Assembly (NCBI GenBank): GCA_027459485.1 | Contig: DAIDIG010000003.1 | Location: forward strand, 124,001 to 188,000 | Reading direction: 5' to 3' | Length of the DNA: 64,000 bases | DNA from: Bdellovibrionales bacterium | Lineage (GTDB): Bacteria; Bdellovibrionota; Bdellovibrionia; Bdellovibrionales; UBA1609 | Shown: positions 1 to 64,000 of the stretch, one piece after another | Layout: each line of letters opens with the position of its first letter | How positions within the stretch are numbered: position 1 is the first letter of the stretch | Position numbers and translations under genes: made by a program | The notes under the pieces: generated by a model | Told to the model about the DNA's origin: nothing | Databases searched by the model: none | What the model saw: only the letters and a program-made list of their open reading frames with translations

Positions 1-60
1 TGCCATTTGAATACCTCCGATAGGATCTGCTTTCTCTATCACCTCACTTATCGGCTTCAC

Positions 61-88
61 TCCGGCGAAGCTTTAGTATTTCGCCGGA
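61..88 (-). terminator. Inverted repeat downstream of the PotD-like gene
   Basis: Perfect 9-bp arms TCCGGCGAA (61-69) and TTCGCCGGA (80-88) enclose a 10-nt loop, just after the stop of the minus-strand gene ending at 101. No T-run follows on either strand, so it could be a weak or factor-assisted terminator or only an mRNA-end hairpin. Confidence 0.4.
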
Positions 89-100
89 CGTAAGTCCGCT

Positions 101-1237
101 TTAAGGTTTAGAACCAGCCGATTGGAGCGCGCCTTGGTACACAGATAGCCAAGTCGGTTGAATGGCCTCGGAGTTTACGTAAAGCTCAAATCGCGACAAC
201 GGCACCTCGCGAATGTAGCGCGCCTTTTGCAACTCAGGCAATGAACTACTGTTTAACGAATTAAGGACGCTGGCAGAATGGCTCAGTTTGATCAACTGCT
301 TATTTATTGAAGGCTGCAATATGGCATCCAGAACTTCGTCCGCCAAGTCGACATCTTCAACACCGCGGGTGATCGCTAGAAAATGAACCCACAACACGCC
401 TTTTTCTTTAGGCAAGACGAATTTGAAGTTCGTATGGTTTTTCAAAAAATCCGCCGCTCGACCATTCGAAGTTTGTGCGACTTCGACAGAACCATTTGAA
501 AGCAGATTCGTCGGATCGTTCGTAAACGCGGCAATCTGGCTGGCAAAGGCATGAACAGTTTTACTTAGTTCCGCCATTTGATCGGTTTGCGCCCACGTAT
601 TCACAATTGGTTGAAGCTTCGCTATCAGGTTTAAGAATTCAATCGGGGAGTCCATCAACGATATTTTCGTACTCGCTATTGGGGTCGCTACACCGACTTG
701 GTCGGCATCGACATTAAATAAAGAAAGAATGCTCTGGTCGTTCCATTTTGATTTGGTCGGATCGTATAAAAACCCGCCCACACCCCAGGTAACCGGAACA
801 AAATACCGGCCGTCAGGGTCGAAGTCGAGATGTTTAAAGTCTATCGAAACCTGCCCAAGTGACGGGATGTCACTCTTGTTCAATCGCTTCAAAACATTAT
901 TTTTAATGAATGAATGCATAACGAAGCTGGGCAATTCGACAATGTCATAGTTGTCTGAATGAGAAAGTAGTTCGCGCAAGAGATCAATTTCGGCGGGCTC
1001 TTCGGTGACTTGAAGATCGGCATTGAGCCGTCGTTGGAGGGTCTTGACCACTTCATCGGGCAGAAAGTTCTTTTCGATGAGTAAGCGTATTTCTGGTCCG
1101 TGCGATGCTTTTGTGTTCAACTTCTCGCGGCGGTAAAAGCTCCACCAGGCTCCCCAAGAAAAAGAGAAGACAACGACTAGAAGTGACATTTTCCAAAAAC
1201 GCGAATGCATCCGACTTAGGATAGGGGATGCGTTCAC
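101..1237 (-). CDS. Periplasmic substrate-binding protein, spermidine/putrescine (PotD) type
   Basis: A 378-aa protein with a hydrophobic N-terminal segment at about residues 16-32 (signal or anchor), followed by a periplasmic-binding-protein-like body. The segment WGVGGFLYDPTKSKW near residue 150 matches the place where polyamine-binding proteins (PotD/PotF) carry their Trp-Gly-x-x-G-x-x-Y motif, and the phrases EIDLLREL and YDIVELPSF resemble this family. The expected role is capture of a small cationic solute for an ABC importer, but no permease or ATPase gene is adjacent, so the partner is unknown. The listed start is a GTG 15 nt after the stop of the upstream VWA gene, without a clear ribosome site; ATG codons at residues 10 and 17 are alternatives. 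The fold is fairly likely; the substrate is not established. Confidence 0.7.
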   Translation of the reverse strand: MNASPILSRMHSRFWKMSLLVVVFSFSWGAWWSFYRREKLNTKASHGPEIRLLIEKNFLPDEVVKTLQRRLNADLQVTEEPAEIDLLRELLSHSDNYDIVELPSFVMHSFIKNNVLKRLNKSDIPSLGQVSIDFKHLDFDPDGRYFVPVTWGVGGFLYDPTKSKWNDQSILSLFNVDADQVGVATPIASTKISLMDSPIEFLNLIAKLQPIVNTWAQTDQMAELSKTVHAFASQIAAFTNDPTNLLSNGSVEVAQTSNGRAADFLKNHTNFKFVLPKEKGVLWVHFLAITRGVEDVDLADEVLDAILQPSINKQLIKLSHSASVLNSLNSSSLPELQKARYIREVPLSRFELYVNSEAIQPTWLSVYQGALQSAGSKP

Positions 1238-1252
1238 GAGCGGGCAAGAGTT

Positions 1253-2413
1253 TTATTGGCCGTACGCCGCCGGCGCGAAGTTCACGTTGATTGTGGCTCC
1301 CGCTGGTGGGATCCACGCACTGCCGACAAAGATAATGCTATTGCTCGCGCTGTCGTAGGTAAAGCCGCCGTTATTGGCCGAGTTATTCGCTTCATTCGGC
1401 ACGTTCGTTCCGTTAACGGTCACGATAATCGTCGACGGGTCAGGTACACGCGACAAACTGAATGCGGTCGAAAGGGACAGTATACCATCAGCGATAGACG
1501 CAAGCTGAGTGCCGTAATTACCGCAAATATCACCTTTAAGACCCTGCACAAAACTCGGCAAACCTTGATTCACTGTATCGACCATTTGATCGTAACGTTG
1601 GCCGATAATTGATGTCTGCGAACCGGCCGCGAGGCGCGCATTCTGGCAAGTTGTGTCTTGAACCGCAATTGCCGACACGACGTAGTTTCTGGATGTGGAT
1701 GTCGAACCCGTAAGAGTATCGAGGTAGCTCACGTATGAATCAACCGAGTCGAGAGTCGTAGCTGTGTAATCATGATCGGGAATTCCGCCACCATAAAACC
1801 AGCTATATTCAGGGCGATTGGCGCCACTGAAATCGTCTTCGTCAGATAATATGATAATCGAAGTAAAAGCACCCGATCGAATGAAACCGGAATTGAGTGG
1901 GCTATTTAAAGCGTCGCGCATACTCGAGAATGCGCGTTCGTCCCCGCTACCTTCTTCGCCTTCAGTGGCGTTGTCGACGAAAACCGTATCAAGGTTGAGC
2001 GTCGTCGGCAACATGGTATAGATGCCGGATTGCGCGCACTGCGGGCAACTGGCGTCGGGGTTGACGCCGTCACGAAATTTCGCGAGCGACGGGTTATCTT
2101 GAAAATTAGCCTCCGACAGATACGTATCTGTAGTTGTCACCGCCATCTGAAAATCATATTGGGTCGACTGTGAAGTGAAGGCCTTTATGAAACTTTGATA
2201 ATTCGCCGTCATTTGATTTTGCTCGGGCAACATAGAACCAGAGTTATCGATCACCCACAGAATATCCATCTTAGGGTTGATCGTCCCCGCGCTTTGTTTG
2301 AATGATTGGCCTGCCGCCAATAGATCGAAGGAGCTACCTTTATTGCCACAACCGACGAGCAGGGCACTCGCTGCTGTTAATGCAATCAAATAGTTTGTCT
2401 TAAGCTTTCTCAT
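1253..2413 (-). CDS. Lipoprotein with von Willebrand factor A domain
   Basis: A 386-aa protein. The start was set at the ATG at 2411-2413 because GGCAGAGGGAGCGTT lies directly upstream; the frame is open further but lacks a ribosome site. The signal peptide ends in a lipobox L-V-G-C (Cys22). A VWA domain follows, with the metal-binding MIDAS motif Asp-Asn-Ser-Gly-Ser at residues 56-60 and the typical strand ending in ILSDEDD. The family uses this fold for divalent-cation-dependent protein binding, usually outside the cytoplasm. The C-terminal part (about 300-386) looks like a beta-sandwich. It is the first gene of a possible two-gene unit with the binding protein ending at 101. The binding partner cannot be told from sequence. 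Confidence 0.85.
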   Translation of the reverse strand: MRKLKTNYLIALTAASALLVGCGNKGSSFDLLAAGQSFKQSAGTINPKMDILWVIDNSGSMLPEQNQMTANYQSFIKAFTSQSTQYDFQMAVTTTDTYLSEANFQDNPSLAKFRDGVNPDASCPQCAQSGIYTMLPTTLNLDTVFVDNATEGEEGSGDERAFSSMRDALNSPLNSGFIRSGAFTSIIILSDEDDFSGANRPEYSWFYGGGIPDHDYTATTLDSVDSYVSYLDTLTGSTSTSRNYVVSAIAVQDTTCQNARLAAGSQTSIIGQRYDQMVDTVNQGLPSFVQGLKGDICGNYGTQLASIADGILSLSTAFSLSRVPDPSTIIVTVNGTNVPNEANNSANNGGFTYDSASNSIIFVGSAWIPPAGATINVNFAPAAYGQ

Positions 2414-2702
2414 AACGCTCCCTCTGCCAAGCCGTCGTAGCTCGACCAAAGTCTACTCTCGTTATCGGGGTCCTGCCGCGAACCTTAAATCTGGTCATGA
2501 CGTTGTAAACTTTTGAGTTTGCTTAATGAATTTAAAATTCGCGGAATGAGACGGAGTATCTATATGCAGAGACTTAACAAAATACCCTGCATCTTTTTTA
2601 AAATTTGCAAATTGTCTAAAAGTTCGACTTTTTACGACCTAATTATGTCACAAAATGATATCCTGAAGTTGCCCTTCTCAGGGCCAGAAAGGAGGTGGTG
2701 TG

Positions 2703-2750
2703 ATGGTCAAAATGTACGAAACCATTTCCACGGAGGTGCGTGTCTCTTAA
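2703..2750 (+). CDS. 15-aa peptide ORF with an optimal ribosome site
   Basis: ATG at 2703 is preceded by AAAGGAGGTG with 7 nt between GGAGG and the start, about the best possible Shine-Dalgarno arrangement. The reading frame encodes MVKMYETISTEVRVS and ends at TAA 2748-2750. A second GGAGGTG inside the end of this ORF precedes other short frames, one of which (through 2785) would read a Cys-rich tail with four cysteines (C-x5-C-x2-C-x2-C) but lacks a start near that site. The peptide may be a leader, a toxin-like micropeptide, or only a device for ribosome loading. No relative is recognised. Confidence 0.4.
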   Translation: MVKMYETISTEVRVS

Positions 2751-2836
2751 AAAAGGCATGCGTTTCGTGTAGAGCGTGTGTGTGACAAATCGCTAACACG
2801 CTAAGGGCTGTCCCACTACGGTGGACCACCCCTTGA

Positions 2837-2867
2837 GGCTGGGAAGGCAACGCCCCCAGCCTTTTTT
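2837..2867 (+). terminator. Rho-independent terminator
   Basis: Stem GGCTGGG (2837-2843) pairs with CCCAGCC (2855-2861), followed at once by six T residues (2862-2867). It ends the small transcription unit at 2640-2868. Confidence 0.85.
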
Positions 2868-2927
2868 ATTTGGGCATCAAAGCGCTCAGTAACGGCTGGC
2901 GGAGCGGGCACAGGTCACAAATTTAAT

Positions 2928-3497
2928 TTACCTATCGCCCAGTAAAATCTGTAAGCTGAGGCTGACAGAGAAATCGTTTATTGCAAGCGCCTGAATATTA
3001 CCTACCGCATCCGACAATTGCACGACGGTGCGGACGTGCGCACCGTCTAGAGTGCTCGTAGGGATGGCGTAGCTGACAAAATAAACCGGTATACTCCCGC
3101 TATAATCGTTTTCTAAGTAGGAGGTGGTGGAAGAGTAACTTTTGACTTTCATGGCGTAATTTCGCACGCCGGCGCCGAAGGTCGTTTGATGAATCGTTAG
3201 ACCCGCCTGCGCAGACCAAAACGTATTGCTTGAATCTTCAATGTAGTTGGGCGTCGCAGTATTATTGCGAGCCTGCTGACTGCCGTACTCGCCGATCAAT
3301 GCCAAACCGAAGTCGTTGTTAAAACTAAAAAGTGCACCGAAATCGCCTTGCGAACTGTAAGAGTCAAAGGTTGAGCTCTGCCCGGACTGCTTAAGCGAGA
3401 GCTGACCGATAGAAAGGCCGCCGCCAACAACGTAATCAGCGGCAAGGCTAGGCAATGAGATCAGAAAAATTACCGTGAACAAAGACACACGGGTCAT
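2928..3497 (-). CDS. Secreted outer-membrane beta-barrel-like protein
   Basis: A 189-aa protein. The start is placed at ATG 3495-3497 because it overlaps the stop of the upstream gene as ATGA, implying translational coupling, and because it then begins with a clean signal peptide (MTRVSLFTVIFLISLPSLAA). The mature part alternates hydrophobic and polar residues in short strands rich in Gly, Ser, Thr, Tyr and Phe, and ends in a strand SVSLSLQILLGDR, all typical of a small 8-strand outer-membrane barrel of the OmpW/OmpX size class. No specific family is recognised. The partner is the lipoprotein gene immediately upstream, so the two products may work together at the outer membrane. Confidence 0.7.
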   Translation of the reverse strand: MTRVSLFTVIFLISLPSLAADYVVGGGLSIGQLSLKQSGQSSTFDSYSSQGDFGALFSFNNDFGLALIGEYGSQQARNNTATPNYIEDSSNTFWSAQAGLTIHQTTFGAGVRNYAMKVKSYSSTTSYLENDYSGSIPVYFVSYAIPTSTLDGAHVRTVVQLSDAVGNIQALAINDFSVSLSLQILLGDR

Positions 3498-4561
3498 GGC
3501 AAGGCCTTCATATCCGTTACGCATCTGGTGTAGATTGAAGCCGGCATAAACGGGGTTGAGCCGATTCGCGTTAGTAACTTTGTCGATGGGTTATAGGTGA
3601 ATTTTTCGATCGTTTGAAATGTGGCATTGCCGTTAGCCACAAAGACGTCACCCGTAATCGAATCTTGCGTCATTGCGCTGGGCCCGTTGACTATCGTGTA
3701 ATCCGTCCAAGCCGGAGTGGCACCTGAAATAGAATTGGTCACAGAATTGACGTTATAGGAATATATAAAATTCGATGCCGCTGTTGTACTCCCGTAGGCG
3801 ACCAGAGTGTCGCCCGAATTAAGAATAAGAAGTTTAGATGGTAGTGCCGTTGTTGTGGGCGAGGCGCTTGCTGCCAAGCAATCAGCCGTAGTCGCGTAGC
3901 CCGTAGCTGAAATCAAACCTATTTTGTTGTTTGGAGTGGCCGCAGCGTGGGTGTATAAAATTTTTCCGTTGGGGAATACTCCAATCGACGAAATGAGCGA
4001 TGTCGACGTCGCGCAGGCCCCGGCCGGCGCGTAAACGTAAGGGTTTACCCCCATTGTCACGCGCGATTTGCCTGAGCTGAATTTTTCAATGGCGCTCGAT
4101 TTACTGACAAGTAGACTAGAGTCCGGAAGAAATAAGAGTTGGCGCGAGATTCCATTCAAAGCCGTCGAGTTTGCCAGATAAACGGTTGCCCCACTGCCGT
4201 CTTTGTTTACCAAATCTATGTGGCGCCCTGCTGTGTTCTCGACTAAAACCAAGAGATGATTGGTGTCATAGTCAGCAATTGATATCGGCGAGTCGCCAGG
4301 GTTGTATTGATTATAATCGATTACCACTGATTCGACCTGGCCGGTGTCGATATTGACCTTCGATATTATATTCGAAGGTCCAGCCGGCACCGCGACCCCG
4401 CCGCCGTAACAATTGCCAGTCGCCACGTACAAAGAATTGTGAGTGGCTTGGTAGACGTTTTGATTGAACGGGTCGGAAGACGATTGGCCACAACCACTTA
4501 CCGCAAATACAATCGCCGCGACCACGGCAATAACAAGGCCTAGTCGATACATAATATCCAT
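3494..4561 (-). CDS. Lipoprotein with predicted beta-propeller-like repeats
   Basis: A 355-aa protein with a signal peptide ending in lipobox V-S-G-C (Cys24). The mature part contains repeated strand-turn units such as HNSLYVATGN, NHLLVLVEN, DSSLLVSKS, NGKILYTHA, GDTLVAYGS and GDVFVANGN, spaced about 40-50 residues apart, which suggests a six- or seven-bladed propeller built of NHL/YVTN-like blades. Such proteins commonly act as periplasmic or outer-membrane scaffolds. Its stop overlaps the start of the barrel-like protein by four bases (ATGA). No ligand or partner can be named. Start: ATG at 4561; a second ATG three codons later is an alternative. Confidence 0.7.
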   Translation of the reverse strand: MDIMYRLGLVIAVVAAIVFAVSGCGQSSSDPFNQNVYQATHNSLYVATGNCYGGGVAVPAGPSNIISKVNIDTGQVESVVIDYNQYNPGDSPISIADYDTNHLLVLVENTAGRHIDLVNKDGSGATVYLANSTALNGISRQLLFLPDSSLLVSKSSAIEKFSSGKSRVTMGVNPYVYAPAGACATSTSLISSIGVFPNGKILYTHAAATPNNKIGLISATGYATTADCLAASASPTTTALPSKLLILNSGDTLVAYGSTTAASNFIYSYNVNSVTNSISGATPAWTDYTIVNGPSAMTQDSITGDVFVANGNATFQTIEKFTYNPSTKLLTRIGSTPFMPASIYTRCVTDMKALP

Positions 4562-4800
4562 ACTAACAAATCAAATCGGAACTCTAGCTAAAAACATTAT
4601 TATTTGCATAATTTCTGGTCCTTATTCTGACGGCACAAACGCACTGGATTACTGCAATTTAATAAAAATCTGGCCTACGTCCGATTGGAAACACCGATAG
4701 AAAATGATAACTGCTTCTTGATTTTGCCTTACCACCTCGCATAGCCTTAATGACGTATTCCATAACTTCTAGCGAATTTAAAATGTAATGCGATAACAAG

Positions 4801-5346
4801 ATGACCTATTCAATTGTTAGAAGAAGCGACGCTCGATTTGCTCCGTTTGGGGAATTCTCAGCCTACAAATTGAAATTCGGCAAATTCAATCCAGGCCCTC
4901 CATTTCGAATTGAATTGATAGCTGAGGCTGGTGTGCGCCGATTAGCGAGACCCGCGGCGATGTATGATTTAAATAATATTTTTCCGAGACCCGACATTTT
5001 TGAAACTATACCGACTATTTTAGCCAACGACGGCTTACTCAAGAGCCTTAAATCTCTCGCGCCAGAGACCTTCGACTCATTTTCAGTAACCCTTGAAGTC
5101 GACAACGGCCCCACGTTTACGTATTACGCCATTGTGCCGCACGCAGTGCTTAAGGGGCGTAATCAAATTAAACCTAACGACTTTGAATGGGGAGGGTTTG
5201 CCTTTAGTCCTAGTGAAGCTCCGGGGCGGCTCTTTACTCTCGAGACGGCGACCGGCAAATTATTGATCGTTGATGCGGTATTAGCATCGGAGATAGAGGG
5301 CCGAAGTTTTTTCGATACTGTTGTTTCGCCATTTCGACGGGTTTAG
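4801..5346 (+). CDS. Imm11-like (DUF1629) protein, putative orphan immunity protein
   Basis: A 181-aa soluble protein without signal peptide. The segment from about residue 60 (ETIPTILANDGLLKSLKSL, then a strand with THR-Tyr-Tyr, then GRLFTLETATGKLLIVDAVL) resembles the Imm11/DUF1629 fold found in immunity proteins for polymorphic toxins. Resemblance is moderate and by eye only. No toxin gene is adjacent, so if it is an immunity protein it is an orphan. The start ATG has no good Shine-Dalgarno sequence and the 240 bp upstream are AT-rich with no other feature seen. Confidence 0.45.
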   Translation: MTYSIVRRSDARFAPFGEFSAYKLKFGKFNPGPPFRIELIAEAGVRRLARPAAMYDLNNIFPRPDIFETIPTILANDGLLKSLKSLAPETFDSFSVTLEVDNGPTFTYYAIVPHAVLKGRNQIKPNDFEWGGFAFSPSEAPGRLFTLETATGKLLIVDAVLASEIEGRSFFDTVVSPFRRV

Positions 5347-5668
5347 ATAACACCGCGGCCGCCCTTGATTCATGTTGCATCAGCTCACTTCGTAAAACAG
5401 TAAATCGCAACCAACCGTCGAACTCATTTTCAGCGTCGAACATTTATTCACCATTGCAAATTATGAATAATTTCACCGCGTCGACGTCAAACGAGGCTAA
5501 TCACGTGCTAAAAAGTTTGACGTTTTGTACGAGGACGTCGATGGCGGCCGTTTAGTTTAGAAGTGAAGTGCGAACGGTGACGTAGACATAAACCTTTAAG
5601 CGACCTGATTGGCAGGCAAATTGCTCTATTCATAACTGGGGAAACTAATCGTTAAGAGGAGGGGAAGC
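5347..5668. promoter_or_regulatory. 322-bp gene-free region with a 9-bp inverted repeat
   Basis: Perfect arms ACGTCAAAC (5484-5492) and GTTTGACGT (5515-5523) are separated by 22 nt. No coding frame with a ribosome site was found here. The region is the only candidate location for the promoter of the secreted glycoside-hydrolase-like gene at 5669, whose own ribosome site AAGAGGAGGGGAAGC is very strong. Whether the repeat is an operator or an RNA hairpin is open. Confidence 0.4.
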
Positions 5669-7864
5669 ATGTCACGCCACAGCTTATGGAGTACACCTTG
5701 GCGTCTCAAAAGGGAGCTTTTATTCATGGCGCTCCCATTATTTATCGCATCGGCCACTTTCGCGACCACCGCACCCACCATTCAGTCGATAACACCAAAT
5801 TCCGGACCCGAAAACATTGATCCCTATCCCACAATAGCTGGAACCCATTTCGAATCCGGCGCCAAAGTCTATGTTAATGGCGTAATTGCACGTGGCGTTT
5901 GGGGCGAATCTAATGGCGGCTCAGACTATCTCGTATTCCGACCACCTCTGAGCGCGGTCATCGGGATTGTTCCTGTTAAAGTTGTGAATGCCGATGGTGG
6001 CACTGTGACGTTGGCTAAAGGTTTTTCTTACACGACCGCATCTCTTGCTAAATGCACATTCAATGGAGCGACATTGACCTACAAGCAAACTGTCACTGCT
6101 TATCAATCTTCGAGTGTACCAGCGGGCTCAACTTGTGCGTCTCAAACTCGGACCTGCGTGAGCAACAATGACCTCAGTGGCAGTTATGAGTATTCAAGTT
6201 GCAAGGTGAATGTTCCTACTGTGACGATTACGAAAATTTCGCCAAATTCTGGTCCCGATACGATTTCGCCCTATCCTACGATCGCGGGCTCCAACTTCGA
6301 ATCAGGCGCGACGGTTATGGTTGGGGGAGTGCCAGCGCGTGGCGCATGGGGTGAAAGTACGGGGCATTACCTGGTGTTTCGACCGCCGAGTGTTTCGACA
6401 ATTGGTTCTGTGAGCGTGACCGTCATCAACCCGGATGGCGGGAAGGCAACACTGAATAATGGGTGGACGTACTCATCCTCGAGTTCGGGGAGCGGGGCCA
6501 ACTTGAATAATGTGGACAACTTTCCACGCCTTGGCTGGATCGCGATAGGGGGTAGCCAAGATTACAACAGCACATTCCAAGCCAATGCCGCCAAAAATCA
6601 CGTCGTGATTGTTGGTGGTAATTGGGAGGGCTGGAACCCTGGCTACACAATGAATAGTGTAATCGCATCTATCCACTCGCAATCTAAAGTGCGAACGCGC
6701 GTATTCCAATATAATAACTTTGTCGATGCAGCGGACACTGTGAGCCGCGCTGCAGAGCCAACTTTTTGGAACACAGTGAACACCAACAACTGGTGGCTAT
6801 ACAATAGCGGCAGCAGTGGCTCGAAGGCCGCTGACTTCTGGTCTTCGAGTTGGTGGGGGTTAGATTATGCAGTAAATCCATCTACAGGCGTCCCATACGC
6901 CGGGTATGATCCATCGACTGGGCTTTCACCCTATCAAGATGCGGCCAAGTTTGATAACGACATGTATCACCTTGGCAAATACGAGCAACCCGCCGACCCA
7001 TCGCTCGACGGATTTTTCTTAGACAATGTGTTCACCGGCGGGCCTGGAACACAACTCGATTCTGGCGACTGGTTTCGAAACGGCAATTTCACGTCGAGTA
7101 CTAATTCAACAGTTGCGGCTGGCGTTCAAATGGCAGAGGCATCGTTTTTTAGATACCTCAATCAGAACTGGCCGGGAGCTCTGCAAATTGGAAATTCAGG
7201 CGATACAATGGGTCAGGCAATCGATCAGGGTGTCGGCGTATCTCCGCTCAAGGGAGTTATGAACGGTGGCGTATTTGAAGGCGCGATTGGTGAGAGTTGG
7301 AGCATAGAGAACTGGGGTGGACCATCCGGCTTTATGCGCTGGTATCAAAATACAATTGCCATGTACGCAAACCCGAAACTCGAACTGGTGGGTCACGAAA
7401 ATGTGCAGAGCAATGGCTCGGACCCTATTTCGTGGAGTGGTAACACCGTCACAAATTGGTCGGCGCCCTACCAAGGTATGCGTTACGGTCTCTGCGCCAC
7501 ACTTATGAATAATGGCTACTATGCGCCTTCGAGTTCAAATTACAGCGACACGAACTTTCTCTGGTTTGACGAATTCGACGGCGGTGGAATAGGCACGGGC
7601 TATCTTGGTCAGCCTCTTACCAATTCGGCGGGCGCGCCGCAGACAGGCGCTTGGCAGAACGGTGTGTGGAAGCGGGAATTTGCAAATGGGGTCGTTCTCT
7701 GGAATCCACGAGGCAATGGCACTCGAACAGTCAACCTTTCAGGCTTGGGTAATTTAAGACACATAAACGGAACTCAAAATCCAAATCTGAATAACGGTTC
7801 GGCGGTCACGAATGGAAAGGTGACGTTGCAAGATCGCGATGGACTCATCCTTTTGCGGTATTAG
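5669..7864 (+). CDS. Secreted IPT/TIG-repeat protein with glycoside-hydrolase-like TIM-barrel domain
   Basis: A 731-aa exported protein (signal segment at about residues 17-34). Two IPT/TIG immunoglobulin-like domains follow, at about 36-120 and 185-275; each opens with PTI(Q/T)xITPNSGP-type sequence and contains the same block PYPTIAG(T/S)xFESGA. A small Cys-containing linker lies between them. The region from about 285 to the end resembles the putative glycoside hydrolase families GHL15/GH-like: DGFFLDNV near residue 450 gives the characteristic Asp-x-x-x-x-Asp-Asn strand end, followed by GNSGD, GVFEGAIGESW, and NFLWFDEFDG. The likely substrate is a polysaccharide, unknown. Its last 20 bp overlap, tail to tail, the YiiX-like gene on the other strand. 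Confidence 0.75.
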   Translation: MSRHSLWSTPWRLKRELLFMALPLFIASATFATTAPTIQSITPNSGPENIDPYPTIAGTHFESGAKVYVNGVIARGVWGESNGGSDYLVFRPPLSAVIGIVPVKVVNADGGTVTLAKGFSYTTASLAKCTFNGATLTYKQTVTAYQSSSVPAGSTCASQTRTCVSNNDLSGSYEYSSCKVNVPTVTITKISPNSGPDTISPYPTIAGSNFESGATVMVGGVPARGAWGESTGHYLVFRPPSVSTIGSVSVTVINPDGGKATLNNGWTYSSSSSGSGANLNNVDNFPRLGWIAIGGSQDYNSTFQANAAKNHVVIVGGNWEGWNPGYTMNSVIASIHSQSKVRTRVFQYNNFVDAADTVSRAAEPTFWNTVNTNNWWLYNSGSSGSKAADFWSSSWWGLDYAVNPSTGVPYAGYDPSTGLSPYQDAAKFDNDMYHLGKYEQPADPSLDGFFLDNVFTGGPGTQLDSGDWFRNGNFTSSTNSTVAAGVQMAEASFFRYLNQNWPGALQIGNSGDTMGQAIDQGVGVSPLKGVMNGGVFEGAIGESWSIENWGGPSGFMRWYQNTIAMYANPKLELVGHENVQSNGSDPISWSGNTVTNWSAPYQGMRYGLCATLMNNGYYAPSSSNYSDTNFLWFDEFDGGGIGTGYLGQPLTNSAGAPQTGAWQNGVWKREFANGVVLWNPRGNGTRTVNLSGLGNLRHINGTQNPNLNNGSAVTNGKVTLQDRDGLILLRY

Positions 7865-9434
7865 TTGTCGGGGGAGCATTTGGAATAAGCATCGATTTGC
7901 AAGACGTTCCGTTCAATACTCGATTAAGGCCATCCAGCTTTTCTTGCCAAGTCTTTGTGACGGCGTGAGCTACGACCCCATACAAAGCATCGTAACCAAC
8001 AATGGTCGTGCCGATTTGAGCTTGAACTTTCGCCTCAACGGCGGGAGCAAGAATATCATCAAGAAAGTAGAATAGTGCCGCTTGTCTCGGATTTAACCCG
8101 GGCGGCACTTGTTCTTCAATTGTTTGCAAATGTCGTAGCTTAACCTGCGGCAAAACATGCAATCGTTCGAGTTCGGCCATCTCGTGCGGCGTCCATCTTC
8201 TTGTTCGCAAATCAGTCAGTGCATCTAGGAGTTGATCAGAGCGCCTGCCACTAAAAAAATTGAGAATATAAGCGGTGAGCGCACCTTCGATTCGCTCTTG
8301 CGGCAATACGCTGACGTTGACGACTGAACCAACGAGCTCGTAGTTATGATCGAACTCCATGTCGCCCGGCGAAGGAATTCGCTCCGCTGAAACACCGAGC
8401 GCCGCGAGCAGCCTCTGGCCGCGAGTTGCAACTTGACTCCAATTTGGCGTTGCCCAAGGCGAGAAATTACCAAGAATCTTCATGATAACCGTCACGCCAA
8501 AATAATCATTCTGAATGTTCACCGGATCCATTGTGAGGTCATAACCGGAAACTGGCTGAGCGAGTGGACTTTTCACCTTTTTGTACATGCTCTGAATATA
8601 CCGATCGACTTGTGCTTCAATCCTCGCCGAGGTTATGGTCATATCACCATGCGAGGCAATATAGCGATAAATATAAACTCGGGACTTAACTGGGGGAGTG
8701 GTCTCATACTCAGGGGCTATCAAGCGTAATTTCAGGCCATCTTGAATAAGTGCTTCAGGCGACACAATCGCTTTGTTAGCGGTCACACCAATGACTGTGG
8801 CGTGCGAAAAAATTTGCCGACTTTTCAACATGCAGGCGCTGAGTTCACTCGAAACCGACCCAACGGCGTTCGATAATACGATATCACCGGGGATTACAAT
8901 ATAGCCAAAAAATTCAGCTGATCGAGGATTCTGTTCAGCGGCCCAATTCGACTGCGGCAGCAAATCGGAAGTGCGGATGACGGACGGGAAGCTTTTGGCA
9001 AATTTCCGTAATCCGACGTAGGCCACTTCTTCCGACAAAATTTGGAGCAAATACAAAATGCGGCGCTTCTTTTCTAGATTCGAGAAACTTGTGTAACGGT
9101 AAAGCTGGCGCACATTCTCAAGCCCGCGCGCTAAGTTTGCAAAATCGCGCGCCGTTTCAGCCTCGGTTGCGCCAGTAAGGTTTGCATATTTAAGTCTCTT
9201 CAGCAAATCGGCAAAAATCGCCGAGGCATCGCGGCGATCTCTCAGAATTTCAACATCGGTCGGAAATTGAAATGGGCGGAGCAAGAGGGCAGGAGAGACC
9301 TGCGGGCCCGCTTTTTCGACCAGAGTTTGCGTCCACGAATCAAGATTTATTCCCGGCAAAAACGACCGTGAGTTCACTTGAGCTGAGGCCGCCGTTGCGA
9401 CAGCAAGCACAATTGCGGTCAACATGTTTCTCAT
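7845..9434 (-). CDS. Secreted YiiX-like (NlpC/P60 superfamily) protein
   Basis: A 529-aa protein with signal peptide (cleavage after ATAASAQ) and ribosome site GGAG before the ATG. The first 165 residues are helical and unassigned. From about 175 the sequence follows the YiiX/YebB permuted papain-like family: GDIVLSN, then FSHATVIGV with the expected His, later PGDMEFDHNYELVGSV, which matches the family's Pro-Ser-Asp-x-Glu-x-Asp...Leu-Val segment. The Cys-Ser-Glu motif that normally supplies the nucleophile was not found; the equivalent stretch reads NDYFGVTVIM. The protein may therefore be an inactive member or use another residue. Members act on cell-wall or lipid-linked amide bonds. It ends 20 bp inside the convergent neighbour. 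Confidence 0.7.
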   Translation of the reverse strand: MRNMLTAIVLAVATAASAQVNSRSFLPGINLDSWTQTLVEKAGPQVSPALLLRPFQFPTDVEILRDRRDASAIFADLLKRLKYANLTGATEAETARDFANLARGLENVRQLYRYTSFSNLEKKRRILYLLQILSEEVAYVGLRKFAKSFPSVIRTSDLLPQSNWAAEQNPRSAEFFGYIVIPGDIVLSNAVGSVSSELSACMLKSRQIFSHATVIGVTANKAIVSPEALIQDGLKLRLIAPEYETTPPVKSRVYIYRYIASHGDMTITSARIEAQVDRYIQSMYKKVKSPLAQPVSGYDLTMDPVNIQNDYFGVTVIMKILGNFSPWATPNWSQVATRGQRLLAALGVSAERIPSPGDMEFDHNYELVGSVVNVSVLPQERIEGALTAYILNFFSGRRSDQLLDALTDLRTRRWTPHEMAELERLHVLPQVKLRHLQTIEEQVPPGLNPRQAALFYFLDDILAPAVEAKVQAQIGTTIVGYDALYGVVAHAVTKTWQEKLDGLNRVLNGTSCKSMLIPNAPPTTNTAKG

Positions 9435-9528
9435 ACGGGCTCCGCGCGGATTTATTCACAGAGCGCGCACTCTACCACGTTTACCGCGCCACCGCGACAG
9501 TCAAGAATTTCTTACATCCAGTAGATAG

Positions 9529-9951
9529 TTAGAGCTCGGCCTCTATGCGGTTAAAAATTTTTAAAAGTTCTTTTCTCACGTCATCTGCAGAGAAAGGTTT
9601 CACAATGTATCCTGAAATCCCTTTCATAACAGCCGAAATCACAGTGGGCTTTGAGCTATCCGTTGTGATAACAACAACACGGGTATGCTCAATTGTCGAT
9701 GTTTGCCTAATGGTATCAAGCGTTTTAAGCCCATCCATCTCTGGCATATTGAGATCTAAAAAAACAACCCAGTAGGAATTCTCGCTTTTGGCTGCCGACT
9801 TAATCTTTTCTATGGCCGTTCGCCCATCAGACGTTTCGTCAATGAACGAAAAACCAAGTTTATTGAGCACAGAGCGAATTTCATTTCGCGCGATACTCGA
9901 ATCGTCGACAATTAAAAAGCGCGCGTTGGCGTTAAACATATAAGTAGCCAT
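9529..9951 (-). CDS. Stand-alone CheY-like response regulator receiver
   Basis: About 140 aa forming a single receiver domain: acidic pair in LIVDDSS near the N terminus, phospho-acceptor Asp in VVFLDLNMPEMDG, Thr in VVVITTD, and the conserved Lys in IVKPFSADD. No output domain is present, so it should signal through protein contact as CheY and related phosphorelay intermediates do. The start at 9951 is favoured since GAGG lies 9 nt upstream; an ATG five codons earlier (9966) is possible. No histidine kinase or chemotaxis gene lies in the window, so the partner kinase is encoded elsewhere. It runs in the same direction as the dioxygenase gene upstream, from which it is separated by a few nucleotides. 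Confidence 0.9.
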   Translation of the reverse strand: MATYMFNANARFLIVDDSSIARNEIRSVLNKLGFSFIDETSDGRTAIEKIKSAAKSENSYWVVFLDLNMPEMDGLKTLDTIRQTSTIEHTRVVVITTDSSKPTVISAVMKGISGYIVKPFSADDVRKELLKIFNRIEAEL

Positions 9952-9974
9952 AAGTGTTAACCTCAACTCTCTAA

Positions 9975-10781
9975 TTACCTGAAACTGAAACTTCGCATTG
10001 AAATCGAGCCGTTTTGAATTTCCTCGTATTCAAATGTTAGCTCGTCCATGTGATTTGACGCACCTAAGACGTAATAAAGGGGAAAGTAGTGCTCCATGCT
10101 AGGTACACTTAACCTACCACTTTCAGTTTCATGAAATTTATTTATCAGCGAGGTAAAATCCTTATCTTGCAATTTTGTTTTGAGCCAATCGTCAAACTCA
10201 ATGGCCCAAGCGTAAGGTTTTGCATTTGGCGTCCAGCGCATGGTACTCAGGTTGTGGACGAGATTGCCGCTCCCCATAATCAAAATTCCTTGCTCGCGAA
10301 GCGGTGCTAATTTCTCTCCCATTTCAAAATGCCATTGGCTACCTTGTTTCATGTTTAAGCTCAGCTGTAAAACTGGGATGTCGGCCTTTGGATAAAGATG
10401 GCGCAATACCGACCATGTCCCGTGATCGAGGCCCCAGACCTCCAAGTCGGGTTGAATAGTCGGAGCATCGACCGAATCTCGGATCATTCTTGCGATTTGA
10501 GGATCGCCGGGTGCAGCATACTGAATGTCATACAACTCTCGCGGAAAACCATAGAAATCGTGAATCGTTTTGGGTCGAGACATTTCAGTTATGAATGTGC
10601 CGTCCGTCATCCAATGTGCTGATATGACAAGTATCGCGCGCGGTCGCGGAAGTTCCTGACCCATTTTAGCCAACGCCATGGTGTAGGCGTTGGTGGCAAT
10701 GGCATTCATAGGCGAGCCGTGTCCTATGAACAGAACTGGCATTCTTTCAGAGGAGAACTCGCCCAATGATTGATTCAGCAT
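9975..10781 (-). CDS. ygiD: YgiD-type extradiol ring-cleavage dioxygenase (LigB/DODA superfamily)
   Basis: 268 aa, normal length for this family. The metal-site residues are visible: GHGSPM near residue 20, SAHWM near 54, DHGTW near 119, plus the later segment SMEHYFPLYYVLGA. The family uses a single Zn or Fe ion; plant and E. coli members open the ring of DOPA-like catechols, but the bacterial physiological substrate is often unknown. It starts 14 nt after the YceI gene with GGGAG upstream, so the two appear to be cotranscribed. The receiver gene follows on the same strand. Family assignment is firm, substrate is not. Confidence 0.88.
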   Translation of the reverse strand: MLNQSLGEFSSERMPVLFIGHGSPMNAIATNAYTMALAKMGQELPRPRAILVISAHWMTDGTFITEMSRPKTIHDFYGFPRELYDIQYAAPGDPQIARMIRDSVDAPTIQPDLEVWGLDHGTWSVLRHLYPKADIPVLQLSLNMKQGSQWHFEMGEKLAPLREQGILIMGSGNLVHNLSTMRWTPNAKPYAWAIEFDDWLKTKLQDKDFTSLINKFHETESGRLSVPSMEHYFPLYYVLGASNHMDELTFEYEEIQNGSISMRSFSFR

Positions 10782-10795
10782 AACACTCCCTAATA

Positions 10796-11326
10796 TTAGC
10801 TTTGTTTTGCAAATTGCAAATCAAGCGTAATCGTAACTTCGTCGCCAACCAAGACGCCGCCGGTTTCAAGTGCAGCATTCCAAGTAAGACCAAAGTCTTT
10901 TCGCTTTATCTTTGTAGTGGCCGAGAGCCCAATTTTTGTATTACCAAACGGGTCTTTCAGCTCAGGGCTCGGCCCCTCCACCTCGAGAGTCACTTGTTTT
11001 GTAACACCTTTAATTGTGAGGTCACCGATAACTTTAAGTAGGCCGCTGCCCGAAGAAGAAACGGTTTTTGATTTAAAGCTCAGAGTCGGGAATTTTTCGA
11101 CATCGAAAAAGTCAGGACTTTTAAGATGACCGTCTCTTTGCGGTTCACGTGTATTGATACTTGCGGCTTCAATGGTCGCTTCGGCCGTCGCCTTTTCAGG
11201 ATTTGCACTATCGAAGATCATTTTGCCGGTGAGCTTTTCAAAAGTGCCATGCACTTTCGCTATCATCATATGTTTTACACTGAAACCCACTGATGAATGT
11301 GCGGGGTCGAGTTGATAAGTTGCCAT
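10796..11326 (-). CDS. YceI-family lipid-binding protein (cytoplasmic form)
   Basis: 176 aa. The start at 11326 is chosen because AAAAGGAGCAAATA precedes this ATG; upstream codons in frame come from a GTT/CAA trinucleotide run and are more likely untranslated leader. The sequence is a clear YceI lipocalin-like barrel: YQLDPAHSSVGFSVKHMM, AKVHGTFEKLTGKM, SINTREPQRDGHLKSPDFFD, FPTLSFKSK, LTIKGVTKQVTLEVE and the closing DEVTITLDLQF. Family members bind polyisoprenoid or amide lipids. There is no signal peptide, unlike E. coli YceI, so this copy should be cytoplasmic. It heads a short operon with the YgiD-type enzyme. Confidence 0.92.
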   Translation of the reverse strand: MATYQLDPAHSSVGFSVKHMMIAKVHGTFEKLTGKMIFDSANPEKATAEATIEAASINTREPQRDGHLKSPDFFDVEKFPTLSFKSKTVSSSGSGLLKVIGDLTIKGVTKQVTLEVEGPSPELKDPFGNTKIGLSATTKIKRKDFGLTWNAALETGGVLVGDEVTITLDLQFAKQS

Positions 11327-11564
11327 TATTTGCTCCTTTTGTTGTTGTTGTTGTTCATTCACTTTACTCCGATTTAGATATGTTTATTAGATCGTATTAT
11401 TTAAATATACTGTTCAGTTTATTGAACGACGGCCAAACACCGTAGGATGCCACCGGCCTTTTAGACAACTATCTGAAAATTCAACAGAAAATGGACTGGC
11501 CTACGGATCGCCCGAGCGAGACCAAAGGCTTCAATTAAATCGTCAAAAAACCGATAAAATATGC

Positions 11565-12761
11565 ATGAGGCAGTTGTGCGTCTTCGTTCTATTCGTGCCC
11601 CTGATCGCAGCGATTTCTCTCGTGACGGGTTGCGGACGAATTTGGGGGACGATCACATTAAAAACGCCGGCAACCGCAACAGTATCAATTTCAAAAATAG
11701 AAATCACGACGTCAGCGCAAACCCTCAATGCGGGAACATGCTCCGGCATGGTCACGGTTCAGGCTGTAGACACCTCGGGCAACCCACTTCAGGTTAGTTC
11801 CAACACAACGGTCGACCCGTTCGGCAACGGCTATATGTTTTTTTCGGACCCCTCATGTATGAACCAAGTTTCAACTGTTACTATCCCGAGTGGGTCAAGC
11901 TCCGCCAATTTTTATTTCGAAGCTCAGGCGACAAATCCGCTCGCAGTGTCAGCTGCTGGTGCGACAGGGGCGAATCAAACAGAGACCGTTAATGTTGGCA
12001 ACTCCATCACCGGATTTACGTATACAAATACGGCTTACACGGGTGACCCCAATACATTTGGCGATAACGGTTTCTTTCCGGATTATCTATCGGCGTATAA
12101 CGGCACGCTCTATATTGGTTACAACAACAACGGGGCTGGTACTGACGGAATTTTGGTTTCGGCGTACAATGGCAATGACGCAAGCCCCAGTTGGACCCTC
12201 ACGAATAGTGGCAGCAGCATCGCATATTCATCCACCACCGATATTTCGCCCGCACTGATCACATACAATGGGTTACTTTATGCCACATGGACCGACACCA
12301 ATGGCACGTATACTGAAATTCGTGTCAAAAGTTTTGATGGTACAACATGGTCGGCCGCCGATAACGGATCGCTCAATTTTAATAGCTCTGAAAATGCCAC
12401 ACACCCCGGCTTTGGAATTTACAATGGCAATCTTTATGTCACCTGGGACGAAAACGGTCTCGTTCATGTCGCCAAATACAACGGTGGAACATCGTGGTCG
12501 TTTATCGATGACAATGGTTCAGGCGGAACAAACGGCACATTCATGAATTACAACTCGAGCAAATCGGCGGACTTCCCAGTGCTTTGGGGGACCGCTTCTG
12601 GTTTGTTTGCGGCATGGTATGAGAATAGCGAGCTTCGAATCAAAATCTTCAATGGTACGTCATGGTCGGCCGCCGACCCCGGGGCAGGAATTCAAACCAC
12701 TAGTATCAACTATTGGGCGCAGGCCAACCAAATCGCAAGTTTTGCCACCATTCAGGGTTAG
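11565..12761 (+). CDS. 5' part of a split giant lipoprotein (stops at in-frame TAG)
   Basis: 398 codons. Signal peptide with lipobox V-T-G-C (Cys23), then a Cys-containing immunoglobulin-like segment (about 40-150) and a run of repeats of the form YNGxLYxxW (for example YNGTLYIGY, YNGLLYATW, YNGNLYVTW) alternating with FDGTTWSAAD / FNGTSWSAAD units, as in beta-propeller or sialidase-like proteins. The frame ends at TAG 12759-12761, but the same frame continues without another stop to 14321 with the same kind of repeats (TYIAWSEG follows the stop directly). It therefore looks like one 919-codon gene broken by a single nonsense codon. Whether this is a real mutation, readthrough, or a sequencing error cannot be decided here. 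Confidence 0.8.
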   Translation: MRQLCVFVLFVPLIAAISLVTGCGRIWGTITLKTPATATVSISKIEITTSAQTLNAGTCSGMVTVQAVDTSGNPLQVSSNTTVDPFGNGYMFFSDPSCMNQVSTVTIPSGSSSANFYFEAQATNPLAVSAAGATGANQTETVNVGNSITGFTYTNTAYTGDPNTFGDNGFFPDYLSAYNGTLYIGYNNNGAGTDGILVSAYNGNDASPSWTLTNSGSSIAYSSTTDISPALITYNGLLYATWTDTNGTYTEIRVKSFDGTTWSAADNGSLNFNSSENATHPGFGIYNGNLYVTWDENGLVHVAKYNGGTSWSFIDDNGSGGTNGTFMNYNSSKSADFPVLWGTASGLFAAWYENSELRIKIFNGTSWSAADPGAGIQTTSINYWAQANQIASFATIQG

Positions 12762-14321
12762 ACCTACATCGCTTGGAGTGAAGGTTCCCCCGCTAATTTG
12801 CATGTTGCCGTTTACTCAGGTGGAACAACCTGGACAAATGTCGATAACGGCGGTCTTAACAATTCCATCTCAAAAGCTATTGCGGGGCAGCCTTCACTTG
12901 TTGCGTACCAAGACCGGCTTTATGTCGCTTGGCCAGAATCGGATGGACTACCGGGTGTTTCTTATGACTCAACCCAAATACGAATTTCTGTTTATAACGG
13001 CAACGATGCAAGCCCAAGTTGGACGTCGATTACACCTGGCGATGATGGTATTGCATATGTGCCGTGGTATGAGGGGGCAGGCATATCATCGTCTTATTCG
13101 TCGCCAACGTTTACGGTGTTTAACAACAAACTTTATTTATCATGGGGCGACAGCCAAGCGACAGATACTGGTGTTTTTCAAGAAGGAACAACGGCGACAA
13201 AACTTTGGTTCCCGAACTTATCAAATAACGGGGGTGGGGGTGGCGTTTATCAATTGAGCGGCTGTATGTCCGATGAAGTTCGCACTGCTGACAGTTCAGG
13301 CGCTATAGTTGAGGCGCCATCAAATATCACCGTCACACTTTCAGGTAGCGGGATTGGGTTCTTCTCAGATTCGAATTGCAGTCAACCACTGGCAAGTGAT
13401 CAAGTCACAATTAATGCTGGCGACACAGGGGCCCACTTCTTTTTTCTAGCTGAAAGCGGAGGCGATACATTTGCAATAACTGGAACGCCGTCTGGCGCGC
13501 TCAGCGCAGCATCGCAAAATCTGACTTACGCCAACGTCGACGATTGGATTGGAGGCGCGAGCTGTACAGGGGTGTGGACAGATAACAATTGTTGGAGTCA
13601 AGGAGGGGCCCCAAATACTTATGCCGGAACAGCGATCTTCAGCAATAGTTTATGTTCGACCAATTGCAATGCCACAATTAATTCTAGTGGTACTGTTGCC
13701 AACAACATCGTGCTTGAGTCGGATTACACCGGAACTGTCACACAGGGAGCCGGGTATTCTTCAGGTACCGGAAGTACATTAGAAGTGCTGGGCGGAACAT
13801 TTAAAGGCAGCAGCTCATCCGCAGATACCTTCTCTGCGGGAGCAGGCACAGCTACGGGGCGATACGGAGTCTTTTTAGATGGTACAGGCACGCTAAACCT
13901 TCAAGCAGCAACTCTTCTTGTTGGGGTATGCTATGCATGCAGTGGAGCTTTTGTGAATGATGGCGGAACATTTACGGCGGGTACAGGTACAGTTGAACTT
14001 CAACCCGGTGGCTCGCATTTAATCGTGGGCTCGTCGACCTTCTACAATCTAACGATGGATAATAGTTCGAGCGCCGCTGGATTTATCGTCTTTCAGGCTG
14101 GGGCCACTCAAACTGTTACGAATGCGCTCACACTTATCGGCGGGTCAAACTACCTCTATCTCAACAGTTCGACACCCGGAACGCAATGGAATCTCGTGCC
14201 GCCTTCTGGCACCACTTTGGGTGGTAATCTTCAAGTTCAAGATTCAAATAGCTCCGTTACGATTCATTCCGGTGCAAACTCTACAGATAGCGGCAACAAC
14301 ACGAATTGGTCGTTCCCGTAA
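12762..14321 (+). pseudogene. 3' part of the split giant lipoprotein gene
   Basis: In phase with the gene beginning at 11565 and separated from it only by the TAG at 12759-12761. It has no start codon with a ribosome site of its own; the first possible start is a TTG at 12798. It encodes further propeller-like repeats (VAVYSGGTTWTNVDNG, ISVYNGNDASPSW, which also occurs in the 5' part), then an immunoglobulin-like domain with two Cys (about 13255-13530: SGIGFFSDSNCSQPL), and a C-terminal beta-helix-like stretch typical of G8/autotransporter-like repeats (GTGTLNLQAATLLVG, GTGTVELQPGG). The end at NNTNWSFP looks natural. The FFSDSNCxxPL block also occurs in the 907-aa lipoprotein at 39836-42559, so the two share a domain type. 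Confidence 0.7.
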
Positions 14322-14322
14322 C

Positions 14323-15423
14323 AGTTGTTTTTCGGCAAAATACTGGATCGAAAAGGCCGCAGCCAAGGGTAATCCAGACGCCCATTATGTTATCTATCAA
14401 TATGAATGGGATAAAAAAAATGCCTTATCCCACCTGAAAATAGCGGCTGAATCTAAAGAGATTCCTGCAGCGGAGTATGACTTCGCAAGAAAGCTGGACG
14501 ATGAAAACAACTGCACGAAAATAAAGGCCGCTAGATACTGGGCCCTCCTTGCGCAAAAGGCAAAGTTGAATGTGCTCGATGTTTTGAATTCGATTAAACG
14601 GCATGGGGCTTGTTGTCATGTAAAAGGAATTCCGTGGCCAACTGGAGAAAAGACTTCGAAACAAGAGTTCGCCCCTCAGGTTGCTGAGGATTATGCAAAT
14701 GGTGAAAACGGAAAAAGTCAAAATTTTGATCTTGCGCTCAAAGTGATTTGTAATGGGGACGACATGTCACCTTTTGAAAGAGATCAAATGATAAATTATG
14801 TTCTTAAGATGAGAGCGGAACCTAATTTGCCTCCGCTTCGGTATTGTGATTTCGCCTCGAGCGGTGAAACTATGGCCTACTGCCAAACTCAAGATGCAAG
14901 TAAATCTCAAAGGGCCAACGAAAATAGCATAGCCACTATATCTATGAACTGGCCATTACCAGCTCGAAAGGCTCTGAATCGCCTAATGCCTGTTGCAAAT
15001 GATTATTTCAAAGCTGAATCGTATTTCGAAAATGATACTTATCGCGGTGGTTCCGAGCAAGCGAGCCAAATAATTGGCGACGAAGACGACCTCAAAACGG
15101 AATTTACAAAGCAACTGAAAAAGCTTGCAAACCAATCTCCTAAAGTAGTTTCGAACGATCGTCTAAAAATTGTTGAACGACAACTAAACGCAATAGTGAA
15201 AGAGAAGTTCAGCATGGGCGACACGGCCAGCCAGAAGCTATTAACGAATGCTCAGAATGAGTGGATTGCGTATCGAAATATGTGGGCAAATCTCTATGTG
15301 GCGCTTTGGACTGGCAAGCTTGATGCAACGTCGGCAAAAACTCGTGCTGATTATGATCTCACCCGACTTCGAATTTATCAGCTTAAGGATGTCGACGTTG
15401 TTTCAGAGGATAAGACAAATTAA
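14323..15423 (+). pseudogene. 5'-truncated Sel1-repeat / LprI-like gene
   Basis: The frame becomes protein-like immediately after the preceding stop (AKYWIEKAAAKGNPDAHY, a Sel1-type repeat) and runs to TAA at 15423, but it has neither a start codon with a ribosome site nor a signal peptide; the frame upstream is only a shadow of the previous gene. So the 5' end has been lost at a junction near 14322-14330. Sel1-like helices fill about the first 100 codons. The C-terminal half contains the LprI N-terminal-like (DUF1311) signature: paired Cys-x-Gln-Asp-Ala near the middle and LLTNAQNEWIAYRNMWANLY near the end. Intact relatives are periplasmic lysozyme-inhibitor-like proteins. Its last 112 bp are duplicated at 18272-18387. 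Confidence 0.7.
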
Positions 15424-15424
15424 A
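15309..15424 (+). repeat. Direct repeat, copy 1 (3' end of LprI-like gene)
   Basis: 116 bp that recur at 18272-18387 (offset 2963) with four differences that I can count: positions 15327, 15399, 15408 and 15421. In the gene's frame the first three are third-codon-position changes that keep the amino acid (Ala, Val, Glu); the last removes the stop codon in copy 2. Confidence 0.9.
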
Positions 15425-15657
15425 ATGGCCTAAACTGAAAAAGCTTTTCGCTCCAGCTAAAACGCAGCCGTCAGTTCAAGAAGTCGAGCAGCGGCTACTT
15501 GCTGTTCAGGCGTTTGAGGCGAAGAAGTGGGCGGCGCCCTGTCTTATATCGACTTTGTTGGCGAACGCGAATTTGCGAAAAGCGCGCGCGGTTTAGAAAA
15601 TAATTCTGTAAAGTTTTCCGGTGTTGGGATTTTGCCAACAGTTTGTTGCGGGCTCTA

Positions 15658-15687
15658 TTGCGGTCAAGAATATTCTTACTGTATAGA
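15658..15687 (+). promoter_or_regulatory. Putative promoter with central palindrome, leaderless start for the TIGR02147 regulator
   Basis: A -35-like TTGCGG (15658-15663) and a -10-like TATAGA (15682-15687) are 18 bp apart, and a perfect 12-bp palindrome AAGAATATTCTT (15666-15677) fills the spacer. The start codon of the regulator at 15696 lies only 8 nt after the -10 box and has no Shine-Dalgarno sequence, which fits a leaderless mRNA. A dyad in the spacer is a usual place for autorepression. Confidence 0.5.
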
Positions 15688-15695
15688 ACTCCACC

Positions 15696-16547
15696 ATGTC
15701 TGATGTACAACTGTACCGGCGTTATTTGAAAAATGAATTGGCGAGACGTTGCAAGACGAATTCGTCTTATTCTTTGCGGGCCTTTGCGAAAGCGCTCGAG
15801 GTTGATCCGGGGACGTTGTCGAGAATACTCAACGGTCAACAAGCGCTTTCGTTTAAGATGGCGCAAAAGGTTGCGGCAAAACTCGATCTCGACCCCAAGC
15901 AAGAAACTGAGTTCTTTCGCTCGTTGGCGCGGCAAAAAGGTTTGGTGCAGCTCGGTCAACAGGCGCAAGCGATTGAGTCTGACCGCGGTAGTGATGAAAA
16001 CGAATTGACACCGGATTATAAGGGCGATGACTTTCGCATCGAATACTACCGCCTTATCGCCGATTGGTATCACCACGCGCTTATGGAGCTCACTCATGTG
16101 AAAGGCTTCAAGCCCGATATTCGCTACATTTCGCGCGAGCTTGGGATCAGTCAAACCGAGGCGAAACTCGCGCTTGAGCGACTCGTGTCTCTTGAGCTAT
16201 TGGCGAAGAAAAACGGAAAGCTTGTAAAGATTCAAGCGAAGCATTCAACGACCGACCGTCATGTGACGACGCCGGCTTTGCGCAAATGCCAAAAACAGTT
16301 TCTAGAAAAAGCGATTCATTCGCTTGAAAACGACCCGTTAGAAGAGCGAAGCCACACGAATATGATTATGGCGGGCGATTCTTCGAAGATCGAATCGGCA
16401 AAGCGGATGATTCGCGAGTTTCAAATGGCGCTGTGCAATTTTTTAGAATCCGGCAATCGAGATCGCGTTTTCAATCTCAGCGTCGCCTTATTTCCTGTGC
16501 AAAAAAATAATGAGAAAAACAAAACTAATATAGAAGATAAGGGGTAG
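15696..16547 (+). CDS. TIGR02147 / DUF4423-family transcriptional regulator
   Basis: 283 aa. The N-terminal 80 residues are an XRE-like helix-turn-helix: YSLRAFAKALEVDPGTLSRILNGQQALSFKMAQKVAAKLDLDPKQE. Next comes the DUF4423 region (DDFRIEYYRLIADWYHHALMELTHVKGFKPDIRYISRELGISQTEAKLALERLVSLELL), a second winged-helix-like unit. This architecture is the TIGR02147 family, which is strongly expanded in Bdellovibrionota and Fibrobacteres. The extreme C terminus is Lys/Asn-rich and probably disordered. It is followed after 5 nt by a secreted-protein gene, and TIGR02147 genes often sit beside such genes, so control of the downstream pair is plausible. Its upstream palindrome suggests autoregulation. 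Confidence 0.93.
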   Translation: MSDVQLYRRYLKNELARRCKTNSSYSLRAFAKALEVDPGTLSRILNGQQALSFKMAQKVAAKLDLDPKQETEFFRSLARQKGLVQLGQQAQAIESDRGSDENELTPDYKGDDFRIEYYRLIADWYHHALMELTHVKGFKPDIRYISRELGISQTEAKLALERLVSLELLAKKNGKLVKIQAKHSTTDRHVTTPALRKCQKQFLEKAIHSLENDPLEERSHTNMIMAGDSSKIESAKRMIREFQMALCNFLESGNRDRVFNLSVALFPVQKNNEKNKTNIEDKG

Positions 16548-16552
16548 TAACC

Positions 16553-17707
16553 ATGCGTATATTTTTAATTTTAATCTCAGGGCTTTTTCTTGCAGCCAGC
16601 GCCTTCGCGGGTGGTGACGGCCATGGCGGCGGCGGTGTTTATCGGGATGGTCAATATGTGACGTTTTATTCGGCGGGGATTTACATTTCATCGACCGCGC
16701 TTGAAATAACCGGGCCGAATAAAGTCCCCGAGCTCAAAGAGCTGGTGAAGTATATCGGTCAAACGCCGTATTTGAGCGACACGACGAAAGCCACGCTGAT
16801 CAACGCTCTTGAACCGAGCATGAACAGAAAATATTACGAGGTGGATCGGTGGCGATTTACCAAAAAAGAATTGGCCGAGATCAAGGCTCAATACGGTAAT
16901 GCCATGCAAATCGATGCTCAACACGTGCATTTGTATGCCGTCACCGATCCGGCGAACGATGCGACCTATTTGCTGCCCGATTATTATAAACTCAGTCAAG
17001 TTGACCAAGAGGCGATTTTGTATCACGAAGCCTATTGGATACTTCACCCAACTTCAAACTATACAACCGTCATTGAATCTGAATCGGCGTTTGAGGCATT
17101 TTTAGAAAATCCGTATTCGTCAACGAATATAATGAATTGGTTAGCAACTGTCGGTACCACGGCTGACGAACTTAAGGCCGCGATTCAGTTCGATCTTAAT
17201 ACCGGGGCGCTAGGCGGTCTTTTGGTGAACCAAAACCAAATTCCACTAGAAAAACTTTTTGGTAAGCAATTCTTCAAATGCAAAGAAGACGAACATAAGC
17301 GGGGACAAGGACTCAATTGCACGTCCGACATAGAAGTTCACTTGACGCAATTGTCGCAGCAATACCCGAGTTCGGCATTAATTCCATTTCTTCGCAGTGA
17401 ATTCGCCGCAGATGCAGTTGTGATTAGCGTAACTCAAAATGCTGATAGCAGAACTAAATTTGTGGATCCTGGAAATTCAGAAAATGAGGGTAAATTACCC
17501 GAGGTTGCAATTATAAAATCCGGCGGTAATCTTTGCGAAAGGTTAAGCAGAAATTATGTTGGTGAATGTTACGGATACCGGCCGTTCGAGCTCGGTTATT
17601 TAAACTTGAACGATAGCAGCGGTGCGATGCTAAGCCTGAGTTTGACTCTTTGGCCGGGGCAAGTGGCATCTTCGGTAGACAATTATTATTTTCAACTCAC
17701 CAACTAA
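16553..17707 (+). CDS. Secreted protein of unknown function with an HEAxW segment
   Basis: 384 aa with a signal peptide (MRIFLILISGLFLAASAFAG), starting 5 nt after the regulator gene with GGGG in AAGGGGTAGTAACC as ribosome site. The N-terminal part of the mature protein contains GHGGGGVYRDGQYVTFYSAG, then a helical region and DQEAILYHEAYWILH at about residues 155-170. Similar short-helix blocks with Gln-Glu-Ala-x-x-x-His-Glu occur in secreted proteins next to TIGR02147 regulators, but I know no activity for them. The His-Glu pair is suggestive of a metal site but there is no second His at the HExxH spacing. Two Cys pairs occur in the C-terminal half (about 240-255 and 330-345), compatible with disulfides in the periplasm. 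Confidence 0.8.
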   Translation: MRIFLILISGLFLAASAFAGGDGHGGGGVYRDGQYVTFYSAGIYISSTALEITGPNKVPELKELVKYIGQTPYLSDTTKATLINALEPSMNRKYYEVDRWRFTKKELAEIKAQYGNAMQIDAQHVHLYAVTDPANDATYLLPDYYKLSQVDQEAILYHEAYWILHPTSNYTTVIESESAFEAFLENPYSSTNIMNWLATVGTTADELKAAIQFDLNTGALGGLLVNQNQIPLEKLFGKQFFKCKEDEHKRGQGLNCTSDIEVHLTQLSQQYPSSALIPFLRSEFAADAVVISVTQNADSRTKFVDPGNSENEGKLPEVAIIKSGGNLCERLSRNYVGECYGYRPFELGYLNLNDSSGAMLSLSLTLWPGQVASSVDNYYFQLTN

Positions 17708-17728
17708 TTTTTTAAGGATGTAAATCGC

Positions 17729-18169
17729 ATGAAATCTCAATTTATAGTATTTAGTCTGGCGATGGTCGCGATGATCGCGATGGTTGGCGCACAATCGGCG
17801 CGTGCAGATGATGGTCGTCATCACCATCCCTGCCATCCCGTAGTTGTTCAAAACAAACCTGTGGTGATCGATTCGTGCGTGATGGTCACGAAGTCGGATC
17901 GGTCGGCCACACTCGGCGCGGCGAATTGCACGCCCGCCGGCGATTACCCGCGCTGGACGTGTCAGTTTGAAAACGTTTTTTACCATGAAAACGACACGTT
18001 GTATTTTCCGGTCTCAAACAGAACTGTGACGCAAAAAACGCTCGAATGGTTGACGGGCCCATTTTCAGCCGTCGGATCGACAAAAGAGGCGGCGTTCAAT
18101 CGCTTGCAGTCGAGCTTCAGCAATCAACTTGAATCTCAAACAGGTGAGCCCGCTTGTACGGCACCGTAG
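17729..18169 (+). CDS. Small secreted Cys/His-containing protein
   Basis: 146 aa with a signal peptide ending in ARA-DDG. The mature protein starts with a His-rich stretch (DDGRHHHPCHPVVV) and has six Cys spread over the chain, including DSCVMV, AANCTP and WTCQFEN, consistent with disulfide bonds. The ATG at 17729 follows the upstream gene after 21 nt and has AAGGATG as ribosome site. Together with the TIGR02147 regulator and the 384-aa secreted protein it forms an apparent three-gene unit. I do not recognise a family. Confidence 0.75.
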   Translation: MKSQFIVFSLAMVAMIAMVGAQSARADDGRHHHPCHPVVVQNKPVVIDSCVMVTKSDRSATLGAANCTPAGDYPRWTCQFENVFYHENDTLYFPVSNRTVTQKTLEWLTGPFSAVGSTKEAAFNRLQSSFSNQLESQTGEPACTAP

Positions 18170-18475
18170 GCGCGCGCATGCAATCTCGCATGGCTCGGCA
18201 TAGGGCGACAGGAGGTTTTAACTTGATCTAAAATGAATCGTTATCCGAGATAGGAAAATTCAGAATTCTCAGACTGGCAAGCTTGATGCGACGTCGGCAA
18301 AAACTCGTGCTGATTATGATCTCACCCGACTTCGAATTTATCAGCTTAAGGATGTCGACGTAGTTTCAGAAGATAAGACAAATAAAACGCGTTTTGGCGG
18401 GCGGGTGAGGTGAGTCGGGGGCTCAAGCCTTATGTTGCGCCGCCGTTTTCATCCTCGCCGACCTCAGCGAGCGAC
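18170..18475. other. 306-bp gene-free spacer holding the duplicated LprI 3' fragment
   Basis: Between the small secreted protein and the HigA stop there is no ribosome-site-linked ORF. The only recognisable content is the 116-bp repeat copy at 18272-18387. Confidence 0.6.
18272..18387 (+). repeat. Direct repeat, copy 2 (remnant of an LprI-like paralogue)
   Basis: Matches 15309-15424 at about 112 of 116 positions. It keeps the reading frame of the 3' end of the LprI-like gene, with synonymous differences only, but the stop codon is changed to AAA and the match ends abruptly at both sides. It is a gene remnant rather than a mobile-element end; no inverted terminal repeats or transposase are nearby. 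Confidence 0.9.
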
Positions 18476-18760
18476 TTAAGCGACTTTTAGTTGAACTTTT
18501 AAACCGAGGTTTTGAGCAACGTCGATCAAGCGATCAGTCGAAATGCGCTGAAGATTGCCGTTTACAATAGCGGTGATGACCGTGCGGCCAACATGGGCTC
18601 GCTTTGCCGCTTCGACGTGGGTGAGATCTTCTTTTTCAATCAGACGTTTGATCGCTGAAATAAGCTGAACACGCATTTCAATTTTTGGAGCCTGAGATTT
18701 CGGCAAACCCAAAAGGTCGCAAAGCTCCTTTACATTTTTAGCTTCAAAGTAAGATTTCAC
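18476..18760 (-). CDS. higA: HigA-type antitoxin (XRE family)
   Basis: 94 aa. A helix-turn-helix of the HTH_37/XRE type occupies about residues 30-85: DLTHVEAAKRAHVGRTVITAIVNGNLQRISTDRLIDVAQNLG. The GTG start overlaps the toxin stop (GTGA), with AAGGAG 7 nt upstream inside the toxin gene, so translation is coupled. In this family the antitoxin binds the toxin and represses the operon through the palindrome upstream. Toxin-first order and sizes match higBA. A GTG start and the downstream position would keep antitoxin synthesis tied to toxin translation. Confidence 0.9.
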   Translation of the reverse strand: MKSYFEAKNVKELCDLLGLPKSQAPKIEMRVQLISAIKRLIEKEDLTHVEAAKRAHVGRTVITAIVNGNLQRISTDRLIDVAQNLGLKVQLKVA

Positions 18761-19077
18761 AACATCTCCTTCAGTCGCCTTTGGGCAATTTCAATATCAT
18801 GCCTTGGCGTCGATTGAGTCTTCTTATGCAAAAAGTGGATAACCAAAATCGCATCCTGGGATTTCACGTAATAAAAAACTCTATATTGTCCATGTCGATC
18901 CTTAATCCGGATCTCGTGAACGCCGTTCGCTATGTCTGGCATCGGTCTACTCACCGGCATACCAAGACTTTCGCCAGCCATCAGCAATGCAAAAAGCTCC
19001 GTGAGCCTCTGCCTCGTCGCCAGGTCCAGATCCCCCAATTCTTTCTCTACCTGTCGATGAACTCGAAGCCCCTCCAC
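18757..19077 (-). CDS. higB: HigB-type toxin (RelE/Gp49-like mRNA interferase)
   Basis: 106 aa of the phage-derived Gp49/HigB family: VHRQVEKELGDLD at the N terminus, LPVSRPMPDIANGVHEIRIKD-type core (GVHEIRIKDRHGQYRVFYYV at about 52-71), and ILVIHFLHKKTQSTPRHDIEIAQRR at the C terminus with the expected basic residues. RelE-fold toxins cleave mRNA at the ribosome. The start is a GTG 13 nt downstream of the operator palindrome. Together with the antitoxin it forms a bicistronic module of about 600 bp, which sits against the truncated end of a metalloprotease gene, consistent with acquisition by insertion. Confidence 0.9.
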   Translation of the reverse strand: MEGLRVHRQVEKELGDLDLATRQRLTELFALLMAGESLGMPVSRPMPDIANGVHEIRIKDRHGQYRVFYYVKSQDAILVIHFLHKKTQSTPRHDIEIAQRRLKEML

Positions 19078-19086
19078 GTGATCTTC

Positions 19087-19115
19087 ATAATGTCATAAAT
19101 ATATGACATTGTCAA
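19087..19115 (-). promoter_or_regulatory. higBA promoter with palindromic operator
   Basis: On the minus strand a perfect -35 box TTGACA (19110-19115) is followed after 17 bp by CATTAT (19087-19092). Between and partly over these lies the dyad ATGTCATA / TATGACAT with a 4-bp centre (19090-19109). Such placement would let HigA, alone or with HigB, block RNA polymerase. Confidence 0.75.
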
Positions 19116-19118
19116 TAG

Positions 19119-19355
19119 TATCACTTCCGCTCGTCATATGTCGCTCTCATACACGAACTCGGTCACGCTTTCGGACTTTGTGACACAGATTATCCTAACG
19201 AATATAATTGTGATCCGAATTACATTTCAGTTGACCCATCGGAACAGCCTCCGAGCGTAATGAAAACTGCATCTTATTTTTATTTAACCCCCGATGACAT
19301 AGCCGGAGTGCGCGCCGTATTTAACCGGTATTCGTATCTCAGCCGACAAAATTGA
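19119..19355 (+). pseudogene. 3' remnant of a metzincin-type zinc protease
   Basis: An open frame of 78 codons begins after a TAG at 19116-19118 and ends at TGA 19353-19355. It reads ...YVALIHELGHAFGLCDTD, i.e. the HExxHxxGxxD zinc motif (HELGH at 19152-19166), and then SVMKTASYFYLTPDDIAGVRAVF, the Met-turn and closing helix of matrixin/M10-like peptidases. The upstream two thirds of such a gene (signal peptide, propeptide, catalytic sheet) are missing; the frame is cut where the higBA promoter begins. No ribosome site or start codon. I see no sign of the missing 5' part on the other side of higBA. Confidence 0.75.
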
Positions 19356-19494
19356 AATCACCTGTACAATAGTAACATAATATAACTTATCAGCATACAT
19401 TGTGCACACCCGGCTGCCCATAAGTCCTGTTTCAATTTACCGTCTCGCCAAATTACACAGGTCCGCGCTATCATTTAATCAATGAGGTAGCCCC

Positions 19495-19647
19495 ATGCGG
19501 AATCCAGCCAACAATTGGAAGACCTGGATCGTCGTTGCTGCATCTTTAGCGGTCGTCTTATTTTTTCAAAACTGCGCTTCGTTGAGCCACACAGGCGGCG
19601 CGGCGAGCCCCTCGGTACACGCTGACACATCGAATTTGAGCCGATGA
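19495..19647 (+). CDS. 50-aa lipoprotein, translationally coupled to the methyltransferase
   Basis: The ATG at 19495 is preceded by GAGGTAGCCCC. The peptide starts MRNPANNWKTWIVVAASLAV, reaches the lipobox-like F-F-Q-N-C (Cys27), and ends after 23 more residues of low complexity (Gly, Ala, Ser, His). It is too small to hold a domain. The TGA stop at 19645-19647 overlaps the methyltransferase ATG at 19644 as ATGA, so translation is linked. The same Phe-Gln-Asn-Cys signature recurs in the lipoproteins downstream. It may be an outer-membrane or inner-membrane tag peptide; the function is unknown. Confidence 0.65.
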   Translation: MRNPANNWKTWIVVAASLAVVLFFQNCASLSHTGGAASPSVHADTSNLSR

Positions 19648-21029
19648 CAATCGCTGAAAAACTGCCGCTTGTTTGCCCTCGTTGTCGAAGCGGACTGAGC
19701 GAGTCGAATGCGGGGTCTTTCGACTATAAATGCGAAAAGTGCAAGGTTTCGTATCCGGCCATCGATGGGGTCCCGTGGCTGTTTCGATATCCCGATGCCG
19801 TGCTTGCACAATGGCTAAGCCGTTGGCAGCAGTTTCGCGCACAATTGAGCGCCCGTTCGTCAAAGCTCGATCAGTATCTAAAGAGCGAATTACTGGCGCC
19901 CACTCGTGTGCGGCTTACGCAAATTCAAGTAGCGCTGGCACACAACATCGCCACACTCGAATCGATTTTACATCCGCTGCTTGATCGGACCCCCGCCGAT
20001 GGGTCAAATCACCTCTTAGAAAAAGTGTCATGGACCCAACATTTCGACAGCTACTTCAATAATATCTTTCGCGATTGGGGGATAATCGACGAAAATCTGG
20101 CGAGCGTTAATTTCGTGGCGCCCGAATCGCAGAAGATTGAAGGTTCAGTTTTGATATTGGGCTCTGGGGCGGGCCGTTTAGCCTTCGATTTGCAGCAGCG
20201 GTGGCAACCCGAAGTCATGTACTCCCTCGACATCAACCCGCTGCTGATGCTTTTACAAATGCAAATGTTCAGCGGAAAATCCGTCGAGCTGTACGAACTC
20301 CCCCGTCCGCCGCGAGACGCTGAACACGTCGCTGTTAAAAGAATATTGAAGGCACCAGCAATGCGAAGCCAAAACAATGCTTTGGTGCCAACCCAAAGGG
20401 CCTGGCACCTGTTGGCAGATGCGCGAAATGTACCGCTTCGCGATCACTGTATCGACGTATTGGTTACGCCGTGGCTCATTGATATTATGCCCGATCGCTT
20501 CGATATTTTGGCGCGACGCTGGAATCGACTTTTAAAAATCGGCGGCGAATGGCTCATTTTTGGGCCGCTTTCTTACAACACAAGCTCGTTTCACAACGAC
20601 CTTACAAGTCTAACCGAAACCGAAATTGCCGCAACTCTTGAATCCTGCGGATTTCAGGTGAGTGAAGTCAAAAGCAATCGCCTACCCTATTTGTCATCGG
20701 ATGCACATTCGCAAAAGCGTGAAGAAACGGTTTGGCTTTTTCGTGTTAAAAAAATTCGCCATGAAAAAGAGCCGCCTGCTGAAAATGTATTGCCCGAATG
20801 GATAATGCACGCCGATCGACCGATCCCCGTCGAGCCGTTTCTAATGGATCAATTGGGGACAGCCCGACTGCAGGCCGAAGCGATTTCTTTAATAAATGGT
20901 CAAAATAGTTTGCAAACTATATCTATGCAGCTCGCCGCACGCTATGGAGTGCCGCAAAATATCGCCTTAACCTCGATACAAAATCTGTTTTCGTCTCTAA
21001 TTGAGACTCGATTCGGTTCATTTCGTTAG
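19644..21029 (+). CDS. Trm112-like zinc ribbon / N2227-like methyltransferase / PqqD-like fusion
   Basis: 461 aa in three parts. Residues about 8-50 form a Trm112/UPF0434-like zinc ribbon: Cys11-x2-Cys14 and Cys30-x2-Cys33 followed by YPAIDGVPWL. Residues about 150-370 are a class I SAM methyltransferase resembling the N2227 (carnosine N-methyltransferase-like) family: VLILGSGAGRLAFDL, ADARNVPLRD, VLVTPWLIDIMP, LLKIGGEWLIFGPLSYN, then LTETEIAATLESCGF and NRLPYLSSD. Residues about 405-460 read like a PqqD-type peptide-recognition winged helix (SLINGQNSLQTISMQLAARYG...IQNLFSSLIE). The combination suggests methylation of a small molecule or peptide bound by the last domain; the substrate is unknown. 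It overlaps the 50-aa lipoprotein upstream. Confidence 0.75.
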   Translation: MTIAEKLPLVCPRCRSGLSESNAGSFDYKCEKCKVSYPAIDGVPWLFRYPDAVLAQWLSRWQQFRAQLSARSSKLDQYLKSELLAPTRVRLTQIQVALAHNIATLESILHPLLDRTPADGSNHLLEKVSWTQHFDSYFNNIFRDWGIIDENLASVNFVAPESQKIEGSVLILGSGAGRLAFDLQQRWQPEVMYSLDINPLLMLLQMQMFSGKSVELYELPRPPRDAEHVAVKRILKAPAMRSQNNALVPTQRAWHLLADARNVPLRDHCIDVLVTPWLIDIMPDRFDILARRWNRLLKIGGEWLIFGPLSYNTSSFHNDLTSLTETEIAATLESCGFQVSEVKSNRLPYLSSDAHSQKREETVWLFRVKKIRHEKEPPAENVLPEWIMHADRPIPVEPFLMDQLGTARLQAEAISLINGQNSLQTISMQLAARYGVPQNIALTSIQNLFSSLIETRFGSFR

Positions 21030-21179
21030 ACTTTAAACACTGTCGCTCGAGTTGACAGCGCAACTCAATTTAAACGCTCGTCGCCTGGCTCAACACTTGC
21101 AGTTAACTTTTACATACAAATGGCCGATAGGTTATCTGGTCGTTTGTCGTGTTTCAAAATAAAACGGGGGATAAACAAG

Positions 21180-23198
21180 ATGTCCATCATGCCGGCGATT
21201 CGAGAGATCAGACGCTACCGCATGCATTTGACTGTTGCGATTATCTCTTTGGTCACGATCACCTTTTTTCAGAACTGCTCTTCGGGTTTCAAATCGGTAG
21301 CGGGCGTCTCAGCCGAGGCCAGCACTTCGTATTCGCATAGCGGCTCGAACGGAGGTACCCCCCCCATCGTTAGCTTTACGCTCTCAGCGACGAATGTCGC
21401 GCCCGGCGCGAATGTCACTATATATGTGACCGCCGCTGCTCAGTCCAGTGGCGCCACCATTAAGCAAGTCGATATATTTGTAGGTGGCAACGACATTAAA
21501 ACTCTCATGTCATCGCCGTACAACTACACGATCAGCGAATCAACCGCTGGGCCGTACAGCATTTATGTAAGCGCCACCGACAGTATGGGTGGCGTCACCC
21601 AAACAGGATCGCAAACGTTAACCGTTATGTCCTCAAGTGGTGGTGGCGGGAGCGGATGCCTCGCTTCGAACTATCAGGCCCCAGTCTGGTCGAGCGGCCA
21701 GCAGTCTACGTATTCTTATAATATCGACTTATCGAATCAAATAGATACTTCAAATTTAGTTATCAACAATCTCGCCTTTAGCTCCGAATACACAGTGACG
21801 AACATCATGACTAAATCGAATGACAAAAACATAACCGTGACTGCCAATGCATCCAAAAGAATGCTGACAATTTCTCCCAGCAATGGGGTCGAATGCGCAT
21901 CCGGTACAGCAATCATTACTGCCCAACTTCAAGATCAGTGCTCCACTTTGCCGGGGTTTCAATACCCTGCTTCATCAACTAAAACATTTACGATCAATTA
22001 TCATAACACCTGCCCTTCGCAGACGGTGCTCACTCAATCGGCTCCAGCCTATCAAGAAGCCATGGGATCGCAAGTCGCCACGGACGGATCGGTGGTTGTC
22101 ATGACAGCTCCACAATATAGCGGCAATGGCCAGAAAAACTCGGGCGCTGCCTATATTTTTTCAGCTTCGACGGGGCAGCAACTCACGATGCTCACGCCAT
22201 CGTCGGTTGCGGATCAGAAAATAGATTCGGTGGCTATTCGTAACGGCACGATCGTATTAGGAACATATCCTTTGCCTGGGGTCAGCGGTGCCGTCTATGT
22301 CTTTAAGGGGTCTGGATCAAATTGGGCACTCGCGACGACAATTCAGCAGCCCTCGGTTTCGGGCCAATCCGGCCTGGACCCCTTGGATTTCGGAGCCTCA
22401 GTCGCAATTCTCAGCGACGGCTCAATTGTCGTAGGCGCGCCAGGTGAAGACGTCAACGGTCTTTACGAAGCTGGAGCCGTCTATATTTTCAGTGGCAGCA
22501 ACTACAGCCAAATCGCACACCTCACGGCAAAAGCGCCGGTTCAATTTGAAACTTTCGGCGCGAGCCTCGATGCGAGTGGGACAACCCTTGCAGTAGGCGC
22601 TCCATACGCCTCATACCAAGAAAGTTTAAGCACGACCGCCATCGGGTCGGCCTATGTATTCTCGGGTAGCAGCGGAAGTTCGCTCACCCAAACCGCACGA
22701 GCTTTATTGATGTCAACTAAAGCCAACGCCAGCGATGTGTACCAATTCGGTGCCTCTGTTAGCATCAGCGGATCTGAACTGCTCGTGGGCGCGCCAGAAG
22801 CAAACGGCGGCGGCATGGCTTACCTGTTTAATACAACCGGAAAATACGTCGGGGCCGTAGCCGAAACCAGCAAAGGCTCTTCGTCGGGCGACAAGTTCGG
22901 GCAGAGCGTTCAGGTCGACGCGAGCACCAACACATTGTGGGTTGGCGCCCCCGCTTTGAGTTCTGACACCGGCGCGATTTTCAAATTCTCAATTGGCAGT
23001 TCGACACCGAGCTACATGTTGACCTCAGAAAACTTAGCGAACCAGCCCCTCTATAGTACGACCGGCGGTCAATTCGGCGCGAGCTTCGTGGTGAACGGCG
23101 CGAATATGGCGATCGGGAGCCCAGGGTTCGCTGGTTTAGTTAATGGATCGCCGACTATTGTGAACTCAGGCATTGGTTTCGTAATGTCGACCCCTTAG
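21180..23198 (+). CDS. Lipoprotein with Ig-like domain and FG-GAP repeats
   Basis: 672 aa. The start at 21180 follows GGGGGATAAACAAG; an upstream extension of 20 codons has no ribosome site. The signal peptide ends in F-F-Q-N-C (Cys33). Residues about 65-160 form an Ig-like domain (PIVSFTLSATNVAPGANVTIYV). From about 300 on there are FG-GAP/integrin-alpha-like propeller repeats: MGSQVATDGSVVVMTAP, FGASVAILSDGSIVVGAPGED, FGASLDASGTTLAVGAPYA, FGASVSISGSELLVGAPEA, FGQSVQVDASTNTLWVGAPA and FGASFVVNGANMAIGSPGF, i.e. a seven-blade propeller. Such domains bind surface ligands. It opens the block of exported proteins that ends at 30414. Confidence 0.85.
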   Translation: MSIMPAIREIRRYRMHLTVAIISLVTITFFQNCSSGFKSVAGVSAEASTSYSHSGSNGGTPPIVSFTLSATNVAPGANVTIYVTAAAQSSGATIKQVDIFVGGNDIKTLMSSPYNYTISESTAGPYSIYVSATDSMGGVTQTGSQTLTVMSSSGGGGSGCLASNYQAPVWSSGQQSTYSYNIDLSNQIDTSNLVINNLAFSSEYTVTNIMTKSNDKNITVTANASKRMLTISPSNGVECASGTAIITAQLQDQCSTLPGFQYPASSTKTFTINYHNTCPSQTVLTQSAPAYQEAMGSQVATDGSVVVMTAPQYSGNGQKNSGAAYIFSASTGQQLTMLTPSSVADQKIDSVAIRNGTIVLGTYPLPGVSGAVYVFKGSGSNWALATTIQQPSVSGQSGLDPLDFGASVAILSDGSIVVGAPGEDVNGLYEAGAVYIFSGSNYSQIAHLTAKAPVQFETFGASLDASGTTLAVGAPYASYQESLSTTAIGSAYVFSGSSGSSLTQTARALLMSTKANASDVYQFGASVSISGSELLVGAPEANGGGMAYLFNTTGKYVGAVAETSKGSSSGDKFGQSVQVDASTNTLWVGAPALSSDTGAIFKFSIGSSTPSYMLTSENLANQPLYSTTGGQFGASFVVNGANMAIGSPGFAGLVNGSPTIVNSGIGFVMSTP

Positions 23199-23220
23199 GA
23201 CGTTTGGAAGGAAAAGAATT

Positions 23221-25533
23221 ATGTTACGACAAAAACTGACGAAAGATCTGAAAAAGACTCTGACGGTCGTGCTGGCTGTTGGCGCCGTCAGTGTTGTGCC
23301 CTCCACCGGATTATCGCTGGATGCTTACGGCAACGGCGACAAAACCGGCGTCGTGGCTCTTTATACATTTAAAGAAGGCAGCGGCAGCGTTGTTCACGAC
23401 CAGATTACGACAGGTGGAGCGTTAGATTTGAATATTTCGGGCACCTCTGGCTCCTACAGTTGGTCGTCAATGGGGCTTGATATAGATAGCCCACTGCAAG
23501 TTTTCGTGCAGTCGGCTGCTCCCGCCACTAAAGTCATCAACGCTTGCAATGCTTCAAATGCCATGACAATCGAAACTTGGGTTGTGCCCCAATCGCCTAA
23601 CCAAGCATTTTTAGAAAGCGACGGACCGGTGCGCATAGCCGCACTGACGGATGGCGTGCTCAATCAAGGCGGCATTTACTTAGGTGAAGGTTACAATGCC
23701 GGCGCCTTTTTTGATCTTGGCATTCATACAATGTGGGCCTCAAAAAACGGCGTTTACATGGAACAAGGCGAACAGTTTACGACAGACCCGAGCGATACGT
23801 CGATCGTGCGCGGCAACGAACAAGAACATATTATCGTGACCCGCGATAGCAACGGCGACGTCCAAATGTACGTCAGTAACTCAACCGGCGCACCTGTTCT
23901 TGAAATTCCGTTTGGTGGCGCGCCAGTGCCGAATGACAAAAACGGAAATTTGAAATTAGCAAGTGACGACTATCTCACTGTCGGTAACGACATCAACCCC
24001 GGCAGTACGCAATATCCGACCGTGACGATTGCCGGCGGCGGCCCTCAACCCATAAGCGATAAGCAATTCTTGGGTGAACTTCAAATGGTCGCGGTTTATT
24101 GTACGGCACTCACGAAGAACCAAGTATTGGGCGCGCTGGCACCGACAAATTGGTTAACGTCTTCAACGAATTACACCGTGAACCCAAACGCCCCCATTAC
24201 CCAAGCCCAACAGATGGCCGCTCTCATTTATGAACGCGTCGCGGGCGTCAAGCTCCCGATTGATCACCCGACGATCTTGCAAATGGCCAACATTCTCGCG
24301 GCCAACCCGACCGATATCCCGACGCGCATGCAAGCGGCGGCGATCGCTGCCAGCAGTCCGGCGTTTTACAATATCACTGTCAGCGATTTCGCGAAACCGA
24401 TGTCAAACATCGCCAATCTGACGCAAGTTCCGCTCAATGATTTTGTTGCGGATATTATCGGCGCCACTCGCGACGGTATGGATGCCCGCCAAATGCTCGA
24501 TGGCGACTACTACTATGTCGGCGACCCGACGAAGACGGCCGTGCCGGATGATCCGATTGCGTCGATCGCGCTTTCGAACAATCATTATGCCGCACTTGAA
24601 TCGGAAGGCTATGATCTCTCGAGCGTTTTACTCCAAAAGACCGGACAATTGTTTTACAACGGCCAAGGCGCTCTTGTGCCGGCCAATAAAGTCGGCGACG
24701 CCGGCGGTCTGCTCACGACTCGTCAGTTCGCATCGGAAGCGTACTCCGCCGGTACAAATCGGCGCGCGATTCGTTTCGCCTTCAATTCGTTTTTGTGCGA
24801 AGACATCACGCAATGGGCGGATGCGACTGCCCCCGATGGCTATGTCGGCCGAGATGTCGATCGCTTCCCGACCGGCGATCACAACGTTTATCTGACAACC
24901 TGTAAAGCTTGCCACGCTCAAATGGATGCCATGCGCCCGGCGTTCGCACACTTCACATTCGACTCAAATAAGGGGGGCGCCGACTATTTACAAGACGCGC
25001 TTCTTGTGTCGCAAGAAACTTCGTTCAGTACAAGCAATGGATTCTCGGCACCAGCACCGGCAGCGGGCGAAACCAACCAAGATGCCTTGAACGATCAGGC
25101 GAATGACGAAACGAATCCGTCGTTTATGGTGCAATCTCCTCTCGGCGTCTCAGCGAAGTACAATAAAAATACGTACGTCTTCCCGGCTGGATATCCGGTT
25201 CCGAACAATAGCTGGGTGAATTACACCAACCGCCCGGGTACGGTTGACCGCGCCTACTTTGGTTGGGCGCAGACAAATGTTCAAGGGGATAGCAGCATTG
25301 CGGGCCAAGGCGTCGGCGCATTCGCCGCGATGATCGCAAGTTCACAAGCGTATCCGAGATGTTTGGCACAACGAGTGTTTCAATCTGTGTGTAAGCGAGC
25401 GCCGGACCCGAACAGCAGCGCCGATCAAGCGCTTCTCACTCAAGTGGTCAACGCATTTACGACAACTGATCAATACAAATTGCAAACGCTGTTCGAACGC
25501 ATCGCCGTGCAACCGGATTGTTTGGGACAATAA
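23221..25533 (+). CDS. Secreted LamG-like protein with C-terminal heme-binding CxxCH motif
   Basis: 770 aa with ribosome site AAGGAAAAG and a long signal segment (residues about 8-33). A LamG/concanavalin-like domain covers about 40-300 (VALYTFKEGSGSVVHD, then MTIETWVVPQSP, and LGELQMVAVYCTAL). A helical domain follows from about 325. The C-terminal part contains RRAIRFAFNSFLCEDITQW and then Cys561-Lys-Ala-Cys564-His565, a c-type heme site, like the DUF1588/DUF1592 cytochrome-like modules of large secreted proteins in Planctomycetes and Bdellovibrionota. The likely location is the periplasm or cell surface. It precedes a small lipoprotein and a DUF1501-like protein, the usual partners of this kind of cytochrome protein. 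Confidence 0.75.
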   Translation: MLRQKLTKDLKKTLTVVLAVGAVSVVPSTGLSLDAYGNGDKTGVVALYTFKEGSGSVVHDQITTGGALDLNISGTSGSYSWSSMGLDIDSPLQVFVQSAAPATKVINACNASNAMTIETWVVPQSPNQAFLESDGPVRIAALTDGVLNQGGIYLGEGYNAGAFFDLGIHTMWASKNGVYMEQGEQFTTDPSDTSIVRGNEQEHIIVTRDSNGDVQMYVSNSTGAPVLEIPFGGAPVPNDKNGNLKLASDDYLTVGNDINPGSTQYPTVTIAGGGPQPISDKQFLGELQMVAVYCTALTKNQVLGALAPTNWLTSSTNYTVNPNAPITQAQQMAALIYERVAGVKLPIDHPTILQMANILAANPTDIPTRMQAAAIAASSPAFYNITVSDFAKPMSNIANLTQVPLNDFVADIIGATRDGMDARQMLDGDYYYVGDPTKTAVPDDPIASIALSNNHYAALESEGYDLSSVLLQKTGQLFYNGQGALVPANKVGDAGGLLTTRQFASEAYSAGTNRRAIRFAFNSFLCEDITQWADATAPDGYVGRDVDRFPTGDHNVYLTTCKACHAQMDAMRPAFAHFTFDSNKGGADYLQDALLVSQETSFSTSNGFSAPAPAAGETNQDALNDQANDETNPSFMVQSPLGVSAKYNKNTYVFPAGYPVPNNSWVNYTNRPGTVDRAYFGWAQTNVQGDSSIAGQGVGAFAAMIASSQAYPRCLAQRVFQSVCKRAPDPNSSADQALLTQVVNAFTTTDQYKLQTLFERIAVQPDCLGQ

Positions 25534-25577
25534 TTAGTCAGCGCTTGGCGGTTGGCCGCGTGCGCAGGGGGGATAAA

Positions 25578-26246
25578 ATGAAATGGTCGCGTAGAAAATT
25601 CAGAATTGCGCTCTCGCTCATAGCAGTGTCGAGCGTCGCCGCCTTTCTGGGCAACGCTTGTTCAGGCGGCTTTCAAGGCGCGAGCTCGGGCGCAAACTCT
25701 CTAGCCAGCGGCGGTGCTGTGATGGCCTGCCAAGAGCCAACGTTTCAAACTGTACCGGGTACAATCGCCGTCTCGATCGAATACGGCAATAACGTGCTGG
25801 CGAATATGCAATCGTGTCTCGGTCTCTCGAACACCGATTTGAGCCAGCAAACGCTCGATGAAAACGCGGCTCGACTGCCGAGCTTTTCACAAGCCGGGTA
25901 CGTCGGCGACCTGAACTCCGCCATGATGATGGGTATTGCCGCCGTCGCAATCGACGCTTGCAGCGATCTTGCCAACAAAGAAGCGGCGGAAGCGGCCGCG
26001 AACCGCAATTACTTTACGCAAGTCGATTTTACCCAATCGGCTATGACAACAGCCGCGATCGATGATTCGGTCAACCGCCTCGCCCGCGAATGTTGGCAGC
26101 GAACTCCGACAAGCGAAGAGTTGCAGATAATTGAAAGCGGCACGCAAGCCATGGGTTCGATCGGCGCACAGTATCAGGCAATCAACGTTTGCGCCTCGGT
26201 ACTCGCAAGCCTCGCCGGCGTTTCGAACCCTGCCGGCGTAATGTGA
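25578..26246 (+). CDS. Small exported lipoprotein-like protein
   Basis: 222 aa. The start at 25578 is set by AGGGGGGATAAA upstream. The N terminus MKWSRRKFRIALSL and hydrophobic stretch end at F-L-G-N-A-C (Cys28), an imperfect lipobox. The mature part is helical, Ala-rich, with two internal Cys and the helix repeats NKEAAEAAANRNYF and DDSVNRLARECWQRTPTSEEL, the latter resembling the helical segment found in secreted DUF1588/DUF1549-type cytochrome modules. It lies between the LamG/CxxCH protein and the Tat protein with short gaps, so it is probably part of the same operon. No specific family is recognised. Confidence 0.7.
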   Translation: MKWSRRKFRIALSLIAVSSVAAFLGNACSGGFQGASSGANSLASGGAVMACQEPTFQTVPGTIAVSIEYGNNVLANMQSCLGLSNTDLSQQTLDENAARLPSFSQAGYVGDLNSAMMMGIAAVAIDACSDLANKEAAEAAANRNYFTQVDFTQSAMTTAAIDDSVNRLARECWQRTPTSEELQIIESGTQAMGSIGAQYQAINVCASVLASLAGVSNPAGVM

Positions 26247-26277
26247 TTTTTTTTAATTAAGGAATTTGGGGGAAGCC

Positions 26278-27693
26278 ATGATGTTCTTTAAAAAGCTCAA
26301 AGATATGTCGCCTGAAGAAATTCAGAAGCAAAAAAACCTCGACACCTGGCAGAGGTTGCACGGCAAAGCGATCACCCGCCGGCAACTTCTCGCGGCGGGG
26401 GCAATCAGTGGCGGAGCCTACATGGTTCTACCCTCGCTCTTTTCGCTCATAAGCCCGTCGACGGCGGAAGCCGCTTCGTGCGGTAGCTCCGGCCTGCCCG
26501 CCTTCATCACGGTCAACCTTGATGGTGGGGCGTGCCTCGCCGGTAACGCCATCATGCTCGATGGCGGCGGCAACATGCTGCCGGACTACGGTTCGGTTGG
26601 CATGGGCACGACGCCTACTCCGGTTCAGATGTTCGGCACAACAGGACCATCGTTCGCGTCAACGAGCGGTTTTTTGGCGGGTCTTCAAGCCTCTATGAAA
26701 CCGGCGACGATAGCCAATACGACGATGATTACTGTCGCGGTTGCAAGTAACGACGATACGGCCTCGAATCCGCTCGACCCGACTCCCCTTGTAGTCTCGG
26801 CCAATAGTTCAAAAGATATATTGCCGCCGCTTGGTACTAACCGCAACCAACCTGCCGTGTTGCCGATGACACCGACTCTGGCGGTTGGCTCGCTCAGTGA
26901 TATTCAAAATGCGCTCACAGTTCAAGGCGCAGTAAAAAGTTTAACGGCCTCGCAAAAGGCCACGATTTTTCAAAATATACAGAATTTATCCGCAACCCAA
27001 GCTCGCAACTTGGCCAACGTGTCGGGAGCTTCGTTACTCGGCGCGCTCGGCACAAGCGCGACAGCGACCAACACCGGCCTTATTAGCGGCACCAACACCA
27101 ATACCGACCCGCAAACCAACACCGCACTGAAAACAGTTTGGAACAACTTTCAAGGTCAAGATCTTCGCGATGCCGCTGTTGTTTACAACGCGCTTATGGG
27201 CAATGCGATTTCGGCGTACATTGAAATGGGCGGATACGATTATCACGGCACAAGCGCGCAAAACGTCCTCACACAAGACACGAGTGCCGGTACAAAAGTC
27301 GGCAGGGTCCTCGAAACGGCGGCCACTGTCGGTAAACCGATTTTTGTCGTTGTAACGACAGACGGCTCAACAGCTGCACCTCCGTCATCGGGCCCGACTC
27401 CACCGAGTGGAGACAAAGGTACGCACGGCACACTTTTTGTGTTCGCGTATCACCCCGCCGGCAAACCCGTCGCCACTAAAACTCAACTCGGCGCTTTTAA
27501 ATTCGGAGGCACCGATTTGGGGGTCGACACCTCAACAACCATTGGCGGAAGCCCGAGCCTCGCCATTGGCGCGATTGTCGCCAACTACATGAATTGGGCG
27601 GGCGTCGGGGCCAATGCACCGAACGTCTTGAACAATGCGCTGAATAGCCAACAGCTGCCTCCGCTCATGGTGCTGCAACCGCAAACCGGCTAG
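26278..27693 (+). CDS. Tat-exported DUF1501-like protein
   Basis: 471 aa. The start ATG at 26278 has GGGGGA 5 nt upstream. The N terminus is helical and charged, then carries a twin-arginine signal TRRQLLAAGAISGGAYMVLPS near residues 33-51, so it is folded before export. The rest resembles the DUF1501/sulfatase-like fold: FITVNLDGGACLAGN at the start, MGGYDYHGTSAQN near residue 325 in the place of the family's Gly-x-Asp-x-His motif, and IFVVVTTDGS later. DUF1501 proteins are encoded beside large secreted c-type cytochrome-like proteins, as here, and their activity is unknown. The four Cys in the family core are not evident. Confidence 0.72.
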   Translation: MMFFKKLKDMSPEEIQKQKNLDTWQRLHGKAITRRQLLAAGAISGGAYMVLPSLFSLISPSTAEAASCGSSGLPAFITVNLDGGACLAGNAIMLDGGGNMLPDYGSVGMGTTPTPVQMFGTTGPSFASTSGFLAGLQASMKPATIANTTMITVAVASNDDTASNPLDPTPLVVSANSSKDILPPLGTNRNQPAVLPMTPTLAVGSLSDIQNALTVQGAVKSLTASQKATIFQNIQNLSATQARNLANVSGASLLGALGTSATATNTGLISGTNTNTDPQTNTALKTVWNNFQGQDLRDAAVVYNALMGNAISAYIEMGGYDYHGTSAQNVLTQDTSAGTKVGRVLETAATVGKPIFVVVTTDGSTAAPPSSGPTPPSGDKGTHGTLFVFAYHPAGKPVATKTQLGAFKFGGTDLGVDTSTTIGGSPSLAIGAIVANYMNWAGVGANAPNVLNNALNSQQLPPLMVLQPQTG

Positions 27694-27728
27694 CCGAACG
27701 GGAAAAAATTTAGAAAGGGACGTTTACC

Positions 27729-29669
27729 GTGATGACTAAAGAAAAGAATTCGACAATTGAGGAGCGAGTTGCGACCGTCAAGTTGCGGCTCCGCTCCGTC
27801 TTTTTGTTGGCTGTCGGCTTTTTGACCCTGACTCTGCTCTATAGCAACTGCTCCGCCCAGCACGGCGGGGCCAATATGAGCTCCGCCTCAAGCGCCTCGA
27901 TTGCGGCGGCAAACTGCAGCCTTACTGGAGCTCAACAGCTATTTCAACTCACCTACTACCCGTTTTTGCAAACGAACTGTTCGTCTTGCCACTCGGCAAC
28001 CGGCGAAGCCGCCGGCACTCCCTTCGGCGATTCTAATATCGTTTCAGCCTATTCTTCGTTTATGTCTGAAACCGCGCAAGGCACCGATCTGACGAAGATT
28101 AATAATTACGCTGTCGGCGAACCCGATATGATTCACGTGCCGCCGGCCGCCGGCCCACAGTTCGCGACTCAGATCAATGATCTTGGCGCTACTCAACAGT
28201 CGCAGTGGCAAGTCGGCATCAATGAGCTGAAAGGCTGTGGCAATACGCAATTCTTGGGCGATCAGTACCAGGCGACCCGCACCTGGTTGATCAGTAAACC
28301 CATTGGATTTTCGGCACCCTCGCAAATCGGCACCGCATTTGAGAACGTCGGCCCTTGCACCGACACCAATAATGCCGCTGGTTGCAGCCAGACTGTCGAT
28401 TGGGACCTCAGCCAGTTGTCAGAAGTGGCGCGCACTCCGGTCGGCACGTGCGCCAGTACCAGCAATGCCCAGGGATGTTGGCCGAACTTACCCGGAGCGC
28501 ATTTTGAAATTGACCTTCAAGCCTTCGCGACAGGAGACGAATCCGAATACATTATTCGCAATCCGCGAATCGTGTATCCATCGCCCAATTCGAATGCCGT
28601 CAATTTCACCGCGCACAGTATTCAAGTCAAAATCGACGGGCAGGTGGTCGTCAACGAAACGACATTTCAATATGTCGCTGGTGCGGTTTATAAGAGCCTC
28701 GCCACTAATTACTTATCCGTCGGCGCGATGGCTGATCTTTCTAACATTCGCAAAAGCGACGTAATTTCAGTTTCATTTGGCGATATCGACACGACAACGG
28801 CGTTGCCGCCGATCCCAGCGCCGCCAACCGTCACCTTGAGTTTAGCATCGGATTCACTCACAAAACCGAATGGGTTGGCTTCACCGGTTGTTAAGCAGGT
28901 CAAACTTCAATTGAGCAACCCGTCTAATCTGTTCGTGAACGTACCGATCAATATCGGCGCCGACATAGCGGCGGGCGATGCCGTTCCACCCACTCTCACA
29001 ATGGCGGTGCCGGGTACTGACAACGGCAATGGTAAGCCGATTCAAATCCCATCGTTTTTAATCGACTATCAAATCACCGGGGATACTGTCGCACCATTTA
29101 CAGGCCCCGTTTTGGATTCCAACACTTCGAACCAAGTCGATGCAATGGTCACAATTTTGCCAGGCATGACGAGCACAACTTTGAACATTTCCGTTATCCC
29201 GAACGATCGGTACGAAAACAACGGTCAAGGGACTCACGTGCGACTTGCGATCGATTCAAATCAAAATGGCAATCAGTTGGGAACTCTCAGCACAGGCATT
29301 ACAGTGGCAAACGCGAATTATAACTTGAGTATTGCGAACTCAAGCACGCAACCAGCCGCGAACGCTGTCACGTTGACTCAGCTTCTATCGCCTGGCGGCG
29401 CCTTTTACGATAATTGCATCGAATGCCATTACCCAAACCCAAATGCCAGTCCGCCATTCAGTCAACCTCTCAACAATTACTCGATGACTGTTTACTCGTC
29501 CCTTATGTCGGCCAACCACTTCGTGCCCAATAACACGAACGCCAGCGTGGCTTGGCAGTTGATAAATGGGTCAACGCCGCAAATGCCTCTCAACGGATTA
29601 CTCCCGCAAGGTTCAAATTATTACCTCCAGATTTACAACTGGATCATGGCAGGAGCGAAAAATGACTAA
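27729..29669 (+). CDS. Lipoprotein with two CxxCH motifs
   Basis: 646 aa. The GTG start at 27729 (an ATG follows directly) lies downstream of AAAGGGA. After a cytoplasmic stretch and a transmembrane signal the lipobox-like L-Y-S-N-C gives Cys41. Heme-binding motifs are Cys84-Ser-Ser-Cys87-His88 near the N terminus and Cys563-Ile-Glu-Cys566-His567 near the C terminus, each within a short cytochrome-c-like segment. The middle region (about 300-520) consists of beta-sandwich domains (VTLSLASDSLTKPNG, Calx-beta-like). The arrangement of terminal CxxCH domains around a beta middle resembles planctomycetal cytochrome proteins. It overlaps the next gene by 8 bp. Confidence 0.8.
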   Translation: MMTKEKNSTIEERVATVKLRLRSVFLLAVGFLTLTLLYSNCSAQHGGANMSSASSASIAAANCSLTGAQQLFQLTYYPFLQTNCSSCHSATGEAAGTPFGDSNIVSAYSSFMSETAQGTDLTKINNYAVGEPDMIHVPPAAGPQFATQINDLGATQQSQWQVGINELKGCGNTQFLGDQYQATRTWLISKPIGFSAPSQIGTAFENVGPCTDTNNAAGCSQTVDWDLSQLSEVARTPVGTCASTSNAQGCWPNLPGAHFEIDLQAFATGDESEYIIRNPRIVYPSPNSNAVNFTAHSIQVKIDGQVVVNETTFQYVAGAVYKSLATNYLSVGAMADLSNIRKSDVISVSFGDIDTTTALPPIPAPPTVTLSLASDSLTKPNGLASPVVKQVKLQLSNPSNLFVNVPINIGADIAAGDAVPPTLTMAVPGTDNGNGKPIQIPSFLIDYQITGDTVAPFTGPVLDSNTSNQVDAMVTILPGMTSTTLNISVIPNDRYENNGQGTHVRLAIDSNQNGNQLGTLSTGITVANANYNLSIANSSTQPAANAVTLTQLLSPGGAFYDNCIECHYPNPNASPPFSQPLNNYSMTVYSSLMSANHFVPNNTNASVAWQLINGSTPQMPLNGLLPQGSNYYLQIYNWIMAGAKND

Positions 29670-30414
29670 AACTCATTTAAGACATCGTTTGATCATAACC
29701 ATATTTTTAATTGCACCGACAATTATTATGTTTCAGAACTGTTCGGCCAGTCATGGCTCAGGCGGTCTCAGCGCTGCATCAATGGGTAGCGGTGTCATTC
29801 AAACTGTTTGTATCCCAGCCGCCCAAAGCATCGTGAACGCGAATCAACAAGCCGCATTGACTTTGGTTCAATCGAAGTGGCCGACTCCGCCAGCAGGGTC
29901 AGCGGAGGCCAATGCGGTTCCCGACATTGTTTCATGCGTGCAAACAAATGGAGCGCAAGGTTGCCCTGGTGAAGTTTCCGCTAACCAACCACAGAATTCA
30001 GATCTCTATCAAAAGGTCGTGGATGGCATTTGGCCAGTCGGCGGCTCGCAATACTCAGCGTCTGACATCGCAACCCTTCGCGACTGGATACTCGGGTCGC
30101 AAGTAAGTTGCGATACGCTTGCGGCCGGACCTGGTAACCCAAACAGCGGCGGCAACGGTGGTGGCAGTGGCACAAGCGCTGCTACTTTTACACAGGTGAA
30201 TAATCAAATCATTCAGCAGTATTGTATCGGGTGCCATGGCAATGGTGGAATTTCACCGAACCTCACGACCTACGGCAACGTCGCGGCTAGCGCCAACGCC
30301 TGCCTGAGCGCAATCCAATCCGGTGGGAATATGCCCCTCGGTCAACCGCCTCTGTCTCAATCGCTGCAAACTTTATTTGCAAACTGGGTAAACGGCGGCG
30401 CGAAAAACGATTAG
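29662..30414 (+). CDS. Lipoprotein with C-terminal cytochrome-c-like CxxCH motif
   Basis: 250 aa. The start at 29662 lies 8 bp inside the preceding gene, with AGGAGCGAAA as its ribosome site; an upstream in-frame extension is a shadow. Signal peptide with I-M-F-Q-N-C (Cys27). The body has four further Cys at about 48-135 and ends with Cys188-Ile-Gly-Cys191-His192 in the phrase QYCIGCHGNGGISPNL followed by MPLGQPPLSQSLQTLFANWVNGGA, a normal cytochrome-c-like C terminus with a Met ligand candidate. It is the last gene of the 19.5-30.4 kb block and ends in NGGAKND, like the previous protein, whose C-terminal tail AGAKND has the same form, suggesting paralogous C-terminal domains. Confidence 0.8.
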   Translation: MTKTHLRHRLIITIFLIAPTIIMFQNCSASHGSGGLSAASMGSGVIQTVCIPAAQSIVNANQQAALTLVQSKWPTPPAGSAEANAVPDIVSCVQTNGAQGCPGEVSANQPQNSDLYQKVVDGIWPVGGSQYSASDIATLRDWILGSQVSCDTLAAGPGNPNSGGNGGGSGTSAATFTQVNNQIIQQYCIGCHGNGGISPNLTTYGNVAASANACLSAIQSGGNMPLGQPPLSQSLQTLFANWVNGGAKND

Positions 30415-30419
30415 CAGGG

Positions 30420-30444
30420 GCTCTCGAGAGAGCGAATTTTTTTT
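30420..30444 (+). terminator. Rho-independent terminator after the exported-protein block
   Basis: Stem GCTCT (30420-30424) and AGAGC (30429-30433) with a 4-nt loop, then GAA and a run of eight T (30437-30444), just after the stop at 30414. Confidence 0.75.
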
Positions 30445-30465
30445 AAATTGTCGAAAAGTTCGACT
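30445..30465 (+). promoter_or_regulatory. Dyad motif GTCGAA-AAG-TTCGAC, near-identical to one at 2609-2629
   Basis: A 21-bp segment AAATTGTC-N-AAAAGTTCGACT is found here and at 2609-2629 with one difference (G versus T at N). In this copy it contains a perfect 6-3-6 dyad, GTCGAA / TTCGAC. It lies directly after the terminator at 30420 and upstream of the gene at 30564; the other copy lies upstream of the small RNA unit. It may be a protein-binding site or the upstream part of a promoter. Confidence 0.4.
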
Positions 30466-30563
30466 GCCTTAACATATTTTACTCCACGTAGTTGATTTGT
30501 GCTATATTGGCGCGAGTTTCGGCCTATGCAATTTGCAAGCATAGGCCTCGAGTGAGGTAACAT

Positions 30564-30914
30564 ATGCCAATTTCAATTCCGTCTTTTTTCATCACGGTTA
30601 TCGCAACGTGCGCAATGGCGGTGCCCGCTTTAGCGCAGACGCCAAGCCCGCAAATGTACAACTACAGCTGCACATATATCGGCGTGCCTTTCAGCACTTC
30701 GGTCAGTGTCAATACGGCGATCTTACGATTCCCTGAATTATTGCCTTTTACTGACGCCGCAGGCAACACTCACAATGTTGAATTTTTGATGCTTAATCCG
30801 CGGGTGCTCACGATTTCCATCGCGAGCAATCCTCAAGACACTAACTCCGGCGCACCTGGGTCGACGATCGCTTTACCGGATCACGCGATTGTCTGCGCCC
30901 CGATCCCTTACTAA
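30564..30914 (+). CDS. Small secreted protein of unknown function
   Basis: 116 aa with a signal peptide ending in ALA-QTP. GAGGTAAC precedes the ATG. The mature part has two Cys (about 35 and 112) and short beta strands (FLMLNPRVLTISIAS), perhaps a small disulfide-closed sandwich. It has its own upstream spacer containing the shared dyad motif, so it may be independently transcribed. It is followed after 8 nt by the tRNA aminocarboxypropyltransferase gene. Not recognised. Confidence 0.65.
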   Translation: MPISIPSFFITVIATCAMAVPALAQTPSPQMYNYSCTYIGVPFSTSVSVNTAILRFPELLPFTDAAGNTHNVEFLMLNPRVLTISIASNPQDTNSGAPGSTIALPDHAIVCAPIPY

Positions 30915-30922
30915 ATCGAATC

Positions 30923-31651
30923 GTGTCACAAATCCCGCACGCTGTCGCCCCTACATACCCCGGCCGTTGCAGTCGCTGCTATATGCGCAGCGAAGTGTGC
31001 ATTTGCGACTTAATTCCGGTGATTCACAATGAGACACCGCTCACGGTTCTCATGCACCATCGCGAAGCCTACAAGACAACCAACACCGCCAGAATTGCGT
31101 GCTTGGCGCTTGAGAATAGCTCCATCCACTTTCGGGGCCTGCCGCAATGGAAGACAATTCCAGGTTTGCCGACCGAGCTCATCCGCGACTTCGATCACCA
31201 ACCCATTCTGCTCACGCTCAGCGACCGAAGCGCCGTGCTGTCGAAGGATTGGCTCGCCCGGTTTGAAAAACCGGTTCACTTGATCGTGCCCGACGGCAAT
31301 TGGCGCCAGGCAAATAAAATGGGCAAGCGCGAACCCGAGCTTAAATCAATACCGTGGGTGAAATTGCCGCCCGGGCCGCCGTCGCGTTACCGGTTGCGCC
31401 ACGAACATCATCCAGAGGGGATGTCCACTCTCGAGGCGATCGCTCGCGCATTGGGGATTATCGAATCACCTGAAATTCAGCGGCAACTCGAAGACATTTT
31501 CGAGACCATGGTCGCGCGCACTCTCTCGACTCGACCACCGATGAGGCAAACGGCGTTGAATTTAAATTACACTTCAGAAATGCCGATAATCCAGCCGGAT
31601 GGGATGGCAGAAACTCAAGCAACTTCTCGGGATTCGGATCACGCCGGTTGA
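30923..31651 (+). CDS. tapT: tRNA-uridine aminocarboxypropyltransferase (DTW domain)
   Basis: 242 aa of the DTW family. The N-terminal zinc-type motif CSRCYMRSEVCICD is followed by TVLMHHREAYKTTNTARI and the signature PDGNWRQANKM (Asp-Gly-Asn-Trp instead of the usual Asp-Gly-Thr-Trp), then LPPGPPSRYRLRHEHHPEGMSTLEAIARAL. Bacterial members transfer the 3-amino-3-carboxypropyl group of SAM to U47 of tRNA (acp3U). The first codon is a GTG without a clear ribosome site; a later start would remove the Cys cluster. The C-terminal 20 residues are read in the overlap with the PilZ gene. Confidence 0.85.
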   Translation: MSQIPHAVAPTYPGRCSRCYMRSEVCICDLIPVIHNETPLTVLMHHREAYKTTNTARIACLALENSSIHFRGLPQWKTIPGLPTELIRDFDHQPILLTLSDRSAVLSKDWLARFEKPVHLIVPDGNWRQANKMGKREPELKSIPWVKLPPGPPSRYRLRHEHHPEGMSTLEAIARALGIIESPEIQRQLEDIFETMVARTLSTRPPMRQTALNLNYTSEMPIIQPDGMAETQATSRDSDHAG

Positions 31652-32327
31652 CGCCGACGATGCATCTATACAGCAATTGGTGAGCAAAAACTTACCGAAT
31701 CGCCGGCAGAACTTTCGCGTGCAGTATCCGAAGATCGGCGCGGGCGGGCCCTTCCCCCACGTCTACATGATCGATACCGAAGTGCTTATCGCTAACATCA
31801 GCGCCGGGGGGTGCCTTGTCATTGACGACACCGATCGATTAGGTTCGACCGTCGGCGAAATTATCCCTCTTGATTTTGTTTGGCCGACCGGCAGCATTCG
31901 AAAACGGGCGCGGATTGTGGGAGTAACCTATGACAACCGCCACCTTCAGTTTGTCGACTTTAATGCCCAGTTCTTTCTGCAAATCAATAAGCTTGTGCCA
32001 CCGGCGATGCTCGGCAACAGCTTTCATCAGGTCAGCAACAAGTCGGGCTATTTGGCCGCCGCCGAAATGTGGACATCCCAAAGCAACAATACGCTCGTTT
32101 TTCATCATGACGGCTTAGTCGAACTGACATTCGGCGGTGAAAAAATACGGTGGGGGACGGCCAACGGTCGCGACACGAAAATGAACTTGGCGCAATTGTC
32201 ATATATTTACGTAGTGCTCGCCAATATGCCGAGCCCGAGTCAACGCCTCAATTTACTCATTGAGAAATTGGCGACGCAAATCGCAGTCCTCGAGTACGCG
32301 CAAAAGAAAGACGGCACCGATGGTTAG
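31599..32327 (+). CDS. PilZ-domain c-di-GMP effector
   Basis: 242 aa, soluble. The PilZ signature is visible as RRQNFRV near residue 35 (Arg-x3-Arg) and ANISAGGCLV near residue 66 (Asn-x-Ser-x2-Gly), with the barrel strands following (RKRARIVGVTYDNRHLQFVDF). The second half (about 140-242) is unassigned. It overlaps the preceding gene by 53 bp and the next gene by 8 bp, which points to one transcript and to joint function with the double cyclic-nucleotide-domain membrane protein. Both read nucleotide second messengers, so the pair may join c-di-GMP and cyclic-nucleotide signals. Confidence 0.85.
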   Translation: MGWQKLKQLLGIRITPVDADDASIQQLVSKNLPNRRQNFRVQYPKIGAGGPFPHVYMIDTEVLIANISAGGCLVIDDTDRLGSTVGEIIPLDFVWPTGSIRKRARIVGVTYDNRHLQFVDFNAQFFLQINKLVPPAMLGNSFHQVSNKSGYLAAAEMWTSQSNNTLVFHHDGLVELTFGGEKIRWGTANGRDTKMNLAQLSYIYVVLANMPSPSQRLNLLIEKLATQIAVLEYAQKKDGTDG

Positions 32328-34374
32328 ATTCGAAACATTTCGCCCTCAATTGAAATCGGGTCAGCTCACTCCGCAAGGCGAAAAAATCGTTTTTGAACTC
32401 GATCCGCCGAATCACGATCAGATCATTCTCCCGTCGGAAATGACGGATTTCTTACTCCTCTGCACAGGTGAACACACAGTCGGTGAGATCATCGAAATGC
32501 TTTATCACCGTAAGGGCACGATTAAATTCAAATCCATCTATCGCACCCTTCACTATCTCACTCAGCGCGGATTTCTCGAAAATACACACCCCTTCAACGA
32601 AAACGATGAAACCGAAGCGGAAAATGAATTTCGGTTTCTGACGTTTCGCCCCCCGCTTGAACTCTCAATCGGCCGGCGAATTGTGAATGACCGCGAGCGG
32701 CCGCTCGGCTTTTACACGGTCTCGATGTTGATTCTCATCTTTTCAATTCTCAGCTTTCAGTTTTTTTCTCCACAATGGTTGAGTCTGTCGTTTCTATCCG
32801 TCAACGGTTCGTATTGGCGCGGGCTTATCTATTTGTTTGTTGCGGCCTCGATTCTCCTCTCGATCAAAGGGCTATTGAAATGCCTTCTCTTGCTGCTTTT
32901 GACTGGGCGCGCTTACAATTTCGGATTTGTCTTTAACTGGTTCGCAGCCTATTTTCGAGTACGATCGGATTCGCTGTTTCTCGTTAATAACCGTCTCTAC
33001 TTGACGTTATTTCACGCGACGATGGCTCTGGTTTATTTTCCGATTGTGGCCTTCGGCTATTATCTTTTTCCCCACATCCCGGCGCACGGATCAGCCTATT
33101 CACTCGCCCTTTTTCTTTTTCTGCTCGAGCTCACTCCCTATCAAGAAAGCGAGTTCAACGATCTTTTTCGCTCGTATTTCGAAGACGATACAGTAAATAA
33201 ACTCTCGAATTACTTTAAACCCCGCCCCCTATTTTCGCTGGTGCACCCTTTCGAACGGAATCGCGACTACAAACTATTTTTTCTCTTTACTCTCTTTGCG
33301 CTCGGATGGAGCGGTTTTGTACTATTCATACTTAGCTGCGCGACGCACGTTCATTTTGCCAATATGATGAGAACGCTCACTCACGGCACAGTCCTCGAAC
33401 GTGAGGCCGTTATGATTTCTCTCAGCCTTCTTGGCACATTTGGGTTGAGCACCACGTACAACGTTTTGCGATTGGTGTATTCGGCGATGATCCAACCCAT
33501 CACGCGTTTCACAATGAAAGCGGCGCAGAGCCGCAGGTCGTTCAAACTTTCTAGCAATAACCCAAAAGAAATTTTAAGCATTCTCGAGAGCTTACCTCTC
33601 TTTAGTTACCTAACAGTTGAACTCCTCACCACAATGGTGAACCGCAGCGAATTAAAGCGATACAAGCGCGGCGCACCAGTGGTCATTCAAGGCGGCGAAG
33701 GTAGATATTTGTACGTCCTGCTCTCCGGCGGGATGAACGTCGTCAAACGCTTGCCATCAGGACGAGCGAAAACTATGGGTGAAATTTTTCCGATAAGCAT
33801 TTTTGGCGAAATTTCCGTTATCGCCGAGACCTCGGCGACTGCAAGTGTTATCGCTCGTGAAGAAAGCGTCGTCCTCGAGATCCCCGCCGACACTCTTCGC
33901 CAGGTCGCCGGTGAAGTGCAGTACATTCGCGAACTCGAAAGCTTTCGCGGGGCCATCATGGTGAATCAATTTTTCACGTCCGCTCCGGTTTTTCGCGATT
34001 TGCCGGATAACATCATTCAGATGTTCATCACAAAAGGTAAAATCGAATCATACGCAAAAGAAGATATCATCTTTCGTCAGGGTGATTATGGCGACGAGTT
34101 TTACCTCATTCTTCGCGGTAGCGTAGGGGTGAGCGTAAACGGCCGCCCGATTTCAAAAATCCAACAGGGCGGCTTCTTCGGCGAAATTTCGATGATTGCG
34201 GATGTTCCCCGCACCGGCACCATTCACGCACTTGAACCGACCCAAGTCTTAAAAGTCACACGCGACGCATTCTGGGAGATACTGGCTCACGATATCACAA
34301 TTGCCATGTTTATCGAATCCGTTGGTGAAATGCGCGTCCGCGAAGATATAGAGATTATACGAACTGTCGCTTGA
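32320..34374 (+). CDS. Membrane protein: PqqD-like domain, M50-like membrane core, two cyclic-nucleotide-binding domains
   Basis: 684 aa. The start at 32320 overlaps the PilZ gene stop by 8 nt; a 20-codon extension upstream is a shadow. Residues about 10-95 form a PqqD-like winged helix (LLCTGEHTVGEIIEMLYHRKG...TLHYLTQRGFL). Five or more transmembrane helices span about 125-420. Their order resembles the M50-like membrane peptidase/exporter proteins that follow PqqD domains, but no HExxH or NPxxxxDG motif is present. Two cyclic-nucleotide domains close the protein: about 425-540, and 550-670 with RQGDYGDEFYLILRGSVGV and FGEISMIADVPRTGTI. The second keeps the phosphate-binding Arg; the first (FGEISVIAETSATAS) lacks it. 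Function unknown. Confidence 0.75.
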   Translation: MVRFETFRPQLKSGQLTPQGEKIVFELDPPNHDQIILPSEMTDFLLLCTGEHTVGEIIEMLYHRKGTIKFKSIYRTLHYLTQRGFLENTHPFNENDETEAENEFRFLTFRPPLELSIGRRIVNDRERPLGFYTVSMLILIFSILSFQFFSPQWLSLSFLSVNGSYWRGLIYLFVAASILLSIKGLLKCLLLLLLTGRAYNFGFVFNWFAAYFRVRSDSLFLVNNRLYLTLFHATMALVYFPIVAFGYYLFPHIPAHGSAYSLALFLFLLELTPYQESEFNDLFRSYFEDDTVNKLSNYFKPRPLFSLVHPFERNRDYKLFFLFTLFALGWSGFVLFILSCATHVHFANMMRTLTHGTVLEREAVMISLSLLGTFGLSTTYNVLRLVYSAMIQPITRFTMKAAQSRRSFKLSSNNPKEILSILESLPLFSYLTVELLTTMVNRSELKRYKRGAPVVIQGGEGRYLYVLLSGGMNVVKRLPSGRAKTMGEIFPISIFGEISVIAETSATASVIAREESVVLEIPADTLRQVAGEVQYIRELESFRGAIMVNQFFTSAPVFRDLPDNIIQMFITKGKIESYAKEDIIFRQGDYGDEFYLILRGSVGVSVNGRPISKIQQGGFFGEISMIADVPRTGTIHALEPTQVLKVTRDAFWEILAHDITIAMFIESVGEMRVREDIEIIRTVA

Positions 34375-34405
34375 CTGTGCGCTCGGCCTCCGAAAGAATA
34401 TTTTC

Positions 34406-35296
34406 ATGTTCAGTGCCACGCGTTCTCTCATTGTAGGCCACGTGCTTTGGCTTGTGCTGCTTTCAGCGCTGTCGTTTGCCTCGCCTGAGATGCCGCAAGC
34501 TAAAGCTGAAACGCCGCCGTCTGTTTCAAAATTTTGCTACGACCGGTTGTCGTCTTTGCCCGGCAAGTTCGACAAAGACGCGCTCAAAGAAATTTGCTCG
34601 AAAGTCGTCGTTCTTGATTCATGCCATAGCGAAAATGGCTCGCCGATTTTTTATTACGAGCGAAAGGGTACGGATACCTCCTCGGGTAAACGAATTCTGT
34701 CTATTTCGCTGATCCACGGGGATGAGCACCCGAGCGGATCGGTGAATCGCGCATGGATGATACGTCTCAGCCACATTAAGCCGCGCAACACGTGGAGAGT
34801 CATTCCGATTGTAAACCCGGACGGGATGGCCGCTATGACCCGCTACAATAATCGCGGAGTCGATTTAAACCGGAACTTTCCCTCGCACGACTGGGATCGT
34901 CTTGCCCAAAAATACTGGCGGATAAAAACCCATAAAGACAAGCGACGGTACCCCGGGCAAGTCGCCGGCAGCGAAAAAGAAACTCAATGTATTATGAAAC
35001 AGATCGCCGATTTTAAACCGAACTTTATTATTTCGGTACATACTCCTCTGGGAGTTCTCGATTTCGACGGGCCAAAAGTGCATCCGCCGAATTTTCGTCC
35101 GTTACCTTGGTACGGTATCGGCACTTACCCGGGTAGCCTTGGCCGCTACATGTGGGTCGATCATAAAGTTCCAGTGTTGACGGTTGAGCTTCATCAAAAA
35201 GGTCTGCAAAAATTGTCGGAGTTCGATCATTTGCAAGATATGACAGGTACGGTTGCCATACAAGCCAGCCGCCTTCTGCAAAAAGAGAAAAACTGA
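34406..35296 (+). CDS. Exported M14 zinc carboxypeptidase (MpaA-like)
   Basis: 296 aa with an N-terminal hydrophobic signal segment. The M14 metal site is clear: His-Gly-Asp-Glu in SLIHGDEHPSG (two zinc ligands), the third ligand in ISVHTPLG, the substrate-binding Asn-Arg in GVDLNRNFPSHDW, and the catalytic Glu in VLTVELHQKG. The family includes bacterial murein peptide amidase A, which trims gamma-D-Glu-diaminopimelate peptides; a peptidoglycan peptide is therefore the likely substrate. Being exported, it should act in the periplasm, or on prey wall if the organism is predatory (inference). It lies 4 nt before the cytidine deaminase gene. Confidence 0.88.
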   Translation: MFSATRSLIVGHVLWLVLLSALSFASPEMPQAKAETPPSVSKFCYDRLSSLPGKFDKDALKEICSKVVVLDSCHSENGSPIFYYERKGTDTSSGKRILSISLIHGDEHPSGSVNRAWMIRLSHIKPRNTWRVIPIVNPDGMAAMTRYNNRGVDLNRNFPSHDWDRLAQKYWRIKTHKDKRRYPGQVAGSEKETQCIMKQIADFKPNFIISVHTPLGVLDFDGPKVHPPNFRPLPWYGIGTYPGSLGRYMWVDHKVPVLTVELHQKGLQKLSEFDHLQDMTGTVAIQASRLLQKEKN

Positions 35297-35299
35297 AAT

Positions 35300-35752
35300 A
35301 TGACCACGGCTGAGAAAAAGTTGGCGCAAAAATTGTTGCCCCACGCCCGGCGTGCCCTCAAATGTGCGCACTCGCCGTATAGCCGAGTAAAGGTCGGCGC
35401 CGCTCTGCTGACCCAAACCGGTCGAATCTTTTCGGGCTGCAATGTTGAAAACGCATCTTACGGCGGCACGATTTGCGCTGAACGCGTGGCGATTGCGACG
35501 GCCGTTGCTCACGGCGACGTCTCTGGCCGCCGCCGCATTCGCGCGCTTCTGATAACGACCAATCAAAAATCGATTTGGCCCCCGTGCGGCATTTGCCGTC
35601 AATTTATTTCGGAGTTCGCATCACCAGAGATGCTCGTTTTTGCCGCCAATTCTCGCGGCCAAATATCAGTCACGACTTTAAAAGAACTTTTGCCCCACGC
35701 GTTTGACAACCGTTATTTTAAACTCGGAAGAGCGAGACGGACGGGTTTTTAA
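35300..35752 (+). CDS. cdd: Cytidine deaminase
   Basis: 150 aa. It has the tetrameric cytidine-deaminase signatures: SPYSRVKVGAALLT, SGCNVENASYGGTICAERVAI (Cys-Ala-Glu with the proton-shuttling Glu), and PPCGICRQFISEF, whose two Cys complete the zinc site. The family converts cytidine and deoxycytidine to uridine forms in pyrimidine salvage. It is a little longer than usual because of a Lys/Arg-rich tail in the overlap with apt. The last 35 bp overlap the convergent apt gene. It begins 4 nt after the carboxypeptidase stop. Confidence 0.95.
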   Translation: MTTAEKKLAQKLLPHARRALKCAHSPYSRVKVGAALLTQTGRIFSGCNVENASYGGTICAERVAIATAVAHGDVSGRRRIRALLITTNQKSIWPPCGICRQFISEFASPEMLVFAANSRGQISVTTLKELLPHAFDNRYFKLGRARRTGF

Positions 35753-36233
35753 GTTTTTCACGCCCGCGCAGAGCTTCAATTTCCATAAGAAATACAGACG
35801 CCAAAACTCGAGCCCCCGCGCGCTCACAGAGACGTTCTGTGGCTGCGGCGGTACCACCCGTTGCCAGTATGTCATCAACCACCGCCACGTGGTCGTTCGA
35901 GCGAAGAGCGTCTCGGTGGATTTCAAGAGTGTCGGTGCCGTATTCAAGTTCATATGACTCTCGCACCGTCGCGCGCGGTAGCTTACCCGGCTTACGCACG
36001 ATGATGAGCCCATACCCCAGCCGATGGGCAAGAGCCGAGCCAAGAATAAAGCCGCGGCTTTCGATAGCGACAATTTTGTTTACACCGGCGGGGATTCGCT
36101 CCGCCATGTGACTGGTAAGCGCGGCGAACGCTTCGCCATGCTCTAATATAGGCGTGATATCTTTAAACAAGACCCCCGGTTTCGGAAAATCGGGCACGTC
36201 GCGAATGAGAGTATGAATGTGCTCAAGGGTCAT
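35718..36233 (-). CDS. apt: Adenine phosphoribosyltransferase
   Basis: 171 aa, normal length. Key motifs: DFPKPGVLFKDITPIL at the N terminus, VAIESRGFILGSALAHRLG, VRKPGKLP, and the PRPP loop VAVVDDILATGGTAAAT. The enzyme makes AMP from adenine and PRPP in purine salvage. It converges on and overlaps the cdd gene by 35 bp, so two salvage genes meet tail to tail. It follows the small lipoprotein gene (3 nt apart) on the same strand and may be cotranscribed with the yfgM-bamB unit. Confidence 0.97.
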   Translation of the reverse strand: MTLEHIHTLIRDVPDFPKPGVLFKDITPILEHGEAFAALTSHMAERIPAGVNKIVAIESRGFILGSALAHRLGYGLIIVRKPGKLPRATVRESYELEYGTDTLEIHRDALRSNDHVAVVDDILATGGTAAATERLCERAGARVLASVFLMEIEALRGREKLKNPSVSLFRV

Positions 36234-36236
36234 GAT

Positions 36237-36602
36237 TCATTTTGCTCCCTTGAGAATTTGAAAGCCGAGATTCTGAGCCTTAGCCAAATCCGAAACTCCG
36301 ATTTCGTAGACGTTGATCCGCCCGGTTGGGAAGCCACACACTTGCGCGTGCACATTACCGTCAAAGCGATTTTCTTCGGAATAAATTTGGACCGATGAGA
36401 GCTCCGTCGCCATCGATTCGACTGAAGCGCCTTTGACGCCCGAGCACTGCTTGCTGCCATCGGGCTTGTACACGTAAACGTGTTTCTCGTCCGCGTGCCG
36501 ATTGCCCCGACAATGCCCATTCGCACACCCAACCACCAAGCCGGCGAAGATCGCAACGATGCTGCAAAGTCGCAATTGAGGACCTTTCAATTGTTTGTCC
36601 AT
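36237..36602 (-). CDS. Small lipoprotein, unknown function
   Basis: 121 aa. A signal segment ends in V-V-G-C (Cys26). The mature part has four more Cys (about 31, 53, 90 region) and beta-strand-like runs; the tail SDLAKAQNLGFQILKG is helical. It overlaps the bamB gene by 16 bp and is followed by apt after 3 nt. Being a lipoprotein cotranscribed with bamB, it may be an outer-membrane assembly accessory or a simple passenger. I do not recognise a family. Confidence 0.7.
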   Translation of the reverse strand: MDKQLKGPQLRLCSIVAIFAGLVVGCANGHCRGNRHADEKHVYVYKPDGSKQCSGVKGASVESMATELSSVQIYSEENRFDGNVHAQVCGFPTGRINVYEIGVSDLAKAQNLGFQILKGAK

Positions 36603-37741
36603 GGCCAGTTATCCATTGGTGAAGCGAGCCGCATATGCAACGCAAAAATATTCGCGTCCCGCGTGTTTAAGTACACCATCGATGTCGACGGATCGATCGT
36701 CGGTTTAGCGGTCACGCCCATCCCGGTAATAAACGATGCGACCGTTTTACCGGTTCTCGCGTTCATCGCTAAAAGCGGGCCATCCCACTCCCCGACCAAT
36801 ATGAGGCCGTGATAATAGACCGGTTGAGTGGCGACGGTGTCTTTGAGCGTGCGCGACCAAACGACTTTGCCAGATTCTTTATCGAGCGCCTGAATCATAC
36901 GGCTTGAGGTCGAATAGTAGATTCGGTCACCGACAATGGTGACGGGATTAAATCCGCCTTGATCGTCCGCCCAAATCGTCTGCCCGGTTTTCTCGTCAAT
37001 GCAATAGAGTTGGTCGTCGTAACTCGAAACATAAAGACGCCCGTTATCCAAGACAGGCTTTGCATCAACATCGCGAAAACGAATGGCGCTGTTCAGCTGT
37101 TTCTCCCACACCATGGTGCCGCGAGTTTTATCGAGCGCCACGAGAAAGCCATCGCTGAAACCGGCGTATACGCGATCGCCGATCACTGTCGGTTCACTCG
37201 CGCCTCGCACCGTTATGGTTGAGCTGTCTTGCCGCGGATACACCCAGATTTGTTCACCGGTTTTACGATTGAGCGCGTAGGCGGTATTTGTGCCGCTTAT
37301 AAAATAAACAGCGTCTGGTGTTACAAGCGGGGCGCCGATGCCTTCAGAATGAATCGGAAATGTCCATCGCGTGGCCCCATTTTTCGGATTTAATGCGTAA
37401 AAATATCCGTCACCCGCACCGAAATATAGAGTGCCGTCGTAGAGCCGTGCGCTCGCCGTGACTCCGCCCGCGATATGACGGCGCCAACGCTCGCGGCCGC
37501 TCGTCTTGTCGTAGGCCCGCAATCCGTCGAACTCATTGCCGGCGATCACCAAATTACCGTCGATCACCGGCTCCATTAAATGACTGATGTTATAACCGAC
37601 GTATCGGCCAGCGGGCGTGTGACGAACCCAGCTTCTGGTAAACACAAATCGCTTCGTATCCGACTTCACGCCGACCATTCGCCCCATGTAGGAGCAAGCG
37701 CTTAAAAGAACCGCAGCCCCGGCGACGACCCAACATTTCAA
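36587..37741 (-). CDS. bamB: BamB-like outer-membrane assembly lipoprotein (PQQ-type beta-propeller)
   Basis: 384 aa. Lipobox L-S-A-C (Cys16), then PQQ-like propeller blades: GLRAYDKTSGRERWRRHI, FYALNPKNGATRWTFPI, AYALNRKTGEQIWVYP, LVALDKTRGTMVWEKQL, LYCIDEKTGQTIWADDQG, IQALDKESGKVVWSRTL and LLAMNARTGKTVASFI. BamB is the propeller partner of the outer-membrane protein insertase BamA. The gene starts with an ATGA overlap on the YfgM-like gene, as in the yfgM-yfgL order of proteobacteria, which supports the BamB reading over a PQQ dehydrogenase. Length is close to E. coli BamB (392 aa). Confidence 0.88.
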   Translation of the reverse strand: MKCWVVAGAAVLLSACSYMGRMVGVKSDTKRFVFTRSWVRHTPAGRYVGYNISHLMEPVIDGNLVIAGNEFDGLRAYDKTSGRERWRRHIAGGVTASARLYDGTLYFGAGDGYFYALNPKNGATRWTFPIHSEGIGAPLVTPDAVYFISGTNTAYALNRKTGEQIWVYPRQDSSTITVRGASEPTVIGDRVYAGFSDGFLVALDKTRGTMVWEKQLNSAIRFRDVDAKPVLDNGRLYVSSYDDQLYCIDEKTGQTIWADDQGGFNPVTIVGDRIYYSTSSRMIQALDKESGKVVWSRTLKDTVATQPVYYHGLILVGEWDGPLLAMNARTGKTVASFITGMGVTAKPTIDPSTSMVYLNTRDANIFALHMRLASPMDNWPWTNN

Positions 37742-38529
37742 GATTTTTGCCCCTGCCGAATCAGAATTAGCCGCTTCAAATCGCGCGCCTCATAGGCCGC
37801 TTCGGATTGCGGAAAGTCAGTTTGAATCCTCACAAATGCATCCTCGGCTTTGTCGTAATTTTTGATTTGAATGTAACAAGCCCCCAGGCGCAATAGAGCA
37901 TGGGCTTGAAAAAATGCATGAGCCGGGTTGTCGGCGATTTTTTCTAGGATCGGAATCGCCTGCTCGCATTTATTTTCTTGAATCAGCACACCCGAGTACT
38001 GGCCGTTCAATAGACCCCAAAAAAGATCCTTGTGCTTCGGCTCGTTGATCACCAACTGTAAGATATTTTCGGCTTGTTTGAAGTCCTTGTAATCGGCCGC
38101 GAGGGACGCCGCTCGTATGGCCGCCATGTAGGCCGCTTTACGGCCCTCGTGAGAGCGAATGAACGCCGTGAACTGCGGCAAAATATCGCCGAAGTTTTGA
38201 GCGAGCGTCTCGGGAGTTTTCACCGGCGGCATGGGCGGTTGAATTTTGGCGGCTTTTTTCTTCGACTTGGTTTCGGACGCTACTTGCTTTTGCTGGGCCG
38301 CCACCGCGTCTTGATAGGCTTGATCAATCTGTTTAGTTTTATCATTCAGTTTATTTTGCAATACGAACAATTGCTCTTGCGCGCTCTTTTCCTTCGACCG
38401 TTCGAAATACTGGTAGCTGACAAAGCCGCCCGAAACCACGATCGCCAGAATTACGATCATCGCCAGCGATTGCCATTGGTTGGTTAGAAAATCGATCAGT
38501 TTGTATTGAAATGTTGAATCATCTTGCAT
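37738..38529 (-). CDS. YfgM-like membrane-anchored TPR protein
   Basis: 263 aa with one N-terminal transmembrane helix (about 20-42) preceded by a short cytoplasmic tail. A Lys/Gln-rich coiled segment (about 50-110) with a Pro stretch follows, then TPR-like helices at about 135-255 (DYKDFKQAENILQLVI, GQYSGVLIQENKCEQAIPILEKI, FQAHALLRLGACYIQIKNYDKAEDAF). YfgM of E. coli binds SecYEG and helps periplasmic chaperones; bamB sits directly downstream there and here, with a 4-bp overlap. It is longer than E. coli YfgM owing to the inserted charged linker. The assignment rests on topology, TPRs and synteny. Confidence 0.8.
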   Translation of the reverse strand: MQDDSTFQYKLIDFLTNQWQSLAMIVILAIVVSGGFVSYQYFERSKEKSAQEQLFVLQNKLNDKTKQIDQAYQDAVAAQQKQVASETKSKKKAAKIQPPMPPVKTPETLAQNFGDILPQFTAFIRSHEGRKAAYMAAIRAASLAADYKDFKQAENILQLVINEPKHKDLFWGLLNGQYSGVLIQENKCEQAIPILEKIADNPAHAFFQAHALLRLGACYIQIKNYDKAEDAFVRIQTDFPQSEAAYEARDLKRLILIRQGQKS

Positions 38530-38562
38530 GAATTTCTCCTGGTCGCTTTTGTCGCAGCTTCG

Positions 38563-39690
38563 TTATGGTCGGCGCAAAACAATCTCTTTCAATGTCGAAT
38601 GCGGCCGCGCGGTTCGCCCTTGGTAGTGTTTGCGTAGGGCACCGATTTTGTTCAAGCGGTGCTCCGCCACTCGATTTGCGGCGACATGGGTCGCAACGTC
38701 TTCATCCTTCGCCATTTTAAAAACGCGCAACATATTTTCGTAGACCTGTTTGGTTTTATCAAATGCGCGGTCCGATGAATAGCCCTCAAGCTCGACAAAA
38801 ACGTTCATCAGGCCGCCGGCATTGGCGACGAAGTCAGGTGCGTACAAGATGCCGAGCTCGCGAAGCGCATCGCCGTGACGGGCTTCTGCCAGCTGGTTAT
38901 TGGCCCCACCACATACAATTTTGCATTTGAGACGGCCAATGGTTTGATCATTGATGACGGCCCCCAATGCACACGGCGCGAAAACATCACACTCACTGGT
39001 GATGATTTCTTCGGCTCCGAGTACGTGTAGCTCTGGCATTCGGGCTGTCAACCCCTTCACTTTGTCAGCGTCGATGTCGGCGATTCCGACTCGCGCCCCA
39101 GCTTGAACGAGAAACTCCACCAGATGGCGGCCGACGTTACCGAGGCCTTGCACGTTCACTCGCAAACCCGCCACTTCGTCACTGCCGAATTTCTCTTTCA
39201 CAGAAGCTTTGATGGCCATAAACACACCGTGGGCCGTGTAAGGGCTCGGATCGCCCGATCCACCGAAGGCGGCGGGTATGCCGGTGACATACGGAGTCTC
39301 CATAAACAAGTACTCCATATCTTTCACCGTCGTGCCGACGTCTTCGGCCGTGATGTACTGACCATTGAGCGAGTTCACATAGGCGCCGAAAGCGCGAAAC
39401 ATTTCTTCGGTTTTTTGCGTTTTTGAATCGCCGATGATGACAGCCTTACCGCCGCCGAGGTTCAAACCGGCCACTGCGGCTTTATAGGTCATGCCTTTTG
39501 AAAGTCGAAGCACATCAATGAGCGCGTCTTCTTCGGATTTATAATTCCACATGCGCGTGCCGCCGAGCGCGGGCCCGAGTGCCGTATTATGGATGGCGAT
39601 AATCGCCCGCAAGCCCGATTCTTTGTTTCGACAAAAAACCACCTGCTCGTGATCGTCACCATGCTTTTCGATTAATTCAAAAGTATTCAT
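38563..39690 (-). CDS. Leucine/valine/phenylalanine dehydrogenase family enzyme
   Basis: 375 aa, typical for the family. Visible features: LGGTRMWNYKSEEDALIDVLRLSKGMTYKAAVAGLNLGGGKAVI with the catalytic Lys residues, DVGTTVKDMEYL, the NAD-binding GLGNVGRHLVEFL near residue 180 and FAPCALGAVIN. The enzyme deaminates branched-chain amino acids oxidatively to 2-oxo acids with NAD. The exact choice among Leu, Val or Phe cannot be made by eye; leucine dehydrogenase is the likeliest. It is separated from the YfgM-like gene by 33 nt on the same strand. The start is at 39690 with GGGGCC upstream. Confidence 0.92.
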   Translation of the reverse strand: MNTFELIEKHGDDHEQVVFCRNKESGLRAIIAIHNTALGPALGGTRMWNYKSEEDALIDVLRLSKGMTYKAAVAGLNLGGGKAVIIGDSKTQKTEEMFRAFGAYVNSLNGQYITAEDVGTTVKDMEYLFMETPYVTGIPAAFGGSGDPSPYTAHGVFMAIKASVKEKFGSDEVAGLRVNVQGLGNVGRHLVEFLVQAGARVGIADIDADKVKGLTARMPELHVLGAEEIITSECDVFAPCALGAVINDQTIGRLKCKIVCGGANNQLAEARHGDALRELGILYAPDFVANAGGLMNVFVELEGYSSDRAFDKTKQVYENMLRVFKMAKDEDVATHVAANRVAEHRLNKIGALRKHYQGRTARPHSTLKEIVLRRP

Positions 39691-39791
39691 GAGGCCCCCA
39701 AATCGAAGTTACGTTTGGAGGCCATTATCTAAATGGCCCGACAAGGGGGTCAAGAAAACTGGCAGATTTTCAGTAAAATAAGCGGGGCTGC

Positions 39792-39825
39792 GCGGCAAGT
39801 AAGCCGGAAGAGGCTGCCTTGCCGC
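39792..39825 (-). terminator. Hairpin terminator for the 907-aa lipoprotein gene
   Basis: Perfect 8-bp arms GCGGCAAG (39792-39799) and CTTGCCGC (39818-39825) with an inner AGCC/GGCT pair (39802-39805 / 39812-39815). On the minus strand it follows the stop at 39836 by 10 nt and is followed by GCTTATTTTA, a weak U-rich tract. Confidence 0.6.
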
Positions 39826-39835
39826 TCACCAGTCA

Positions 39836-42559
39836 TCAATTGATATTCACTTTCGTTGATCCGTTCAAACCCGTTGTCGACGAAGCGCCGATCGAATCCA
39901 TCACACCCGCCGTAGCTGGCGCCATGTAGCAAAGATAAAAATTGCTTGGTGACGTTGCTGAAAAGGTGAGCGTGCCGGTGGAGCTCGTCGGCGTGCATGT
40001 GCACGAGGTCGTGCTTGTGGATGTGCAAAACAAACCGCCTGCAGTCGACGTCACCGTAACCGTAGTCGCAGCTAGCGGTGGCGTCGCATTGCCGTTTGAA
40101 TCGGCAATTTGAACGCCTATCGGCCCGATCATTGTCGAATGATATACCGAACCCGGCATATTGATTTGAATGCGATTCGGGCTGCCCGGCCCCCATGCCG
40201 TCGCGGCGAACGAGGCGTTGAGCAAACTCGCACCACCGACCGCCGGCGCAAGCGGTACGTTGGCCGTTGGCCCCGTATAGGAGAAATAGACATTCGCTTC
40301 TTCAACACCAGTCGAGGTTGAGGGCGCGTACGAACTCCCATTACTCGAAACGGCGACCGTGCAGTTCGAATCCGAATAATACGTCACGCCCGGCACACCC
40401 GGCCAGGTGATCGTCGGAGCCGTAGAAAATGTGTTCAGTAATTTATTTGAATCATACGCAAGCGCGACGAGCGGGTAACAAGCGTATTGAAAAATTGTCG
40501 GTGGCCCGAGAGCTAGCAAGCTTGTGGCATGACCGCCAGTCAGGGGGCCAGCCGCTATGTTTGCTGAAACTTGCAGGCCATAGGGCGAATTATCGATGGC
40601 ATCTGCGAACGATAGCGTGGCACTGCCAGAAGATATTAAGGCATACAAAATATAACCGCCGTTCAAATTGCTCGGCGAGCCCAAAGTTGCCCCCGACGTC
40701 AGCGGTAACGTGCACGAAGGGTTGGTGGATAAAGTCAAACTCCCACCGAAAGTAGCCGTAATATTTGAAGCCGATGGCGCCATCGTCGGTTGCCCTGTCG
40801 AATCGAGAGCCTGCAAAATGACGGGGGTGCACACGGCCTGTTCGATTGTGTCGACGCCGGGAACTGTCGCAGTCGATATGGCTGCGCCCGTCAAATCCGT
40901 GAGCTCAAATTGAACGGCCGGGCCGCCGCTTTGACCACCACCACCGCCGTTGTTACCGCCATCCCATTCAGCCGCACCGTGAAAGTATTGTTTAACAGAA
41001 CTCAGCATGCGATAGGGGCAACCAACAATCTGAAATTGGCCGGTTGAACTTTGAATCACGCTTGATAACAGTGGTGTGGAATAGTTCGTATCGGTCGTCA
41101 ATCCGTTGAGTGCACTGACCGGGCGCTCGACCAAAAATGTAAATGGCATGGGTAGCGACGTTAAAAGATCACAGGCGATACCATTTTCGGCGCGGTAATC
41201 TTGCATGTTCGACATACCTGCCGGCAATTGACGATAAAAGAAGTCGGTGCCATCGATACCAGTCGGGCTAGAACTCGAAGAAATTACACCGGGCAAATAC
41301 TGATATGTCAGCGTCGCGTAGGTACCAGAATAATTGACCGACAAGCTCGATGGCGAAGACCCCGAATACTTCGTCACATAAGGCCCATCGGTGTCGATCA
41401 CAGAGCTGCGGTTTAAAAGTTGGTTTTCGTCGAGCGAAATATAATTCGTGTACTGTTGCAAACTCGTCATGGAGCAAATGGAATTTGTCCCGCTAGGGTC
41501 GGAGATTGTACCCGAATCGGTTCCGTTACTGCTGCCATACATAGCCACCGGACCGCTTGTGCCACTCCAATAAACAGGAGTTAGGCCGTTCGTATCCTTA
41601 TAAGCTCCGATGAACTGTGAGCCCGTGCTGTTCCAATAACATGCCTTTTGAGTACTGACGCCAGGGCCGAAAAATCCAGCCACGACTGCAAGGCCACTCA
41701 TCGGCCCGCTGCACGGTGACCATGGCGTGCAACTATTGCCGCCTTGCGGAGTGTAAAGTGACCAAGTCAAATTCACAAAGTCGTAGGCAACAGAGCCCGT
41801 CGGCGCGACAGTGCCGCCCGAACCGAAACTTGCGGTGTCGACCGGACCGCCGAACATTGTCGTTTGGTTATTCAAATCGGTCGCGACATAAGTGAATGGA
41901 ATATCGGTTAGTGCAAATACGTTGAACCAGCCGCCGTAGATCTCCGTTCGATCGACAATCATCGCCGGCTTACCGGTCGGAGTGTAATACATGTTTATAT
42001 GCCCAGTGGGGCCGTAATCCGCGGCCGTTAAATATCGACCGGCGATCATGGCCTGAGCGGTGGATGTCCCCTGCAAGGTGGCATATATGCTGACGCTATC
42101 CGTGGCTGATCCGACGTCGGCGGTGACATCACCGTAGTAAAAAGTCATACCCCCCGTGTCGTCTTTAAAAACAAGAAGAGCTTGAAACAACCGTCCGGAG
42201 CCGTAGGGTACATTTACACTGAAATTGACCCCAGTTGCAGATGGCGCTATCGCACCTGCCATGTTACTCGCGTCCCAAATCATCACGACCGGTGCGGGCA
42301 AATCAGTCGACGTGACGTTGATCACCGCGTGAACGAGTTGAGGCGTACCCGACGTAGGCAACTGCTGCATAACCGGCCCCGGTAGACCATAGCGCTGCAA
42401 TGGCGACGAAGCCTGGCTTTGCAGTCGTGATTGAATGGCGCTTGGCAAGTTAATCGTGATCTGCGCCGTCTTACTACCGCTGCGGGAGCAGCCCATTAGA
42501 CCAAAAACAAAAGGTACAAACACGATCGTCGCGAGCAACGACACATATTTGTTCCACAT
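39836..42559 (-). CDS. Giant secreted lipoprotein with Ig-like repeats
   Basis: 907 aa after choosing ATG 42557-42559 (GGAGGGACGT upstream). The lipobox is L-M-G-C (Cys24). The N-terminal third has carbohydrate-binding-like beta-sandwich stretches; the second half holds repeats with Cys near the same positions: GGSLTLSTNPSCTLPL, PGVTYYSDSNCTVAV, and GGLFCTSTSTTSCTC. These phrases are like the FFSDSNCSQPL domain in the split lipoprotein at 11565-14321. The protein is rich in Ser, Thr and Gly, as usual for surface-exposed proteins. It is followed by a hairpin terminator and preceded by the membrane-anchored HTH gene. The function is unknown. Confidence 0.8.
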   Translation of the reverse strand: MWNKYVSLLATIVFVPFVFGLMGCSRSGSKTAQITINLPSAIQSRLQSQASSPLQRYGLPGPVMQQLPTSGTPQLVHAVINVTSTDLPAPVVMIWDASNMAGAIAPSATGVNFSVNVPYGSGRLFQALLVFKDDTGGMTFYYGDVTADVGSATDSVSIYATLQGTSTAQAMIAGRYLTAADYGPTGHINMYYTPTGKPAMIVDRTEIYGGWFNVFALTDIPFTYVATDLNNQTTMFGGPVDTASFGSGGTVAPTGSVAYDFVNLTWSLYTPQGGNSCTPWSPCSGPMSGLAVVAGFFGPGVSTQKACYWNSTGSQFIGAYKDTNGLTPVYWSGTSGPVAMYGSSNGTDSGTISDPSGTNSICSMTSLQQYTNYISLDENQLLNRSSVIDTDGPYVTKYSGSSPSSLSVNYSGTYATLTYQYLPGVISSSSSPTGIDGTDFFYRQLPAGMSNMQDYRAENGIACDLLTSLPMPFTFLVERPVSALNGLTTDTNYSTPLLSSVIQSSTGQFQIVGCPYRMLSSVKQYFHGAAEWDGGNNGGGGGQSGGPAVQFELTDLTGAAISTATVPGVDTIEQAVCTPVILQALDSTGQPTMAPSASNITATFGGSLTLSTNPSCTLPLTSGATLGSPSNLNGGYILYALISSGSATLSFADAIDNSPYGLQVSANIAAGPLTGGHATSLLALGPPTIFQYACYPLVALAYDSNKLLNTFSTAPTITWPGVPGVTYYSDSNCTVAVSSNGSSYAPSTSTGVEEANVYFSYTGPTANVPLAPAVGGASLLNASFAATAWGPGSPNRIQINMPGSVYHSTMIGPIGVQIADSNGNATPPLAATTVTVTSTAGGLFCTSTSTTSCTCTPTSSTGTLTFSATSPSNFYLCYMAPATAGVMDSIGASSTTGLNGSTKVNIN

Positions 42560-42640
42560 ACGTCCCTCCGCCGGTTCAACGGCCACATTATGTCTTTATA
42601 AACAATCGGCTTTATAGGATTGGGACTTTAGTCAAAACGC

Positions 42641-42672
42641 GTACCAGAATAAGATTCGTACCGCTCTGGTAC
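42641..42672 (-). terminator. Hairpin after the membrane-anchored HTH gene
   Basis: Perfect 8-bp arms GTACCAGA (42641-42648) and TCTGGTAC (42665-42672). The second arm touches the stop codon of the minus-strand gene ending at 42672; on that strand the hairpin is followed by GCGTTTTGAC, so the U-run is short. It may terminate the gene or protect the mRNA end. Confidence 0.5.
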
Positions 42673-43067
42673 TAAGAAATTTTGGTCAGCAAATAGAGGA
42701 TGGCAAGTGTATTGAGAAGAAGCACGAACTTCCAACCCAAAGAAATCGCTTCATTGCGAGTCACGTGAACGGGCGAACTTGGCCCCTCGATTCCAGCATC
42801 CTTCGTAGCCGGACCGGCTAAAATTCCATCCGCGCTAGCACGCTTTTGCTCCAACATTGTGACCAATGACTTGTAGCTGCGAAGCGGAGCTCGATCTTGA
42901 CCGCCGGCCGTCCAACGACTCCAGGCCGAGGGGTCAACAAATAGCCGCTCACAGATTTGCCGACGCGAAAGACCCAATTCTTCGCGAATCGATTCGAGAG
43001 ATCCGTAACGACGACGCAAATCCGCGAGCTCCGCGCTGGCATTCGTGTTTGTGGTCACTGCATTCAT
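42672..43067 (-). CDS. Membrane-anchored helix-turn-helix protein
   Basis: 131 aa. The N-terminal half carries a helix-turn-helix (SLESIREELGLSRRQICERLFVDPSAWSRWTAG, residues about 22-55) and a Gln/Arg-rich helix. A Pro/Ser linker follows, and the last 25 residues are one transmembrane helix (SLGWKFVLLLNTLAILYLLTKI). A DNA-binding domain tethered to the inner membrane recalls ToxR/CadC-type regulators, but without a periplasmic sensor domain. It is transcribed divergently from the diheme beta-barrel gene, and the 156-bp space holds repeated operator-like sites, so control of that neighbour and of itself is plausible. Confidence 0.75.
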   Translation of the reverse strand: MNAVTTNTNASAELADLRRRYGSLESIREELGLSRRQICERLFVDPSAWSRWTAGGQDRAPLRSYKSLVTMLEQKRASADGILAGPATKDAGIEGPSSPVHVTRNEAISLGWKFVLLLNTLAILYLLTKIS

Positions 43068-43079
43068 TTGCTTTTAGGG

Positions 43080-43150
43080 TATTGCGCCTCATTGTGAAAC
43101 ACAATTTCGCTTCAAAAAACTCGACCATAGTCGCGTTGTGAAGCGCAATA
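43080..43150. promoter_or_regulatory. Operator-like inverted and dyad sites in the divergent promoter region
   Basis: A long-range inverted repeat pairs TATTGCGC (43080-43087) with GCGCAATA (43143-43150). Inside it lies a perfect dyad ATTGTG-AAA-CACAAT (43091-43105), and a similar half-degenerate site GTTGTGAAGCGCAAT overlaps the right arm. The sites lie between the HTH gene (start 43067, minus) and the diheme protein gene (start 43224, plus). Confidence 0.5.
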
Positions 43151-43223
43151 ATGATTGACGAAATTTGCCTAACCCCTCAATATCGCGTCAATTCCGTCAC
43201 AATCGGCGCAAGGGGGGAGATTC

Positions 43224-44795
43224 GTGCGCAGTGGTATAACCGTTTTATTTCTAATCACTTTATTTAGTGGCGTCAGCGCCCGACCTGAGCCGTGGCTTTC
43301 GAATCGTTTCGCCCAAAACTGTGCCGCTTGTCATAGCCCCGCGCGACGAAATGTCATCCCCGCCCAACGACGATGCACCCTTTCATGTCAGGGCTGTCAC
43401 GTGAGCCCAATGGGCGGCGGCATGCGTAGTTCATACGGAATGTGGAATGAAGATCGCTGGTTGAGATCGTTCAAAACTAATTTCTTTCGCAATAAAGGCA
43501 CACCCGCACCGATGCGCGACCAGGCGTATGCCAACGAACCGGCCCACTTCAATCGCAACAACGTCGTCCAGCGCCGACGTGGCCGGCCACCGCTCGACTA
43601 TCGTAAACTCGCCCGTTACGGCGCAAACCTTGTCGTATTACCAGGGCTAGATTACAACCCCAAAGATTACGACCGGCATGACCGCCAAGAGTTCATTACA
43701 ACACAGAACAATACCGAGTTTCTAGCCCGTGTTACGGCCGACGACCCGTACCGCGAAGAACATGAAAACAAAGTATTTGCCGATTTCGACGCACGGTACT
43801 TTTACCTGAACGGCAAATTTCAAGGCAACGGGACAAAAACGGGCAACAAATCCTACACCGGCCCGATGGCCATGAACATCGGCGTTCGCTATCGGCCCGT
43901 CCCCGATCATGTGCAATTCGTATTTGAAGATCAGTACTACAACGCAGCCGTGCAATCGAGTCAATACAGCACGATCGATAATTTCGTGACCGGCGGCGTG
44001 ACCCCGCGCTCGGCCTATGTCTTGATCGATGATTTGCCTTACGCAAGCTATGTAATGGCAGGGCTCTACAAACCCATGTTTGGCTATGAAACGCCCGACC
44101 ATACGTCGCTACTTAACACCCTGCTGTTTGCGAACAATTCGACAACTGGCGGTGACACCTTCGACGAAGACAGCTTTCGCTCGGCCACAGCACTCTACAA
44201 GGCTGTCACGATTGGTTCGTCGCCAAACGTTCCTTTCATTAACATCAGTTACATCATGCCGATGGATCAACTCAGCCCCGCATTGGGCTGGTATCAAGAT
44301 ACCGGTATCGACGTCACAACAGGGCTCAGGTTTGTCACCATGGGCGCTTCGATTATGTTTTCATACTGGGATACCAAAGGCCCCGAAGTACAAAATGGTC
44401 CGAGCTTAGAGAATAGAATGTATGGTGTGACCGGCGGTATAGACATCCCGGATGTGATTTTTCATCGCAACCATGATCTGATCGCCAACGTCGATTTCTC
44501 TGATATCAAACGCGAGTTTTCACCCGGCGCCTTCGATAGCGGCAGCGTTCAAACCTTTGATTTTAAATACCGCTTATGGCGAGAAATGTACGGCGAATTC
44601 ACTTACGCATCGTCGAACGTGGCCCGCAATATGAAAGCCGGCAGCGCTTATGAATCGGATTACGGGATTCGCTCGTTTTTACTGCCCGGCATGGACGTCG
44701 AGCTCTTAGTTTCATCGCGTGACGATAGCGACACAGTCGACAATTTTCAGACTAAAATGACGATGACTGAAGCTCAGCTTCATTTGTATTTTTAA
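43224..44795 (+). CDS. Outer-membrane beta-barrel protein with N-terminal diheme cytochrome domain
   Basis: 523 aa with GTG start (GGGGGGAGATTC upstream) and a signal peptide ending in VSA-RPE. Two c-type heme motifs come first: Cys33-Ala-Ala-Cys36-His37 and Cys55-Gln-Gly-Cys58-His59. The following 430 residues have many alternating beta strands with Tyr/Phe girdles (FADFDARYFYLNGKF, YRPVPDHVQFVFEDQYYN, FDFKYRLWREMYGEFTYAS) and end in TEAQLHLYF, whose terminal Phe is the usual barrel-end signal. Cytochrome and porin are separate proteins in MtrAB-type conduits; here they appear fused. Electron transfer to the surface is possible but unproved. Confidence 0.8.
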   Translation: MRSGITVLFLITLFSGVSARPEPWLSNRFAQNCAACHSPARRNVIPAQRRCTLSCQGCHVSPMGGGMRSSYGMWNEDRWLRSFKTNFFRNKGTPAPMRDQAYANEPAHFNRNNVVQRRRGRPPLDYRKLARYGANLVVLPGLDYNPKDYDRHDRQEFITTQNNTEFLARVTADDPYREEHENKVFADFDARYFYLNGKFQGNGTKTGNKSYTGPMAMNIGVRYRPVPDHVQFVFEDQYYNAAVQSSQYSTIDNFVTGGVTPRSAYVLIDDLPYASYVMAGLYKPMFGYETPDHTSLLNTLLFANNSTTGGDTFDEDSFRSATALYKAVTIGSSPNVPFINISYIMPMDQLSPALGWYQDTGIDVTTGLRFVTMGASIMFSYWDTKGPEVQNGPSLENRMYGVTGGIDIPDVIFHRNHDLIANVDFSDIKREFSPGAFDSGSVQTFDFKYRLWREMYGEFTYASSNVARNMKAGSAYESDYGIRSFLLPGMDVELLVSSRDDSDTVDNFQTKMTMTEAQLHLYF

Positions 44796-44803
44796 TTGTC
44801 ACA

Positions 44804-44883
44804 TGTCAGAAAATAGAACACGGCCTCGAGAAGGCCGCCAACTGGTTGTCACCCATTGAGAATCCGGCCATTTTCTACTGACA
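44804..44883. repeat. Large nested stem-loop in the spacer after the diheme barrel gene
   Basis: Outer arms TGTCAG (44804-44809) and CTGACA (44878-44883), continued inward by AAAAT / ATTTT, enclose an inner hairpin CGGCCT (44821-44826) / AGGCCG (44832-44837). It follows the stop at 44795 and may serve as terminator or as an RNA element ahead of the next gene. Confidence 0.5.
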
Positions 44884-44952
44884 CAAAAATTGCATAAAAA
44901 TACTCGTAGGGGTTCGCACTTCACTATCGGTGCGATCGCGCGAGGGGCTCAC

Positions 44953-45411
44953 GTGGCGTATCAATATGAGACACGGCGGTATTTTAAGTCTTCGGATCGC
45001 GTTTTTTGGCGATCGCTCGTCTTTATTTTAGCGTCGATGATTTTTTGCGCTCTCGTCTATACTTGGAGCAGCACACAGGTCCATGCCGATCAGAAATCTC
45101 ATTCATCGACGGCAGCTCAAATAGGAACCGATCACCTGACCGCCGCCGTCGAAAAATCGTCGACCGAAACCAGCATCCCGCACCTGCAGGCTCTTATGAA
45201 GCGAATTAAACTCGCGCGTGAGCATCACACCCGGGATCGCGCGGCAGAGTCGGAACTAAAAACCGTCGTAATGTTACTGACTGAAAATTTCAATGCAATG
45301 AACCGCAAAATGCCAGAAAACCCTCTTTACAACGGTAAAATATCGAATATAAAAGCGCCACCCGTTAAAACGAGTAAGCCAGATCCGACTCACCCTCCAA
45401 CGACAAAATGA
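44953..45411 (+). CDS. Single-pass membrane protein of unknown function
   Basis: 152 aa, with GTG start at 44953 favoured because GAGGGG lies 5 nt upstream; a TTG start 21 codons earlier lacks a ribosome site. A short basic cytoplasmic tail (YQYETRRYFKSSDR) precedes one transmembrane helix (SLVFILASMIFCALVYTW, about 22-40). The periplasmic part is polar, Ser/Thr-rich, with a helix (LQALMKRIKLAREHHTRDRAAESELKTVVMLL) and ends in a Pro/Lys-rich tail. The C terminus is read in a 47-bp overlap with the convergent barrel gene. I do not recognise a family; it may be a membrane-envelope linker. Confidence 0.6.
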   Translation: MAYQYETRRYFKSSDRVFWRSLVFILASMIFCALVYTWSSTQVHADQKSHSSTAAQIGTDHLTAAVEKSSTETSIPHLQALMKRIKLAREHHTRDRAAESELKTVVMLLTENFNAMNRKMPENPLYNGKISNIKAPPVKTSKPDPTHPPTTK

Positions 45412-46225
45412 TTGGACTGATGCTGGTGTTGATACCCATTCTCAACGCCGGCTCAAGTGACCAGTGCGGCGACAATCGCCATTGATAATCAAACCCTGTG
45501 CTCAATACGAAAAAACCGCCTAATTGAAGAGCACTCGTATCGAGCGGCGCCCCTGAAATTGTTGTCAAACTGACGTGCTGACCTTGAGAATACTCCGCCT
45601 GCATATCCACGCGAAAATGCGTCCACCCAGCAGGAGTGTACCGAAGTCCGGCCAAAACTCCGAAAAAACTTTGCACAATGCTATACTCAGATGTAGCGGG
45701 GATGTCTTGCTCGATAACTGACCCCGAAACGTTCACGGTTCGCTGAACAAAACCGAATCGAAATCGCCAATTATTAGACATTTTGTACGAGGCTCCGAGC
45801 GCATAAAAAAATGCCGAGCCTGAAAACGGCGAAATCGTGTAAGTCGCGTTTAAATTCGTCGTCACCGAGCGCGGCGGTTCGTAAATGAATGAATAAATGG
45901 GGCCCGCCCACACGGCCCACCGGTCGCTTTCGTACTTCTGTTTCAACCAGCCCTGATAATCTGACTCTAAAATATACGCGAGCCTTCGAGTCTGCTTAGC
46001 TGCTGGCAGAATCAAAACGTGACGAAACCCCATGATCGGGTTTGAACTGACGTAAATTTGAGCTCCAGGCTCGAGCTGATCATCACTGATGCTTTCAAAT
46101 GACGGCCGCGAATAGAGCGCGGTTTCTTCAGGCACCGTCCATCGCTCGGATGCCTGAGCCCAAGAACACGCGAAAATCATCGAAATGACGAGAAAAATCC
46201 CAGGGATGTTCAATTTCAGGCGCAT
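45365..46225 (-). CDS. Envelope protein with SH3-like N-terminus and outer-membrane barrel
   Basis: 286 aa. The start ATG at 46225 begins a clean signal peptide (MRLKLNIPGIFLVISMIFAC). Residues about 25-90 (RWTVPEETALYSRPSFESISDDQLEPGAQIYVSS) resemble a bacterial SH3 fold that ends in GWLKQKYESD. The rest is built of amphipathic strands (WAVWAGPIYSFIY, NWRFRFGFVQRTV, FRVDMQAEYSQG, GGFFVLSTGFDYQWRLSPHW) and ends in SDLAYSF, a typical barrel end with terminal Phe. An outer-membrane location with a peptidoglycan-facing SH3 is likely. It is divergent from yceD and convergent with the single-pass protein gene. Confidence 0.75.
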   Translation of the reverse strand: MRLKLNIPGIFLVISMIFACSWAQASERWTVPEETALYSRPSFESISDDQLEPGAQIYVSSNPIMGFRHVLILPAAKQTRRLAYILESDYQGWLKQKYESDRWAVWAGPIYSFIYEPPRSVTTNLNATYTISPFSGSAFFYALGASYKMSNNWRFRFGFVQRTVNVSGSVIEQDIPATSEYSIVQSFFGVLAGLRYTPAGWTHFRVDMQAEYSQGQHVSLTTISGAPLDTSALQLGGFFVLSTGFDYQWRLSPHWSLEPALRMGINTSISPIILSLEGESDLAYSF

Positions 46226-46305
46226 ACAATTATTCTGCAAGTCGAACACAACCAATGACAACGGACATTGACACTACGAAAATCATGACATAGGGTGCCA
46301 AAATC

Positions 46306-46845
46306 ATGAAACAGTCGACTGAACGGACCACCATCAATCTCAAACAATTGCCTGAAAATGGCGAACAATTTCAGTTTGATGCGGCCCACGCCGGCCTCCA
46401 TTCTCGTCTCGCCGACTTGATTGGCGAGCGCACTTACCACGTCGATTTGACAGTGCGGCCTCAGGGCAACGTGTTCGAAATCGTCGGTGAAATCACGACA
46501 GAGATGGACCGCGTCTGTTCGCACTGCGGGCGCGACTTGACGGTGCCCATTCGCGATGAATTTAACGAGCTAATTGTTGTGCTAAATGAGCGACCGCGAG
46601 CCGGCCATTCGGGCCACACCGGGTCGCTGCTTGAAGGCCCTGCATGCAATTACGTAACCGGCTATGAGTTCGACCTTGCTGAGTTCATTCATGAACACAT
46701 TGCGCTGGCCGAGCCTGCTCTGCCACTATGCCAGCGTGCGGACTGTGACGACGTATTCAAACGCGCGAGCGTCCAGGCAAAAAATCCAATTGATTTTAAT
46801 CCGCTTTTAAGAGACAACAGTTCGTCCAAAAAGTTGAGAGGTTGA
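46306..46845 (+). CDS. yceD: YceD/DUF177 protein, first gene of the fatty-acid operon
   Basis: 179 aa. Signatures of DUF177: INLKQLPENGEQFQF, DRVCSHCGRDLTVPI (the Cys-x2-Cys pair), YEFDLAEFIHEHIALAEPALPLC and the closing Cys-x4-Cys region, so four Cys in two pairs are in place. YceD precedes rpmF in most bacteria and is linked to ribosome or 23S rRNA processing. A perfect TTGACA (46268-46273) lies 17 bp before TAGGGT (46291-46296), a weak -10 box; transcription from it would be nearly leaderless. It reads on into rpmF after 3 nt. Confidence 0.93.
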   Translation: MKQSTERTTINLKQLPENGEQFQFDAAHAGLHSRLADLIGERTYHVDLTVRPQGNVFEIVGEITTEMDRVCSHCGRDLTVPIRDEFNELIVVLNERPRAGHSGHTGSLLEGPACNYVTGYEFDLAEFIHEHIALAEPALPLCQRADCDDVFKRASVQAKNPIDFNPLLRDNSSSKKLRG

Positions 46846-46848
46846 TGT

Positions 46849-47031
46849 ATGCCGACACCAAAGAAAAAAACCACGCGATCTCGCCGGGATATGCGCCGTT
46901 CTCATGATGCTGTAACAGCTCCGACTGTCATGAATTGCCCCAATTGCGGATCGTTGAAATTACCGCATTATGTGTGCTCGTCTTGTGGTTATTATGACGG
47001 CCGCGAAATCGTCGCGACCACCCAGCAGTAA
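46849..47031 (+). CDS. rpmF: Ribosomal protein bL32
   Basis: 60 aa. [20 protein letters not shown] is the standard L32 start, and [27 protein letters not shown] contains the two CxxC pairs of zinc-binding L32 forms. Directly downstream of yceD and 3 nt upstream of fabH, as in the common yceD-rpmF-(plsX)-fabH arrangement, though plsX is missing here. Confidence 0.98.
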
Positions 47032-47034
47032 AAA

Positions 47035-48030
47035 ATGGCCGCCCAGTACGCGACACGGATTGCCGGTACCGGCTCCTATTTGCCTGAGCGAGAACTGACC
47101 AATTTTGATCTCGAAAAAATGGTTGAGACCAGTGACGACTGGATCGTCGAGCGGACGGGTATTCGCTCCCGCCGAATGGCCGCTGACAACCAAGTGACGA
47201 CCGATCTCGCTTTTAATGCAGCAAAAAATGCTCTTGAAATGGCTAACCTTCAGCCGCGCGATTTAGATGGCATTATTTTCGCTACCGTTTCACCTGATCA
47301 GCTGATGCCCAATTCTGCGTGCATCCTTCAACGCAAGCTTGGCGCCCGCGACATTATGGCGCTCGATATTTCGGCCGCGTGCTCCGGTTTTTTGTACGCG
47401 CTCTCGATCGCCAACGACATGATTGTGGCCGGCTCTCACAAAACAATGCTCGTGATCGGCGCCGAAGTGCTTACTAGACTGGTCAATTTTAAAGATCGCG
47501 ACACTTGTGTATTGTTCGGAGATGCTGCGGGAGCGGTCGTCGCCACCCGCGCCGCTGAGAACGACACGTCAAGAATTTACTCGCACCATTTGCATGCCGA
47601 CGGCACGCTGGGCGAACTTTTCGAATTTAAAATGGGCGGCTCTGCTCACCCTTACAGTCATGAAAACCTCGACAAAGGGCTACACTGGATGCGCATGAAG
47701 GGCCGCGAAATATTCAAACACGCCGTGCGCACCATGAGCCAGAGTTGCAGCGAAGCGCTCGAACATAACAAGATGAGCGGCAACGATGTCGACTGGGTCA
47801 TTCCGCACCAGGCGAATATCCGCATCATCGAAGGTGTGGCGAAACATTTCGGCATATCCATGTCGAAAGTTGTTCTTGAAATTGAGCGCATGGGCAACAC
47901 GTCCGCGGCGACGATACCGGTCGCGCTGGATCGCGCTGTACGCGACGGCCGCATTCAACGCGGGCAAAACGTATTACTGACAGCCTTCGGCGCCGGCATC
48001 ACCAGTGGCTCTCTCCTGATGAGGTATTAA
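47035..48030 (+). CDS. fabH: 3-oxoacyl-ACP synthase III
   Basis: 331 aa. The catalytic triad can be read as Cys in ISAACSGFLYALSIAND, His in PHQANIRIIEGV, and Asn in RMGNTSAATIPVALD. Start motif RIAGTGSYLPERELTN is canonical. FabH condenses acetyl-CoA or another short acyl-CoA with malonyl-ACP to begin fatty acid synthesis. It follows rpmF after 3 nt; plsX normally sits between them. The gene is followed by fabD after 6 nt. No unusual substitutions were noticed in the active site. Confidence 0.98.
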   Translation: MAAQYATRIAGTGSYLPERELTNFDLEKMVETSDDWIVERTGIRSRRMAADNQVTTDLAFNAAKNALEMANLQPRDLDGIIFATVSPDQLMPNSACILQRKLGARDIMALDISAACSGFLYALSIANDMIVAGSHKTMLVIGAEVLTRLVNFKDRDTCVLFGDAAGAVVATRAAENDTSRIYSHHLHADGTLGELFEFKMGGSAHPYSHENLDKGLHWMRMKGREIFKHAVRTMSQSCSEALEHNKMSGNDVDWVIPHQANIRIIEGVAKHFGISMSKVVLEIERMGNTSAATIPVALDRAVRDGRIQRGQNVLLTAFGAGITSGSLLMRY

Positions 48031-48036
48031 CAAACG

Positions 48037-49008
48037 ATGATTGCGATCGGAGCGATTTTTCCAGGCCAGGGCTCGCAACATGTCGGCATGGGTCGCTTTC
48101 TAGTCGAGAATTTTAAACAGGCCGCCGACCGTTTCGATGAAGCGAGTGAATTGCTTCATATCGACTGTCGCAAACTCTGTTTTTCAGGCAGTGAATCCGA
48201 TCTTCAACTGACCGAAAATACCCAACCCCTGTTGGTGCTTGTCTCGGTCGCAACTTACGAAGCTCTTCGCGAAGCGTGCGGATTTGAGTGCGCAACCTAT
48301 GCCGGCCATTCTGTCGGCGAATACTCGGCTCTCGTTTGCGCTGGCTCACTTTCATTTGCTGATGCCGTTCAAGCCGTACGCATCCGCGGTCGGGCCATGC
48401 AATCAGCATCACCGCCGGGCGAAGGTGGCATGTGTGCGGTAATCGGCCTTGACGAGACTCACGTGCGCGAAATGTGCGCTTGGGTCGAAACAGAAAGCGG
48501 TCACAAACCGCTATCCCCGGCCAATTTCAATGCGCCCGGCCAAGTGGTTGTAAGCGGACGCCAAACGGCCATCGAATGGATGATCGCGAACTTCAAGCGC
48601 GAGGTGGTCTTTCCGAATACGGCCGCACGGGTCAAATTCATTCCGCTAAAAGTCTCGGCGCCTTTTCATTGTTCACTGATGGCATCGGCCGAAGCGAAAA
48701 TGCGTGAAGTTTTAACCGGCGTTACATTTCAACCTGCCGCACAACCGGTCGTACAAAATTTTTCAGCCCAAAAGAATCGTGAACCCAACGCTTTGCGTGA
48801 ACAGTTAATCCGCCAAGTGTCGGCGCCGGTCCTATGGGTAGAATGCATGCGAACAATGCAGAGCTCTGGGGTCAGCCAATTCGTCGAATGCGGGCCTGGT
48901 CGCGTTCTCTCTGGTTTAGCCAAGAAGATTGACCCCGAAAAAATAAACGTATGGAATATCAACTCGCTTGAAGACATCCATGCAATTGAAGCGGGCTTAA
49001 AGAGTTAA
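48037..49008 (+). CDS. fabD: Malonyl-CoA:ACP transacylase
   Basis: 323 aa with the signatures AIFPGQGSQHVGMG at the N terminus, the nucleophile loop YAGHSVGEYSALV (Gly-His-Ser-x-Gly), the second active-site His in KVSAPFHCSLM, and the closing FVECGPGRVLSGL. FabD loads malonate onto acyl-carrier protein. Its stop TAA is directly followed by the fabG start, so the two are translated as a pair in the fab operon. Confidence 0.98.
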   Translation: MIAIGAIFPGQGSQHVGMGRFLVENFKQAADRFDEASELLHIDCRKLCFSGSESDLQLTENTQPLLVLVSVATYEALREACGFECATYAGHSVGEYSALVCAGSLSFADAVQAVRIRGRAMQSASPPGEGGMCAVIGLDETHVREMCAWVETESGHKPLSPANFNAPGQVVVSGRQTAIEWMIANFKREVVFPNTAARVKFIPLKVSAPFHCSLMASAEAKMREVLTGVTFQPAAQPVVQNFSAQKNREPNALREQLIRQVSAPVLWVECMRTMQSSGVSQFVECGPGRVLSGLAKKIDPEKINVWNINSLEDIHAIEAGLKS

Positions 49009-49758
49009 ATGATGGATTTAAACGGCAAAAACATTTTAGTGACAGGCGGCAGCCGCGGCATTGGAGCGGGCATCGTGCGCACATTGGCGGCCGCCGGCGC
49101 GCGAGTTGCTTTTACATACACAACCCAATCCAATGCGGCCCAAGTACTTCTCGCGGACTTACCGAAACCCACCCAAGCTGAGCATTTTATTTTAAGCATG
49201 GACATCAGTCGCGAAGATTCGATTGAAAGTGGATTTGCTACAGCGCTTGAAAAATTCGGCCACCTCGATGGCCTCGTGAACAATGCCGGAGTCACTCGTG
49301 ACCAGCTACTTCTTCGTATGAAAGCCGAAGATTTCGATCACGTGCTGCAAACCAACTTGCGCGGCACCTTTCTTTGTACAAAACTTGCCGTTAAGGCAAT
49401 GCTCAAAGCCAAAAAAGGCTCGATAGTAAATATCACGAGCGTCATAGGTCACAGCGGCAACACTGGGCAATCGAACTACGCGGCGAGTAAAGCGGCCGTG
49501 GAGGCATTTTCGAAGTCGATCGCGCAAGAAGTCGGATCTCGTTCAATTCGCGTCAACTGCGTGGCGCCTGGGTTTATTTGCACAGATATGACTGAAAAAC
49601 TACCCGACGCGCAAAAATCAGCCATAATGGCGAAAATCCCTTTGCAAAAATTCGGTAGTGTTGCGGATGTAGCCAATTGTGTGGCCTTTTTGCTGGCCGA
49701 CGATTCGGGTTACGTCACGGGCCAAACTCTGCACGTCAATGGCGGGATGTATATGTGA
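49009..49758 (+). CDS. fabG: 3-oxoacyl-ACP reductase
   Basis: 249 aa short-chain dehydrogenase. Cofactor loop [14 protein letters not shown], catalytic Ser in [11 protein letters not shown], and Tyr-x3-Lys in [16 protein letters not shown] are all in place. FabG reduces 3-oxoacyl-ACP with NADPH in the elongation cycle. The start is an ATG immediately after the fabD stop (a second ATG follows, so either codon may be used). The next gene, acpP, is preceded by a promoter of its own and follows after a 112-bp spacer. Confidence 0.97.
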
Positions 49759-49819
49759 AAGTACGGCACAGACGGGCGCGGCACCAGTTGATCTTTTGGC
49801 TCGGGCTGCTACGCTTGGC

Positions 49820-49848
49820 TTGCTAAAACGATTTGTTAAAACTTTAAT
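49820..49848 (+). promoter_or_regulatory. Putative acpP promoter
   Basis: TTGCTA (49820-49825) and TTTAAT (49843-49848) are 17 bp apart in the fabG-acpP spacer, and a strong ribosome site AAAAAGGAGAAC follows before the ATG at 49871. An extra promoter would fit the high demand for carrier protein. Confidence 0.5.
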
Positions 49849-49870
49849 CGAATTAAAAAAGGAGAACTTT

Positions 49871-50107
49871 ATGTCAATCGAACCGCGCATTAAAAAAATC
49901 ATTGAAGAACAACTCGGTGTCGAAGGTGATCGTATAAAACCTGAGGCCTCATTTATCGATGATTTAGGAGCGGACAGCCTCGATATCGTTGAACTTGTCA
50001 TGGCTATGGAAGAAGAGTTTGATATTGAAATTCCTGATGAAGATGCTGAAAAGCTTCGCACCGTTTCGGATGTGACGAAGTACCTGCAAAGCAAAGGAAA
50101 AGCGTAA
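49871..50107 (+). CDS. acpP: Acyl carrier protein
   Basis: 78 aa, acidic. The phosphopantetheine attachment site is in [29 protein letters not shown], the classical Asp-Ser-Leu motif. The ATG at 49871 is supported by AAAAAGGAGAACTTT; an in-frame upstream extension overlaps fabG and is a shadow. AcpP carries the growing acyl chain and is used by fabD, fabH, fabF and fabG products encoded around it. Confidence 0.99.
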
Positions 50108-50108
50108 A

Positions 50109-51362
50109 ATGTCAGCGGTCACCGGGCGCCGGCGCGTCGTCGTCACGGGCCTAGGTGCCGTGACACCTCTCGGCCTTTCGGCAAACGAAACGTTCGAAAA
50201 TGCAATAAAGGGCGTGTCGGGTATTGGGCCCATCACGCTTTTTGACGCCGCTCAATTTGATGTCCGTTTCGCGGGTGAAGTGAAAAACTTCAACCCCGAC
50301 GTTTTCATCAATAAAAAAGAGCAACGGCGTATGGATCGCTTTCTGCATTTTTCAGCCGCCGCCGCTCATATGGCTATTCGCGACTCAGGCCTCGAGTGGA
50401 CGGATGAATTGCGCGACCGAACCGGCGTATTTGTCGGCTGCGGCATCGGCGGATTGCCGGGTATCGAAGAGACTCATACCACTTTGATGGAGCGCGGACC
50501 GGGTCGCATCTCGCCTTTTTTCATCCCGCAAGTGATCGTCAATTTAGCTTCGGGCAACATCAGCATTCAGTACGGTTTTCGCGGCCCGAATTTCGCGATT
50601 GTCTCGGCTTGCGCGACGGGTTGCCACTCAATAGGCGAAGCTTATCATTACATCCAAAGCGGGCGCTGCGACGTGATGATTGCCGGAGGCACAGAAGCAG
50701 CTGTTTGCCCGCTCGGTATCGGCGGTTTTGCCGCCATGAAAGCGCTTTCAACACGCAATGACGCTCCAGAAAAGGCCTCACGCCCGTGGGACAAAGACCG
50801 CGACGGTTTTGTTCTCGGCGAAGGTGCGAGCGTTTTGGTACTCGAAGAATACGAAGCCGCCAAAGCGCGCGGGGCACGCATTTACGCCGAACTCAGTGGG
50901 TATGGTGTCTCGAGTGACGCGTATCATATGACAAATCCAGCTCCCGGCGGGGCCGGTGCCGCTCGTGCCATGAAACTGGCGATGCGCGACGCCCACGTGA
51001 ATCCGCAGGACGTGGACTATATCAATGCCCACGGCACAAGCACACCCGCGGGCGATGTGGCCGAAAGCGAAGCCATCAAAACAGCACTCGGAGCTGATGT
51101 CGCGAGAAAATGTTGGGTTTCAAGCACAAAAAGCATGACCGGCCACGCGCTCGGTGCTGCTGGCGCCATTGAGAGCGTCATCTCAATTCTCGCGCTATAT
51201 TCGGGCTCTGTACCGCCGACGATTAACTTAGATTCACCTAGCGCCGACTGCGACCTTGATTACGTACCGCATACGGCGCGCGAAAAGAAATTGCGCCACG
51301 TGCTTAACAACAGTTTCGGATTTGGTGGAACGAACGCATGTCTTCTCTTTTCAAAAATTTAG
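50109..51362 (+). CDS. fabF: 3-oxoacyl-ACP synthase II
   Basis: 417 aa. Motifs: [15 protein letters not shown] at the N terminus, nucleophile in [16 protein letters not shown], and the two active-site His in [12 protein letters not shown] and [14 protein letters not shown]. FabF carries out chain elongation. It starts one base after the acpP stop. Its last 25 bp overlap rpiB in another frame, as seen in other Bdellovibrio-like and deltaproteobacterial genomes where rpiB and glyA follow. Confidence 0.98.
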
Positions 51363-51799
51363 CGGCTTCGGGGCTCGCTCCGAGCAAGATCTATATTGGC
51401 GCGGACCACGCGGGTTTCGCGCTCAAAGATGAACTGATTCGCGCCGAACCGGATTTGCCGTGGCGCGATTTCGGCACGAACAGCGATGCGTCGGTCGATT
51501 ATCCCGATTTTGCCAACCGCGTAGCCGAATCGATGAAAAATGATCCGAAATCTATCGGCGTTCTTCTCTGCGGCTCCGGGCAAGGTATGGCGATGAGAGC
51601 GAATCGTTTTCCGTTTCTGCGCGCGGCGCTATGCTGGTCGAGAGAGATCGCCCATCTCTCACGCGCGCACAATAATGCAAACGTTCTTTGTTTACCAAGC
51701 CGCTTCGTCGATACAAAAGCGGCCCTCGAGATTTTGATTGAATTTCTGAACACTCCCTTTGAAGGAGGGCGCCATGAACGACGTGTTAACAAACTCTGA
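51338..51799 (+). CDS. rpiB: Ribose-5-phosphate isomerase B
   Basis: 153 aa. Signatures: [16 protein letters not shown], the Cys in [16 protein letters not shown], and [15 protein letters not shown]. RpiB interconverts ribose 5-phosphate and ribulose 5-phosphate. The first 25 bp overlap fabF; its last 26 bp overlap the glyA gene. The N-terminal extension of about 15 residues before the usual start of the RpiB fold could be trimmed if a later start is used, but none has a ribosome site. Confidence 0.96.
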
Positions 51800-53015
51800 C
51801 CCTGAAGTCGCGAACGTGATTCGCGCCGAACTCGAGCGTCAAGAATACGGCCTCGAGATGATCGCCTCTGAAAACTATGTATCAAAAGCCGTTCTTGAAG
51901 CTCAAGGCTCGGTGTTGACGAATAAATATGCCGAAGGTTACCCGGGCAAACGCTACTACGGCGGCTGTCAATTCGTGGACCAAGCCGAACAAATCGCAAT
52001 CGATCGGGCGAAAAGACTGTTTGAGTGCGAGCATGTGAACGTACAGCCGCATTCCGGCTCACAAGCGAACATGGCGGTTTATTTGGCTGCGCTCAAACCC
52101 GGAGATACCGTCATGGGGATGAGCCTTTCGCATGGCGGGCACCTCACTCACGGTTCGCCAGTGAACTTCAGCGGTCTTTTATTTCGGGTGGTATCTTACG
52201 CGCTCGACCCTGAGACACACCGGTTGAATTACGATGCGATCGCCGCTCTTGCCAAAAAAGAGAGACCAAAAATGATCATCGCCGGGTATAGCGCCTATCC
52301 GCGCATTCTTGATTTTAAAATATTTCGTGAAATCGCCGATAGCGTCGACGCACTTCTTATGACCGATATGGCTCACTTTGCCGGACTGGTAGCAGGCGGC
52401 GTGCACCCGAGCCCGATCCCGTTCAGTGATTTCGTGACAACCACAACGCACAAGACACTGCGTGGCCCACGCGGTGGCATGATCCTGAGTACGAGTGCAC
52501 GATCAAAAGACGTGAATTCTAAAATTTTCCCCGGCATTCAGGGCGGGCCGCTCGAGCATGTGATCGCCGCCAAAGCTGTAGCGTTCGGCGAAGCACTACA
52601 TCCGTCTTTTCAAACTTACAGTGCTCAAATCGTGAAGAATGCAAAAGCGCTTGCCGCTGTTTTGATGGAGCGCGGTTTTGATCTCGTCACGGGTGGCACC
52701 GACAATCATCTGATGTTGATGGATCTCACCTCACGCGGTGAATTGACCGGAAAGGACGCCGAACGCGCGCTCGACGAAGCCTCGATCACGGTCAATAAAA
52801 ACACCGTGCCGAACGAAACGCGGTCGCCGTTTGTAACATCAGGCCTTCGGATCGGTACACCAGCGCTCACGACTCGAGGCATGGCCGAAAAGGAACTGCA
52901 ATTGATCGGCGGTTGGATTTGTGACGTCCTCGAAAACCCGACAAACGATAATGTGAAGAAAAAAGTTCGTGGTCAGGTTCGCGAATTATGCGAAAAATTC
53001 CCGATTTATCGATAG
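51774..53015 (+). CDS. glyA: Serine hydroxymethyltransferase
   Basis: 413 aa, set to the ATG at 51774 because GAAGGAGGGCGCC lies upstream; the upstream in-frame TTG is not used. PLP-Lys context: [16 protein letters not shown], with the typical preceding [14 protein letters not shown]-terminal [16 protein letters not shown] and the GxxGxRYYGG segment complete the family. The enzyme interconverts Ser and Gly with tetrahydrofolate. It overlaps rpiB by 26 bp and leads into the M23 peptidase gene 20 bp downstream. Confidence 0.97.
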
Positions 53016-53035
53016 TCCCGCCGGGGCACACTTCA

Positions 53036-53683
53036 ATGAAAATGAGAGCGCCGCGGTGGATACTTCCCATTCTATATATAGCCCTCGCCGGTTGCGCGCA
53101 CAGTTCGCATAAAGCGATGGGGCCGTCCATCGCCTCACCGATGGTGCGAACGGACGTCCAAAAACTGTTAACGCAGGCAAAAATTCCCAAAGAGGCAACC
53201 GCTCCTGCGCCAGTGCTTTACCACCATTCGTTTGAAATTGTGTTGCCTGTGCGGCGTTTGAAAATCAATCAACGCTTTTACGATTCACGTTGGCGCATTC
53301 ATTTGGGAGTCGACCTCGGCGGCCACTGGGGCGATCCGATCTATGCCGCTACTCCGGGTACCGTTGTTTATGCGGGCTCCGGATTTCACGGCTTCGGCAA
53401 AATGATCATCATTGCCTATAGCCATAAATGGGCGACGCTCTACGCGCATCTGAGCCGATTTCGCGTTCGGACAGGTCGCCACGTGCGTGCCGGTCAGAGA
53501 ATCGGCGATATGGGCCGAACAGGGCACGCGACCGGCGTTCATTTGCATTTTGAGTTATTGCTGAACAAATTGCCGATCAATCCCCTGCCATATTTAGAGC
53601 AAGCGGCCAATCGCCCAAGACCGCGCGCTCCGCATCGTCGAGGGCACTCGCGACGTCATCGCGATCTCGCGGCACACGATTAG
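53036..53683 (+). CDS. M23 (LytM) endopeptidase-type lipoprotein
   Basis: 215 aa. The start ATG at 53036 begins MKMRAPRWILPILYIALAG with a lipobox L-A-G-C (Cys20); an alternative earlier start overlaps glyA. The M23 zinc site is complete: HLGVDLGGHWGDPIYAA gives His-x3-Asp, and GVHLHFELLLN supplies His-x-His. The fold hydrolyses peptidoglycan cross-bridges, so it should act on the cell wall from the outer or inner membrane side. The C-terminal tail is very basic (RPRPRAPHRRGHSRRHRD), which could bind acidic envelope polymers. Convergent 4-bp overlap with the beta-barrel gene. Confidence 0.9.
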   Translation: MKMRAPRWILPILYIALAGCAHSSHKAMGPSIASPMVRTDVQKLLTQAKIPKEATAPAPVLYHHSFEIVLPVRRLKINQRFYDSRWRIHLGVDLGGHWGDPIYAATPGTVVYAGSGFHGFGKMIIIAYSHKWATLYAHLSRFRVRTGRHVRAGQRIGDMGRTGHATGVHLHFELLLNKLPINPLPYLEQAANRPRPRAPHRRGHSRRHRDLAAHD

Positions 53684-55317
53684 AACGCGAAGAAAATTCC
53701 GGTGTCGACGACGTCTTCGTTGTAATTGATGAACGACCAATCGACGTTCGAAAGATTTCGCGTGTGCATAAAAGTAGCGACCCAACCGACTGTTTTTGTG
53801 ATGTTGGCATCGGCTTCGAGGCCGGCGACAACCAAACTGTCCTGACGGTATACGCCTGGCGCAAGCATGTAATTGAAGTTCGCGTAATTCGTCTGGGTAA
53901 ACATCACCGAAGGCTTCACATAAAAATTCGCATCTTTATTAAGCATGATTTTTCCGTTCAAGCCACCGCCGTAATACGTGTTGGTATTGCCGCCGTAGAC
54001 AGTGTCGTTCGCCTGGCCGACTTGCAACGTCGGGGTCAGTGTCGTATCGCCGAATTTCAAGTTCGTATTGAAATCGAGCTCGGATGTGACCATTTCAAAC
54101 AATGAAGATGAAAGACCGCTGGTTGTCGGGGTACCAATCGGAGCGCCATCCGGGCCGTAAGCCAGACGCTCGGTATATTTTTGATCGGTAATAGAGGGGT
54201 CGAGCGCAAATTGAACCCACGGTGCGGCTTGAAACGCCACTTCGCCGTACGCTTCATACTGGTTGAAGCTTGGGCGAAAACGATCCGGATTCAAAACGTT
54301 CACCGACCAGTCGGTGTAGAGTTCTGAAGACTCAGAGTGTTCCGCATTTGCGCCTGTTGTAGCCGTAAAGCCGTCGCCCAATTTATAATCTAACTTCTGG
54401 TCAAGTTTCGCGAGTGTGTACCGAAGTGGCATACCGCCGTCGAGGCCCGCGATTTCCGGACCATTAATATAATCAGGCCAAGCCTCGTCATGATACTCGG
54501 AAAAAAACGTGCTCGTCGATTTAATCGATTGGGTTAAGTCGGTCTTATAGGCCACTGTGCCCTGCGCGTCTTCTTTTTTATTATCTGTCGAAATCTGCTG
54601 GTTCTCATAATCGAGCATCATCGCTTGAACATTGCCACTCCAATGTTCGCCTTGAAAACCAAGGCTTGGGTCAATTTCATAATACTCATCTTGTACGCCC
54701 GATCGGTTCGGATCCAAGTTACTGTCATGACCGACTAAGAAGTCAACGCGGCCGTTGTATTTTGGCGGCTTTTCTTGCACTTCATCCGGAATTTTCGTCT
54801 CAAGATTCGTCATCGGCGAGATCATATTGTCGCTATCTAGCCCGTTCAATTCACCCACGTCGGCAACGTTTTGATCGGACATCTGATTGGCCGGCTGATT
54901 TTCAGCAACGAGCTTCAGGTGTCGCACCGGTTGTACGTTTCGACGGTACGGATAAAACACACTTGGTGGATTCACGCGGGCGTAGCGCTTACGAATGATT
55001 CGCGATGACTTACGCTTCGATACGGCGCCTCGACGACGAAGCTGCCGGCGGTGATTCCAGCGGCGGTTGTGGCCACGATAATAATGGGCGCGCCGGTGAA
55101 GGCTTTTTCGACGAACTTTTTTCTTTTTAATGAAGCGCGAATCTGCTTTAACCGGCGCTCGACGGCGGGCCTGAGTTTGTACTGTCGTCGGTGCCCCATA
55201 CTGATCGTAAAGGGATGTGTCTGTTCCAACCGATTGAGCAACCGCCTGAAACGCGATTGTCCAGCACAGTAGTGCCGCGCCTAGTAACATAAACATATAT
55301 TTTAGCCGTAAGTTCAT
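53680..55317 (-). CDS. Outer-membrane beta-barrel protein with very basic N-terminal segment
   Basis: 545 aa, signal peptide ending in AVA-QSV. Residues about 45-130 are an Arg/Lys-rich stretch (for example RRRAPVKADSRFIKKKKVRRKS and the later RRWNHRRQLRRRG and SKRKSSRIIRKRY), not typical for a barrel plug. From about 180 on, alternating strands form a predicted 14-16-strand barrel (YNGRVDFLVGHDSNLDPN, WSGNVQAMMLDYENQ, YVKPSVMFTQTNY, TVGWVATFMHTRNL) ending in VDTGIFFAF with terminal Phe. The basic region may bind LPS, peptidoglycan or nucleic acid; no homologue is recognised. Start ATG at 55317 follows GAGTTAAGAA. Confidence 0.75.
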   Translation of the reverse strand: MNLRLKYMFMLLGAALLCWTIAFQAVAQSVGTDTSLYDQYGAPTTVQTQARRRAPVKADSRFIKKKKVRRKSLHRRAHYYRGHNRRWNHRRQLRRRGAVSKRKSSRIIRKRYARVNPPSVFYPYRRNVQPVRHLKLVAENQPANQMSDQNVADVGELNGLDSDNMISPMTNLETKIPDEVQEKPPKYNGRVDFLVGHDSNLDPNRSGVQDEYYEIDPSLGFQGEHWSGNVQAMMLDYENQQISTDNKKEDAQGTVAYKTDLTQSIKSTSTFFSEYHDEAWPDYINGPEIAGLDGGMPLRYTLAKLDQKLDYKLGDGFTATTGANAEHSESSELYTDWSVNVLNPDRFRPSFNQYEAYGEVAFQAAPWVQFALDPSITDQKYTERLAYGPDGAPIGTPTTSGLSSSLFEMVTSELDFNTNLKFGDTTLTPTLQVGQANDTVYGGNTNTYYGGGLNGKIMLNKDANFYVKPSVMFTQTNYANFNYMLAPGVYRQDSLVVAGLEADANITKTVGWVATFMHTRNLSNVDWSFINYNEDVVDTGIFFAF

Positions 55318-55429
55318 TTCTTAACTCCGCGTAATGATGCGATGCATAAATTACCATGTAAATTATAGAATTCAAAACAAATTCATCTAGATGCCGATTT
55401 TTGTCATCTTGTAATAAAGACGCAGAATT

Positions 55430-55448
55430 CATGCCAACATTTGGCATG
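55430..55448. promoter_or_regulatory. Perfect 8-3-8 palindrome upstream of the 55471 gene
   Basis: CATGCCAA (55430-55437) and TTGGCATG (55441-55448) with 3-nt centre CAT. It lies in the divergent space between the beta-barrel gene and the gene at 55471, 23 nt before that start codon, where a repressor would block transcription. Confidence 0.55.
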
Positions 55449-55470
55449 TCTAATGCATTTTATGGGTGCT

Positions 55471-56364
55471 ATGCGATTTGTGATTGCCCTCTTATTAAGC
55501 TGTTCAATCGTAACGTCGGTCGCTTTCCCCGCCTTCGGGATCGAACAAGAGCCTAGCAGAACCTGCGTTCAGCTCCTTAATCTAACGCCGTCGATCTTGT
55601 CGCTGCCACCAAAGGCACAAGTTTTCATGATTGGTGTTCTAGCTGAAAGTGAATCAGGCGAGCACTACCTCGGTTTATCGGACTATTACTGGGGCAGCCA
55701 TGAGGAAATTTACCGCGCAATGAGCGAAAAGTATCCACTTAAGCGGATTTTATGGGGCGGCGAGCTTCTCATCGAAAACAATCAAAACGAAATTTCAAAT
55801 GGAGTTGTTGTTTTATCTATAAATACCTCAGGTTATGTAACCAAACGAATTTCGCAAGGGCATCGCGACGTCAACGACCCTGAATTATTAAAAACCGCAT
55901 TGATGAATCATGAACCCAAATTGTCCGCTTCAGCTTCGCAATTTTTTCGGTTTGAACGAAGTGACGCGTACCTCGATCCGCTCTTTCGCGACATCCATAA
56001 GCGACTAGGACCCGATGCTCCGGCCGGCGCCGTCCGCCACCAGTTTCGAGATATCTTGAACTCAATATATCTACTGTACCGTCGAAACACGCTTCCCGGC
56101 ATTTCGCCGGACCTACAGGCTTTGAGTCGCATGTCATCGCGAAAAATGAATGACATCTTGACGTTCATGGAGTCCGAAGCACGTTATTCTGTGCTCTCCC
56201 AATTGGATCATATTCGATTTCCAAACCGCAGCGAAAATATTCAAGAATTGCGCGAAACAGAAACGCGTGATGAAGACTTTTTTAAGAAAATCAATGAACA
56301 TATCGCGAACGTCGGGCCGCGATTGAATCCGACGAAAATCGATGTCGAAATAATCAAATTGTAA
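55471..56364 (+). CDS. Secreted protein of unknown function
   Basis: About 297 aa from the ATG at 55471. Earlier ATG codons at 55453 and 55462 and a TTG at 55441 are in frame; the TTG lies inside the palindrome. The signal peptide is RFVIALLLSCSIVTSVAFPAFG. The mature part opens with a strand-rich segment (VFMIGVLAESESGEHYLGLSDYYWGSHEEIY, then VVVLSINTSGYVTKRIS) and continues with helices carrying many charged residues (HEPKLSASASQFFRFERSDAYLD, MSSRKMNDILTFMESEARYSVL). No metal-binding or nucleophile motif was found. It stands alone between the barrel gene and icd (convergent). Confidence 0.7.
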   Translation: MRFVIALLLSCSIVTSVAFPAFGIEQEPSRTCVQLLNLTPSILSLPPKAQVFMIGVLAESESGEHYLGLSDYYWGSHEEIYRAMSEKYPLKRILWGGELLIENNQNEISNGVVVLSINTSGYVTKRISQGHRDVNDPELLKTALMNHEPKLSASASQFFRFERSDAYLDPLFRDIHKRLGPDAPAGAVRHQFRDILNSIYLLYRRNTLPGISPDLQALSRMSSRKMNDILTFMESEARYSVLSQLDHIRFPNRSENIQELRETETRDEDFFKKINEHIANVGPRLNPTKIDVEIIKL

Positions 56365-56373
56365 AAGGTTCGC

Positions 56374-57696
56374 CTACATCTTTTCAGCGACAGCTCGACC
56401 GAATTCCGAACATTTCAGTTCTTTGACGCCCGACACACCTTCTATTTTCATGAGACGCGCAAAATCGTACGTCACAGTTCGTGATTCGATGGCACTGATC
56501 ATTCCCTTAATTATGAGGTTGGCAGCCTCGTGCCAACCCAAATGACGCAGCATCATTTCTCCCGAAAGAATCACCGAACCTGGGTTCACCTTATCAAGCC
56601 CGGCGTATTTCGGGGCCGTCCCGTGTGTCGCCTCAAATATGGCATGACCCGTCTTATAATTTATGTTGCCGCCCGGAGCGATACCGATGCCGCCGACTTG
56701 CGCAGCAAGTGCGTCTGATAAATAGTCACCATTTAAGTTGAGAGTCGCAATCACACTGAAGTCACGCGGACGCGTGAGCACCTGTTGAAGTGCAATATCG
56801 GCGATCGCATCTTTTATAATCACTTTGCCTGATTTTTGGGCGGCTTCCATTTCTTTATTGGCCGCTTCTTCGCCGCTTACGGCTTTGGTTTTTTCCCAAG
56901 TCTCCCATGTGTAGACTTTGCCATTGAACTCGCGTTCCGCTAACTGATAACCCCAATTGCGAAATCCGCCTTCGGTGAACTTCATAATGTTGCCCTTGTG
57001 AACGAGCGTGACCGAGGGTAGTTTGTGCCGAACCGCATATTCGATGGCTGAACGGATCAACCTCTCGCTGCCGTCTTGCGAAACGGGTTTGATGCCGATT
57101 GCCGTCGAATCCGGAAAGCGAATTTTTTCGTAAGATTTCGGAAAGGTCGCCTTCAAAAACGCGAGAACTTTTTTAACTTCGTCAGTGCCCTTTTCAAACT
57201 CGATGCCGGCATAAATATCTTCGGTGTTTTCGCGAAAGATCACCATGTCGACGTCTTGCGGGTGCCGAACCGGCGACGGCACTCCCGAAAAATATTTCAC
57301 CGGACGCAAACAAACATAGAGGTCGAGCATCTGGCGAATCGCCACATTGAGCGAACGCATGCCTTTTCCGATGGGAGTGGTGAGCGGTCCTTTGATCGAC
57401 ACGAGATAATGTCGAAAGGCCGTGAGCGTGTCTTCGGGGAGCCAATCATTCTGCGTCTTAAAAGATTTCTCTCCGGCAAAAACCTCGAACCATTCAATCT
57501 GCCGCTCACCTTTGTATGCCCTTTTCACAGCCGTATCGAACACGTGTTGAGCCGCGCGCCAAATATCTGGACCAGTACCATCCCCTTCAATGTACGGAAT
57601 GATCGGGCGACTCGGCACATTTAGACCGTTCGGCCCCATTGTGATGGCTTCGCCGTTTTTTGGAGGTGTCAGTTTTTGAAATTTGGGTGTGCTCAT
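56374..57696 (-). CDS. icd: Isocitrate dehydrogenase (NADP-type)
   Basis: 440 aa. Features: [18 protein letters not shown], the phosphorylatable-type Ser in [49 protein letters not shown], the acidic metal site in [20 protein letters not shown], and the NADP-type segment [21 protein letters not shown]. The enzyme makes 2-oxoglutarate from isocitrate in the TCA cycle. It is somewhat longer than E. coli Icd (416 aa) through an N-terminal extension ([16 protein letters not shown]). It converges on the unknown secreted gene, with 9 bp between the stops. Confidence 0.96.
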
Positions 57697-57986
57697 AAGG
57701 TGTCCTTTGCCAGGTGAAACTGCTGCACCAAAGCCTTTAATTTCCTAACTTTGGTAACCTAGTGAAATTCTAAAACTACCTCCGCTACAATAGCACGACT
57801 TTTCGCGCAAAATCATTGAAAATACCAAAAAGGCTTTCGGCTCGCGAAATCGCGCCGCAGTTGGACTGCTCAAATTCAAAGGCGCTCCGCATCCTTAAAC
57901 GAAATTCCGTAATCCCGCACCGGAAAAAGATGCCAATAGTCCGTTGTCCAGAAAAATGGTGCCGATCTTTACCGTGACGTAAGCGC

Positions 57987-58970
57987 TTATGCCGCTTCGA
58001 CCAATTTATGACTATAGTGCGGCCGAACTCGATCGCGAAGAATCGCATAAAGCGCTTCGGTCGATTCGCCCGATGTGTCAAGCCAGTTATCGATATTTTC
58101 GGCCTTTAAAAATACCGGGCAGCGTTCGTGTCCCGTTTCGGCGATTTCCTTCGGCGGATCATCCGTGATAATGGCGCATGAATAAAGGTCCGGCTTGCCC
58201 TTTTGCTTATTGATGTCCCAAAGCGTAGGGACAATCATGTATTCAGTTTCGTCGGGTTCAAATGCCACAATTACACTTTTTCGATTACGTAGTTCGGGCG
58301 CGAGTGAAAACTTGTTTAAATACTTTTCGGTTGGCACATGTTCATAAAATTTCGATACAATCACAATACCATGGCGCTTGCCGAAGACGGGGCTCCAAAA
58401 CGGATTCGTCAGATTGTCGAGGCGCGCGTTGTAGCATCCGCTGAACTTGCGATCAAAACTTTCTGGCTTCCCGCTCGGGCGCATGTGGTACCGAAACGGC
58501 GCCACAACTTTTTCGTCGCTCTCATTCAGCGCAATCATCGACAGATATGTAAACGGAAAGACGCTTCTCTCGTCTTCTGAAACAAAGTCGGATGTTCCGA
58601 GTTTTTTAAGTTTGAACTTGATTTGGCTTATTTTGTTTGTTGCAATTCTAGATTCTTCTAGCGCCTTTTTTGTTTCCTTTTCGCTAAGAGCATATTCGGC
58701 CGATGTCAGGCGCGCCTGCTGCTTGAAAAGCTCCTCTTCAAAACTTTTGGTTTGATCTTTTCGCCATTTAAGTATCATCTCCGCAATGTGCCTTTCTTGC
58801 GCGGTTCTCGGATCATCAAGAAATGGATTCTCCATTGCTTTATTGATCGAAATCTTATCGCCCCCAGCCCGGCGCGTGAATAGCTCGTCGTACAAGTCAA
58901 GCTGCACGCGAACGCCGAATTTCATTCCAATCTCTTTCGCATCTTGCTTAATCATTGCGGAGTAACACAT
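57987..58970 (-). CDS. SRAP-family (YedK/HMCES-like) protein with coiled-coil insertion
   Basis: 327 aa. The first residue after Met is Cys2, the catalytic Cys that forms a thiazolidine with abasic sites in this family, but the usual Cys-Gly-Arg reads Cys-Tyr-Ser. The family core appears as PFRYHMRPSG, CYNARLDNLTNPFWSPVFGKRHGIVIVSKFYEHV (Asn, Arg and Glu retained; Trp of Phe-Tyr-Glu-Trp replaced by His), and ETGHERCPVFL (His retained, RMP changed to RCP). Residues about 65-140 are an inserted charged coiled coil (KWRKDQTKSFEEELFKQQAR and following). SRAP proteins protect abasic sites in single-stranded DNA. The insertion makes it about 100 residues longer than YedK. Confidence 0.8.
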   Translation of the reverse strand: MCYSAMIKQDAKEIGMKFGVRVQLDLYDELFTRRAGGDKISINKAMENPFLDDPRTAQERHIAEMILKWRKDQTKSFEEELFKQQARLTSAEYALSEKETKKALEESRIATNKISQIKFKLKKLGTSDFVSEDERSVFPFTYLSMIALNESDEKVVAPFRYHMRPSGKPESFDRKFSGCYNARLDNLTNPFWSPVFGKRHGIVIVSKFYEHVPTEKYLNKFSLAPELRNRKSVIVAFEPDETEYMIVPTLWDINKQKGKPDLYSCAIITDDPPKEIAETGHERCPVFLKAENIDNWLDTSGESTEALYAILRDRVRPHYSHKLVEAA

Positions 58971-59125
58971 TGGCAGTATATTAATTCATTTCAGCCAAAG
59001 ATTGAAGAGCGACTACAAATGAAAATATATCGCAATTGCCATTAGAAAATAGCCGTGGGCTCAAAGAGGCAAGGTCATGACCGCAGCACGTACCTAAGGC
59101 GTAATTGACAGGCGAATTCGCACTC

Positions 59126-59929
59126 CTAATGGCCAAAAGCAAAGTCAGCCGGGCAGGTTACTCGCTTTGCATATGGAGTGTTGATGAGTTCGACGCGTTT
59201 TAAGTTCGCGGCTCGGGCCAATTCCGGGTCATAACAAATGTCCGTGCGATTTGCTTTTATAGATTGGATGCTAGCCATTTCGAGCAAAGGTCGAATGTCC
59301 ACAACTGGATTTGAACTTACGTCGAGCGTTTGCAAATTTATTAATCCCATTAGCGGGCGCAGATCTTGAATTTTATTGTTGCTGACATTTACCCGACGAA
59401 GATCTTTTAAAAATGCGAGGGGCTCTAAGCTCACGATATTCTTGCCACTTAGGTCAAGACTTTCGCCGATCGCCGTTTCAGCGAGGCCGCAGTCGTTCTT
59501 GCCGGCGCGATCAAGAATCCTCTGAATGGTGTAATTGGCGTTTGCGCTTTTCGGAGCATAATCGCAATAGTCGGCAAAGCTGGCCGGTTTGCAATCGACC
59601 TTCGCATTTGCCCGCGAAATCCACGGCGGAGGCTTTGGGCCGTACGACTTTAATTGTGCATTCCCGATGCCGCTTATAGTTGTACTGGAACCTGCAGTTA
59701 AATAAAACGGTTCCGTTACTACAGAAAACTCTCCAGCGATGTCGTCAAATGCGTCTTGCGAAACGACGACATTGATTTTAGCGTCGCAAAGTTCATCTAC
59801 TCGCTGATTGTTTGTCACTTGCAAAGCCACCGATTGCCGGTTGCTTGCAATGAGCGTCATGTTCGTTACCGACGCCGCCAAAGCCTGTGCAGCCAAAAAT
59901 ACTGAGCACAAAATTATTGAGTATTTCAT
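59126..59929 (-). CDS. Secreted leucine-rich-repeat protein
   Basis: 267 aa with signal peptide (MKYSIILCSVFLAAQALAA). Residues about 30-140 are a Cys-containing beta region of unknown type. From about 155 there are LRRs of the SDS22 kind: LDLSGKNIVSLEPLAFLKDL, VNVSNNKIQDLRPLMGLINL, LDVSSNPVVDIRPLLEM, IKANRTDICYD. Such repeats make a curved protein-binding surface. It is the last gene of the minus-strand operon and overlaps the preceding gene by 4 bp (ATGA), so it is translated with the lipoprotein. The function is unknown. Confidence 0.8.
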   Translation of the reverse strand: MKYSIILCSVFLAAQALAASVTNMTLIASNRQSVALQVTNNQRVDELCDAKINVVVSQDAFDDIAGEFSVVTEPFYLTAGSSTTISGIGNAQLKSYGPKPPPWISRANAKVDCKPASFADYCDYAPKSANANYTIQRILDRAGKNDCGLAETAIGESLDLSGKNIVSLEPLAFLKDLRRVNVSNNKIQDLRPLMGLINLQTLDVSSNPVVDIRPLLEMASIQSIKANRTDICYDPELARAANLKRVELINTPYAKRVTCPADFAFGH

Positions 59930-60333
59930 TTTCCTTCCCCTGTTAAATCGCTGTTAATTTGACACGTCTGGAATTCATCTACGAGTTGATTTGATGGCTT
60001 TACTAAATTGCATTTGTAGTCAAAAAGATTGGTGACCGGCAGCGCGGATTTTTCATTTATCGTACCCTCAATAGATAATCCGCTACTGATGAGCGATCCG
60101 AAAAATGCCATTGAGGCTGCCGCAATTCTGGCATCGCAGTCGTTTGTGCTCCACAGTTGGGTTTTACTTTCGGCATAGACACTCGCTATGGCGGCCGACA
60201 ACGTCGCGCGGCTAAAGTGCGAAAATGCACACACCGTGGGCGAGACTTTTCGAACAGCGGTTTTGCCGTTGTTTGAACGACCGCAAGCCGAAAGCGCTAG
60301 TGGTAAAAGCAGTAAGCAAAATATTTTTTTCAT
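59926..60333 (-). CDS. Small lipoprotein of the 59-64 kb operon
   Basis: 135 aa. Lipobox L-S-A-C (Cys17) after a short signal peptide MKKIFCLLLLPLA. The mature part has further Cys at about 35, 66, 107 and 119, possibly two disulfides. The stop overlaps the LRR gene start (ATGA), and the start overlaps the stop of the preceding gene by four bases (60330-60333). It is unassigned. As the only lipoprotein in the set it could anchor the complex to a membrane. Confidence 0.7.
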   Translation of the reverse strand: MKKIFCLLLLPLALSACGRSNNGKTAVRKVSPTVCAFSHFSRATLSAAIASVYAESKTQLWSTNDCDARIAAASMAFFGSLISSGLSIEGTINEKSALPVTNLFDYKCNLVKPSNQLVDEFQTCQINSDLTGEGK

Positions 60334-60803
60334 TGTGGTTCTCCTGTAGGATTCGCCGCGCAGTCAATATACTGGCGCATCTGATAAGGGCTAAACTGCA
60401 CTTCACCAAATCGAAGGGCCATGATCGAGTGACTTGCATTAACGTGAAATTCGATGAAACTGTTTAACACTCCACCCGGATGCTGGAACGAGCTTTGATA
60501 CCGTGCCGATTGAACTGAACGTGCAACCAGGCATGACTGAGGTAAATCGAAGACAAAGACCTTCGACTGACAATAAGCCCTGTTGACCGAACATAAAAAC
60601 AAATCGCGAGCGTAGAGTGAGTATTGTCTCTCGTTGCCAACCACTTGTACGACTAAATCAATTTGACAATCGTTGAGCCGTGTCACCCCAACTAGGCCCT
60701 GCAAATCGCCGGCAAGTGCGCTTAGGTTTGGGTTACAAACTGATTTTGAGAGCGCCGCCGATGTGATCAGAATTATGAGCGTGATCAACGAAATTTTAGT
60801 CAT
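60330..60803 (-). CDS. Secreted Cys-containing protein of the 59-64 kb operon
   Basis: 157 aa with signal peptide (MTKISLITLIILITSAALS). Cys at about 23, 45, 70, 77, 90 and 149 are likely disulfide-bonded. Beta-strand-type sequences (DLVVQVVGNERQYSLYARDLFL) predominate. The gene overlaps the upstream gene by 8 bp and the downstream one by 4 bp, so all three are coupled in translation. The family is not recognised. Confidence 0.7.
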   Translation of the reverse strand: MTKISLITLIILITSAALSKSVCNPNLSALAGDLQGLVGVTRLNDCQIDLVVQVVGNERQYSLYARDLFLCSVNRAYCQSKVFVFDLPQSCLVARSVQSARYQSSFQHPGGVLNSFIEFHVNASHSIMALRFGEVQFSPYQMRQYIDCAANPTGEPQ

Positions 60804-61530
60804 TTAAAGTCTCCCACGGATGCGGCCGTCGCAACTGTTTAACCTTCCATGGGTAGTTGCGAGCGATTGCGCTTAAGCTGAGCGGGATTATCGCTCTGTC
60901 ACATGTTGCCAAATTGATAACAGGCATTGGCTCGATACACTGCGAAGACTTGCAGCCCATGTACTTGGACTTATCGATGGAACAATGAGTGAGCGAAACC
61001 ATCTCGATTTGCTTTGGCAAACAGATGTCGAGAGCTCGAACTTTGGCGCGAATCGACCACCCCGCCGAGCTTCGAACAATTCGATATCTTTTGTTTGCAA
61101 AATTATACGACAAATCGCTTAAGTCGTCGTGGCCGAGACCGACCATGAAAATAGCATCCGACGAGTTGAGCTTCAGTGAATTGACTGTTGCGGATGGAAT
61201 TTGCCATTTGACAATCAAACTTTCTAAACTCGCCATTTTTCCGTTGTCAAAATTGTAATCAGGCAAATAGTACGTAACACCATCGTCCACGACCTCACGA
61301 CTGTACACGCCTTCTGCACATGCCTTTTCGATACCTATTATTGCGGCCATAGCCGATTTTTGCTCAGCCAAACTCTTCTTAAGGTGCATGCACGACATTT
61401 CATTCGAATATCCAGCAAGCTGCCGAGTCGGCGCGCCTTCGATTTGAAGGCGCATCACTTTTGTGAGTGGCTGGGCTAAACCCAAACTTGAAATCATGAT
61501 AAGTGAGGCAAACGTAAAAGGTTTTCTCAT
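60796..61530 (-). CDS. Secreted protein of unknown function in the 59-64 kb operon
   Basis: 244 aa with signal peptide MRKPFTFASLIMISSLGLA. The body has Cys at about 47, 70, 170, 184, 195, 200 and 212, i.e. a Cys-rich C-terminal half (DICLPKQIEMVSLTHCSIDKS, GCKSSQC). Its stop overlaps the next gene by 8 bp, and its start codon shares one base with the stop of the coiled-coil protein gene. No family is recognised. Cys-rich secreted proteins in succession suggest an oxidising, periplasmic or external target. Confidence 0.7.
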   Translation of the reverse strand: MRKPFTFASLIMISSLGLAQPLTKVMRLQIEGAPTRQLAGYSNEMSCMHLKKSLAEQKSAMAAIIGIEKACAEGVYSREVVDDGVTYYLPDYNFDNGKMASLESLIVKWQIPSATVNSLKLNSSDAIFMVGLGHDDLSDLSYNFANKRYRIVRSSAGWSIRAKVRALDICLPKQIEMVSLTHCSIDKSKYMGCKSSQCIEPMPVINLATCDRAIIPLSLSAIARNYPWKVKQLRRPHPWETLND

Positions 61531-63236
61531 TATAGTTTCACTTCATAGGCTTGCGTACCAGTGTGCTGGACCGGTTGTGTGATTTTTACGACTTGCTCAG
61601 CCACTGCCGATGCTGTTCGAGTCGTTGATGCGCTTGAATCAGAACCGCCGAACAATGCGTTGCCGAGATCGAGCCCGAAAGCCGCGTATTGGCAGTAGAG
61701 GTACGAACATTTGTGCAAGACTTGCGATGCTTTTGCGGCTCCGTCGGCTCCAGGTACAAGCTGTTGGGCTTGTTGTGAGGTCAGGTAAGATGTCGCCACC
61801 TTCATAAGCGCGCGATTCAGATATTGCTGTCTGATATCAAGCGCCATCTTTTCAGGATGTGGCCACTCCGCTTTTGGATCGTCAGAAGTTACATTCACAA
61901 TTATCCACTGTGAGGCATTAGACGACTCAGTCAGCGACGTCGCGGTCGAGCTTGTAAATAGCCCGGAACTTGTCGAACTCTCTTTCATCAGTTTGTAGAG
62001 TTCGCTTTCGCTGTACCTCACGTGGAGCGTTTCATGGGCCTGCAAGGCGTATCTAAATGTCATAGTCATCGATAGCTCTGACGCTATACTCTTAAGAAGG
62101 TCGTTCACATCTTCACCCGGCGTCGCTTGCAAAAGTTGGCACGCCGTGTACAGGTTGAACTGCAGTTCGGCGCCAGCGGCGTTGCCAAACAGGACATTCA
62201 TATTGGCATCGCCCTTTGTCATCATTTGCGCACCTAAACTGGAGCGCTCACCGTTTGTTGCAGAGAGACCGAAAACGTCCGAACGAATAATAGTAGGAAT
62301 ATTGGCTGTCCACCCGTCGGTAATCCAATCGAAACTGATAACGCCCTTGTTTATGGGCATGGGCACAAACGTCAAGTCGGCGGCCGCAGCCAATTTACTA
62401 TTTAAAGTTTTATATTGTTGAACCATATTATATTGGTTGGATTCAACGGTAACGGACATATTGCCGCCCGGTGACCGAATCAAGCCTGAAAGCTCACTAT
62501 CAAGTTCCCTTTTCAAGTTCTGACTTTCGGTCTCAAAATTGGTGCTTGCCGATTGAAACTGTGAGTCTTGATCAACGATTTCGCGTATTCTCTTATCGCG
62601 ATCATTCGCGCAAGAAGTCGAATCAGCCTTAGCGAACGCAAGCGCCGGGGCAACCCGATAAATTGCATTGTCGATTCTGACGAGCGCATCGTTGATCGTG
62701 GTTAGCGTTTGCCGAAGCCGGTCGCATTCAAAACCCTCGCCACCGTTTTTCTTTAAACAACTCGCAATTTTCGACTTTAGCGCTTGTTTATCGCTCTGAT
62801 AAGAGGTCTTCATGCTCGTCAGTTCGTCGCTCGTTTTTTGAAATTGATCAACTTCACCGTCAACTTGATCGCAGCTTTTCTTTAAAGCGTTGATAACCCC
62901 GTGGCGGGCCTGGACCTCGCGGGCAGCTCTTGTAAGTTCGCGCGACGCTTGGTTGAGAGCGTCTTCATGACGTTGCAATATTTCGAGAGGCGTGGTGTAT
63001 GCCCGGCACGTTTCAGCATCGAATTGATTTTGCACTCCGCGAATTCTTATCTGCCCGATTGTCGGGGGCAAAACATAGACTGTGTGACAATCGCGACTAA
63101 AATAATATCCATTTGAATTATTTGGATCTTGAATTTGAGCTTTTATATATCGGCAGTTGGGTGTGAATTCCACTGCTTGGCCGAAAGCCAACCCCGAAAC
63201 AAATGTCAAAAGCACTGTTAAAAATAACGTTCGCAT
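61530..63236 (-). CDS. Large secreted coiled-coil protein with HExxH motif
   Basis: 568 aa with signal peptide (MRTLFLTVLLTFVSGLAFG). After a Cys-containing N-terminal region (about 25-85) a long helical coiled-coil zone spans about 87-270 (ALNQASRELTRAAREVQARHGVINALKKSC, LKSKIASCLKK...). The C-terminal half has AHETLHVRY with His401-Glu402-x-x-His405, a zinc-protease-type HExxH, but no clear third ligand was found. The gene stop shares one base with the start of the next gene. It lies 1 nt after the partial gene at the window edge. A metallopeptidase or a structural tether are both possible. Confidence 0.7.
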   Translation of the reverse strand: MRTLFLTVLLTFVSGLAFGQAVEFTPNCRYIKAQIQDPNNSNGYYFSRDCHTVYVLPPTIGQIRIRGVQNQFDAETCRAYTTPLEILQRHEDALNQASRELTRAAREVQARHGVINALKKSCDQVDGEVDQFQKTSDELTSMKTSYQSDKQALKSKIASCLKKNGGEGFECDRLRQTLTTINDALVRIDNAIYRVAPALAFAKADSTSCANDRDKRIREIVDQDSQFQSASTNFETESQNLKRELDSELSGLIRSPGGNMSVTVESNQYNMVQQYKTLNSKLAAAADLTFVPMPINKGVISFDWITDGWTANIPTIIRSDVFGLSATNGERSSLGAQMMTKGDANMNVLFGNAAGAELQFNLYTACQLLQATPGEDVNDLLKSIASELSMTMTFRYALQAHETLHVRYSESELYKLMKESSTSSGLFTSSTATSLTESSNASQWIIVNVTSDDPKAEWPHPEKMALDIRQQYLNRALMKVATSYLTSQQAQQLVPGADGAAKASQVLHKCSYLYCQYAAFGLDLGNALFGGSDSSASTTRTASAVAEQVVKITQPVQHTGTQAYEVKL

Positions 63237-63237
63237 T

Positions 63238-64000
63238 TTACTCTACCTCAACTTTTACAGATTCGGTTACATTGAATTGCTTCAGGTTGCCGTTTGGTTG
63301 AGACAAACTTTTAATCAGCGCATTTACGCTCTCGAGAGTCATCTGCACCGGATTATAGTTCTGATTAATCATCGCCGATGCAATGGATTGTATATCGTCG
63401 GCAGTTCGTATCTGGGTATCGAGATGAGCCTTTGCAATAGATATCCCAAGAAGAACCGGAATTACGACGCTTCGATTACTGAAAGAAGTTGTATAGCCAG
63501 AAGTCTTATCTTCCCGCATGCTCAGATCAAGTTTCAGCAATGTGTCGTCGGCTAGTTTGACTTGTGACGGAGTGATTGATGTCCACTGTCTGAGTTCCGC
63601 GTATTGACCGCCGTGAAGTGTAAGATCCAATTGGACTTTCTTTTGCGCCAAATCGCACAGCAATGGCAGGTGCTCGACGTCGAGGCGCACTCCTTTTGCA
63701 CTGGCTAAACTGTATTCAACAATGGGTTGATTCAACAGCGCTCTTAAGTGCTGTTCAGCGATGTTCATCGATTCTGCTCCAGAGCGCACGGTATCCGAAG
63801 AATTATTCCAAACGAATTTCACGTTTATGGGATTTATTACGACGATAGTTTTATTCTTTAACTTCGGGACGCTATATCCATCTTGAGCCAGTTGCCGACC
63901 GATTTCTGACTCGACGGCGCTTAAATTATAATTCGCAACGCGAAAGTAAACTGGTTGCGGACCTACAATATATTGATATTTGTGAAGAGGTGACGAGCTA
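63238..64000 (-). CDS. Partial protein at window edge, first seen gene of the 59-64 kb operon
   Basis: The frame is open from the stop at 63238 to the end of the window without interruption, so the gene is longer than the GTG-initiated piece of 194 codons (63822) would suggest; upstream codons such as HKYQYIVGPQPVYFRV and LSAVESEIGRQLAQDGYSV look coding. The visible part contains VPKLKNKTIVVINPINVKF and strands DVEHLPLLCDLAQKKVQLDLTLHGG and SVVIPVLLGISIAKAHL. It may be a barrel-lining or secretin-like exported protein, but no family is recognised and the N terminus is outside the window. Confidence 0.65.
   Translation of the reverse strand, partial: SSSPLHKYQYIVGPQPVYFRVANYNLSAVESEIGRQLAQDGYSVPKLKNKTIVVINPINVKFVWNNSSDTVRSGAESMNIAEQHLRALLNQPIVEYSLASAKGVRLDVEHLPLLCDLAQKKVQLDLTLHGGQYAELRQWTSITPSQVKLADDTLLKLDLSMREDKTSGYTTSFSNRSVVIPVLLGISIAKAHLDTQIRTADDIQSIASAMINQNYNPVQMTLESVNALIKSLSQPNGNLKQFNVTESVKVEVE

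Follow-up and report, generated by a model that had tools for sequence, protein, structure and literature searches.

We found that eight genes of a Bdellovibrionales genome of 2.75 Mb form a real single unit, whose core keeps its composition and order across Bdellovibrionota, and that this unit is a divergent version, with its parts split, of the planctomycete-type PSCyt/PSD systems with DUF1501 or DUF1552 partners. We further propose, with a probability of roughly 50%, that these products would assemble into an envelope complex in which a Tat-exported protein with a phosphatase fold (D1501) acts as catalytic or binding partner, and that a methyltransferase (MT) would mature this protein before its export. 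The window, i.e., the whole stretch of 64,000 nucleotides that was analysed, contains all eight open reading frames on the + strand, as the earlier note on this DNA had claimed.

The first gene (19495..19647) encodes a putative lipoprotein of 50 aa with the motif FFQNCA and overlaps the start of the MT gene by ATGA. MT (19644..21029) is a CARNMT1-like SAM methyltransferase with LGSGAG at 20157-20174 and LIDI at 20475-20486; its N-terminus is zinc-ribbon-like, and its C-terminus is putatively PqqD-like. It is followed by FG (21180..23198, in a reading frame that opens at 21120), a lipoprotein with an Ig-like domain and an FG-GAP repeat propeller (Pfam matches FG-GAP_2, 1.2e-29, and Big_7, 6e-6; FQNC at 21267-21278), and by LC (23221..25533), in which a ConA-like lectin (LamG-like) domain precedes a DUF1588/DUF1585-like domain with CxxCH at 24901-24915. 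P5 (25578..26246) is a lipoprotein with a divergent DUF1595 (PSD5)-like domain. D1501 (26278..27693; RR at 26377) is predicted to be a Tat-exported protein of the alkaline phosphatase superfamily fold with degenerate DUF1501-like motifs, and its DYHG motif (27238..27249) joins a near-universal DYH to a Gly that tracks MT. The last two genes encode c-type heme lipoproteins, namely C7 (27732..29669), with two CxxCH motifs (27978-27992 and 29415-29429), and C8 (29662..30414), with one (30223-30237); the likely start of C8 lies within the end of C7, giving an overlap of 8 bases. The starts given here for FG, P5, D1501, C7, and C8 are corrected, likely starts, and all these features lie on the + strand. 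The 50-aa lipoprotein was not found at the equivalent place in other loci, where the upstream neighbour of MT is often a directly adjoining CxxCH lipoprotein (C8).

Several properties that had been ascribed to the block could be examined at this level. The c-type heme motifs in three proteins were confirmed (LC one, C7 two, C8 one; four in all), and so was the single Tat-route protein, D1501, whose twin-arginine signal is invariant in 33 aligned members. A uniform lipobox was not observed: FQNC occurs only in the 50-aa reading frame, FG, and C8, while C7 and P5 have SNC and NAC, respectively, and LC and D1501 are without a lipobox. FQNC was also ruled out as a shared mark of the block, since it is used genome-wide, where it is over-represented (G000; 26 pattern matches vs. 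8 for the reversed control). Residue +2 of the lipoproteins is Ser or Ala, which gives no inner-membrane retention signal under the E. coli rule. As for the terminator at the block end, a candidate intrinsic one is present on the + strand (30420..30443, GCTCTCGAGAGAGC followed by a T run), with a short stem and T8 immediately behind the last stop codon; such sites, however, are no commoner than chance in the region (18 observed vs. 17.9 expected from shuffles). A phage origin of the block was rejected, as no PHROG match was obtained. Upstream, at 18500-19354 (+), a zinc metalloprotease (HELGHAFGLCDTD...) is preserved only as a remnant, with a frame broken by stops upstream; this is probably either a pseudogene or the result of an error in the assembly. 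Downstream, a DTW-domain gene (30923-31651) lies close to a gene for a 704-aa protein with two cyclic-nucleotide-binding domains (32260-34374).

The neighbourhoods gathered in related genomes, with D1501 as bait, gave 56 loci for comparison. P5 directly preceded D1501 in 53 of them; 52 had LC close by on the upstream side and 49 had a cytochrome downstream, and several of the missing neighbours coincided with contig ends. The order LC, P5, D1501, heme lipoprotein(s) was syntenic across Bdellovibrionota, including locus L127 (in a genome of 3,782,950 bases, where the core lies at about 2,433,966-2,440,310), and the core genes were linked in relatives rather than scattered. In a set of 242 Bdellovibrionota genomes, each at least 90% complete, 116 had D1501, 115 had LC, and 112 had both, leaving 7 discordant genomes (p = 9e-60). 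About half of this phylum of predatory bacteria has the core. The complete set, in the order FG-LC-P5-D1501-C7-C8-MT, also exists in another family (L130, L133, L134, and L135). The lectin domain and FG-GAP are missing from much of the phylum, including the L127 genome, while the core is retained, and the FG-GAP propeller, the lectin domain, and the methyltransferase are accessories to this core. The absence of FG, the lectin domain, and MT from many relatives is what might be expected if unrelated exported genes merely happened to lie on one strand; such chance neighbourhood has a negligible probability, and for the core it stands refuted by the synteny that more than 50 loci across the phylum show and by the co-occurrence of LC and D1501. 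The unit is better conserved than the earlier reading, made from one sequence, could know.

Some loci showed additional features. Tandem module copies occur at L114 and L142, where Calx-beta repeats and cytochrome-type segments are joined to P5 in single proteins (916 aa, at L114, and about 1,800 aa). In one family (L109, L111, L112, L124, and L125), the module has a further conserved pair of genes at its side; one product is about 386 aa long and has one CxxCH, and the other is about 370 aa long. No biochemical data on any member of the module were found, and no literature was found on B. bacteriovorus HD100 locus numbers estimated from position.

No Pfam name was assigned to LC, P5, or D1501 of the window, and the kinship of the block emerged from their aligned relatives. 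DUF1585 (PSD2, PF07624) was matched by 22 of 31 LC members (best E 2.2e-7), although the LC of the window had no match to it in the Pfam search, and DUF1588 (PSCyt3) was weakly matched by 5 of the 31 (best 0.009). CxxCH was invariant in the 31 aligned LC members, Laminin_G_3 was present in 6, and PSD4 was not detected in LC by Pfam. For P5, DUF1595 (PSD5) was weakly matched by 3 of 28 members (best E 0.005). With signal peptides removed, the LC profile matched the PSCyt3-PSD2 part of canonical fused proteins (E 5.9e-10), and the P5 profile weakly matched their N-terminal PSD3-PSD5 part (E 0.003); the best values against twenty shuffled targets, used as a control, were 0.085 for LC and 0.12 for P5. 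A relative of C7 (L127:7072-8331) matched PSCyt1 (E 8.5e-4). A terminal W..GA motif, considered as a shared feature of the cytochromes, was present in only 20 of 85 and was dropped. Canonical PSD3-PSD5-PSD4-PSCyt3-PSD2 fusions beside DUF1552 exist elsewhere in the phylum, and one genome (G035) has nine DUF1552 matches, an expansion of the canonical system; no PF07586 (DUF1552) match was found in the genome of the window.

Based on these domain matches of LC, P5, and the C7 relative, the block is a split form of a kind of system that is known, very numerous in several phyla, and of uncharacterised function in the literature (PMC5615132). The likeness to the DUF1501/cytochrome pairs of other phyla had been rightly recognised, the parts being of PSCyt3/PSD2, PSD5, and PSCyt1 type. 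The suggestion of an undescribed system is not supported for the kind, because the block belongs to the PSCyt/PSD systems; what is new is the split, divergent Bdellovibrionota version. The N-terminal domain of LC models as a ConA-like lectin fold with jelly-roll Foldseek matches. Kinship to sialidases, tailspikes, and clostridial neurotoxin binding domains, and with it a toxin relationship, was rejected, since these matches reflect only the ConA-like jelly-roll that the N-terminal lectin domain shares with them. The sequence search of solved structures with LC and D1501 gave nothing meaningful.

D1501 itself can be called DUF1501-like by fold and motif order only, as far as the predicted model and the alignment indicate. 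None of 33 D1501 members matched Pfam DUF1501 (PF07394), which also had no match in the genome of the window, and in the profile-profile comparison D1501 without its signal peptide reached only E 0.006 over 32 columns against DUF1501 and E 0.32 against DUF1552; membership of either family was therefore rejected. For the AlphaFold model (pLDDT 79), the best Foldseek matches listed were all of the alkaline phosphatase superfamily (alkaline phosphatase, sulfatase, phosphoethanolamine transferase, or phosphoglycerate mutase folds), but with E values of 0.008 and worse. The order of the motifs is that of DUF1501 (GG, then GG.D.H, then D.G). Of the DUF1501 motifs, only GG, GG.D.H, and the Asp of DHG are retained; D1501 no longer has the Asp of GGxD, EFGR, or the DHG His. 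The predicted fold and the motif order agree with the DUF1501-like label given by the earlier note, but no Pfam score does. Given the loss of the GGxD aspartate and the DHG histidine, D1501 may be non-catalytic. D325-Y326-H327, D338, D366, and D383 were kept in all 33 aligned members, and a recognisable DYH was absent from more distant copies (L116, L117, and L118).

The methyltransferase (METHYLTRANSFERASE) matched the carnosine N-methyltransferase structure 5yf0 in the PDB over 275 positions (E 2.9e-18), and all 8 MT members contained a CARME domain, which identifies MT, at the level of homology, as a relative of the histidine N-methyltransferase CARNMT1. PqqD (PF05402) was found at the C-terminus in 4 of the 8 (best E 7.4e-4); the MT of the window had no match to it. 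Strong MT matches occurred in 29 of the 242 genomes, 28 of which also had D1501 (Fisher p = 4e-9), and comparison of coordinates placed MT within about 10 kb of the module in 22 of the 29. The methyltransferase is thus indeed coupled to the module, but it does not generally lead it: MT is last or on the other strand in most linked loci. Since it stands at the front in the window and last in the full sets of the other family, its leading position is a local arrangement. A search beside MT for a conserved small lipoprotein that could be its substrate found none.

Scanning the residues of D1501 for those that track MT pointed to the position directly after DYH. It was Gly in 21 of 24 MT-linked D1501 copies vs. 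11 of 82 others; among 1,596 column-residue tests, this one had the top rank (phi 0.68, mean 0.12). Second came residue 380, where a Trp, three residues before the conserved D383, is lost with MT, and then residue 334, within the DYH loop. Five genomes had two D1501 copies, one with G and one with D; in the three of them with a linked MT (G181, G184, and G186), the linked copy was the G copy. After correction for phylogeny, support for the association was only suggestive: the sign test gave about 5-6 pairs for and 0-1 against, with p between 0.03 and 0.69 and a median that was not significant. Exceptions were also seen, with N or R in the presence of MT (L138, L140, both L142 copies, and L146-L148) and with Gly in its absence (L115, L121, L161, and L163; also L021, an incomplete genome). 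A column of P5 reached phi 0.67 in a smaller set. LC was dismissed as the target of MT, as no column exceeded phi 0.45.

The mechanism that we favour would then run as follows. Tat substrates fold in the cytosol, and D1501 would do so too. Where MT exists, it would mature the active site of D1501 there, before Tat export, most simply by N-methylating the DYH histidine. Once exported, D1501 would associate, in the periplasm or the outer membrane, with the heme lipoproteins and with LC/P5, whose catalytic or binding partner it would be. The LC heme and the lipoprotein cytochromes C7 and C8 would deliver electrons to it or take them up from it. A sugar-containing substrate or partner might be held by the FG-GAP protein and by the lectin domain of LC; that the substrate is sugar-containing material is a guess, made because of the lectin domain. 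The sharpest version, in which a CARNMT1-type enzyme methylates the DYH His before Tat export to give an exported methyl-histidine active site, and MT-less lineages use an N/D-type loop instead, appears unlikely.

A possible but weaker alternative keeps a Bdellovibrionota-specific module of PSCyt/PSD type with cooperating parts and makes MT a cytosolic accessory that acts elsewhere than on D1501. Its target could be, for example, a small peptide held by the PqqD-like domain or the 50-aa lipoprotein. The PqqD-like C-terminus found in half of the MT members (4 of 8) is typical for peptide-binding enzymes, and lipoproteins are at hand, of C8 type beside MT in many loci and of 50 aa in the window. 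However, the strongest MT-associated changes of D1501 fall within its own motif loops, and MT is not accompanied by any conserved gene for a small peptide.

Two further readings concern what the complex does, and both appear unlikely. A carbohydrate-processing redox complex, with LC and the propeller holding a polysaccharide or prey-wall sugar that D1501 and the hemes oxidise or desulfate/dephosphorylate, would agree with the ConA-like lectin domain in LC and with the PSCyt proteins of Verrucomicrobia, which have Laminin_G_3 domains and for which a role in carbohydrate metabolism was suggested (PMC5615132). Yet the lectin domain and FG-GAP are precisely the parts that much of the phylum dispenses with, the module showed neither a glycosidase nor a transporter, and D1501 is without motif residues expected for hydrolysis. 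The absence of the Asp of GGxD and the His of DHG, both known from DUF1501, would suit a structural scaffold for envelope maintenance, in which D1501 is a dead phosphatase-fold binder and the hemes have a structural or redox-sensing role, with no electron flow to a substrate. But the retention of DYH and several aspartates in 33 of 33 members is above expectation for a dead scaffold, and we regard this reading as somewhat less probable still than the carbohydrate one.

The envelope complex that we prefer is of interest because its parts are in separate genes and the phylum has a genetically tractable member; each part can therefore be deleted or purified alone. Moreover, the link to MT makes a concrete chemical prediction, i.e., a modified histidine in one protein.

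Among the known systems closest to the block are the planctomycete-type PSCyt3 systems, in which a fused PSD3-PSD5-PSD4-PSCyt3-PSD2 protein (DUF1587/1595/1592/1588/1585) stands beside a DUF1552 (HXXSHH) Tat protein. It shares with them the PSCyt3-PSD2 module, the c-type heme motif, the lipoproteins and exported proteins, and an adjoining Tat-exported partner. In contrast to them, its PSD5-like and PSCyt3-PSD2-like parts are encoded by separate genes whose order is permuted, its partner is not DUF1552, and the heme domain is in separate lipoproteins. With the DUF1501 systems, which include DUF1800 or PSCyt2/PSD1, it has in common the Tat signal and the GG ... GG[WYF]D.H ... D.G order, and D1501 may also have their alkaline-phosphatase-like fold, to which its predicted model points with Foldseek E values that start at 0.008. 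However, D1501 has no Pfam score and lacks the GGxD Asp, EFGR, and the DHG His, and its neighbour is PSCyt3/PSD2-like, not DUF1800 or DUF1549/1553. Finally, MT and CARNMT1 share the methyltransferase core, including the FIDT/LIDI motif, whereas MT adds the zinc-ribbon-like N-terminus and the putative PqqD-like C-terminus and is genetically tied to an exported module.
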